A stretch of 25,297 bases of DNA from a virus. Where the stretch lies: positions 1 to 25,297 of IMG/VR virus record IMGVR_UViG_3300047300_000529. The stretch is one strand, 5' to 3'. The translations under genes were made by a program, and so were the position numbers. The notes beneath the pieces are model-generated. The model searched no databases, had not been told where the DNA came from, and was given only the letters and a program-made list of their open reading frames with translations. Within the stretch, counting starts at the first letter, position 1, and each line of letters begins with the position of its first letter. Shown one piece after another: positions 1 through 25,297 of this stretch.

Positions 1-2
1 GA

Positions 3-146
3 TTAGATGAGTTATATGAGAGAGATGTTATCTCTTTAGGTGACTATTTAGAACATAAGCGAGAAATTAGGGAGGCACTTGATGATCATACTCAAAACAA
101 TCCCTTTAATGAACTTAAAGAAGAACTTAACTTAATCACGTTATGA
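3..146 (+). CDS. C-terminal fragment of an unknown protein
   Basis: An open frame enters from the left edge and ends at TGA 144-146, giving 47 residues beginning LDELYERDVISLGDYLEHKR and ending NLITL. The fragment is charged and looks helical. Its stop overlaps the ATG of the next gene as ATGA, which points to translational coupling. The start lies outside the window and no family is recognised. The reading frame is supported by the overlap and by codon use like its neighbours. Confidence 0.6.
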   Translation, partial: LDELYERDVISLGDYLEHKREIREALDDHTQNNPFNELKEELNLITL

Positions 147-292
147 GAGATCAATTCTTAGAACATTGGTATGTAGCTAAATCTTATGGACTCTTAGCGG
201 AGTTCTTGGATTTCTACAGGTATTTCAGGAAGCAAGGTGTAAGCCGAACTTTCTCTGCTTACTATGCTGCTAAAGAAGTAGGCATAGATTAA
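143..292 (+). CDS. Small unknown protein, 49 residues
   Basis: This short frame starts MRDQFLEHWYVAKSYGLLAE and ends at TAA 290-292. It overlaps the previous stop (ATGA at 143-146), so it is probably translationally coupled to that gene. The product is rich in aromatic and basic residues, with no signal peptide or membrane segment. A tRNA gene begins 38 nt downstream. No family is recognised. The coding call rests on the overlap and on Bacteroidota-phage-like codon use. Confidence 0.55.
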   Translation: MRDQFLEHWYVAKSYGLLAEFLDFYRYFRKQGVSRTFSAYYAAKEVGID

Positions 293-330
293 TTAAACTA
301 ATCCTTCTCACTCAAGGTTAAAGTGTATTT

Positions 331-402
331 GTTCCCTTCGTATATTGGTAGTACAACAGAATTTCGTTCTGTAAAAGGTGTGTTCGATTCACCCAGGGAA
401 TA
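331..402 (+). tRNA. tRNA-Glu (anticodon UUC)
   Basis: A cloverleaf can be drawn. The acceptor stem is 331-337 with 395-401, discriminator A402. The anticodon stem ACAGA/TCTGT closes the loop ATTTCGT with U33 followed by UUC. The T loop is TTCGATT; the T stem has one T-C mismatch. The 5' part (GTTCCCTTCGT) resembles bacterial tRNA-Glu. No 3' CCA is encoded. It decodes GAA, a frequent codon in these genes. Confidence 0.88.
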
Positions 403-441
403 CTAAACTTAAAACTAAACTTAAAAACTAAAACTAAAACT

Positions 442-624
442 ATGGGATTCTTTTCAAACATTATCAGCGCAACAGTTAAGACTGCCTTAACTCCTCTTGC
501 TGTAGTAAAAGACGCAGTAAATGTTGTCACAGGTGAAGAAGCTGAAGCAACTAAAAAACACCTTAAATCAACTAAGAAAGATGTAGAAGATGCATTTGAT
601 GACTTAGGTGATGCAGAACTTTAA
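442..624 (+). CDS. Small acidic helical protein, 60 residues
   Basis: The product starts MGFFSNIISATVKTALTPLA. Its N-terminal half is hydrophobic and amphipathic (FFSNIISATVKTALTPLAVV); its C-terminal half is rich in Lys, Glu and Asp (KKHLKSTKKDVEDAFDDLG). This could bind a membrane surface or be a small structural or regulatory protein. The ATG follows a leader of repeated AAACTTAAA/AACTAAA units with no Shine-Dalgarno site. A rho-independent terminator lies directly downstream, so this may be the last gene of its transcript. Function unknown. Confidence 0.72.
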   Translation: MGFFSNIISATVKTALTPLAVVKDAVNVVTGEEAEATKKHLKSTKKDVEDAFDDLGDAEL

Positions 625-629
625 CTTTT

Positions 630-655
630 AAGGGTCAGAAATGGCCCTTTCTTTT
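630..655 (+). terminator. Rho-independent terminator
   Basis: Stem AAGGGTC (630-636) pairs with GGCCCTT (643-649), including one G-T pair, around a 6-nt loop. The run TTTCTTTT follows. It lies between the stop at 624 and the next ATG at 679. Confidence 0.75.
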
Positions 656-678
656 AACTTAAAACTAAAACTAAACTT

Positions 679-915
679 ATGGCAAAATACAGAATCTTAC
701 AAGAGGGAGAATCAATTTTCTATCCTCAAGAAAAACTAAGTATCTTTCATCCTTGGAGATACATAGACAATTGTTTTCCTAGACACATATGGGAAAAAAG
801 ATCTTCTCATCAATCTAAGTGTGAAACTTTAGGTCAAGCACTAGCAATGGTGTCATCACGTAAACAGTTGTTAAAAGATAAAAGTAAGTATCCTATCATT
901 CATAAAATAGAATAA
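679..915 (+). CDS. Unknown protein, 78 residues
   Basis: The product begins MAKYRILQEGESIFYPQEKL. It has several aromatic residues, two Trp-containing segments (HPWRY, HIWEK) and a basic C terminus. The N-terminal YRI.QEG...F.PQEK pattern with a WRYID segment suggests a small beta-rich domain, but no family is recognised with confidence. The ATG follows another copy of the AACTTAAAACTAAAACT-type leader, with no Shine-Dalgarno site. The stop lies only 4 nt before the next gene's ATG, so the two are probably co-transcribed. Confidence 0.7.
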   Translation: MAKYRILQEGESIFYPQEKLSIFHPWRYIDNCFPRHIWEKRSSHQSKCETLGQALAMVSSRKQLLKDKSKYPIIHKIE

Positions 916-919
916 TCTT

Positions 920-2983
920 ATGGCAAACTTAAAACTAATTAAAGTAACTGGCTCTCCCTTTTGTTCTACTCTTTATGGTTGTATTGGAATTCAAGTAGGT
1001 AGTACTAAATTTAATGTTATTAAAGGTGGAGAACTAAATCACCAAGTATCTTCACATGGACTTGGTTGGGAGTATGCTACAGCTGAAGAAATAGCAGAGA
1101 ACTGGAAGCTTATCTATCCTCACTGGACACCTGAACCTGGAGATAATGTTATTGTTACTCAAGACTATGATGATTGGACTAACAAAAGAGGAACTATTTA
1201 TGATAAAGGAACTAGTAAAGACTATTGGCGAGTAAAAAGAAAAGACGGTCAAACACAAAGCTTTGACTACACTTGTCAAATGATCCTTACTCCTACAACC
1301 TCTACAACTTCTACCGTTACAGAAACTAAGTCAGAATCTCCTATAGGTTGGCAATGGCAAGATCTTAAAGTAGGTGATAAGGTAAAAATTATTGGAGGAG
1401 ATTCTTCATATAGACCAATAGGATCTATCTTTACTATCGACAGGATGGAGCCTAAAGACTACAAAGGTAATCAGCCTATCTTCCTTATAGGAATTGATGG
1501 AGAAGAGAAAGGATGGCCTTTTATAGGTACTTTTGAGCCTTACTATGGAGACGTAAAAAAACCTAAGCTTGAATCTCAGCATGGTTTTACTTTAGGTGAC
1601 AGAGTAATCTCTATTGAGACTAGTGGTCCTAGGGCTAACAAAGCAGGAACTGTTGTACATTTTGATGGAAATAGTGTTGGAGTTGCTTATGACGACTACT
1701 CTAGAGGTCATGAATGTAATGGACATTGTCCTGATGGAAAAGGCTGGTATTTACTGCCTCAATTTATCAAACACCATACTGAACCTACAAAAGAATCTAA
1801 ACCCGAAGAAAAACCTATGCATAAATTTAAAATTGGAGACCGTGTACAATGTATTAATAAAAGTATTCCTGGTTATCTTAAAACAGGTACTGTACGTGAG
1901 ACAGGAGAAGGTAATGTAGGAGTAGAATTTGACGAGTACATGAGTGGTCATACATTACAAGGTCAATGTACAGATGGTTATGGTTGGTATATTGAACCAA
2001 AAGACTTAGATATTGTACTTTCAACTAAGCCCAAAGAAGAAACTGTGATTGTTAGATTCTTAACTGAACAAGAGTTTAAAGATAAAGGTCTTTGGAATGG
2101 TACTGCTCCTAGAGGATGGAACTCTCGTGGTGATATGAATAAGTACTTAGGTCAATCAATAGTACTTCCTAAATCTAGTATAAGATCAGATGGTTTTTTT
2201 ACATACGAAAGTTGGGGATTTAGTAAGAATGATTACTTCATTACAGAAGAAGTATCTATTGAACCTAAATCTAAGCCAATTGAACCTATCTCAGGAGAGA
2301 TTTATTCTCCTCCTAAAAGATTTAATATAGGTGATAAGGTAATGTACAAAGTACACTCTGAACTTCCAGGATCTAAGTATTTCTTTGGAGGAATTTGTCA
2401 AGGAGGGTTTGTAGGCGAGATTAGAGATTACTTAGAGTATTACTCAGATGAAAACTGTTGGAAAATATCTGTAACAACAAGCAAAGGATATTGTTACAGT
2501 ATGCTAGAAAGAGAGTTTGTTCAATATGACGGAAAAGTAGTTAAGCCTAGTGAGCCTATTCAGCCTATTCAGCCTAGTAAACCTACCAAGCCTGAACCTA
2601 AGTTTTATGTAGGCAAACCTGTGACCTACAAAAACTTTAGAGATTGTGGAGGAAGTTACTATTATTCAGGAGAAGACAAAGGAGGATTTGTAGGGACAGT
2701 AACATCTTATGACCATTTCGTAGAAGAAAAGAATTGTTATAGGATCAATGTAACTACTCCAATGGGACACACTTACATGATGCTTGAGAGTGAGTTTGAA
2801 GAGTATGATTCTAGTTATATAGGGATTAGTGGAGTTACTATCAGCAGCTCTTCTCATCAAGTATTAACAGACATCAGAGCTTCTGTTGGTGGACCTAGTC
2901 TTACTTTAGATCCCTTATCTTCTTACAAACAAGCTCCTATTACAATGAAAACCAAACCTAAGTCAAAACTTAGGGTCATTTAA
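920..2983 (+). CDS. Repeat protein with SH3-like (KOW/Mib-Herc2-like) modules, 687 residues
   Basis: At least six modules begin with a G-D-x-V type strand: near residues 73 (GDNVIV), 150 (GDKVKI), 224 (GDRVIS), 304 (GDRVQC), 469 (GDKVMY) and 563 (GKPVTY). Two pairs are clear paralogues. Modules 3 and 4 share GH...G.C.DG.GWY. Modules 5 and 6 share GGFVG...Y.....NC..I.VTT..G..Y.MLE.EF..YD. Ser/Thr-rich and Pro/Lys-rich linkers separate them (for example PSEPIQPIQPSKPTKPEPKF). There is no signal peptide or transmembrane segment. SH3-like barrels usually bind peptides or nucleic acid. The two module types suggest growth by internal duplication. Its role is unknown: a scaffold or a multivalent binder in the infected cell is an inference. 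It starts 4 nt after the previous gene. Confidence 0.85.
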   Translation: MANLKLIKVTGSPFCSTLYGCIGIQVGSTKFNVIKGGELNHQVSSHGLGWEYATAEEIAENWKLIYPHWTPEPGDNVIVTQDYDDWTNKRGTIYDKGTSKDYWRVKRKDGQTQSFDYTCQMILTPTTSTTSTVTETKSESPIGWQWQDLKVGDKVKIIGGDSSYRPIGSIFTIDRMEPKDYKGNQPIFLIGIDGEEKGWPFIGTFEPYYGDVKKPKLESQHGFTLGDRVISIETSGPRANKAGTVVHFDGNSVGVAYDDYSRGHECNGHCPDGKGWYLLPQFIKHHTEPTKESKPEEKPMHKFKIGDRVQCINKSIPGYLKTGTVRETGEGNVGVEFDEYMSGHTLQGQCTDGYGWYIEPKDLDIVLSTKPKEETVIVRFLTEQEFKDKGLWNGTAPRGWNSRGDMNKYLGQSIVLPKSSIRSDGFFTYESWGFSKNDYFITEEVSIEPKSKPIEPISGEIYSPPKRFNIGDKVMYKVHSELPGSKYFFGGICQGGFVGEIRDYLEYYSDENCWKISVTTSKGYCYSMLEREFVQYDGKVVKPSEPIQPIQPSKPTKPEPKFYVGKPVTYKNFRDCGGSYYYSGEDKGGFVGTVTSYDHFVEEKNCYRINVTTPMGHTYMMLESEFEEYDSSYIGISGVTISSSSHQVLTDIRASVGGPSLTLDPLSSYKQAPITMKTKPKSKLRVI

Positions 2984-3102
2984 CACCTTTAACGTTCTTA
3001 TCTTTATTTACAAATTACTTAGAGTAAAAGTAAACTAAATTAAAAAAATTAAAATTAAAATTAAATCTTAAAAAAACAAAAACTAATTTAAACCAAACAA
3101 TT
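2984..3102 (+). promoter_or_regulatory. A/T-rich leader with a possible promoter
   Basis: This 119-nt spacer is almost entirely A, T and short AAATTAAAA repeats before the ATG at 3103. TATCTTTA at 2999-3006 resembles the Bacteroidota -7 element TAnnTTTG with one mismatch, but no clear upstream element was found. Long A/T-rich leaders replace the Shine-Dalgarno site in many Bacteroidota genes, so this may favour strong translation of the next gene. Confidence 0.35.
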
Positions 3103-3441
3103 ATGAAAGTAACAAATTTTATCAAAGAAGTAACTGCCCGTTTGAAGGGAGATGAAGCTGGTGTAATCGCTGCTAAAGTTGAGCGTAAAGCCCTTAGTGC
3201 TATCAATGGCCAATTGGCTGCATTGAAAGCTAAGTTGGTTGACGATGAAACTGCAGTAGAAGATGCTGAAGAAGCATTGAACAATGCAATCTTCCCAACT
3301 TCTGTCTTCACTGACAACGGCATGTACGTTAGAAACATCCAATCTCGTCAAGAGTACTTGGATACAGCTAAGGCAACTTTGGATTCAACTAAAGAAACCA
3401 TTGCTTACTTCGAGAACTTGGTAGAAACTAAGTTTAACTAA
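3103..3441 (+). CDS. Coiled-coil protein, 112 residues, probably highly expressed
   Basis: The product begins MKVTNFIKEVTARLKGDEAG and is mostly helical, with Ala/Glu/Lys/Leu-rich heptad-like stretches around residues 10-65 (AALKAKLVDDETAVEDAEEA) and 78-108. There is no signal peptide or membrane segment. Codon use differs from its neighbours: TTG for Leu, CGT for Arg, and AAC and TTC are favoured, where nearby genes use TTA and AGA. That is typical of a highly expressed gene or of a different origin. It has a long A/T-rich leader and a 14-bp hairpin just downstream, so it looks like a single-gene transcript. No family is recognised. Abundant structural or DNA-associated roles are possible. 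Confidence 0.8.
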   Translation: MKVTNFIKEVTARLKGDEAGVIAAKVERKALSAINGQLAALKAKLVDDETAVEDAEEALNNAIFPTSVFTDNGMYVRNIQSRQEYLDTAKATLDSTKETIAYFENLVETKFN

Positions 3442-3465
3442 GTTTAACTAAGTTTAATCTAATTT
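3426..3465 (+). repeat. Tandem 10-nt repeat across the stop codon
   Basis: AACTAAGTTT occurs three times in a row (3426-3455) and is followed by a diverged copy, AATCTAATTT. The stop codon of the preceding gene (3439-3441) lies inside the array, so the repeat gives the C-terminal codons and the 3' UTR. Replication slippage is the simplest origin. Confidence 0.8.
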
Positions 3466-3494
3466 AATAGGGGAGAGAAATCTCCCCTATTAAA
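3463..3494 (+). terminator. Perfect 14-bp hairpin, likely transcript end
   Basis: Positions 3463-3476 pair without mismatch with 3481-3494 around a GAAA tetraloop; the core is AGGGGAGA/TCTCCCCT. The downstream sequence is only moderately T-rich. It could be a terminator or an RNA-stabilising 3' end. Similar GGGGAGAGA hairpins occur at 6260-6286 and 12669-12694. Confidence 0.65.
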
Positions 3495-3513
3495 TCTATT
3501 ACATTTATTAATC

Positions 3514-3843
3514 ATGAAAAAACTGTTCTTTATTTTAATCTTAAGTGGCTTTGTAGACTTAAAAGCCCAACTATTTCCTATTAGGACTCTTTGTTCTGAT
3601 ACCTGCGTAAAGTTTCAACGCTTAACGTGTTCTGATACACTGTTTGTAGAAGATCTTATAGGAGAAGGTAATCCTAATCCTCCTAAAGTCTTAGACTGCT
3701 TTGTGATTAAGTTTTCAGAGTGGAATATGATCATCTCTTACAAATTAGAGAACTGTGAAAAGACTTATCTTATTAAGGACGGCTATATAGGTCCTATTTA
3801 CATTTACGAAAAAGATAAAGTAACAATTCTAAAGGACGAGTAA
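3514..3843 (+). CDS. Exported protein with signal peptide, 109 residues
   Basis: The N terminus MKKLFFILILSGFVDLKAQ is a typical Sec signal: two Lys, a hydrophobic core, and a plausible cleavage after KAQ or just before. No lipobox Cys is present. The mature part has five Cys (two within LCSDTC, one each within LTCSDT, LDCFV and LENCEK), suggesting disulfides in the periplasm. The rest looks beta-rich. Phage proteins of this kind may modify the host envelope, for example in superinfection exclusion, but that is inference. The ATG follows a TTACATTTATTAATC leader; TACATTTA at 3500-3507 is near the -7 promoter consensus. No family is recognised. Confidence 0.75.
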   Translation: MKKLFFILILSGFVDLKAQLFPIRTLCSDTCVKFQRLTCSDTLFVEDLIGEGNPNPPKVLDCFVIKFSEWNMIISYKLENCEKTYLIKDGYIGPIYIYEKDKVTILKDE

Positions 3844-3855
3844 GTTTACGTTTTC

Positions 3856-3886
3856 TTTGATTTCTCTCTTCTCGGTACTACATTTG
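3856..3886 (+). promoter_or_regulatory. Bacteroidota-type promoter for tRNA-Leu
   Basis: TTTG (3856-3859) and TACATTTG (3879-3886) are separated by 19 nt. This matches the known Bacteroidota primary-sigma pattern TTTG-N19-21-TAnnTTTG. The predicted start falls at about 3890-3893, the first base of the tRNA. Confidence 0.72.
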
Positions 3887-3892
3887 TATCAT

Positions 3893-3978
3893 GCTTCAAT
3901 GGTGAAACTGGTATACACGCAAGGTTTAAGCCCTTGTTTTCAGTAATGAAAGTGAGAGTTCGACCCTCTCTTGAAGCA
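3893..3978 (+). tRNA. tRNA-Leu (anticodon UAA)
   Basis: This is a class II cloverleaf of 86 nt. Acceptor GCTTCAA (3893-3899) pairs with TTGAAGC (3971-3977), discriminator A3978. The anticodon stem CAAGG/CCTTG closes TTTAAGC with U33 followed by UAA. A long variable arm precedes a GAGAG-TTCGACC-CTCTC T arm. No CCA is encoded. It decodes TTA, the commonest Leu codon in the neighbouring genes. Confidence 0.93.
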
Positions 3979-3999
3979 CTAAAAAACAACTAAAAAATT

Positions 4000-4266
4000 A
4001 TGGATAACGGACAAGACACCCCAATGACACCAGCACTAGAACCACAAATGGAAAAAGTAGCTGAACCTAAAGAATGGAGACCTTCAAACAATGAAGCTCT
4101 TCGTGAGTTTGAAATCAACATTAGATTTTTAAGCAGAGGATGTGTTGTAAGAGTGGGATGCAAAGAGATTGCATTTGAAGATCACACTAATGCAATGGCT
4201 GCTATTAACAATTACGTTGCCAATCCTTGGGATGAACAACAAAAATGGCGTAAAATTTTAGACTAA
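4000..4266 (+). CDS. Unknown protein, 88 residues, coupled to the RyR gene
   Basis: The product begins MDNGQDTPMTPALEPQMEKV. Its first 35 residues are Pro/Glu-rich and probably disordered. A compact domain follows (residues about 36-75), with the pattern EFEINIRFLSRGCVVRVGCK then an acidic helix. The C terminus NPWDEQQKWRKILD is helical. Its TAA overlaps the next ATG (A4266 is shared), so it is translationally coupled to the RyR-domain protein and may act with it. No family is recognised. Confidence 0.75.
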   Translation: MDNGQDTPMTPALEPQMEKVAEPKEWRPSNNEALREFEINIRFLSRGCVVRVGCKEIAFEDHTNAMAAINNYVANPWDEQQKWRKILD

Positions 4267-4664
4267 TGAGTGGAACAGTAGAATTTAAAGGCACTCAAGA
4301 GGAATGGGAAGCTTTAAAAAAAGAAAACAGAATCAAATGGATTGCTTGTGTTTGTCACCAAGCAAATAAAGCATGGTGTGAATCTGAAGGAGATGATTCT
4401 CAAAAAGATTGGGCATTTGCAGAAGACTGGCAACGTGATTCAGCAATTAAAGGAGTTAAGTTCCGCTTAGAAAATCCTGATGCAGGACCAGATGCACAAC
4501 ACAATGTTTGGAGTGCAGATAAAATTGCTGATGGATGGGTCTATGGAAACGTTAAGGATGCTGAGAAAAAGACTCACCCTTGCTTAGTTCCATTTGACCA
4601 ATTACCTTTGTTCCAGCAGAAGAAAGACAAATTGTTTAGTGCTATTGTAGATGCACTAAAGTAA
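4266..4664 (+). CDS. RyR-domain protein, 132 residues
   Basis: Almost the whole product matches the prokaryotic/phage RyR-type domain. The N-terminal part shows IACVCHQANKAWCESEGDDS, then an EDWQRDSAIKGVKF helix and ENPDAGPDAQHNVW. The C-terminal RyR signature is DGWVYG.VKDAEKKTHPCLV, then PFDQLP and a final KKDKLFSAIVDAL helix. RyR domains are known from ryanodine receptors and, as stand-alone proteins, from phages and bacteria. There they are thought to recognise a ligand or a modified target, but their function is unproven. This short form has no membrane segment, so it is cytoplasmic. It is coupled to the 88-residue protein upstream and followed by the structured RNA island. Confidence 0.88.
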   Translation: MSGTVEFKGTQEEWEALKKENRIKWIACVCHQANKAWCESEGDDSQKDWAFAEDWQRDSAIKGVKFRLENPDAGPDAQHNVWSADKIADGWVYGNVKDAEKKTHPCLVPFDQLPLFQQKKDKLFSAIVDALK

Positions 4665-4766
4665 AGATCACCCCTGTGAATAGAATTCATAGGCCATGTA
4701 CCATTAAGCATACCGTAAGATCTGCCCGATGGTCATTTTGGTTACTAGGAATACATAACTAGTAAC
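4665..4766 (+). other. Non-coding structured segment after the RyR gene
   Basis: There is no ORF here. Visible pairings are TGAAT/ATTCA near 4677-4689, ACCAT (4700-4704) with ATGGT (4729-4733), and a perfect 8-bp hairpin GTTACTAG (4741-4748)/CTAGTAAC (4759-4766) with a 10-nt loop. A strong terminator-like hairpin follows immediately. Together these could form a small RNA or an attenuator leader. No known riboswitch or sRNA family is recognised. Confidence 0.4.
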
Positions 4767-4814
4767 AACCCCCAGTAAGCCTGTCTGGTCAACAGAAACT
4801 GCTGGGGTTTTTTA
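4767..4814 (+). terminator. Strong terminator-like hairpin with inner stem
   Basis: CCCCAG (4770-4775) pairs with CTGGGG (4802-4807), with flanking AA/TT. An inner stem CTGT/ACAG (4781-4784 with 4792-4795) lies within it. TTTTTT runs directly from the stem (4808-4813). If it terminates efficiently, the RNA elements downstream need their own promoter or antitermination. Confidence 0.6.
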
Positions 4815-4815
4815 T

Positions 4816-4903
4816 AGTCAGGTGGCGCACTTGAGCCAAACAGAGTTGGATGTGGGTTTTCGCACGCATTACGGCTGTTACAAGGTCATTCTTGTCCTGA
4901 CTA
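4816..4903 (+). ncRNA. tRNA-like element A, no anticodon arm seen
   Basis: AGTCAGG (4816-4822) pairs perfectly with CCTGACT (4896-4902), followed by A4903, as in an acceptor stem with discriminator. A T-arm-like hairpin ACAAG/CTTGT (4880-4884 with 4891-4895) abuts it, but its loop GTCATT has 6 nt and is not the usual TTCRANY. A D-arm-like GGC/GCC hairpin occurs at 4824-4837. Between them, AACAG (4839-4843) pairs with CTGTT (4875-4879) around 31 nt that contain a further hairpin with a TTTT loop. No 5-bp/7-nt anticodon arm was found. It may be a decayed tRNA, a tRNA-like RNA or a domain of a larger RNA. Confidence 0.45.
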
Positions 4904-4908
4904 CAAAG

Positions 4909-4988
4909 TGTTGTTCCCTTGAGAAAGGAATCATTGCTAATAAGAGGATAAATCTAATCCTACAACATTGAGGACTTCTCATCCTCAA
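4909..4988 (+). ncRNA. Structured segment between tRNA-like elements A and B
   Basis: TGTTGT (4909-4914) pairs with ACAACA (4962-4967). It encloses a TTCC..TT/AAGGAA hairpin and AGGAT/ATCCT (4945-4949 with 4957-4961, 7-nt loop AAATCTA, which lacks U33). A 7-bp hairpin TTGAGGA/TCCTCAA (4968-4974 with 4982-4988) follows. The stems suggest a folded RNA, but no family is recognised. Confidence 0.35.
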
Positions 4989-4992
4989 ACAT

Positions 4993-5093
4993 AGCACAGT
5001 GGCGGAATTATAGACGCACGCATGGCTCGGTAACACCGTGAAAAGAGCCTGTAATTAAGGTGTTACGTACAGGTGAAAATCCTGTCTGTGCTA
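4993..5093 (+). ncRNA. tRNA-like element B, tRNA-Leu-like D arm
   Basis: AGCACAG (4993-4999) pairs with CTGTGCT (5086-5092), discriminator A5093. The T-arm position has ACAGG/CCTGT, but its loop TGAAAAT is not canonical. The segment TGGCGGAATT.TAGACGC (5000-5017) closely resembles the D arm of bacterial tRNA-Leu. The middle has no ordinary anticodon arm. Instead GGCTC/GAGCC (5024-5028 with 5045-5049) and GTAACACC/GGTGTTAC (5030-5037 with 5059-5066) cross each other as a possible pseudoknot. A weak alternative is a loop TTAAGGTG reading AAG. The anticodon cannot be assigned. Confidence 0.5.
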
Positions 5094-5114
5094 CAACCCG
5101 TGAATGCTCATGTT

Positions 5115-5147
5115 GGTCCGAGTGAGATGAAAAACGGATATCGGACC
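5115..5147 (+). other. 7-bp hairpin between tRNA-like elements B and C
   Basis: GGTCCGA (5115-5121) pairs perfectly with TCGGACC (5141-5147) around a 19-nt loop. Part of that loop, CGGATA (5135-5140), could also pair with TATCCG (5171-5176) inside element C, so alternative folds are possible. Confidence 0.4.
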
Positions 5148-5154
5148 CCGTATT

Positions 5155-5246
5155 GGGTAGAGTGGCGTTATATCCGCATGGGCAACCCCCAACTATGTGA
5201 AATTCATAGACTTAGGAAATGCAGATTCGAATTCTGCCTCTACCCC
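5155..5246 (+). tRNA. tRNA-like element C, anticodon unassigned
   Basis: The T arm is textbook: GCAGA-TTCGAAT-TCTGC at 5221-5237. The acceptor GGTAGAG (5156-5162) pairs with CTCTACC (5238-5244) and can be extended by G5155-C5245. A short D arm GCG/CGC (5165-5167 with 5175-5177) has a 7-nt loop lacking the GG pair. CTATG/CATAG (5193-5197 with 5205-5209) could be the anticodon stem, but its loop TGAAATT lacks U33. Fifteen extra nucleotides, including a TGGG/CCCA hairpin, separate it from the D arm. It is either a divergent tRNA with an insertion or a tRNA-like RNA. Isotype unknown. Confidence 0.5.
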
Positions 5247-5249
5247 AAA

Positions 5250-5285
5250 GGCTAACCAATATTAGCCCTAACCAATGAGTGGTTA
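5250..5285 (+). other. Two adjacent hairpins downstream of element C
   Basis: GGCTAA (5250-5255) pairs with TTAGCC (5262-5267). TAACCA (5269-5274) pairs with TGGTTA (5280-5285), followed by AAATCTTTTT. They may form the 3' end or a processing site of the structured RNA transcript. Confidence 0.45.
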
Positions 5286-5312
5286 AAATCTTTTTCATAT
5301 CTGTATTACGTC

Positions 5313-5342
5313 AAAGGGAGGTATTGGACTCCCTTTTTCTTT
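5313..5342 (+). terminator. Rho-independent terminator closing the RNA region
   Basis: AAAGGGAG (5313-5320) pairs with CTCCCTTT (5329-5336) around an 8-nt loop, followed by TTCTTTTT. It separates the structured-RNA region from the protein gene at 5386. Confidence 0.8.
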
Positions 5343-5385
5343 TTAATCAGATACTTAATCTAGAAACCTTTTAAATTAAATACAT

Positions 5386-5778
5386 ATGAGAAAAAGAATC
5401 ACTTCCACTGCTACTGTAGCAGAGAAAGTCTACTCCGTAAAGGAGGAGAAACCACAATTTAAATCTTTCAATCTTAAGGGAAGGTACTCAAGCTTAGATA
5501 AGCTAGATCGTATCCAAGAAAGAGAGATTAAAAGGATGTTCAAACACTTAACAGTTAAGTCTATGATTGATGAAAAGACTTACTTAAGAGGCTTAAGAGA
5601 ACTTCCTACTACTAAGCAAACTATTACCTTCATTAAAGAGATAATAGTACCTCAAGACTACGAAGTTATCCATGATGTTATTCTAGGCGACTTTAAGGTA
5701 GGTAAGAACTATTTAAAGACTTTTATAGAAGAGTCTGAAGTAGTAAACGTCATCAATTGGAAAGACGAAACAATCTAA
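5386..5778 (+). CDS. Unknown protein, 130 residues
   Basis: The product begins MRKRITSTATVAEKVYSVKE. The N-terminal 25 residues are basic and probably flexible. The middle is helical and charged (SLDKLDRIQEREIKRMFKHL). The C-terminal part looks alpha/beta and ends acidic. There is no signal peptide, transmembrane segment or recognised motif. It follows a terminator and an A/T-rich leader ending TAAATTAAATACAT, so it probably starts a new transcript. It is 16 nt upstream of the next gene, and both products are basic at the N terminus, so a shared nucleic-acid role is possible but unproven. Confidence 0.75.
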   Translation: MRKRITSTATVAEKVYSVKEEKPQFKSFNLKGRYSSLDKLDRIQEREIKRMFKHLTVKSMIDEKTYLRGLRELPTTKQTITFIKEIIVPQDYEVIHDVILGDFKVGKNYLKTFIEESEVVNVINWKDETI

Positions 5779-5794
5779 TTAAAACTATTATAGA

Positions 5795-6253
5795 ATGAAA
5801 ACTCAAACCACCAAAGTAGGTCCTGGAAGACCTAAAAAGCAAATTCAGATCCGTAAAAGGTTATCTGTAAACATGTCGGACTTTAAAACCGCTGTTTCTC
5901 TTATGAAACTAGGTAAAAGTATGACTAAAGTAGCAGGAATCATGAGAGGAATCTTTACACTTAACGAAGTTGTAGCTATTCGCTCATTTGCTGTTAAGAA
6001 CGGCTACTTACGGATGAAAAAGTCTACTATTCAAGGTCATAAGACTAGAATGGCTAAAACAAAAGACAAAGTAGTAGAATCTAATGTTACGTTAGAGACT
6101 ATAAAAGCAGAAGAAATGCCTTTAGAAGTTTCTAAAGTTTCTCAAGTTTCTATGTTAGCTAATAGAACCCTTACAATTGACTTTAAGGGTATTATTATGC
6201 AAGTAGAAATTGCTTCAATCGAAGTAAAGGACGACACTATTGTTGTTCGTTAA
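5795..6253 (+). CDS. Putative DNA-binding protein with AT-hook-like motif, 152 residues
   Basis: Residues 8-16 read VGPGRPKKQ, an AT-hook-like G-R-P core flanked by basic residues. AT hooks bind the minor groove of AT-rich DNA. Residues about 29-75 form a helical region (TAVSLMKLGKSMTKVAGIMR, then LNEVVAIRSFAVKNGYLRMK), which could be a helix-turn-helix. A Lys-rich linker and a beta-rich C terminus follow. There is no membrane segment. A transcription regulator or nucleoid-type protein is inferred; the exact family is not recognised. A GGGGAGAGA-type hairpin follows 6 nt after the stop, so this gene probably ends its transcript. Confidence 0.75.
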   Translation: MKTQTTKVGPGRPKKQIQIRKRLSVNMSDFKTAVSLMKLGKSMTKVAGIMRGIFTLNEVVAIRSFAVKNGYLRMKKSTIQGHKTRMAKTKDKVVESNVTLETIKAEEMPLEVSKVSQVSMLANRTLTIDFKGIIMQVEIASIEVKDDTIVVR

Positions 6254-6259
6254 TCTTAT

Positions 6260-6286
6260 TTAAGGGGAGAGAGATACTCCCCTTAA
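6260..6286 (+). terminator. 10-bp hairpin of the GGGGAGAGA family
   Basis: TTAAGGGGAG (6260-6269) pairs perfectly with CTCCCCTTAA (6277-6286) around AGAGATA. No T-run follows, so it may stabilise a 3' end rather than terminate transcription on its own. It resembles the hairpins at 3463-3494 and 12669-12694. Confidence 0.55.
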
Positions 6287-6343
6287 GTACCAATTGGCAC
6301 AGTTGTTGCCTTAATTTATGTTTCACATTTAATATTAATAATC

Positions 6344-6844
6344 ATGTATTACAAACAAAATCAAGACCTTAGCTTTTCTAAAGCTCCCAACTATCAGAGA
6401 TATTTTCACATCTCTTTAACTATTAATGTTATCTTTGCACTACTATTGTGCTTATCTTTTATGTTTCCTGAACCAGAAGTTGTAACTAAGACTAAAGTGG
6501 TAAAAGAAGTTATCACTGAGAAAGATGTTGTCTTAACTGATTCAGGAATTACAGCAGAACTTACTAAGCAAGGAGTAATCCTAGCAGCAGTTGCTTGCTT
6601 ACAATCTAGAATTGAGAGTAACCACGGTAAGTCTAATGTAGGTATCCAAGCAAAGAATCTGTTTGGTATTACCTTTCATAGATGTAAGCATGTAGTAGGA
6701 AGACATGGTATCTATGCCAAGTACGACACTTACAGAGACAACATTAAGTGTTATGCTCACATCCAAAAGAGGTATCTTAAAAACATAGATGGTGTCTATG
6801 CAGAAGATCCCACCTACGTAACTAAGTTAAAAAGTTATAAATGA
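6344..6844 (+). CDS. Membrane-anchored GH73-type glucosaminidase, 166 residues
   Basis: A likely peptidoglycan hydrolase that cleaves glycan strands in the periplasm, as phage endolysins do. Residues 1-21 are cytoplasmic; residues 22-41 (HISLTINVIFALLLCLSFMF) form one transmembrane or signal-anchor helix. A Val/Lys-rich stalk follows, then a glucosaminidase domain from about residue 75. Key features are LQSRIESNHGKS with candidate catalytic Glu91, the NLFGI motif (105-109), and the downstream YAKYDTY and IKCYAHIQKRYL segments typical of the FlgJ/LytG-like fold. The domain is short and lacks a cell-wall-binding module. A signal-anchor-release design is an inference. The TGA overlaps the helicase ATG (ATGA at 6841-6844). 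No holin is visible next to it, so it may act in entry or envelope remodelling rather than lysis. Confidence 0.78.
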   Translation: MYYKQNQDLSFSKAPNYQRYFHISLTINVIFALLLCLSFMFPEPEVVTKTKVVKEVITEKDVVLTDSGITAELTKQGVILAAVACLQSRIESNHGKSNVGIQAKNLFGITFHRCKHVVGRHGIYAKYDTYRDNIKCYAHIQKRYLKNIDGVYAEDPTYVTKLKSYK

Positions 6845-7914
6845 TAACAAGAGATTTAATTCAACATCAAGCCCTTAAAGAGGCTTTACAGTTTAAAAGA
6901 AGTGGTTTACAATTAGCGACAGGTGCAGGTAAGACTAAGATAGGATTAGATTATATCAACGTCTTACCTAATCACCTGAAAGTTCTTGTAGTCGCTCCTA
7001 AAGTCGACATCTTTAAGTCTTGGACAGCAGATGCAGCTAAGTTTGAGGTTGCAGAACTTCTAGAGCGTATTACCTTCACTACCTATATTTCTCTCCCCAA
7101 GCATAATCCTGAGGAGTATGATATTGTTATTTTAGATGAAGCACACTCTCTTAAAGCAAGTGCTCTTCCATTCTTAAGAGGATATAAGGGAAGAATTTTA
7201 GGCTTAACAGGTACTCCTCCTAAGTATTTGACCTCAGAGAAAGGTCAGCTTATGATGGAATACTATCCTATTAAGTACGTATTCAAGACAGATAAAGCTG
7301 TAGAGAACGAAATCCTTAACGATTACCGTATCTATGTCCACTATTTAGATTTAAACAGAAATAAGACAATCAAGACTAAGCAAGGTTGGATGACTAGTGA
7401 AAGAGCTCAGTATGATTGGATTACTAGAGAGATAGAAAACGCTAACTCTAGAAACTTAATGTTTAAGACTATCCAAAGAATTAACTTCTTAAAACAGTTT
7501 GAGACTAAGGAACATTACGCTAAGAAACTTATCTCTGAGATCAACCAAGACGAGAAAGTTTTAATCTTTGCTAACACCATAGATCAAGCTGAAAGACTCT
7601 GTAAGGACTCTCACCATTCTAAGAACAAAAATAGTCCCTTAGAAGCGTTTAAAACAGGTGAAATCACTAAACTATCCTGTGTAGAGCAGTTAAGCGAAGG
7701 TATTAACATCCCTAATCTTAAAAATGCTATCATCTTACACTCTTATTCAGGAGGTTCTCCTAAGGCCCAACAGAAGTTTGGTCGACTTTTACGTCTTCCT
7801 ACAGACCAAACAGCTACTGTACATATTCTTTGTTACTCTAACACAGTAGATGAGAAGTGGGTAAGCGACAATCTTAAGAACTACGATCAAAACAAAATCA
7901 CACACTTAAAATAA
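6841..7914 (+). CDS. Superfamily 2 DNA/RNA helicase, 357 residues
   Basis: A compact two-RecA-domain helicase that would use ATP to remodel nucleic acid. Motifs in order: a Q-motif-like IQHQALKEAL near residue 10, Walker A ATGAGKT (26-32), motif Ia VVAPK, Walker B/DEAH box ILDEAH (97-102), and motif III LTGTP (122-126). The second domain has VLIFANTIDQAERL, motif V QLSEGINIPN and motif VI QQKFGRLLRLP with its arginine fingers. At 357 residues it is close to a bare helicase core, like phage UvsW-type or RAD3/ERCC3-like enzymes, which promote branch migration and recombination-dependent replication. No nuclease domain is fused. It is translationally coupled to the glucosaminidase gene upstream. 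Confidence 0.92.
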   Translation: MITRDLIQHQALKEALQFKRSGLQLATGAGKTKIGLDYINVLPNHLKVLVVAPKVDIFKSWTADAAKFEVAELLERITFTTYISLPKHNPEEYDIVILDEAHSLKASALPFLRGYKGRILGLTGTPPKYLTSEKGQLMMEYYPIKYVFKTDKAVENEILNDYRIYVHYLDLNRNKTIKTKQGWMTSERAQYDWITREIENANSRNLMFKTIQRINFLKQFETKEHYAKKLISEINQDEKVLIFANTIDQAERLCKDSHHSKNKNSPLEAFKTGEITKLSCVEQLSEGINIPNLKNAIILHSYSGGSPKAQQKFGRLLRLPTDQTATVHILCYSNTVDEKWVSDNLKNYDQNKITHLK

Positions 7915-7933
7915 AAATAAAATAAAACAGATT

Positions 7934-8170
7934 ATGAAAAAACTATTATTAGCAACATTACTTATCGGAATGGTAAGTAGTTGCCAAGAAGCAACAGTTA
8001 CAAGAAAAACAACCACAATTGTAACTCAGGATGGTGGTAAGCCATTAAAACTAATTGTTATAGATGGTTGTGAATACTTTGAATACAGTTCTGGTCATAG
8101 ATATAGTTTGTGCCACAAAGGTAACTGTAAGAATCCTATTCACCCTGAAAACAAAGGAGGTAACAAATGA
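7934..8170 (+). CDS. Small lipoprotein, 78 residues
   Basis: MKKLLLATLLIGMVSSCQEA is a lipoprotein signal peptide with lipobox VSSC and lipidation at Cys17. The mature part is about 60 residues, with a C-terminal motif IDGCEYFEYSSGHRYSLCHK then GNCKNPIH. The Cys and His residues suggest disulfides or metal binding. Proteins with this C-terminal pattern recur in Bacteroidota phages, as far as I recall, with no known function. It would sit in the host inner or outer membrane and could block superinfection (inference). The ATG follows AATAAAACAGATT, a leader repeated at 9032-9045. Its end carries the GGAGGT site of the next gene. Confidence 0.85.
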   Translation: MKKLLLATLLIGMVSSCQEATVTRKTTTIVTQDGGKPLKLIVIDGCEYFEYSSGHRYSLCHKGNCKNPIHPENKGGNK

Positions 8171-8192
8171 ACAATAAACAAAGTAGCGTGGA
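8151..8192 (+). repeat. Gene-junction direct repeat, copy 1
   Basis: ACAAAGGAGGTAACAAATGA and the following CAATAAACAAAGTAGC recur with few changes at 8531-8574. The unit covers the end of one gene (encoding GGNK), a GGAGGT Shine-Dalgarno site 5 nt from the ATG, and the first codons of the next gene. It looks like a duplicated cassette boundary. Confidence 0.75.
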
Positions 8193-8550
8193 CAAGGAAT
8201 TTGTCTCTTACGAAGAAGCATTAGCACTTAAAGAACTTGGGTTTAATGAGCCTTGTTTTGCCATTGATGTTGATAAGCAATTACAAATTAATGCAACTTA
8301 TCAAAATCATTTAGAATTCAAAGGATGGGTCGCAGCACCAACATTCTCACAAGCATTTAGATGGTTTGATGAGCATACCGATTTGATGGGATTTGTTGTA
8401 CCTTCAATTAAAGACAATCATTTTGATTGGTTAATTAGAATTGATTGGGAAGAAGAAATTGAATGTGAAGAAGCCTACACTTCAAGAAGTGAAGCAGAAC
8501 TTGCTTGTCTTAGAAAATTAATTGAAATTGTACAAGGAGGTAACAAATGA
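8167..8550 (+). CDS. Unknown conserved phage protein with KQSS tag, 127 residues
   Basis: The product begins MNNKQSSVDKEFVSYEEALA. The first eight residues match the tag of the next protein (MSNNKQSSIE) and of others at 13616 and 14286. The rest reads FVSYEEALALKELGFNEPCF, then WVAAPTFSQAFRWFDEH, and ends EAELACLRKLIEI. This is a widespread Bacteroidota phage/prophage protein of unknown function, as far as I recall. It is small, soluble and acidic. The start is preceded by GGAGGT (8156-8161), which is unusual for this host group. It overlaps the lipoprotein gene by 4 nt. Confidence 0.88.
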   Translation: MNNKQSSVDKEFVSYEEALALKELGFNEPCFAIDVDKQLQINATYQNHLEFKGWVAAPTFSQAFRWFDEHTDLMGFVVPSIKDNHFDWLIRIDWEEEIECEEAYTSRSEAELACLRKLIEIVQGGNK

Positions 8551-8574
8551 GCAACAATAAACAAAGTAGCATTG
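8531..8574 (+). repeat. Gene-junction direct repeat, copy 2
   Basis: TACAAGGAGGTAACAAATGA followed by GCAACAATAAACAAAGTAGC repeats the junction at 8151-8192, with a 3-nt insertion after the start codon. It carries GGAGGT 5 nt before the ATG at 8547. Confidence 0.75.
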
Positions 8575-8813
8575 AGTTATTCATTGACCAACTTGAAGAA
8601 AAGGGAAAAGCCTACGAAGAAACCGTAGGAGTCAGAACTGTTAATATATGTATTGACGTAAGCGAGTACATGGAGTTAAAACAACAAGCCAAAGCAATGC
8701 ACAAGGAGGAGATGGTAGATTTTGGAAATGATTTACTCGCTCAAAATGACACTAATTACATTGGGATTCCTAATCTTGCAGAACAATACTATAATCAAAC
8801 ATACGGAGAATAA
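8547..8813 (+). CDS. Small phage protein with KQSS tag and AKAMH motif, 88 residues
   Basis: The product begins MSNNKQSSIELFIDQLEEKG and contains QAKAMHKEEM near residue 50, ending AEQYYNQTYGE. The protein at 14286 has the same order: a KQNSIEWL tag, an AKAMH segment and a final FYKETYE. They are clear members of one family common in Bacteroidota phages, with no known function. It is mainly helical and acidic, with no export signal. A GGAGGT site lies 5 nt upstream of the ATG. It overlaps the previous gene by 4 nt, and the next gene starts 3 nt after its stop, so all are co-transcribed. Confidence 0.88.
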   Translation: MSNNKQSSIELFIDQLEEKGKAYEETVGVRTVNICIDVSEYMELKQQAKAMHKEEMVDFGNDLLAQNDTNYIGIPNLAEQYYNQTYGE

Positions 8814-8816
8814 TTT

Positions 8817-9032
8817 ATGGACAAGTTTGAGTATAGACTAGGTGGTTTTACAGGAAGCATCCCTCAATTAGAAAAAAAACTAAACGAACTAGGGTCTAAA
8901 GGTTGGGATATCATATCTACACCTAGAAAACTTTATGAAATTAGTGAGTTTGATAGTGAGGGTAACATTCTATGTAGGTGGGAAATCTTTATGAAACTTA
9001 AAATACAAAAAGATAGCAAAGAACAAACTTAA
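8817..9032 (+). CDS. DUF4177-like small protein, 71 residues
   Basis: The product begins MDKFEYRLGGFTGSIPQLEK. The pattern of a beta strand, then LEKKLNELGSKGWDIIS, then a second strand ending in WEIFMKLK matches the small DUF4177-type fold (LN.LG..GWE.V), common in bacteria and phages. Function unknown. It lies 3 nt after the previous stop. The next gene uses the AATAAAACAGAT leader seen before the lipoprotein gene, which suggests duplicated leader sequences. Confidence 0.75.
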   Translation: MDKFEYRLGGFTGSIPQLEKKLNELGSKGWDIISTPRKLYEISEFDSEGNILCRWEIFMKLKIQKDSKEQT

Positions 9033-9045
9033 AATAAAACAGATC

Positions 9046-9276
9046 ATGAAAACTAACCAAGAAAAATCAGCAGAACAGCTCATTAAGGAGCTAGACATTC
9101 TAATTGAAGCAGACTTTGCTAAAGCTAAAGCAGAATTAGAAGAGTTTAAGAATCAACCCAGTGTATTTACTTTGTTCGAAATCACTGAACAAGAAGTAAC
9201 AAATGATGTTATTTGTAGTATCTTTGCAGATGATGATCAATTGTCCGACAGCCATGGAGAAGGTAGTATCGCTTAA
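9046..9276 (+). CDS. Unknown acidic protein, 76 residues
   Basis: The product begins MKTNQEKSAEQLIKELDILI. The first 45 residues are a charged helix (EADFAKAKAELEEFKN), possibly coiled coil. The C terminus is acidic (FADDDQLSDSHGEGS). There is no signal or membrane segment and no recognised family. The leader AATAAAACAGATC repeats that of the gene at 7934. Its 3' end overlaps the start of the next small gene. Confidence 0.65.
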   Translation: MKTNQEKSAEQLIKELDILIEADFAKAKAELEEFKNQPSVFTLFEITEQEVTNDVICSIFADDDQLSDSHGEGSIA

Positions 9277-9412
9277 AAGCAAGATGACTCCTCAGTTTAT
9301 AGACCACTGTAACGAGAAAGGTATAGACTTAGTAAAATGGTACAGATGGCAACTGCATCTAATCTGGGAGCAAAGAAAAATCAGTAGGAATTATAGAAAA
9401 TACACAAAATAA
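9254..9412 (+). CDS. Small basic protein, about 52 residues
   Basis: From ATG 9254 the product is MEKVVSLKSKMTPQFIDHCN onward, ending SRNYRKYTK. It is strongly basic, with FIDHCNEKGIDLVKWYRWQL in the middle, and may bind nucleic acid. The start is uncertain. ATG 9284 gives 42 residues and no overlap with the upstream gene. ATG 9230 lies 3 nt after TATCTTTG (9219-9226), a perfect match to the -7 consensus, and would give a leaderless 60-residue form. No family is recognised. Confidence 0.5.
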   Translation: MEKVVSLKSKMTPQFIDHCNEKGIDLVKWYRWQLHLIWEQRKISRNYRKYTK

Positions 9413-9419
9413 CTTAATT

Positions 9420-9650
9420 ATGTATCGAGTTAATTATCAGATCGACAAACACAATGCTACAATCTTAATGATTTCTGTTAACAACGGAGACTCTTGGTCT
9501 CAGCTTCACAATGAAGCATTAGAAAAACAGATCGAAGAGAAAGTAGTAAAGATTGCTAAAACTTACGAAGTTGACAGTGCTTATGGAGAGATGCATCTCA
9601 CAGAGCAACTTAACTTCATTACAGGTTCCATAGACTTAAGTCAGAAATAA
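9420..9650 (+). CDS. Unknown protein, 76 residues
   Basis: The product begins MYRVNYQIDKHNATILMISV. An N-terminal beta hairpin is likely (YRVNYQI, NATILMISV). A helix follows (LEKQIEEKVVKIAKTYEV), then the end TEQLNFITGSIDLSQK. It is soluble and small, and no family is recognised. Its stop overlaps the next ATG by one base (TAATGG at 9648), so the two are coupled. It starts 7 nt after the previous stop. Confidence 0.65.
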   Translation: MYRVNYQIDKHNATILMISVNNGDSWSQLHNEALEKQIEEKVVKIAKTYEVDSAYGEMHLTEQLNFITGSIDLSQK

Positions 9651-9904
9651 TGGAAAGCATATTTATTGGATTGTGTATTTTATTTGGTGTTTCTGCAGTC
9701 TCTATGGCTATTCTTTTTCTTTTATTTAGACAAAAAGTTAATAATATGCCTGAAGGAAGTATTGTATATGATCACATAGAAGAAGATATTGTCAAGATAG
9801 CTCAAAGAAAGAAACGTAAGGCAGCAAATGCTAAGCGTAAATCTACGACCACTAAAAGAACTAAAGAATCTAAGAGCAATGACAAAGGAAATTCTATGGC
9901 TTGA
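9650..9904 (+). CDS. Small membrane protein with basic tail, 84 residues
   Basis: Residues 1-26 form one hydrophobic helix (ESIFIGLCILFGVSAVSMAI then LFLLF). A short acidic segment follows (PEGSIVYDHIEEDIVK), then a very basic tail (QRKKRKAANAKRKSTTTKRT). The tail would lie in the cytoplasm near the inner membrane and could contact nucleic acid or acidic lipids. Its topology (N-out, basic C-in) follows the positive-inside rule. The last 26 nt overlap the cREC gene. It might be a small accessory membrane protein; no holin-like pair is evident. Confidence 0.72.
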   Translation: MESIFIGLCILFGVSAVSMAILFLLFRQKVNNMPEGSIVYDHIEEDIVKIAQRKKRKAANAKRKSTTTKRTKESKSNDKGNSMA

Positions 9905-10226
9905 TGACTTACGTAACCCTACTCAAGCACAATTTAGAGTTTGGATCACACTTATCTTTGGTGAGGATGTAAAAGTTACTTGGGTAAAAGACTACGATGA
10001 GTTTGTAACTTATCTAACTGAAAATCCTATGCCTGATGGAATCTGTTTTGACCATGATCTTGGTACAGAGTTAACAGGTTTAGATTGTGCAAAATGGCTT
10101 ATAGAATACTGTATGAACAATGCAGTTAGGCTACCAAAGTACTTTGTACACTCTCAGAATCCTGTAGGAAGAGATAACATACAAGGATACCTAGACAACT
10201 ACTTAAAATTTGAAGAGCCCTCTTAA
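9879..10226 (+). CDS. cREC (cyclic-phosphate processing receiver-like) domain protein, 115 residues
   Basis: From ATG 9879 the product begins MTKEILWLDDLRNPTQAQFR. Motifs match the stand-alone cREC family: WLDDLR with Asp9 and Asp10, CFDHDLG (57-62) with Asp58, His59 and Asp60, and VHSQNPVGRDNI (90-101) with His91. cREC is a receiver-like fold predicted from comparative genomics to process cyclic phosphates in RNA repair or nucleotide metabolism. It is unproven biochemically, to my knowledge. An upstream ATG at 9828 is possible, but it would add 17 residues and overlap the neighbour much further. The stop codon lies in the loop of a strong terminator, so this gene ends its operon just before the NAD cassette. 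Confidence 0.82.
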   Translation: MTKEILWLDDLRNPTQAQFRVWITLIFGEDVKVTWVKDYDEFVTYLTENPMPDGICFDHDLGTELTGLDCAKWLIEYCMNNAVRLPKYFVHSQNPVGRDNIQGYLDNYLKFEEPS

Positions 10227-10241
10227 CCGAGGGCTTTTTTA
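10216..10241 (+). terminator. Strong rho-independent terminator
   Basis: AGCCCTC (10216-10222) pairs perfectly with GAGGGCT (10229-10235) around TTAACC, followed by TTTTT. The cREC stop codon TAA (10224-10226) sits in the loop. It separates the upstream operon from the NAD+ cassette. Confidence 0.92.
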
Positions 10242-10263
10242 TTAAACTTAAATTAAACTAAAC

Positions 10264-11148
10264 ATGGTACTAAACTTAGCATACCCAGAAAAATCGCAGA
10301 TAAGATTTAGAGTAAGTAAATTTCCTGACGGTCAACAGTCTATCTGCATTCACACTCCTATAGATGAGAGGTGCAGTATTAAATCTAGATTAAACTCTTT
10401 TCAGGATTTAGAATTAATCATATGTGCAAATCAAGCTATTAAGTCCTTAGATCCTAGTATTAAAGTTAGTTTGTATGTTCCCTATTTTTTAGGAGCTCGT
10501 AGCGACAGACAATTTGAAGTAGGAGGGATTAACTATTTAAAACAAGTTATTTGTCCTATCATTAACAGTCAACACTTTAATGTAGTAAGCGTATTAGATC
10601 CACACTCAGACGTATTAGAAGCTTGTTTAAACAACTTTGTTCGCCCCAGCAACAACTTTGCCTTAGTTAGATATGCTTTAGAGGAAGATAAAATCAAAGG
10701 ACCTAATGCAGTATGTCTAGTTTCACCAGATGCTGGAGCATTAAAAAAAGTATTTAATGTTGCTAAACAATTTAAAATCGAAAATGTAGTAACTGCAGCT
10801 AAAGTTCGTGACTTAAAAACAGGTGAAATTATTAGGACTGAAGTACCTAATCTGCCTATCAGTACTACTGAAGAAGAACTAAAGTATGTGATTGTAGACG
10901 ACATTTGTGATGGAGGTAGAACATTTATTGAGTTAGCTAAAGCAATCAAAGAACAAAGACCAGAAGCTAAAATTTACTTAGTAGTAACTCATGGTATTTT
11001 TAGTGCTGGATTCGATTACCTAGTTCAATACTTAGATGGTATATACACAACAAACAGTGTAAAGGATATACAAGATGGTGGTATCGTTGACACATTCTCA
11101 AAACACAAAACAATCCACTCATTCGTTAAACAATTAAACGTATTTTAA
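10264..11148 (+). CDS. prs: Phosphoribosylpyrophosphate synthetase homologue (Prs or NARP1 Adps type), 294 residues
   Basis: A pyrophosphokinase of the PRPP-synthetase fold. It transfers pyrophosphate from ATP to ribose 5-phosphate or, in the NARP1 variant, to ADP-ribose. Seen: an ATP-binding GARSDRQFEVGG (77-88, like the YARQDR region of Prs), the LDPHSD motif with His114, flexible-loop KVRD (180-183), and the PRPP-binding signature VIVDDICDGGRTF (209-221), followed by THGIFSAGF. At 294 residues it is slightly shorter than cellular Prs (about 315). It starts after a strong terminator and an A/T-rich leader and precedes the NAMPT homologue by 16 nt, so the pair form one transcript. Whether the substrate is ribose 5-phosphate or ADP-ribose cannot be told from motifs alone. 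Confidence 0.92.
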   Translation: MVLNLAYPEKSQIRFRVSKFPDGQQSICIHTPIDERCSIKSRLNSFQDLELIICANQAIKSLDPSIKVSLYVPYFLGARSDRQFEVGGINYLKQVICPIINSQHFNVVSVLDPHSDVLEACLNNFVRPSNNFALVRYALEEDKIKGPNAVCLVSPDAGALKKVFNVAKQFKIENVVTAAKVRDLKTGEIIRTEVPNLPISTTEEELKYVIVDDICDGGRTFIELAKAIKEQRPEAKIYLVVTHGIFSAGFDYLVQYLDGIYTTNSVKDIQDGGIVDTFSKHKTIHSFVKQLNVF

Positions 11149-11164
11149 AAACATAAAAAATAAT

Positions 11165-12652
11165 ATGAACCCACTATTATTAACCGATGGCTACAAGGTA
11201 GGTCATCATCAACAGTACCCGAAAGGAACTACTTTAGTTTACTCTAATTTTACTCCTCGTTCAAACAAGTATGCTCCTAAAGGATGCGAAGAAGTAGTTG
11301 TCTTTGGAACACAAATGGTTATGCAACAATTGCATGAAGCATTCCAAGACAATTTCTTTACTAAACCTAAAGATCAAGTGTGCGGAGAGATGAAGCGTGA
11401 GCTCTCCCTGTATTTAAATACCGACTATGATGTATCTCATTTTGAAGCATTACATGACTTAGGCTATTTGCCTATTGAGGTTAAGGCACTAACAGAAGGT
11501 ACTAAAGTACCAATGAAGGTTCCTGTGTTAACTATCTACAATACACTACCTGAGTTTTATTGGATTACAAATTATCTTGAAACTATTTTGTCTAATCTGC
11601 TTTGGAAGCCAATGACTTCTGCTACCATTGCTCATCAATACAGAAAAGTATTGACTAAATGGATGGAGAAAACAGACATAGAAAGAGCATGGTTTATTGA
11701 TTGGCAAGGTCACGACTTCTCAATGAGAGGTATGGACTCAGTTGATGCTGTGATTAGTTCAGGATTAGGTCACTTAACTTCATTTTTAGGCTCAGATTCT
11801 TTGCCCACTATTTATGGTGCTGGAAAATACTATAATGAACAAGGAATGGTTTGTGGCAGTGTAAATGCAACCGAACACTCAGTAATGTGTGCTGGAGGTA
11901 AAGAAGATGAAGTAGAAACATTCCGTAGGTTGTTAGAAACATATCCTACAGGAATCTTATCTATTGTTTCAGACACTTGGGACTTGTGGAAAGTTTGTAC
12001 CGAGCATATAGTTACTCTTAAAGAAGAGATTATGGCTCGTGATGGTAAGTTAGTTATTCGTCCTGATTCAGGTGATCCTGTTGATATTCTTTGTGGTTTA
12101 AGTAAATCTGAATGGATTTTTGATATTATAGAACACAAAAAAGTTTATAGATCATCTGAAGCTATAAGAAAAGGAGTAATTGAACTTCTTTGGGATGTAT
12201 TTGGAGGAACAGTTAACGAACAAGGTTACAAAGTTCTCGATTCTCATATTGGAGCTATCTACGGTGATTCAATTACAATCGACAGAGCTGATGAAATTTG
12301 TAGACGTTTAGAGGCAAAAGGATTTGCTTCAACCAACGTAGTATTAGGTATAGGCTCATTTACGTACCAGTATAACACACGTGATTCATTTGGTTTTGCA
12401 ATGAAAGCAACTTACTGTGAGATTGATGGTGTAGGCAGAGAAATCTTTAAAGATCCTATCACAGATGACGGTACTAAAAAGTCAGCTACAGGTTTGTTGG
12501 CGGTATTCAAAAACGAGAATAACGGAAGCTACCAATTACACGATCGTTGTGATTGGGAAACTACAAAGAAAGGAGAACTTAAAACCATCTACAAAGAAGG
12601 AGAGTTCCACAACACTACTACACTCTCAGAAATTAGAGAACGTTTAAAATAA
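11165..12652 (+). CDS. nampt: Nicotinamide phosphoribosyltransferase homologue (NAMPT or NARP1 Namat type), 495 residues
   Basis: A full-length type II phosphoribosyltransferase that joins nicotinamide to PRPP, giving NMN, or in NARP1 to ADP-ribose pyrophosphate, giving NAD+ directly. Conserved regions include LLTDGYKVGHHQQYP (Asp8, Tyr10), DWQGHDFSMRG (179-189), SSGLGHLTSFLGSDSLPTI with Asp211, the catalytic TEHSVM (His238, equal to human His247), and IRPDSGDP with Arg299 and Asp301 (human Arg311 and Asp313). Length equals that of cellular NAMPT. It lies 16 nt after the Prs homologue and is followed by a hairpin. Phage copies help restore NAD+ during infection, either as general salvage or against NAD-depleting defences. 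Confidence 0.95.
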   Translation: MNPLLLTDGYKVGHHQQYPKGTTLVYSNFTPRSNKYAPKGCEEVVVFGTQMVMQQLHEAFQDNFFTKPKDQVCGEMKRELSLYLNTDYDVSHFEALHDLGYLPIEVKALTEGTKVPMKVPVLTIYNTLPEFYWITNYLETILSNLLWKPMTSATIAHQYRKVLTKWMEKTDIERAWFIDWQGHDFSMRGMDSVDAVISSGLGHLTSFLGSDSLPTIYGAGKYYNEQGMVCGSVNATEHSVMCAGGKEDEVETFRRLLETYPTGILSIVSDTWDLWKVCTEHIVTLKEEIMARDGKLVIRPDSGDPVDILCGLSKSEWIFDIIEHKKVYRSSEAIRKGVIELLWDVFGGTVNEQGYKVLDSHIGAIYGDSITIDRADEICRRLEAKGFASTNVVLGIGSFTYQYNTRDSFGFAMKATYCEIDGVGREIFKDPITDDGTKKSATGLLAVFKNENNGSYQLHDRCDWETTKKGELKTIYKEGEFHNTTTLSEIRERLK

Positions 12653-12668
12653 AGTAAAGTAAAATTAT

Positions 12669-12694
12669 GTGGGGAGAGATAAAACTTTCCCCAC
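12669..12694 (+). terminator. Hairpin after the NAD cassette
   Basis: GTGGGGA (12669-12675) pairs with TCCCCAC (12688-12694) around GAGATAAAACTT. No T-run follows. It is the third member of the GGGGAGAGA hairpin family in this window. Confidence 0.55.
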
Positions 12695-12720
12695 TATAAT
12701 ATAAAACTATAAAAAGACAA

Positions 12721-12876
12721 ATGAGTATTGTAGTTATACCTTATGATGCAAAGTGTAAGCATTGTCGACACTGTGGTACAAAAAAGAATACCAGAGGAAG
12801 AAGACAAGCTTATTGCGAACTAAAACAAGAATTTATTAGGCTAAAAGATAAAGCCTGTGAAAAACTAGAATTATGA
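12721..12876 (+). CDS. Small zinc-ribbon-like protein, 51 residues
   Basis: The product begins MSIVVIPYDAKCKHCRHCGT. A CKHCRHC cluster (residues 12-18) followed by AYCEL (Cys32) gives enough Cys and His for one zinc site. The segment between is basic (KKNTRGRRQ), and the C terminus is a charged helix ending KACEKLEL. It could bind nucleic acid through the zinc knuckle. The TGA overlaps the next ATG (ATGA at 12873-12876), supporting real coding and coupled translation. No exact family is recognised. Confidence 0.72.
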   Translation: MSIVVIPYDAKCKHCRHCGTKKNTRGRRQAYCELKQEFIRLKDKACEKLEL

Positions 12877-13619
12877 CGAACATAAAAGAAAGGTTTCTTA
12901 ATGGTGAGTTTGGAGAAATCTATCAGTCTGATGCACTTGCAAGACTTAAAGAAAGAGTTCAGCAACGTAAAGAATTTAAAAAAAGAAAAGAAAACATGGG
13001 TAAAATAGACAAAAACAGCAGATTTTATAAGCCTCCTACCCTAGAAGAGCGCTTAGAAAACATTAAGTATTTCTTTCTCTTTTGGAGAGGAAGAAAGAAG
13101 GGTATGATTTTTACCCGTAACATTACATTAGATGATTTCCGCTATATCTTCTTTCCCAAAGGATTTGAGAAGTATGGTTACTTAGGAACACATTTATGGC
13201 ATGAAGAAGGTGATTACTTTAATGCTCTTTATCCCTTAGTACTTGCATTAGACCATGAAGCTAAGCCTAAATTCTGCCCTAGGTGGTTTTTACGCTTCCT
13301 TCACGTATTTGGTTGTGATAGATCTATTGTAAGAGTACGTAGCTGGACCTTGCATAACTTGCTTAGAAAACTAACTAAAGGTATTGCCTTTGTAGATTGG
13401 AAGACTAAGTGGCAAAGTTATGACTTACGTATCTCTATAAATGCTCCTAAGCACTTACAAGACCTAGCAGAGGATATAGAACATGGATTTTACTCTAGAG
13501 GTAAACAGAAAGAACTCGCTTACTTTATTAAGCAAGCAGATCCAGAAGCCTTTATTATCTGGGGTAGTGTAGAAAGACTAGAGAAACAGTTAGAAGAACT
13601 AATGACAAAAAAACTATGA
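12873..13619 (+). CDS. Unknown protein, 248 residues
   Basis: The product begins MTNIKERFLNGEFGEIYQSD. Residues 20-50 are very basic (LKERVQQRKEFKKRKENMGK). The central part is rich in aromatic residues: YFFLFWRGRKKG, then DDFRYIFFPKGFEKYGYLGT. A second aromatic-basic block reads PKFCPRWFLRFLHVFGCDRS. The C terminus has HGFYSRGKQKELAYFIKQAD and a helical tail. No transmembrane helix is clear. The high Arg/Lys/aromatic content suggests a nucleic-acid or nucleotide contact, but no catalytic motif is recognised. It is coupled at both ends by 4-nt ATGA overlaps. Confidence 0.75.
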   Translation: MTNIKERFLNGEFGEIYQSDALARLKERVQQRKEFKKRKENMGKIDKNSRFYKPPTLEERLENIKYFFLFWRGRKKGMIFTRNITLDDFRYIFFPKGFEKYGYLGTHLWHEEGDYFNALYPLVLALDHEAKPKFCPRWFLRFLHVFGCDRSIVRVRSWTLHNLLRKLTKGIAFVDWKTKWQSYDLRISINAPKHLQDLAEDIEHGFYSRGKQKELAYFIKQADPEAFIIWGSVERLEKQLEELMTKKL

Positions 13620-13882
13620 GTAACGATAAACAAACAACAGCACTAGATGATCATCTTATATGGCTTAGAAAACAATTACAAAACGCTATTGATGATGGGG
13701 AATCTATAAGTTGGATTTATGCTTACCGATTAGCTATTAAAAACGCTGAGTCGCTATTAGATAAAGAGTCAGACATAATAATCAAAGCATATGAAGAGGA
13801 TTATTTATCAGGAGAGACAGGTGGACCACGTTATTTGAGTGGTGCTGAGTATTACAACGCTAAATTTGCCGATGACAACTAA
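13616..13882 (+). CDS. Small phage protein of the KQ-tag family, 88 residues
   Basis: The product begins MSNDKQTTALDDHLIWLRKQ. The M-S-N-x-K-Q-T/S tag and the C-terminal LSGAEYYNAKF match the pattern seen at 8547 (KQSS tag, AEQYYNQTYG) and 14286, so it belongs to the same family of small acidic helical phage proteins of unknown function. Unlike the other three members it has no GGAGGT upstream; its ATG overlaps the previous stop instead. Its own end overlaps the next gene by 11 nt. Confidence 0.8.
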   Translation: MSNDKQTTALDDHLIWLRKQLQNAIDDGESISWIYAYRLAIKNAESLLDKESDIIIKAYEEDYLSGETGGPRYLSGAEYYNAKFADDN

Positions 13883-14075
13883 ATATTTACCTCGTGGACC
13901 ATACCCAGTAAAGTTATACCCTTGGAAAGTTATGGCAAAAATCGCAATAGATCACGCCAGTAATAATAAGTATTATTTATACGCAACCCCTCGAAGTTTT
14001 TTTGTTGGATACAAAAAGAAACTTACAAGAAAAGAACAACTATCTTTGAGGGCACACTTAATTTATAAACCATGA
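13872..14075 (+). CDS. Small basic protein, 67 residues
   Basis: From ATG 13872 the product begins MTTKYLPRGPYPVKLYPWKV and is basic and Tyr-rich, with an alpha/beta pattern (KIAIDHASNNKYYLYATPRS) and a basic C terminus (KKKLTRKEQ). An ATG at 13839 in the same frame would overlap the previous gene much more and is less likely. TAAATTTG at 13861-13868, a perfect -7 element match, lies 3 nt before the chosen ATG and could yield a leaderless mRNA. No family is recognised. Confidence 0.62.
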   Translation: MTTKYLPRGPYPVKLYPWKVMAKIAIDHASNNKYYLYATPRSFFVGYKKKLTRKEQLSLRAHLIYKP

Positions 14076-14293
14076 ACAATAACTCACACCGATTCAAAGT
14101 AATTGCAGAAACAGGAAATGGGTGGAAGCAATTATCTTTTACATTCACTGCAGTATCAACACCTCGTTGGTGGCAATTTTGGATGAGAGAAGTTAAACCT
14201 CAAGAATTCACGGCTTCCATGTGGGTAAAACCAGAAGACAAACTAATACTTCACAGTCCAATACTAGAAACCAGAGGAGGTACCTATGAGTAA
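14072..14293 (+). CDS. Unknown protein, 73 residues
   Basis: The product begins MNNNSHRFKVIAETGNGWKQ. It looks beta-rich, with alternating hydrophobic strands (FKVIAET, LSFTFTAVS) and a Trp-rich turn (STPRWWQFWMREV). The end reads EDKLILHSPILETRGGTYE. It is soluble and may form a small beta barrel or sandwich. It overlaps its neighbours by 4 nt at the start and 8 nt at the end. The GGAGGT encoding its last residues serves as the ribosome-binding site of the next gene. No family is recognised. Confidence 0.68.
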   Translation: MNNNSHRFKVIAETGNGWKQLSFTFTAVSTPRWWQFWMREVKPQEFTASMWVKPEDKLILHSPILETRGGTYE

Positions 14294-14546
14294 AGACAAA
14301 CAAAATAGCATTGAGTGGCTAGATAATAAACTAGCAAGTTTAAACTTTGACTACCTAACAGGGCAAATAAAAAACAAGGAGTTTAACGAAAGACATAAAC
14401 AAGTACTTAAGTTAGCTAAAGCAATGCACTTTAATGAACAAGAGCAAGTATTGTTTAAGTACTTTGAGTGGCATAAGCGTAAGGGCTATGAGAAACATGA
14501 GCTAGATCACTTTACAGAATTTTATAAAGAAACTTATGAAAGCTAG
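14286..14546 (+). CDS. Small phage protein with KQNS tag and AKAMH motif, 86 residues
   Basis: The product begins MSKDKQNSIEWLDNKLASLN, with LAKAMHFNEQEQ near residue 43 and a final HFTEFYKETYES. It is the closest relative in this window of the protein at 8547 (KQSSIE tag, QAKAMHKEE, YYNQTYGE). It is helical and charged, and its role is unknown. A GGAGGT site (14276-14281) lies 4 nt before the ATG, as in the 8167 and 8547 members. It overlaps its neighbours at both ends. Confidence 0.87.
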   Translation: MSKDKQNSIEWLDNKLASLNFDYLTGQIKNKEFNERHKQVLKLAKAMHFNEQEQVLFKYFEWHKRKGYEKHELDHFTEFYKETYES

Positions 14547-14865
14547 AGAATACACATCTAAAACCTTACAAGAACTTATAGATGAGGTAACAGTTGGAGA
14601 ATTGGAGGCTACTAGTAAGAGTATGGAACCTTTAACCCCTAAAGCAGAAGCTCAAGATTTAGTTTTATCTTTCTACTACAGATTACCTAATAATGGCAGA
14701 CTTAAAACCGGGATTAACAGTTGTGAGTCTCGGTTTAAGGAAGCTGTAATGTGCGCTAAGTTAACTCTTGAAAGGATTATATTAGCTCTAGAAGCCCACA
14801 GTTGGCAAAACAGAGAACATATAGAGCACCATAAAGAAATGTTAAAAGAAATAGAAAAGCTATGA
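14536..14865 (+). CDS. Unknown protein with PKxxA/EIEKL pattern, 109 residues
   Basis: The product begins MKAREYTSKTLQELIDEVTV. From residue 34 it shows LTPKAEAQDLVLSFYYRLPN, then a Cys-containing helix EAVMCAKLTLERIILALEAH, and ends EMLKEIEKL. The next protein (14862) has the same order: TPKEKAQELL, AKECALIAVDEIL and VKEEIEKL. The two are paralogues, this one with an extra N-terminal segment. Small helical proteins of this sort are common in Bacteroidota phages, with no known role. Its ATG overlaps the previous gene, and its stop overlaps the next. Confidence 0.78.
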   Translation: MKAREYTSKTLQELIDEVTVGELEATSKSMEPLTPKAEAQDLVLSFYYRLPNNGRLKTGINSCESRFKEAVMCAKLTLERIILALEAHSWQNREHIEHHKEMLKEIEKL

Positions 14866-15056
14866 CACCAAAAGAAAAAGCACAAGAATTACTAAATAAG
14901 TTTATCCAAACAAATGGTAATGCCTTTTTTGCAAAAGAATGTGCATTGATTGCGGTTGATGAGATTCTAAATATGCTTGTAGGAATTTACGATTACGATC
15001 GTGAAGTACTTTATCCATATTGGCAACAAGTAAAAGAAGAAATAGAAAAACTATGA
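14862..15056 (+). CDS. Small helical phage protein of the PKEKA family, 64 residues
   Basis: The product begins MTPKEKAQELLNKFIQTNGN and ends YPYWQQVKEEIEKL, with AKECALIAVDEILNML in the middle. This is a short helical protein seen repeatedly in Bacteroidota phages and prophages, from general knowledge, with no assigned function. The paralogue upstream (14536) and a more distant one at 16704 share the same three blocks. It is coupled to both neighbours through ATGA overlaps. Confidence 0.85.
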   Translation: MTPKEKAQELLNKFIQTNGNAFFAKECALIAVDEILNMLVGIYDYDREVLYPYWQQVKEEIEKL

Positions 15057-15406
15057 GCAAGATTAAACAAGACAAAATACCTATGACATTAACGGAAGAT
15101 AATGTTTTAGAAGTTCTTGGCTACAAGTATAAACTGGTTAGAGAAAGAGATAATCTACTTAACTTTGGTGATAAAGTTGGATGGGTTGAGTGGAAACCAG
15201 ATGGTACTTTTGGAAAACTACATGACAAACCTGCTGTTGGCCTATCTTGTATCTTAGACCCACATAGATTTAGTTTTACTTGGTTAACAACTTCTATTAC
15301 AGAAATCTTAAAAGAACAAGACGATTATATTAAGTTTGAAACCTCAAATAGCACATACGAACTATGGCACGGACAACAAGAGAACAAAAACGACAACAAG
15401 CAGTAA
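15053..15406 (+). CDS. Unknown protein, 117 residues
   Basis: From ATG 15053 the product begins MSKIKQDKIPMTLTEDNVLE. It has a helical N-terminal segment (NVLEVLGYKYKLVRERDNLL), then a beta-rich region with WVEWKPDGTFGKLHD and PHRFSFTWLTTSITEILKEQ. It ends in a flexible GQQENKNDNKQ tail. It is soluble, with no catalytic motif recognised. The ATG overlaps the previous stop (ATGA). An in-frame ATG at 15020 would lie inside the upstream gene and is less likely. The 3' end overlaps the next gene by 43 nt. Confidence 0.7.
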   Translation: MSKIKQDKIPMTLTEDNVLEVLGYKYKLVRERDNLLNFGDKVGWVEWKPDGTFGKLHDKPAVGLSCILDPHRFSFTWLTTSITEILKEQDDYIKFETSNSTYELWHGQQENKNDNKQ

Positions 15407-15648
15407 TAGACATCATCAATCAGATGTTTGTTATTGCAGGTCATGAAGTCACTTATGATGACATTAAAGACCGTAAAGATGACTGGTTTACTCAGTGGAC
15501 TATGACTACTGCTCAATCAGAAGAATGGAGAAAGTGGGGAGTAGCTTACTTACGTACTAATCTTAAGATGACTAAGAAGTTAGCAGAGAAAGAAATGGCC
15601 TGGTTCAATGTACAATGGGGACTTAAATACTCAGACTATAATATCTAG
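15364..15648 (+). CDS. Conserved small phage protein, WTxxxSEEW type, 94 residues
   Basis: The product begins MARTTREQKRQQAVIDIINQ. The pattern MFVIAGHEVTYDDIKDRKDD then WFTQWTMTTAQSEEWRKWGV, with AEKEMAWFNVQWGLKY at the end, resembles the protein at 24226 (VNVDYDSIDF-like, DWYEKHTWTTEQE, FGWDT). Both belong to a small phage family of unknown function. It is soluble and Trp-rich. It overlaps the upstream gene by 43 nt; a later start would lose the basic N terminus but is not excluded. Confidence 0.75.
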   Translation: MARTTREQKRQQAVIDIINQMFVIAGHEVTYDDIKDRKDDWFTQWTMTTAQSEEWRKWGVAYLRTNLKMTKKLAEKEMAWFNVQWGLKYSDYNI

Positions 15649-15652
15649 ACTA

Positions 15653-15859
15653 ATGGAAGAACTTAAATTAGATTTAAAAGGATTCACTGCTAAGCAATAT
15701 GCTGCCCTTATCCTCAGAGATGACTTAGGCTATAGCTATGGGAGAGCAGGAAGACAATTAGGACTTCACAGGTACGCTTTTAGAGAGCTCTATAAGCGAG
15801 CTGTATTTAAAGCAGAAAACAAAATTATTTATGCTGACCCAAATTTCGTATTACTGTAA
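15653..15859 (+). CDS. Helix-turn-helix protein, 68 residues
   Basis: From ATG 15653 the product begins MEELKLDLKGFTAKQYAALI. The segment ILRDDLGYSYGRAGRQLGLH followed by RYAFRELYKRAVF fits a helix-turn-helix of the sigma-70 region 4 or Sak/Trp-repressor type: a helix, a turn at LGYSYG, and a recognition helix (GRAGRQLGLHRYAFRELYKR region). It would bind DNA and may regulate transcription of phage genes. An in-frame ATG at 15608 would overlap the upstream gene by 41 nt and is less likely. The 3' end overlaps the GNAT gene by 29 nt. Confidence 0.65.
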   Translation: MEELKLDLKGFTAKQYAALILRDDLGYSYGRAGRQLGLHRYAFRELYKRAVFKAENKIIYADPNFVLL

Positions 15860-16307
15860 GAAAGATCCTAGATACTTTCAGTTTATTACAGATCATTTTG
15901 GAGTACAATTTACAGAAAAGTCGTTTGACGACCCTACTTTAACAGTGCATGCTATCCAAGACGGACTTGATATAGTAGCTGTAATGTTAATTAGAAAGAA
16001 AAAAGAATGCTATCGTATTAACTTCATTCATGTAGCAGAGAAATACCAAAGACAAGGTTATGCAACTTTTCTAATGGATTATGTTATTAAATGTATCCAT
16101 GAAGAGACAAAAGACTTTGTAACTGTAATTACAAGAGTTAAAGCCAACAACTTAGGTTCGCTTAACTTCTTTACTAAAGCAGGTTACAAATTTAAAACCT
16201 ATGAGTGTAGAAGTGAGACAGTTGATATTAACGGAAGCATTACAACAACAATTAAACCAGCTTATATACTAACTTATGACTACGGAAAAGAAAATCCTTT
16301 TAAATAG
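15831..16307 (+). CDS. GNAT-family N-acetyltransferase, 158 residues
   Basis: Transfers an acyl group from acetyl-CoA to an amine; the substrate is unknown. The core GNAT order is visible: strands with INFIHVAEKYQRQGYATFLM, where QRQGYA (about 74-79) is the pyrophosphate-binding R/Q-x-x-G-x-G/A loop (motif A) followed by its helix. Then ITRVKANNLGSLNFFTKAGY is the typical N..S..FY.K.GF segment of motif B. The N terminus (KDPRYFQFITDHFGVQF) is variable, as usual for the family. It is cytoplasmic. Phage GNATs may modify host proteins, aminoacyl groups or toxins. The ATG lies inside the previous gene (29-nt overlap), and the next gene overlaps its end by 32 nt. Confidence 0.85.
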   Translation: MLTQISYYCKKDPRYFQFITDHFGVQFTEKSFDDPTLTVHAIQDGLDIVAVMLIRKKKECYRINFIHVAEKYQRQGYATFLMDYVIKCIHEETKDFVTVITRVKANNLGSLNFFTKAGYKFKTYECRSETVDINGSITTTIKPAYILTYDYGKENPFK

Positions 16308-16677
16308 GATTAAAACACCCGATGGTACTATCCTTACTTCTTATAATCGACATGATTATGTGACCTACAAGGATACCATTACTAAAGAAGTTCTTATGGT
16401 AGATGGAGGAACAGATTATCTTAGAAGGCATGTAGGAACTTTTGAAGAGTTAAGCGTCTATGACGATGGCTCACACTTAACCAGAAGAGAAGCTGTTCAT
16501 TGGGGCACAAGAGGTAAGGATGGAAAACAACCCTTAGTTTACAAACCAATTAAAGACTTAGACTTTGATCACATAGAAGCTATACTAAAAACTCAACACC
16601 AACTTTCAGACTTTTACAAAGAGGTGTTTAAAGATGAGTTAAAATATAGGTTCGAAGAGAAGGCAGAAAAACTTTAA
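16276..16677 (+). CDS. Conserved Bacteroidota phage protein, 133 residues
   Basis: The product begins MTTEKKILLNRIKTPDGTIL. The pattern NRIKTPDGTILTSYNRHDYV, then MVDGGTDYLRRHV, ELSVYDD, GTRGKDGKQPL and a helical C terminus ending ELKYRFEEKAEKL is a recurring protein in phages and prophages of Bacteroidota, as I recall. No function is known. It is a mixed alpha/beta soluble protein. It overlaps the GNAT gene by 32 nt; translation through both is likely from one mRNA. The next start at 16704 has its own -7 element. Confidence 0.85.
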   Translation: MTTEKKILLNRIKTPDGTILTSYNRHDYVTYKDTITKEVLMVDGGTDYLRRHVGTFEELSVYDDGSHLTRREAVHWGTRGKDGKQPLVYKPIKDLDFDHIEAILKTQHQLSDFYKEVFKDELKYRFEEKAEKL

Positions 16678-16691
16678 GTTGTAGATTTTAG

Positions 16692-16699
16692 TATATTTG
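16692..16699 (+). promoter_or_regulatory. -7 promoter element TATATTTG next to a start codon
   Basis: TATATTTG matches TAnnTTTG exactly and ends 4 nt before the ATG at 16704, so a transcript would be leaderless or nearly so. No clear TTG element is visible 19 nt upstream. Confidence 0.5.
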
Positions 16700-16703
16700 T
16701 AAC

Positions 16704-16931
16704 ATGAGTCCCAAACAACAAGCTGCTGCAATGGAGGTAGAAATTATGAAGACATTAGGTTTTCAAATGGATTACTACAGATTTAAACAGATTGCCAACT
16801 ACACTATCGACAAGATTATCTCTGAGTATAGAGATATGGATAACTATGTTAAGGCAAATGATCGCTCCATGCACAATGCAATTTTATTCTGGCAAGAAGT
16901 AAAACAACACATCAATGAAAGAAGCATGTAA
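16704..16931 (+). CDS. Small helical phage protein, PKQQA type, 75 residues
   Basis: The product begins MSPKQQAAAMEVEIMKTLGF. It shares the S/TPKxxA opening, a central helix QIANYTIDKIISEYRDM and the ending LFWQEVKQHINERSM with the proteins at 14536 and 14862 (TPKEKA, YWQQVKEEIEKL), so it is a third, more distant member of that family. No function is known. The start lies 4 nt after a perfect -7 promoter element. Its end overlaps the next small membrane protein gene by 17 nt. Confidence 0.8.
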   Translation: MSPKQQAAAMEVEIMKTLGFQMDYYRFKQIANYTIDKIISEYRDMDNYVKANDRSMHNAILFWQEVKQHINERSM

Positions 16932-17064
16932 GAATATTGGAAGAAAAGTTAAGGATACTAATCGAATGACTAGTAACGAATTCTTCGCATTCTCTCTTCT
17001 CTTTGTCTCCGTATTCTCCGTATTAATAGGTTTTGTAGTAGACTTACTAGGGATTTTGCCTTAA
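16915..17064 (+). CDS. Small single-pass membrane protein, 49 residues
   Basis: From ATG 16915 the product is MKEACKNIGRKVKDTNRMTS followed by one strong hydrophobic helix (FFAFSLLFVSVFSVLIGFVV, residues 23-42) and DLLGILP. The N terminus is basic and would stay in the cytoplasm, giving N-in/C-out topology. Small phage membrane proteins of this form include holins, antiholins and exclusion proteins, but no specific family is recognised. It overlaps the previous gene by 17 nt, and its stop codon lies within the promoter element of the next gene. Confidence 0.65.
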   Translation: MKEACKNIGRKVKDTNRMTSNEFFAFSLLFVSVFSVLIGFVVDLLGILP

Positions 17065-17069
17065 CTTTG
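17062..17069 (+). promoter_or_regulatory. -7 promoter element TAACTTTG next to a start codon
   Basis: TAACTTTG matches TAnnTTTG and is followed by TATC and the ATG at 17074. The same TTTGTATCATG string precedes tRNA-Leu at 3883-3893. A transcript from here would be leaderless. The upstream TTG element is not clear. Confidence 0.5.
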
Positions 17070-17073
17070 TATC

Positions 17074-17271
17074 ATGGAGTATACGTTAAGCGAAGAAGGT
17101 ACAGTCATAGAATTCCATTTGATTGTAAAGACTATGAAGAAGAATGAAGATTACAAGTTTTACTCAGAAAAAGAACGAGACAGAGCTTTTAAAGAAGCAC
17201 TACAAGAAAAGAACTTACTACTAGCTCATCGTTACAAAAGAGACAGCGAAAAGAAACCAGAAGAAATTTAA
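17074..17271 (+). CDS. Unknown small protein, 65 residues
   Basis: The product begins MEYTLSEEGTVIEFHLIVKT. A beta hairpin (VIEFHLIVKTM) is followed by a highly charged helix (SEKERDRAFKEALQEKNLLL) and a basic/acidic tail. No family is recognised. Its ATG lies 4 nt after a -7 promoter element (TAACTTTG), and a strong terminator follows at 17293, so it can form a single-gene transcript. Confidence 0.68.
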   Translation: MEYTLSEEGTVIEFHLIVKTMKKNEDYKFYSEKERDRAFKEALQEKNLLLAHRYKRDSEKKPEEI

Positions 17272-17292
17272 ATTAAAACAAAGAATTAACAG

Positions 17293-17317
17293 AAAGCACC
17301 TCTAGGGGTGCTTTTTT
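17293..17317 (+). terminator. Rho-independent terminator
   Basis: AAGCACC (17294-17300) pairs with GGTGCTT (17307-17313) around TCTAGG, followed by TTTT. It lies between the gene ending at 17271 and the ATG at 17347. Confidence 0.88.
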
Positions 17318-17346
17318 ATTTTAAAAACAATTTAAACCAAAACAAT

Positions 17347-19581
17347 ATGCCTAATTCACAATCACAGGAGCTAATTGCAGCTCAAATCATTGACGATCCA
17401 TTTTCAATGGAGTTTATGGAAACAGCAAATACTGTTCAAGTATCTGCTCAGTCACTTGCTAGCTTACCTAAAAGAAAAACAAAGGTAGTAAGAGACAAAT
17501 TTGTATTACACAAAGACTTAAAAAGTCGCTTAAACAAGCTAATCGAAAGCAACTGTTCTGAACAAGCAAAAACAATAGCCAGAGAGATTCTTAGTCTTAA
17601 GTATGTTCCTACAGAAGGAAAGTATTGTAACTATTTAGGTTTATCTCAAGCGGACTATACTAAGATTTCTTATCTAGATAAGGACCGTGAAGAAAGACTC
17701 GCAGGACAAGAAACCACAATGCAGATGATTCGTCCAGGAACTATTCTTAAAATCTATATTCAAAAAGGTAGACGTAGAGATAAAATGGCTATGCCAGAAA
17801 ACCCTACTAGAGATGACTTAACCCATACATATCAATTAAGATTAACCTCTAGACACTTAGATGACAGAGTTTATCCTATTGATCATGTACAAGATAGTAC
17901 TGCAACATTTGAGCAACAATTCTGGAACGATGAACCGGCTCAAGCTTATTCTATTGAATTTAAAAACACTTATCTATCCGAAGAATCAGGACTACTCCGC
18001 ATTCGTAACTCTAGAACTCGAGGAACAGGTGGGTTTGAAGTAGGTAGACAAGGAATGTATCTACGTCCGAATAACTGGGATAGAGTAGTAGCTGTAGAGT
18101 TTGAAAATACTTCCGTAGTAATCAAAGAAGTATGGAACTTTAAGAAGCGTTATCACACTTCTATTGGTAAGATTGTACGTAGGTTGTTTGGAGACAAGTA
18201 TTCAGATAGAGAAGTTACTGCATTTGCAGAAGCCTATGCCTCTTTGATTACTGTGTCTAATCCTCTGTACGATTTTGCTATCATCGAAGGAGAAGATATT
18301 AAAGATGCTTACTATGAAGATAACTACTATCAACATTCAGGCACTCTAGGCAACTCTTGTATGCGTTACTATAACTGTCAGAGGTATTTCCAAATCTACA
18401 CTAAGTATCCAGACAAAGTAAAGATGGCTGTACTTAAAAGATCAGGTAAGATTGCTGCTCGTTGTATTATGTGGAATATTAATGGCAAGTTTATGTTTGA
18501 CCGCATTTATTTTATAAATGACGAGACTCATAACTTGCTTAAGAACACATTAATAGGAGCTGGTTATGAGACTCTGTTTCAAGTTCATCAAGATTTCTCT
18601 TTGAACATTGACTTATCAGGTATTCAACATTTTCCTTACGTAGATACTCTACACAACTACGATCCTAACAATAAGATTTTAACAAACAAATATCTTAGGG
18701 ATGAGTATTGGCAGTTTAGATCTACTGGAGGTGCTTTTAGTCGATACAATACAAGCGACAGAGTACAGTGTCATTGTTGCGGTGCAGAAATTGAAGAAGA
18801 TGATGCTACTTATCTTACTGCAGGTGAGTACGAAGGTCAAGAAGCTTGCAGTAATTGTTACATTTATTGTGAAGTAGATGATTCGTACATTTCAACAGAA
18901 GACGATTCGATAGAAACTTATGACGGAGAAACTAGTCTTACATCTAGGACTATTAGGCTAAATAACGGACAGTATGCTCACCAGGATGACGATCAGCTCA
19001 GAGAGTATGAGAATGGTTTCGGTTATTTTATTCTAGATGAAGACTTCTACTTTACTGATGGAAATCTTTTCTATCATAAGAATGATCCAAACATCCCTGA
19101 AGAAGCTTATGACTCTGACGAAGTTAGTAGAAGAGAAGAAGAACAAAGAAGAACAGCACTTGAAGCACTACGAGCCAGAAGAGAAGAACAGGCTCAATAT
19201 GAAACAAATGCAAATTCAGGTACACTATATTCAACATTTACTGTTCCTACTGGATATCTAACCGCTACTGCTTATAATATGTACGACACTAGCTTAAATT
19301 CAAGTTCAATTTCAGGATTAAACACATGGCCAACCACAGGATCAAATCCAATAGTAGAACAAGTTCGTGAAACACTAGAAGCACTAGTTACTGATCTTAT
19401 TACTGATTCACAAGCTATGGAAGCAATAACGACTCCAGAAATACCTGTGCCTAACATGGAAATCTCTTTAGAAGAGGTAAGAAACGACTCAGAAGCTATG
19501 GAAGCTAGTGCTCAAGGAGAAGCTGAGTTTACTATGTGGTCACAGATTCCTGATGAAGCTCCTAGAGAGATGCCTTTTTAA
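17347..19581 (+). CDS. Large phage protein with GNSCMR motif and zinc ribbon, 744 residues
   Basis: From ATG 17347 the product begins MPNSQSQELIAAQIIDDPFS. The earlier in-frame ATG at 17308 lies in the terminator's T-run and is rejected. A central block reads SGTLGNSCMRYYNCQRYFQI, then YPDKVKMAVLKRSGKIAARC and FMFDRIYFINDETHNL. I recognise this arrangement from uncharacterised proteins of large phages. Next comes a zinc-ribbon-like segment: CHCCGAEI, then ACSNCYIYC. The C-terminal third is acidic and low in complexity, with a Glu/Arg helix (SRREEEQRRTALEALRARRE) and Ser/Thr-rich stretches. There is no membrane segment. The invariant Cys in GNSCMR could be catalytic or metal-binding, but no function is established. 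It forms its own transcript between a terminator and an A/T-rich spacer. Confidence 0.85.
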   Translation: MPNSQSQELIAAQIIDDPFSMEFMETANTVQVSAQSLASLPKRKTKVVRDKFVLHKDLKSRLNKLIESNCSEQAKTIAREILSLKYVPTEGKYCNYLGLSQADYTKISYLDKDREERLAGQETTMQMIRPGTILKIYIQKGRRRDKMAMPENPTRDDLTHTYQLRLTSRHLDDRVYPIDHVQDSTATFEQQFWNDEPAQAYSIEFKNTYLSEESGLLRIRNSRTRGTGGFEVGRQGMYLRPNNWDRVVAVEFENTSVVIKEVWNFKKRYHTSIGKIVRRLFGDKYSDREVTAFAEAYASLITVSNPLYDFAIIEGEDIKDAYYEDNYYQHSGTLGNSCMRYYNCQRYFQIYTKYPDKVKMAVLKRSGKIAARCIMWNINGKFMFDRIYFINDETHNLLKNTLIGAGYETLFQVHQDFSLNIDLSGIQHFPYVDTLHNYDPNNKILTNKYLRDEYWQFRSTGGAFSRYNTSDRVQCHCCGAEIEEDDATYLTAGEYEGQEACSNCYIYCEVDDSYISTEDDSIETYDGETSLTSRTIRLNNGQYAHQDDDQLREYENGFGYFILDEDFYFTDGNLFYHKNDPNIPEEAYDSDEVSRREEEQRRTALEALRARREEQAQYETNANSGTLYSTFTVPTGYLTATAYNMYDTSLNSSSISGLNTWPTTGSNPIVEQVRETLEALVTDLITDSQAMEAITTPEIPVPNMEISLEEVRNDSEAMEASAQGEAEFTMWSQIPDEAPREMPF

Positions 19582-19620
19582 ATTAAATTAAATTAAACAA
19601 ACAAACTAAAATAAAACAAA

Positions 19621-20331
19621 ATGACAAAATCTTATGTTAGCAGTTACGTTAACCGACTCGAAAGTATAGACCACACTATTAAAGGAGATTTTCCTGTAGA
19701 CTTTGATCTACTATTTGATATCATGTATCAGCAAAGTCCTACTTATCAGCCAGAAATGGAAGCACTGAAGAAGGAATGGCTTATAGAGTTAATCTCTAAG
19801 ATAGAAGGTGTTACAGTAGAAGAGAAAGGTGGCAATATCTATTGCACTAAAGGAGAAGCTGAATTCTATCCTACTATTGTAGGCCATTATGACACAGCTC
19901 AAAGCTATCATGTAGGTATGCGTATCTTTAAGACAGATAAGTGGATTTTTGGCTTTGATGATGCTACAGGTGAACAATGTGGCTTAGGTCTCGATGACTC
20001 AGTAGGTGTATGCTTTGCTATCCAAATGCTTAAAATGTTGCCTGCTTGTAAAGTTTTCTTACCCTATGGCGAAGAACGAGGAATTGTAGGTACTAACTGC
20101 TGTGATATGTCTTTCTTTGACAACTCACTAGTGGTTACTCAGCTGGATCGTAGGTCTTATACCAATGACTTTATCAAGTTTACTAATGGAGTTCAGACTT
20201 TTAACCCAGATCACTATCATTTAATTGAGCCTTTGATGGAGAAGTATGGTTACTCTCTTAACTCAGGTACAGCAACTGACGTTGGTGGTCTTCGTAAAAG
20301 AGGTCTTAAAGTATCTTCTCACAATCTGTCT
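19621..20331 (+). CDS. M20/M28-like metallopeptidase, exon 1 (residues 1-237)
   Basis: The N-terminal exon of a zinc aminopeptidase-like hydrolase. Metal and catalytic residues of the M20/M28 order are present: VGHYDTA with His89 and Asp91, GLGLDDSVGV with Asp125, YGEERG with Glu151/Glu152, and VTQLDRRS with Asp176. The exon ends with GLRKRGLKVSSHNLS. Read directly, the frame would stop at TAA after NLS, removing the final zinc-ligand region. Joining 20331 to 21524 keeps the frame and restores NLSCGYFNEHS, whose His completes the expected site. The full protein would have 494 residues. Its substrate is unknown: a peptide, an amidated compound or an acylated small molecule is possible. Confidence 0.85.
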
Positions 20332-20342
20332 TAACCAATAAC

Positions 20343-20372
20343 TTGACAAAAAAATTTATATGTGTATATTTG
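20343..20372 (+). promoter_or_regulatory. Promoter of the intron endonuclease gene
   Basis: TTG (20343-20345) and TATATTTG (20365-20372) are separated by 19 nt, a full match to the Bacteroidota promoter form. It lies inside the intron, 14 nt before the ATG at 20387, so the endonuclease can be made independently of the host gene. Confidence 0.72.
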
Positions 20373-20386
20373 TGTGAGCAATATAC

Positions 20387-21343
20387 ATGGGAAAACTAAA
20401 TATAATCAACTACAAATTAGCTTATGACTACTACTTAGAGTGTAAAGACATAAACAAAGTTCAAAAACACTTTAAACATAGAAAAGAGTTAATTAGAAAA
20501 GAGTGGAGTAAGCTAGGATTAGAATATCCTATAAAAAGAATCTACAAAACGGGATACAATCTCCCTACCGGACCTAAAATTAACAAGTCTTTAGACGTAG
20601 ACTATTTTAAAATCATAGATACAGAAGCAAAAGCCTATTTTTTAGGACTAATTGCTGCTGATGGATGTATAAGAATAAAGAAAGATAAAATAAGTGGAAA
20701 CTCTTATGTTTTTTCTTTAGGTCTTCAGGAACAAGACAAGCATATACTTGATACTCTTGTTTTAGAGATCAAACATTCTATTGATTTAAAGTATTATAAA
20801 TCTAAAGAGGTTATTATTTCGTCTAATAAAAAAGTGTATCAGTCAACTCCTGCTTGGAGAATTGATGTACATAATAGACTATTTGTAGAAAATCTTTTTA
20901 ACCAAGGAATCCACCCTAGAAAAAGCACAGAAGGCTTTGGTAATCTCCAACTACCTGTAGAGTTAAGACCTCATTTTATAAGAGGATATTTTGACGGAGA
21001 TGGGTGTATTGGAGTGTATCAAAAAGCAGCAAGTCCTATCGTATATATGTGTAGTAAAACTACTGATATACTAGACTTAATACTTAGTTGGCTTCCAAAA
21101 GAAATTGGTACTTACTGTCGTATGAATTCTGCAGGAATAACTTACTTACATATAAAACGTAAGTCTGTTTTACCTTTTTGGGAATTCATAAAACCAGTTG
21201 ATTATAAATTAGCATTACAACGTAAATTAAATAAATTCGAGTTATTCAGGACCTATGTAGAGCGATCTACATACGCAAATTCTGTGAATTCGGGGAAAGG
21301 TGAGAATCCCAATCCCGAGCCAAGTGCAATAGAAATATTGTAA
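20387..21343 (+). CDS. LAGLIDADG homing endonuclease, 318 residues
   Basis: A site-specific DNA endonuclease expected to cut intronless copies of the peptidase gene and so spread the intron. Two LAGLIDADG motifs are visible: YFLGLIAADGCI (about residues 86-97) and HFIRGYFDGDGCIGV (about 197-211), so it can act as a monomer. The N-terminal 60 residues are basic and helical, like the DNA-binding add-on domains of such enzymes. The last 25 residues (from SVNSGKGENPNPEPSAIEIL) are encoded by the intron core and probably lie outside the fold. It starts from its own promoter within the intron and stops 10 nt before the P7 strand. Confidence 0.92.
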   Translation: MGKLNIINYKLAYDYYLECKDINKVQKHFKHRKELIRKEWSKLGLEYPIKRIYKTGYNLPTGPKINKSLDVDYFKIIDTEAKAYFLGLIAADGCIRIKKDKISGNSYVFSLGLQEQDKHILDTLVLEIKHSIDLKYYKSKEVIISSNKKVYQSTPAWRIDVHNRLFVENLFNQGIHPRKSTEGFGNLQLPVELRPHFIRGYFDGDGCIGVYQKAASPIVYMCSKTTDILDLILSWLPKEIGTYCRMNSAGITYLHIKRKSVLPFWEFIKPVDYKLALQRKLNKFELFRTYVERSTYANSVNSGKGENPNPEPSAIEIL

Positions 21344-21523
21344 AGGTGTAACGACTAGATAAAGTATTCTTAACAGGTGGTGCTGAAGAAGAAATATCCA
21401 CGAGCGCAGAATATCTTAGTTTTACTACCAAGTAATTATTCTAAGATAATGATATAGTCTGAACTTATACTAATAGGAAGTATAAGAACTAGGGAATAAA
21501 GAGTCCCTAGGATAACACAATTG

Positions 21524-22297
21524 TGCGGTTATTTTAACGAGCATTCAGATACTGAGGTAGCAAGTGTAGCACTCTTAATCAATGCTTTTAGCTTTGCTTA
21601 TGAGATGCTTACAATGCTTGCAGAAAGGAATATTCCGCTTACATTTCCCAGGCCTACCTACTCATCAGAACTTCCTTACGGAGGATCTAAAGTTAAGTCT
21701 ACCTCTACCCCTATCGGTTATGGAGGTCGTCAAATTCATATGTTTGATATTGATGATGACGATGATGATTGGCATTACGATACGATGTCTGGAGAATGGG
21801 TAGATTTAAGATCTAAGTCTAAGACTAAAGATCCTTTTGAGCCTTCTGCTTCTACTGGATCTACAGGATCTACAGGATCTAAAATAGGCAAGCAATCTAC
21901 CTATTGGAGTAGAGAAATGCCTTCTGAACTAGTAGACGACTTAGACCCTTCAGAAGATGAAAGAGCATATGAAGCTTACAATGACTGGATTATGGAGTGT
22001 TATCCTGAGTACACAGATCCTAAAATCAGAACAGAACTTAAATCTTTCTCAGCTTTCTTTCCCACAGTAAAAGAGGTAGGACAAAATTTACTTGATGAAA
22101 TGATTATGGATGATGTATGTCCTCATTGCTATGCAGAAAATACCCTAGTAATCACTAATGATCTCTTGTTACACACTTGTTGTCATGCTTGTGAAAGCGT
22201 GTTTAACGTACCCAAGGAAGACCAAGAGTATGTAGCAACAAAGATTGAACAGTGTATGAAAGGGTTAGTAGATTTCCAAGAAATAGCAGACATGTAA
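21524..22297 (+). CDS. M20/M28-like metallopeptidase, exon 2 plus C-terminal extension (257 residues)
   Basis: The exon starts CGYFNEHSDTEVASVALLIN, supplying the zinc-ligand His in YFNEHS and the final helices of the peptidase core (SFAYEMLTML). An extension not typical of the family follows: an acidic stretch (DIDDDDDDWHYD), a low-complexity STGSTGSTGSK linker, an acidic helical region (DPSEDERAYEAYNDWIMECY), and a zinc-ribbon-like CPHCYAENTL with TCCHACESVF near the end. The extension may bind a partner or nucleic acid. A TTG at 21521 could start the exon alone, but that TTG is the intron's last bases. The stop lies in a 10-nt tandem repeat. Confidence 0.82.
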   Translation, partial: CGYFNEHSDTEVASVALLINAFSFAYEMLTMLAERNIPLTFPRPTYSSELPYGGSKVKSTSTPIGYGGRQIHMFDIDDDDDDWHYDTMSGEWVDLRSKSKTKDPFEPSASTGSTGSTGSKIGKQSTYWSREMPSELVDDLDPSEDERAYEAYNDWIMECYPEYTDPKIRTELKSFSAFFPTVKEVGQNLLDEMIMDDVCPHCYAENTLVITNDLLLHTCCHACESVFNVPKEDQEYVATKIEQCMKGLVDFQEIADM

Positions 22298-22330
22298 ATT
22301 TATGTAAAGTTATGTAAAGTTATGTAAATG
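22291..22330 (+). repeat. Four 10-nt tandem repeats linking two genes
   Basis: ATGTAAA recurs with a 10-nt period: CATGTAAATT, TATGTAAAGT, TATGTAAAGT, TATGTAAATG. The first copy carries the stop of the peptidase gene (22295-22297) and the last gives the ATG at 22328. Slippage within the array would change the spacing but keep both genes. Confidence 0.8.
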
Positions 22331-22558
22331 ATAGAAATAGAACACTATGGAGATAGTCTGGAGTCACATCCAGACTATCTTTTTATGAAAAAAATGTGGC
22401 TAGAAGACCAGATTAGCTTGGAAAAAGATGATGAATCCGTTATCTTTGTAGACCCGGGTAAAATTATATCCGAAGACATATTTAAGGGTGTAAACTTTAC
22501 TTTAATTAAGAAAGCAGATGAAGAAGACATTTTACGAGGTTCTTTGGGCAATAGCTAA
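22328..22558 (+). CDS. Unknown acidic protein, 76 residues
   Basis: The product begins MIEIEHYGDSLESHPDYLFM. It is acidic, with a helical middle (MKKMWLEDQISLEKDDESVI) and a C-terminal KKADEEDILRGSLGNS. There is no signal or membrane segment, and no family is recognised. Its position directly upstream of the replication cluster, with a 41-nt overlap into the next gene, suggests a small accessory factor for replication, but that is only positional. The start codon comes from the last copy of a tandem repeat. Confidence 0.65.
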   Translation: MIEIEHYGDSLESHPDYLFMKKMWLEDQISLEKDDESVIFVDPGKIISEDIFKGVNFTLIKKADEEDILRGSLGNS

Positions 22559-23099
22559 AGAAGAAAAATTAATCGACAAGTGGATCTACGAAGAAAAGCT
22601 TCTGTTTAACGGAACAACTTATAGTTGGACACCTAAAGCACTAGAAGAAGCCGATGCAGAAGAAGTCTTAGGAAAACTACAAGTTAGTAGAGTCCCAGGT
22701 TCTTTAAAAGAACAAAGTCTGAAGGAAATTTTTATTGACGAACCTAAACATAGTAATAATAAGGGTATTGTGATTCCCTCGACTTGGTTGGGGGATTTCA
22801 TATCCAAATTTAGTGCTAAGAACTTAGGTATCTCAGGTAAAACCACAGATAAGTCTAGTGTAGTAAAACGATTAATTAAATTTCTTTCTGAGTATGATTA
22901 TACTCTAGAAGAGATTTCACAAGCCACAGATTTATGTATTAGTTATATGAAGCAACAAGGTTCTATTAAATACATAAGAGAGTGTGGTTATTTTATTTTT
23001 AAGAAGGTAGATGGTGTAGACCAAAGCGACTTAGCCAAGTGGTGTGAAGAACTTAAAAATGGCTCAGGACCTGCTTACAACAGTCATCAAATCCTTTAA
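22518..23099 (+). CDS. Putative replication accessory protein, 193 residues
   Basis: The product begins MKKTFYEVLWAIAKEEKLID. The C-terminal half is helical: KTTDKSSVVKRLIKFLSEYD, then YTLEEISQATDLCISYMKQQ, then YIRECGYFIFKKVDG and SDLAKWCEEL. Proteins with this C-terminal pattern occur next to replicative helicases in Bacteroidota phages, as far as I recall. A primosome or helicase-loader role is therefore possible, but no catalytic motif is visible. Two bases separate its stop from the helicase ATG. It overlaps the upstream gene by 41 nt, and the start could be slightly later. Confidence 0.72.
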   Translation: MKKTFYEVLWAIAKEEKLIDKWIYEEKLLFNGTTYSWTPKALEEADAEEVLGKLQVSRVPGSLKEQSLKEIFIDEPKHSNNKGIVIPSTWLGDFISKFSAKNLGISGKTTDKSSVVKRLIKFLSEYDYTLEEISQATDLCISYMKQQGSIKYIRECGYFIFKKVDGVDQSDLAKWCEELKNGSGPAYNSHQIL

Positions 23100-23101
23100 T
23101 T

Positions 23102-24214
23102 ATGAGCTTTGAGAAAATCTTAGCTCAGATTGAGCACAATAAAACATTAAAAGAGACAGGAGGCTTAACTTCTATTCCTCCTCCATTTCCTCGCTTAGCT
23201 GAACACTACGGAGGGTTTACTAAGGGATCTATTACTTGTTTAACAGCTGCATCAGGTGTAGGTAAGTCAAAGTTTGCTAAATACATGACTATCTTAAACA
23301 TCTATAAGCAGGTTAGACTATCCAATAGTGGAATCAAACCTAAGATTTTCTATTTTGCTTTAGAAGAAAGTGCTACAGACTTTTGGCTGTCTTTTATATC
23401 TATCTATATGTATGAGAAATATAAGATAACAATAACTGTACAGCAACTTAAGTCTACTGGTAAGTTCACAGTAAACTCTGAGTTACTAGAAAAGATTAAG
23501 CAAGCAGAAACGTTCATTCAAAGATTAGAGGAGATTGTAGAGGTAATAGATTATATCAGGAATCCTACGGGTATTTCAAAGTACGTAAAAGCATTCTTTG
23601 AGAATCCAGAAGTAGGAGAGTACACCTACAAAGAGATAGAAGAAGGCAAGCGTATAGTATCGGGATATAAGTATAAGTCAGAAGATTTGTGGGTATTCTT
23701 TGTACTAGACCACATCAGTCTTCTATCTAATGAGGTTGCTCCTGATACTAAGATGAAGTTATCATCTTATCAAACCTTTGACTTTATGATTAAGGATTAT
23801 GTTCTTGACGTATTCTCTAAGCGTTACAAGATGGTTAATGTAATCGTACACCAACAAACCCCTGCATCAGAAAAACAAACCTACACCTACAAAGGTCAAC
23901 TTATGGAAGAGAAGTTAGAACCTTCAATGGAGGAACTTCACATCAATAAAGGTGTACACCAAGACTACGAGATAGTAATGGGTTTGTTTAGTCCTGCTAG
24001 ATACAACATAGCCACACACAACGGCTATGATGTATCATTACTAGGTAATAAATACAGATCCCTAAAGTTCTTAAAAGACCGATACTATGGCTTAGAAAAT
24101 TCAAGCATAGGACTTTACTTTAACGGAGCTAACGGAGAGTTTGATGAGTTACCTAGACCCCAAGAGATGAATAGCCCTACAGCTAGACATTATGAATCCT
24201 TTTTAAGTAGATAA
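23102..24214 (+). CDS. DnaB-like replicative helicase (RecA-fold ATPase), 370 residues
   Basis: A hexameric 5'-3' DNA helicase of the DnaB/gp41-like class is the best call. Motifs: Walker A TAASGVGKSK (about 48-57), the IFYFALEES segment typical of DnaB motif H1a, a Walker B-like strand WVFFVLDHISLLSNE, and NVIVHQQTPASEKQ, equivalent to the Q-rich H3/H4 region. C-terminal segments MEELHINKGVHQDYEIVMGL and SLKFLKDRYYGLENSSIGLY fit the KNR-type end of this fold (K.R.G). At 370 residues it lacks the N-terminal primase-interaction domain of cellular DnaB, as in many phage helicases. It lies in an operon with putative accessory and recombination ATPases. Confidence 0.85.
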   Translation: MSFEKILAQIEHNKTLKETGGLTSIPPPFPRLAEHYGGFTKGSITCLTAASGVGKSKFAKYMTILNIYKQVRLSNSGIKPKIFYFALEESATDFWLSFISIYMYEKYKITITVQQLKSTGKFTVNSELLEKIKQAETFIQRLEEIVEVIDYIRNPTGISKYVKAFFENPEVGEYTYKEIEEGKRIVSGYKYKSEDLWVFFVLDHISLLSNEVAPDTKMKLSSYQTFDFMIKDYVLDVFSKRYKMVNVIVHQQTPASEKQTYTYKGQLMEEKLEPSMEELHINKGVHQDYEIVMGLFSPARYNIATHNGYDVSLLGNKYRSLKFLKDRYYGLENSSIGLYFNGANGEFDELPRPQEMNSPTARHYESFLSR

Positions 24215-24225
24215 ACTAAAAACAA

Positions 24226-24549
24226 ATGATTGAAGAAGAAAAGAACCCTTATTTAGTACAATTACTAAGGAAGATGTGTGAAGTAATCAACGTAGATTAT
24301 GATAGCATAGACTTCCAAGAAGAAGATTGGTATGAGAAACATACCTGGACAACAGAACAAGAGAATGATTTTATTCTTTGGGTATCAGAAGAACTATTTA
24401 GCAATGAAGCTATGAGACAAGAACTTCTTGAGAATCCAGAGAAAAGTATTATTAATTGTTTCCAAGCAGCAGTACACTTTGTAGCCAACTTTGGTTGGGA
24501 TACACCTAGTGATATTGTAGATAACATAGAAGAAAACAAAATAAATTAA
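24226..24549 (+). CDS. Conserved small phage protein, DWY/WTxEQE type, 107 residues
   Basis: The product begins MIEEEKNPYLVQLLRKMCEV. The middle reads VNVDYDSIDF-like INVDYDSIDFQEEDWYEKHT, then WTTEQENDFILWVSEELFSN, and the end holds AVHFVANFGWDTPSD. This is a recurring small phage family of unknown function; the protein at 15364 is a shorter relative (TYDDIKDRKDDWFTQWTMTT). It is soluble, acidic and Trp-rich. It sits between the helicase and the recombination ATPase, with 8 to 11 nt spacers, so it is co-transcribed with them. Confidence 0.82.
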   Translation: MIEEEKNPYLVQLLRKMCEVINVDYDSIDFQEEDWYEKHTWTTEQENDFILWVSEELFSNEAMRQELLENPEKSIINCFQAAVHFVANFGWDTPSDIVDNIEENKIN

Positions 24550-24557
24550 AGAATAAT

Positions 24558-25037
24558 ATGTCATCAAAACTAATCGCAATTGTAGGTCCTTCAGGCACTG
24601 GTAAATCCACCTCTGTAAGAACCTTAGACCCCAAAGAAACCTTTATTATTAACGTAGCACGGAAAGAATTGCCTTTCAAAGGAGCTGAGAAACTCTACAA
24701 CCTAGAATCTAAGAATTACATGGAAGTAGACGACATCAACCAAATTACAACTTTGTTACAACAGATTAGCGAGAAAGCGTCACACATTAAGAACATCGTA
24801 ATGGATGATGCTATCTACTCTATGTCATTCCTCATGATGAAGAAGGCAAACGAAGTAGGCTTCGGTAAGTTTGTAAACTTGGCAAAGGACGTAACTAACA
24901 TGCTTACTACTGCTCGTAAGCTTCGTAATGACCTTAAAATATTCTACATCACTCACAGTGAGACAATCGAGGATGATGGACATATCGTAGGTCAGAAGAT
25001 TAAAACAATAGGTGAACGTTTGCCTGTACTCATCTAA
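24558..25037 (+). CDS. Sak4/RecA-like recombination ATPase, 5' exon
   Basis: A P-loop ATPase of the Sak4-like (RecA/RadA core) group, which phages use for single-strand annealing and recombination. Seen: Walker A IVGPSGTGKST (8-18), an early R/K-rich segment, Walker B IKNIVMDDAIY (78-87), and KIFYITHSETIEDDGHIVGQ (127-146), followed by KIKTIGERL, the conserved region before the C-terminal part. The frame stops at TAA 25035-25037 after LPVLI, too early for the family. Group I intron sequence follows directly, so this is the first exon and the final codons may be intronic. The rest lies beyond the window. Confidence 0.82.
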   Translation: MSSKLIAIVGPSGTGKSTSVRTLDPKETFIINVARKELPFKGAEKLYNLESKNYMEVDDINQITTLLQQISEKASHIKNIVMDDAIYSMSFLMMKKANEVGFGKFVNLAKDVTNMLTTARKLRNDLKIFYITHSETIEDDGHIVGQKIKTIGERLPVLI

Positions 25038-25231
25038 TTGACTGGAACGCCCTTAGAGCCTAGTACACTCCCTGAAGCAGTAATGACTTCAGCATAGTGA
25101 AAGAGACTAGGATTGGGTAATCAGCAGCGAAGCTTCCTACTATGAAAATAGGGAAGAACGTTCAACGACTATCTCCGTGAAGGAGAGTACTCGAAAGTTT
25201 AAAACTTTCGGGGAAACGGTGAGGTAATCAC

Positions 25232-25261
25232 TTGCATTTACCAAAAGTTTTAGTATATTTA
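25232..25261 (+). promoter_or_regulatory. Promoter of the second intron's ORF
   Basis: TTG (25232-25234) and TATATTTA (25254-25261) are 19 nt apart, the same layout as the promoter at 20343-20372, with one mismatch in the -7 element. The ATG at 25266 lies 4 nt downstream, so the mRNA would be leaderless. Confidence 0.6.
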
Positions 25262-25265
25262 CAAT

Positions 25266-25297
25266 ATGAGAAAAGTAAAAATCTACACACTAACAGA
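25266..25297 (+). CDS. Start of an intron-encoded protein (partial)
   Basis: The frame MRKVKIYTLT is open to the window end. It begins inside the second intron, after its own promoter, so a homing endonuclease is the likely product by analogy with the first intron. Only ten codons are visible, so the family cannot be told. Confidence 0.45.
   Translation, partial: MRKVKIYTLT

What the first reader, a model, noticed from the sequence alone, without database searches (positions are those of the whole stretch)
4665..5342. Dense structured-RNA island with three cloverleaf-like elements that lack normal anticodon arms
About 680 nt has no credible protein gene but is full of perfect stems. Three elements (4816-4903, 4993-5093, 5155-5246) each have a 7-bp acceptor-like stem, an adjoining 5-bp T-arm-like hairpin and a TGGCG-initiated D-arm-like hairpin. 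Yet none has a 5-bp/7-nt anticodon arm with U33 in the right place; each has 15 to 30 extra nucleotides instead. They could be decayed tRNAs, a new class of expanded tRNA-like RNAs, or domains of one large ornate phage RNA of the GOLLD/ROOL kind, which often sit near phage tRNAs. The two ordinary tRNAs in the window show that normal ones fold easily, so these are distinct.
Basis: partly seen in the sequence, partly recalled or inferred. Interest (0 to 1): 0.72.

Follow-up and report, generated by a model that had tools for sequence, protein, structure and literature searches.

The report
Phage tRNA-like RNAs without anticodon arms
This phage carries three RNAs that look like transfer RNAs at both ends but have other folded RNA pieces in place of the part that reads the genetic code, and related phages carry well over a hundred different versions, which suggests an undescribed family of RNAs that ride in a tRNA shell.

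Summary
Three elements (4816-4903, 4993-5093, 5155-5246) each have a perfect 7-bp acceptor stem, a 5-bp T stem, TGGCG and a D arm, and no proper anticodon arm. The same pattern occurs 0 times in 200 surrogate windows. ARAGORN and Rfam miss all three.

They are not isolated. IMG/VR holds at least 120 stretches with such elements. I extracted over 150 distinct ones, 71 to about 180 nt long, near ordinary tRNA genes. A covariance model built without the window finds its three elements at 45.6, 43.5 and 26.5 bits, with noise at 12.5. Acceptor and T stems covary. The centre is hypervariable, folds better than shuffles, and travels as a cassette: whole elements are 77-98% identical in unrelated flanks. 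One related family (22 members, expanded variable arm) has 27 covarying pairs.

Most relatives keep the known bacterial leucine determinants. Best reading: tRNA-Leu-derived RNAs, matured and probably charged like tRNA but unable to decode, carrying a central cargo domain. Function and expression are untested. The window's own centres have no found relatives, and two of its D-T elbows are degenerate. GOLLD/ROOL is not supported.

The parts
331..403 (+). ordinary tRNA-Glu(TTC), context
   Evidence: ARAGORN and Rfam
3893..3979 (+). ordinary tRNA-Leu(TAA), context; also matched by the element model R1 at 38.2 bits
4665..4770 (+). structured leader of the island (three hairpins), with the recurrent loop motif GCATACCGTAAGATCTGC at 4708-4725
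   Evidence: fold z = -3.55; motif in >=119 IMG/VR stretches
4770..4813 (+). terminator-like stem CCCCAGTA...TGCTGGGG with T run, just before element 1
   Evidence: fold z = -2.3; inference from sequence
4816..4903 (+). element 1: acceptor 4816-4822/4896-4902, D-like stem, central stem AACAG..CTGTT with inner hairpin, T stem with 6-nt loop GTCATT, A73 at 4903; elbow consensus lost
   Evidence: model R1 26.5 bits, E 6e-4
4904..4992 (+). structured spacer; its 3' part (4960-4994) is shared with relative L004
4993..5093 (+). element 2: acceptor 4993-4999/5086-5092, D arm 5002-5017, central stem 5024-5028/5045-5049, predicted 8-bp pseudoknot helix 5030-5037/5059-5066, T arm 5069-5085 with loop TGAAAAT, A73 at 5093
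   Evidence: model R1 45.6 bits, E 4e-8
5115..5147 (+). spacer hairpin GGTCCGA...TCGGACC
   Evidence: z of the spacer only -1.0
5155..5246 (+). element 3: acceptor 5156-5162/5238-5244 (8 bp with 5155/5245), D arm 5165-5177, hairpins 5179-5191 and 5193-5209, T arm 5221-5237 with canonical loop TTCGAAT
   Evidence: model R1 43.5 bits, E 1e-7
5313..5336 (+). terminator-like hairpin with T tail, 3' end of the island

Best explanation
The three elements belong to a large family of phage RNAs derived from tRNA, mostly of the leucine type. They keep the acceptor stem, D arm, T arm and tRNA-like 3' boundary, but the anticodon arm and variable region are replaced by a hypervariable folded domain (helices, predicted pseudoknots, sometimes an extra hairpin in the D loop). 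Shown by comparison: the scaffold is constrained by covariation, the centres as a group are folded, and whole elements persist as cassettes in unrelated surroundings. Inferred: the island is transcribed as one unit and cut out by the host tRNA-processing enzymes. Inferred: LeuRS, which does not need the anticodon, can charge the typical members, giving stable RNAs that cannot decode. Inferred and least certain: the central domain is the working part, displayed and protected by the tRNA shell (a natural tRNA scaffold), probably binding a host protein or RNA during infection.
For: Model R1, built from 26 relatives without the window, finds exactly the three elements plus tRNA-Leu; next noise 12.5 bits. 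In its alignment all 7 acceptor pairs and 4 of 5 T-stem pairs show double changes, 0/500 shuffles reach the observed score; the rows were collected by a scan that required pairing, so this alone is partly circular. Less circular: family A, found by a motif in its insert, 27 of 40 pairs with double changes, 97.7% of cells paired (its 5' ends were located by requiring >=6/7 acceptor pairs). Of 156 TGGCG elements only 39 have a >=4/5-bp U33 anticodon arm, against 28 expected by chance. Centres fold better than shuffles (mean z -0.80, p 6e-12) and hold 14 perfect helices of >=8 bp against 2.5. Cassettes 77-98% identical, many with unrelated flanks, with compensatory changes (L085/L145, L043/L085, L162/L233). 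In the AGTCAGG/AGTTAGG set A73 90%, A14 96%, A15 96%, U48 89%, TTC 96%; bacterial Leu identity rests on A73, tertiary D-T contacts, A20a and a large variable region, with the anticodon arm dispensable for charging (PMC9976931). C74 is encoded and CCA mostly is not, as in the neighbouring ordinary tRNAs (C74 in 108/108 of those and 165/168 elements). The nearest relative L002 has another centre at the same site.
Against: No expression, processing or charging data. The window's elements are atypical: elements 1 and 2 lack the D-loop GG and the TTC T loop that LeuRS recognition relies on, element 3 lacks an A73 and the D-loop GG; no relatives of their centres were found. L028-L033, close relatives, have the island reduced to an acceptor-like hairpin, so it is dispensable there. 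No motif common to all centres and no match to the surrounding phage DNA above chance, so no target is in sight. The choice of AGTCAGG elements was set by the search pattern.
Confidence: 0.5

Rival explanations
1. Decoys: the shell itself (acceptor end, elbow) is the active part, soaking up host factors or defence enzymes that act on tRNA ends, and the centre merely has to prevent decoding.
For: Shell strongly conserved, centre hypervariable; leucine determinants kept without anticodon.
Against: Centres are themselves folded and stay 77-98% identical in cassettes, many with unrelated flanks; family A shows strong covariation inside its insert. A pure decoy would not need that.
Confidence: 0.2
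2. Decayed tRNA genes: remnants in a fast-changing tRNA cluster, with no function.
For: Elements 1 and 2 of the window lost the D-T elbow bases; relatives L028-L033 keep only a hairpin stub; the content of the site turns over quickly (L002, L003, L004).
Against: All three window elements keep perfect 7-bp acceptor and 5-bp T stems; compensatory changes in relatives; the same centres recur in unrelated contexts.
Confidence: 0.17
3. Intron-bearing tRNAs: the extra sequence is removed to give a normal anticodon loop.
For: Some elements have a long stem directly after the D arm (16 of >=7 bp against 5.5 in shuffles); one L002 element carries an HNH-like gene.
Against: U33 is not enriched at the position where a 5-bp stem would put it (26 of 80); the inserts are far smaller than group I introns and none matches Rfam RF00028 in the loci scanned; no shared motif.
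Confidence: 0.06
4. Punctuation: the tRNA-like folds serve only as cutting sites for RNase P and RNase Z that release the structured spacers or upstream mRNAs.
For: Spacers are themselves partly structured and partly conserved.
Against: A cutting signal needs no variable centre, and relatives recur with unrelated neighbours.
Confidence: 0.05
5. Parts of one large ornate RNA of the GOLLD/ROOL kind.
For: Dense structure over 680 nt; location near tRNAs.
Against: No Rfam match to these families even at E<=10; the elements are independent cassettes found alone elsewhere.
Confidence: 0.02

Closest known systems
tRNA-Leu (class II tRNA, RF00005)
   Same: Acceptor, D and T arms, A14/A15-U48, A73 and the large variable region in typical relatives; several relatives score about 27-44 bits with RF00005.
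   Different: No anticodon arm with U33; central insert of very variable length; the window's three are below detection by ARAGORN and Rfam.
tmRNA (RF00023)
   Same: tRNA-like ends without an anticodon, an inserted domain, predicted pseudoknots in some.
   Different: D stem kept in most; no G3-U70; mostly under 150 nt; no Rfam match to tmRNA in the elements (L103 has a separate true tmRNA). Presence of a tag frame was not tested.
Engineered tRNA scaffold for recombinant RNA (e.g. PMC3753655)
   Same: A foreign RNA placed where the anticodon arm would be, inside a tRNA shell, as I recall the design.
   Different: Here it is natural, in phages, with more than a hundred different inserts.
B. cereus pseudo-tRNA tRNAOther (PMC3399842)
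   Same: A tRNA-like RNA that does not act in translation (abstract).
   Different: A single bacterial RNA, not a diverse phage family with central inserts (in part from memory).
T4 stable RNAs C and D
   Same: Phage RNAs of unknown function encoded in a tRNA cluster (from memory).
   Different: No sequence link tested.
GOLLD / ROOL
   Same: Phage-associated structured RNA near tRNAs.
   Different: No match; modular units of about 90 nt, not one 600-nt fold.

Membership tests
canonical tRNA | 7-bp acceptor and 5-bp T stem directly adjoining | tested here: met
   three window elements, 0 in 200 surrogates
canonical tRNA | 5-bp/7-nt anticodon arm with U33 at the expected place | tested here: not met
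   none of the three; in relatives 39 of 156, chance 28
canonical tRNA | recognised by tRNA models | tested here: not met
   ARAGORN and Rfam tRNA model silent on the island; relatives partly recognised
phage expanded tRNA-like family (this report) | match to a model built from relatives only | tested here: met
   45.6, 43.5, 26.5 bits; noise 12.5
phage expanded tRNA-like family (this report) | D-T elbow bases (GG in the D loop, TTC in the T loop) | tested here: inconclusive
   most relatives yes; element 3 has the T loop only, elements 1 and 2 neither
leucylated RNA | A73, A14, A15-U48, D-T contacts | tested here: inconclusive
   sequence determinants present together in 102 of 168 AGTCAGG/AGTTAGG elements; not complete in the window; charging itself not testable here
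tmRNA | G3-U70, lack of D stem, resume codon and tag frame | tested here: not met
   U3-A70 in AGTCAGG elements and C3-G70 in AGCACAG; D stem GCG/CGC in 118 of 168; tag frame not examined
group I intron in tRNA | Rfam RF00028 match | tested here: not met
   only the unrelated intron at 21233 in the window; none in the relatives scanned
GOLLD / ROOL | Rfam covariance model match | tested here: not met

The most novel reading that the evidence does not exclude
A natural tRNA-scaffold display system: phages of mainly aquatic bacteria carry interchangeable cassettes of non-decoding, probably aminoacylated tRNA-like RNAs, each presenting a different folded RNA in place of the anticodon arm, exchanged by recombination between conserved shells and aimed at varied host targets.
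Probability: 0.33. Interest if true: 0.9.

Novelty: new variant of a known kind. Interest (0 to 1): 0.72.

Why it matters
Annotation programs either skip these RNAs or report them as tRNAs, so a large set of phage RNAs is hidden in tRNA clusters. If they work as proposed, they show that viruses use the tRNA fold as a stable, processable carrier for other RNAs, as engineers do. They would also give a concrete reason why some phage 'tRNAs' have no sensible anticodon, and offer over a hundred new RNA domains to test for anti-defence or regulatory roles.

Tried and rejected
DNA search of cultured phages with the island, with a complete element and with two long relatives: no full element found. 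Papers: no description of such a family found in the open library; subscription papers and bioRxiv preprints are mostly not held. K-mer search for a motif common to all centres: none beyond a mild excess. Guide or antisense idea: matches of centres to the rest of their own locus are at chance; only about 15 kb or less per phage was available. Host tRNA with the AGTCAGG acceptor: none among 197 genomes drawn from the family of one bin (the three matches there look like chance, with control hits too). Last IMG/VR scan, for the T arm of element 2: no hit. GOLLD/ROOL, group I intron and tmRNA: no match. Alignment of family B (12 rows) shows too little variation in the centre to test its helices. 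The GCATACCGTAAGATCTGC hairpin is mostly independent of the elements (12 of 130 loci also hold an AGTCAGG element) and was set aside.

Full report
Observation. The island 4665-5342 lies between a protein gene with an RyR domain (4266-4664, Pfam PF02026) and an unknown gene (5386-5778). It holds three elements with perfect acceptor and T stems. A definition with 7 Watson-Crick acceptor pairs, TGGCG and an adjoining T arm gives exactly these three hits in the window and none in 200 surrogate sequences read on both strands. ARAGORN and Rfam see two ordinary tRNAs elsewhere and none here. The folding energy of the island is low for its composition (z = -3.2 from 20 shuffles).

Relatives. The flanking RyR protein led to 26 IMG/VR loci; at the same place several carry tRNAs and elements of the form AGTCAGG-TGGCGNAA..GTANACGC-[centre]-ACAGGTTCGAATCCTGT-CCTGACT-AC. 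Cultured phages gave no full element. A script gave 156 distinct TGGCG elements at first and 169 of the AGTCAGG-like type after more loci. Lengths run from 71 to about 180 nt. Some loci have arrays, seven in L042 and five in L103. A caution: the exact acceptor in this set reflects the search pattern.

Membership of the window. A covariance model (R1) from 26 relatives, with only acceptor, D and T stems as structure and no window sequence, finds 4993-5092 at 45.6 bits, 5156-5244 at 43.5, the tRNA-Leu at 38.2 and 4816-4902 at 26.5; the next match has 12.5. By this model elements 2 and 3 resemble the relatives more than the ordinary tRNA-Leu does. In the loci fetched through the RyR and 5386 proteins it finds 25 matches, ordinary tRNA-Leu among them.

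No anticodon. Only 39 of 156 TGGCG elements have something like an anticodon arm, and 28 are expected by chance after shuffling the centre. Where a stem follows the D arm, U33 is not enriched (26 of 80).

Constraint. In the R1 alignment 12 of 15 pairs show double changes, but these rows were collected by a scan that required pairing. Stronger evidence is family A, collected by a 16-nt motif in its insert: 22 distinct RNAs of 141-160 nt, 40 pairs, 27 with double changes, 97.7% of cells paired, no shuffle of 500 reaching any measure. Its 5' ends were placed by requiring at least 6 of 7 acceptor pairs, so the acceptor helix is partly circular; the helices inside the insert are not. Family A keeps a 7-nt loop with GTC at the anticodon place and G73, which are aspartate determinants (PMC9976931), often without U33, and carries a roughly 70-nt variable arm. 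It is thus an expanded tRNA-Asp-like relative rather than an anticodon-less one. Rfam did not list its L117 member at E<=0.5.

Centres. After removing those that share a 12-mer, 132 of 154 centres remain. They fold better than shuffles (mean z -0.80) and have 40 perfect helices of 7 bp or more against 12 expected. Helices that abut the T arm with 7 bp or more number 19 against 5.7. A pseudoknot arrangement like that of element 2 is predicted in 21 of 121 against 9 in shuffles, so about half of those predictions may be chance. When a centre recurs, the entire element is conserved (77-98%, one pair 69%) while 400-nt flanks mostly have little or nothing in common, and differences are often compensatory, as in the variable arm of L085 and L145 or the acceptor of L162 and L233. 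A few pairs (L051/L271, L113/L138, L075/L112) share flanks and are simply close relatives. In L002, whose RyR protein is 98% identical to the window's, similarity runs from 4660 to 4825 and stops inside element 1; another centre and an HNH-like gene follow. This looks like cassette exchange at the shell (inference).

Mechanism. The typical relatives keep A14, A15-U48, A73, the TTC loop and mostly GG in the D loop. The tRNA identity review states that bacterial leucine identity rests on A73, tertiary D-T contacts, A20a and a large variable region, that minimal variants with A73 and these contacts are leucylated, and that the anticodon arm is dispensable for charging (PMC9976931). The 3' boundary (N73, C74, CCA mostly not encoded) is the same as in neighbouring ordinary tRNAs. 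I infer tRNA-type maturation and probable leucylation for typical members. For the window this is weaker: elements 1 and 2 have lost the elbow bases and element 3 lacks A73. The role of the centre is inferred from its conservation, not shown.

Limits. No transcript data were available. The centres of the window's elements have no relatives in hand. Close relatives L028-L033 have lost the island. The library of papers is incomplete, so earlier description elsewhere cannot be excluded.

Noticed in passing
window 4708-4725; also L008, L024, L028-L033, L255, L257 and others: GCATACCGTAAGATCTGC, an 18-nt loop sequence conserved in >=119 IMG/VR stretches, in about half of distinct cases closed by a 6-9 bp stem, often followed by a T run: a terminator-like hairpin with a large conserved loop. 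Function unknown.
   Followed up: partly
22 loci such as L117 836-992, L294 7383-7523, L315 707-865: Family A: tRNA-Asp-like RNAs with GTC loop, a D-loop hairpin in most and a ~70-nt variable arm holding AATATGGGTTGACCAC; strong covariation, no Rfam match for L117.
   Followed up: partly
window 10264-12652: PRPP-synthetase-like gene followed by a nicotinamide phosphoribosyltransferase-like gene; by memory this resembles the phage NAD+ reconstitution operon NARP1. Not tested.
   Followed up: no
window 20387-21480: Endonuclease ORF (phrog_4645) overlapping a group I intron (21233-21480, 74.7 bits), apparently interrupting a neighbouring gene.
   Followed up: no
L002 6559-7230: An HNH-endonuclease-like gene sits within a tRNA-like element near its 3' acceptor half, with part of the acceptor end repeated after it (read by eye).
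   Followed up: partly
L030 5687-5748; L008 4383-4444: freshwater-1 RNA (RF02979) close to tRNA genes in relatives of this phage.
   Followed up: no
L103 5724-6218: A tmRNA gene in a viral contig that also holds many tRNAs and five tRNA-like elements.
   Followed up: no
L024 ~1665-1700 and ~2080-2110; L009 ~690; L042; L094: Recurrent spacer motif GGTGAC(A/G)-hairpin with loop GAAAGA just upstream of elements (read by eye).
   Followed up: no
L039, L081, L089, L098, L103, L125, L127: Second insertion point in the D loop after GGCGGAA, carrying its own hairpin; similar hairpins recur in different elements.
   Followed up: partly
window 4266-4664 and 23102-24214: RyR-domain protein (PF02026) in a phage; the DnaB-like helicase at 23102 is 29% identical to crAss-like phages, which hints at a Bacteroidota host.
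   Followed up: no

Follow-up and report, generated by a model that had tools for sequence, protein, structure and literature searches.

The two adjacent genes at the centre of the window, by which we mean the whole 25,297-base stretch analysed, are most probably a minimal NARP1 cassette of just two genes, encoding an Adps and a Namat; we put the probability of this reading at roughly 0.9. It follows from the selectivity-clamp signature of the second protein, a first protein that is not of the housekeeping type, the invariable pairing of these two types in the loci sampled (121/121), and well-supported splits in two phylogenetic trees. The pair is thus a clear new example of an already known system and not a new kind. 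Since the window is the entire virus record IMGVR_UViG_3300047300_000529, the record is probably a genome fragment.

Table 1. Features of the window, and example neighbours in related loci (given as locus:positions)
Feature	Position	Strand	Remarks
RyR-domain protein, RyDEP-like	4266..4664	+	PF02026, E 8.8e-13; 5.6 kb upstream of pair
cREC (cyclic-phosphate processing receiver domain, PF20274) gene	9828..10226	+	directly upstream of pair
Terminator-like U-tailed hairpin	10212..10239	+	-16.3 kcal/mol, z -5.2; splits pair from upstream cREC gene
Adps-type gene (ADP-ribose pyrophosphokinase, Prs fold)	10264..11148	+	complete ORF, ATG start, 294 aa
DPHSDV motif, residues 112-117	10597..10614	+	replaces DLHAxQIQG of housekeeping Prs (alignments, housekeeping controls)
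DDICDGGRTF sugar-phosphate loop, residues 212-221	10897..10926	+	replaces DDxxDTAGTL of housekeeping Prs
Namat-type gene (nicotinamide ADP-ribose transferase, NAMPT fold)	11165..12652	+	complete ORF, ATG start, 495 aa
Selectivity-clamp loop SCL, TPRSNKYAP, residues 30-38	11252..11278	+	K35 aligns with SPbetaL1 R40
Catalytic histidine codon, H238	11876..11878	+	residue map from SPbetaL1 Namat
Selectivity-clamp helix SCH, GSFTYQYNTRD, residues 397-407	12353..12385	+	11/11 residues identical to SPbetaL1 Namat
Hairpin 3' of pair	12664..12700	+	-19.5 kcal/mol, z -6.4; without U-tract
Between-gene macro type, viral relative	L039:2803-3318
Between-gene NADAR type, viral relative	L054:3976-4452
Between-gene deoxyribosyltransferase-like type, viral relative	L051:4511-4996
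Between-gene HAD-like type, viral relative	L080:4552-4986
Bacterial neighbour, KptA type	L144:2110-2655
Bacterial neighbour, ADP-ribosylglycohydrolase type	L142:1370-2275
Bacterial neighbour, macro type	L185:2131-2640

The earlier note placed the two genes 16 nt apart, and both open reading frames are exactly where it had them, with the Adps-type gene upstream (Table 1). It also described the pair as set off by a strong terminator upstream and a hairpin downstream. The downstream hairpin is indeed strong and the upstream stem is U-tailed and terminator-like, but a simple terminator consensus scan did not list the stem at 10212-10239. A promoter scan returned fewer sites than in shuffled sequence and is not used as evidence. 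The leaders (10250-10264 and 11149-11164) are AT-rich and carry no obvious Shine-Dalgarno sequence for either gene, which together with the Bacteroidota relatives hints at a host in the Bacteroidota. A near-identity search of the window across phage records found nothing.

The second gene had been taken for a complete NAMPT homologue with its key residues kept, and this is confirmed. The 495-aa product passes NCBIfam NF006629 (NAMPT/NadV) at 560 bits against a cut-off of 405, has Pfam matches to PF04095 and PF18127 (NAMPT_N), and contains the NAMPT catalytic core and phosphorylated histidine (D8, Y10, F185, R188, D211, H238, R299, D301 and others), retaining every mapped catalytic residue of SPbetaL1 Namat. 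For the crystallised SPbetaL1 Namat, an adenine clamp formed by SCH and SCL has been published as a signature (PMC12774641, 2026); the SCH consensus is GSX-Phi-X-Phi-X-Phi-TRD with aromatics at positions 3 and 7, and the SCL stacking rule calls for Arg, or for Lys or Tyr followed by a stacker (PMC12774641). The window protein conforms to this consensus, with F399 and Y403 as the aromatics, and to the stacking rule, with K35 followed by Y36, the stacking residue expected next. When 21 residues (20 NAD+-contacting residues and the catalytic His) were mapped from that enzyme, 19 proved identical, the two exceptions being R40 to K35, allowed by the published rule, and A362 to S369, a position at which the majority of the other Namat-clan rows in the comparison also have Ser.

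Some relatives depart from the SCH pattern. PDB 9ke8 (u166688), a Namat-clan NAMPT-fold structure, has GAQTYQRNTRD, with both clamp aromatics missing, and atypical SCH motifs occur in Adps-linked phage homologues from PAK_P1 (L099, GSYTYQCNTRD), LMTA-94 (L106, GAYMYSFSLSRD) and PH357 (L112, GSYANLEGNTRD). Given these Adps-linked phage homologues, the published SCH consensus may be too narrow.

The first gene, described earlier as encoding a PRPP-synthetase fold, bears that description out. Its product passes PF00156 (Pribosyltran), and the top PDB matches of its AlphaFold2 model (pLDDT 90.5) are all PRPP synthetases, at 15-22% identity. Against the Prs family TIGR01251 (ribose-phosphate diphosphokinase), it scores only 79.7 bits, below the cut-off of 113. 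The two loops listed in Table 1 account for the contrast with housekeeping enzymes that we use here: in four genomes, the housekeeping Prs have DLHAxQIQG and DTAGT/DTGGT loops, whereas in Adps-type paralogues from those genomes the sequences are DPHS/HPHS and DGG(G/R)TF. This DGGRTF/DPHS partner signature is an empirical contrast from the present analysis and not a published determinant; we infer that it reflects a 5'-phosphate pocket open enough to admit the remainder of ADP-ribose.

The two signatures go together. Of the Namat-type genes sampled, 121 had a detected neighbour, and in every case that neighbour has the Adps-type loop. The other motif type, GG(G/A)LxxxxxRD, is found in phage Nampts (L102-L105) that have a NadM/Nudix neighbour or no Prs-like one, as well as in cellular Nampts (L209, L214, L216), the Xanthomonas (Xcc) Nampt and mammalian Nampt. 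A maximum-likelihood tree of 66 NAMPT rows separates a Namat clan, including the window, SPbetaL1, ICP1 and Bacteroidota proteins, from a Nampt clan with 100/100 support, nine canonical Nampts lying on the other side of a branch of length 1.8; within its clan, the window Namat groups with proteins from viral contigs (L033, L038, L059), with 88% identity to that of L038. In the corresponding Prs tree (59 rows), a long branch with 100/100 support sets the five housekeeping Prs apart from the rest as a clade, and the window Adps groups with viral Adps, at 66-69% identity to L008. Midpoint rooting was used for both trees, and support is weak at some deep nodes, more so in the Adps tree. Phylogenies had been proposed as a check, with grouping among cellular Prs and NAMPT counting against NARP1; instead both window proteins fall outside the cellular Prs and Nampt clades, at 100/100.

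In the NARP1 pathway, Adps would use ATP to pyrophosphorylate ADP-ribose at C1 of its free ribose, giving ADPR-PP, and Namat would then replace the pyrophosphate with nicotinamide, yielding NAD+ in one step. During infection, NAD+ split by TIR, SIR2 or similar host defence enzymes into ADP-ribose and nicotinamide could be rebuilt in this way. The sequence of the window pair shows the fold, the intact catalytic residues, the ADPR-PP clamp, the type of partner, the phylogenetic placement and the adjacency of the genes; both reactions and the anti-defence role we infer from characterised homologues. The SPbetaL1 NARP1 enzymes have been proven biochemically (PMC12774641), and with the ICP1 homologues NrsAB, NAD+ was higher in infected Nezha cells (PMC11559045).

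Ordinary salvage would instead have the first protein convert ribose 5-phosphate to PRPP and the second combine PRPP with nicotinamide to form NMN, leaving the host to complete NAD+. The folds are the same as those of Prs and NAMPT, the characterised Namat still converts PRPP to NMN in vitro (PMC12774641), and such pairs exist in bacteria: in L214, a canonical Nampt lies directly beside a canonical Prs, with both canonical signatures present. Neither window protein, however, has the canonical signature or belongs to the canonical clade, and the Adps-type protein falls short of the curated Prs cut-off. We therefore rejected ordinary Prs plus Nampt salvage, which the GSFTYQYNTRD, DGGRTF and DPHS motifs, the partner type and the trees make very improbable, although PRPP salvage may persist as a side activity of the window Namat. 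NARP2 (Nampt plus an NMN adenylyltransferase) was also rejected, as the motif is the wrong one and the scanned window ORFs, from a record that is a fragment, gave no NadM/NadR-type Pfam or NCBIfam match. The earlier note's candidate NARP1 assignment thus gains support, with the activity a predicted one, from the clamp signature, a partner without housekeeping Prs signatures and the 100/100 tree splits. Its remark that sequence alone does not decide the pathway is outdated, since the published Namat clamp signature, the partner type and the trees do discriminate. Sequence is now enough to tell which pathway a Prs-NAMPT pair runs, through two independent signatures, one per protein, that co-vary in every sampled pair.

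Among known systems, NARP1 of the Bacillus phage SPbetaL1 (PDB 9w5w/9w5x by sequence match) shares its gene order with the window. Its Namat is 55% identical to the window protein, with an identical SCH motif and the catalytic residues kept, and its Adps (30% identity) lacks DTAGT, as does that of the window. The differences are in the SCL, which has R40 where the window has K35-Y36, and in an insert that is 14 residues longer in the window protein, at about residues 313-326. NrsA-NrsB of Vibrio phage ICP1 (PMC11559045) is likewise an Adps/Namat pair and belongs to the same clans as the window pair in both trees (52% identity for the Namat half, 33% for NrsA); the ICP1 pair is supported by genetics and NAD+ measurement, whereas the window pair is known from sequence. 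The low identity of the Adps half to both characterised partners counts against the NARP1 reading. Chromosomal NARP1-like loci of Bacteroidota (Maribacter, Tenacibaculum, Aquimarina and others) encode Namats 57-65% identical to the window protein with the same SCH motif, and most of those with enough flank have an Adps neighbour, but the gene order is often reversed or spaced, and KptA, ADP-ribosylglycohydrolase (ARG), macro and NrtR-Nudix genes are found nearby. The NARP2-type or plain NadV Nampts of phages Phaeobacter MD18, CcrRogue, BcepSaruman and Klebsiella 05F share the NAMPT fold and core catalytic residues, but differ in having a GG(G/A)L-type motif, a short SCL, and a NadM/Nudix neighbour or no Prs-like one.

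The cREC gene upstream of the pair is a possible functional associate in its own transcription unit. Its start is probably at 9879, judged from the relative in L259. Genes of the cREC family also occur near NARP1 in L032, L060 and L092, and adjoin the pair in L259 and L060; the predicted targets of the family are cyclic phosphates, which it would open in RNA ends as well as in ADP-ribose derivatives (PMC9503650). In contig G203 (L259:3746-5281, G203:C1), a close relative, the Namat gene is interrupted immediately downstream of the SCH motif; the insert measures about 1 kb and contains a 254-aa ORF that looks homing-endonuclease-like, and an Rfam search of the split gene for an intron gave no match. 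In a second related contig, G202 (L257/L258, 111 kb), compared with window positions 9052-17742, the sequence is colinear as far as 10211 and resumes at 15653; were the ends of the contig joined, about 1 kb would occupy the place of the cassette, although no end repeat was found. This hints that G202 represents an empty site, and the cassette region resembles an island that can be exchanged.

The RyR-domain protein is a second possible associate of the pair. RyDEP hydrolyses the Thoeris signals 2'cADPR and 3'cADPR to ADP-ribose, using residues Q54, H75, W78, H100 and D117, with H75/D117 as the catalytic dyad (PMC13232231). Q56, H79, W82, H104 and D121 of the window protein correspond to these, matched by motif and spacing (+4 for H75, W78, H100 and D117) and not by direct alignment with the DyoEdafos sequence. 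All five are conserved across 27 phage relatives, D121 in 25 of the 26 having the site. The RyR-domain model (pLDDT 93.3) resembles known RyR domains, but no match falls below E 0.001. The closest relative of the protein (98%) is on a 72-kb contig without a NAMPT gene (L219/G196).

These observations raise the possibility that the cassette is one arm of a larger anti-Thoeris system in which the RyR protein turns a cyclic ADP-ribose signal into ADP-ribose, and the pair turns this into NAD+. The conserved RyDEP residues and the colinear order RyR..cREC-Adps-Namat in G203 speak for such a system. A RyR-domain protein and NARP1 also occur in one phage in mycobacteriophage DyoEdafos, where RyDEP lies inside the NARP1 operon (PMC13232231). 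Against the proposal, many genes and a tRNA fill the 5.6-kb gap in the window. Moreover, the window is the only one of 64 NAMPT-bearing records searched whole to have a RyR gene, G203 being a further case, and the pair is present in just two of 26 RyR-bearing relatives. Seven of eight tested RyDEP homologues left the signals undegraded, most binding without cleaving, and the RyDEP residues are also kept in non-hydrolysing homologues (PMC13232231). Because most tested homologues bind without cleaving, the RyR protein could equally be a sponge or a signal-cleaving enzyme, and we regard the anti-Thoeris arm as a doubtful proposal. Membership of the RyR gene in a NARP1 operon found no support, only two NARP1 contigs with RyR having been found (window and G203). 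NARP1 gains a metagenomic phage lineage whose record also encodes a RyDEP-like protein.

Beyond the NARP1 assignment, the ADP-ribose-capture context is the most interesting remainder. We considered 72 viral loci with both genes, comprising 52 kb between the pair genes and 524 kb outside. Several gene types lie between Adps and Namat in many of their occurrences: macro (11/16), NADAR (3/4), DUF3307 (6/10), PF15891 deoxyribosyltransferase-like (12/18) and a HAD-like protein (12/18) that has no Pfam match and is named from its motif. Binomial p-values for this enrichment reach 3e-9, but they ignore shared ancestry, and the counts are not phylogenetically independent. Macro genes occur beside or between the pair independently in Vibrio phages JSF12 and Kronos, Pseudomonas PAK_P1 and Pseudoalteromonas PH357, and the proximity of NADAR to phage genes for NAD+ salvage had been remarked on before the discovery of NARP1 (PMC9503650). 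Among bacteria, we found the Namat-type gene in 80 loci, nearly all from Bacteroidota, with an Adps-type gene within the 5-kb flank in 49; nearby are KptA (30), ADP-ribosylglycohydrolase (24), macro (19+9), NrtR-like Nudix (35) and calcineurin-like phosphoesterase (40) genes. This suggests that in bacteria the pathway may reuse the ADP-ribose left by RNA repair and de-ADP-ribosylation, a role we did not find stated in the literature searched, which excluded the original NARP1 description. The counts thereby provide a testable idea of what bacterial NARP1 is for: recycling the ADP-ribose released by KptA, ADP-ribosylglycohydrolase and macro-domain enzymes.

It might then be asked whether the window pair performs NARP1 chemistry with RNA-repair or ADP-ribosyl metabolism (KptA, macro, ARG, NADAR, cREC), and not a defence NADase, as its main source of ADP-ribose. 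The cREC gene directly upstream, and adjoining the pair in L259 and L060, the genes between Adps and Namat in viral loci, and the KptA, ADP-ribosylglycohydrolase and macro genes of the 80 bacterial loci all point that way. On the other hand, a terminator stands between cREC and the pair, KptA is missing from all 57 NARP1/NAMPT phage records, window included, so that a phage-encoded KptA was rejected as the source, and the enrichment counts carry the dependence noted above. Defence and recycling roles are, moreover, not mutually exclusive, and we consider a mainly metabolic source unlikely. Somewhat less doubtful, though still tentative, is a broader form of the NARP1 reading, in which the pair would be the sink of a wider phage network for ADP-ribose capture, and the bacterial versions likewise for KptA and ADP-ribosyl turnover. 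A putative RyR-domain glycosidase and cREC in the window, and macro, NADAR and deoxyribosyltransferase-like proteins in relatives, would release ADP-ribose from signals, from adducts and from by-products of RNA repair, and Adps and Namat would return it to NAD+. SPFH/Band 7 proteins were also seen near the cassette in 17 viral loci (for example, L058:2330-3232), never between the pair genes.
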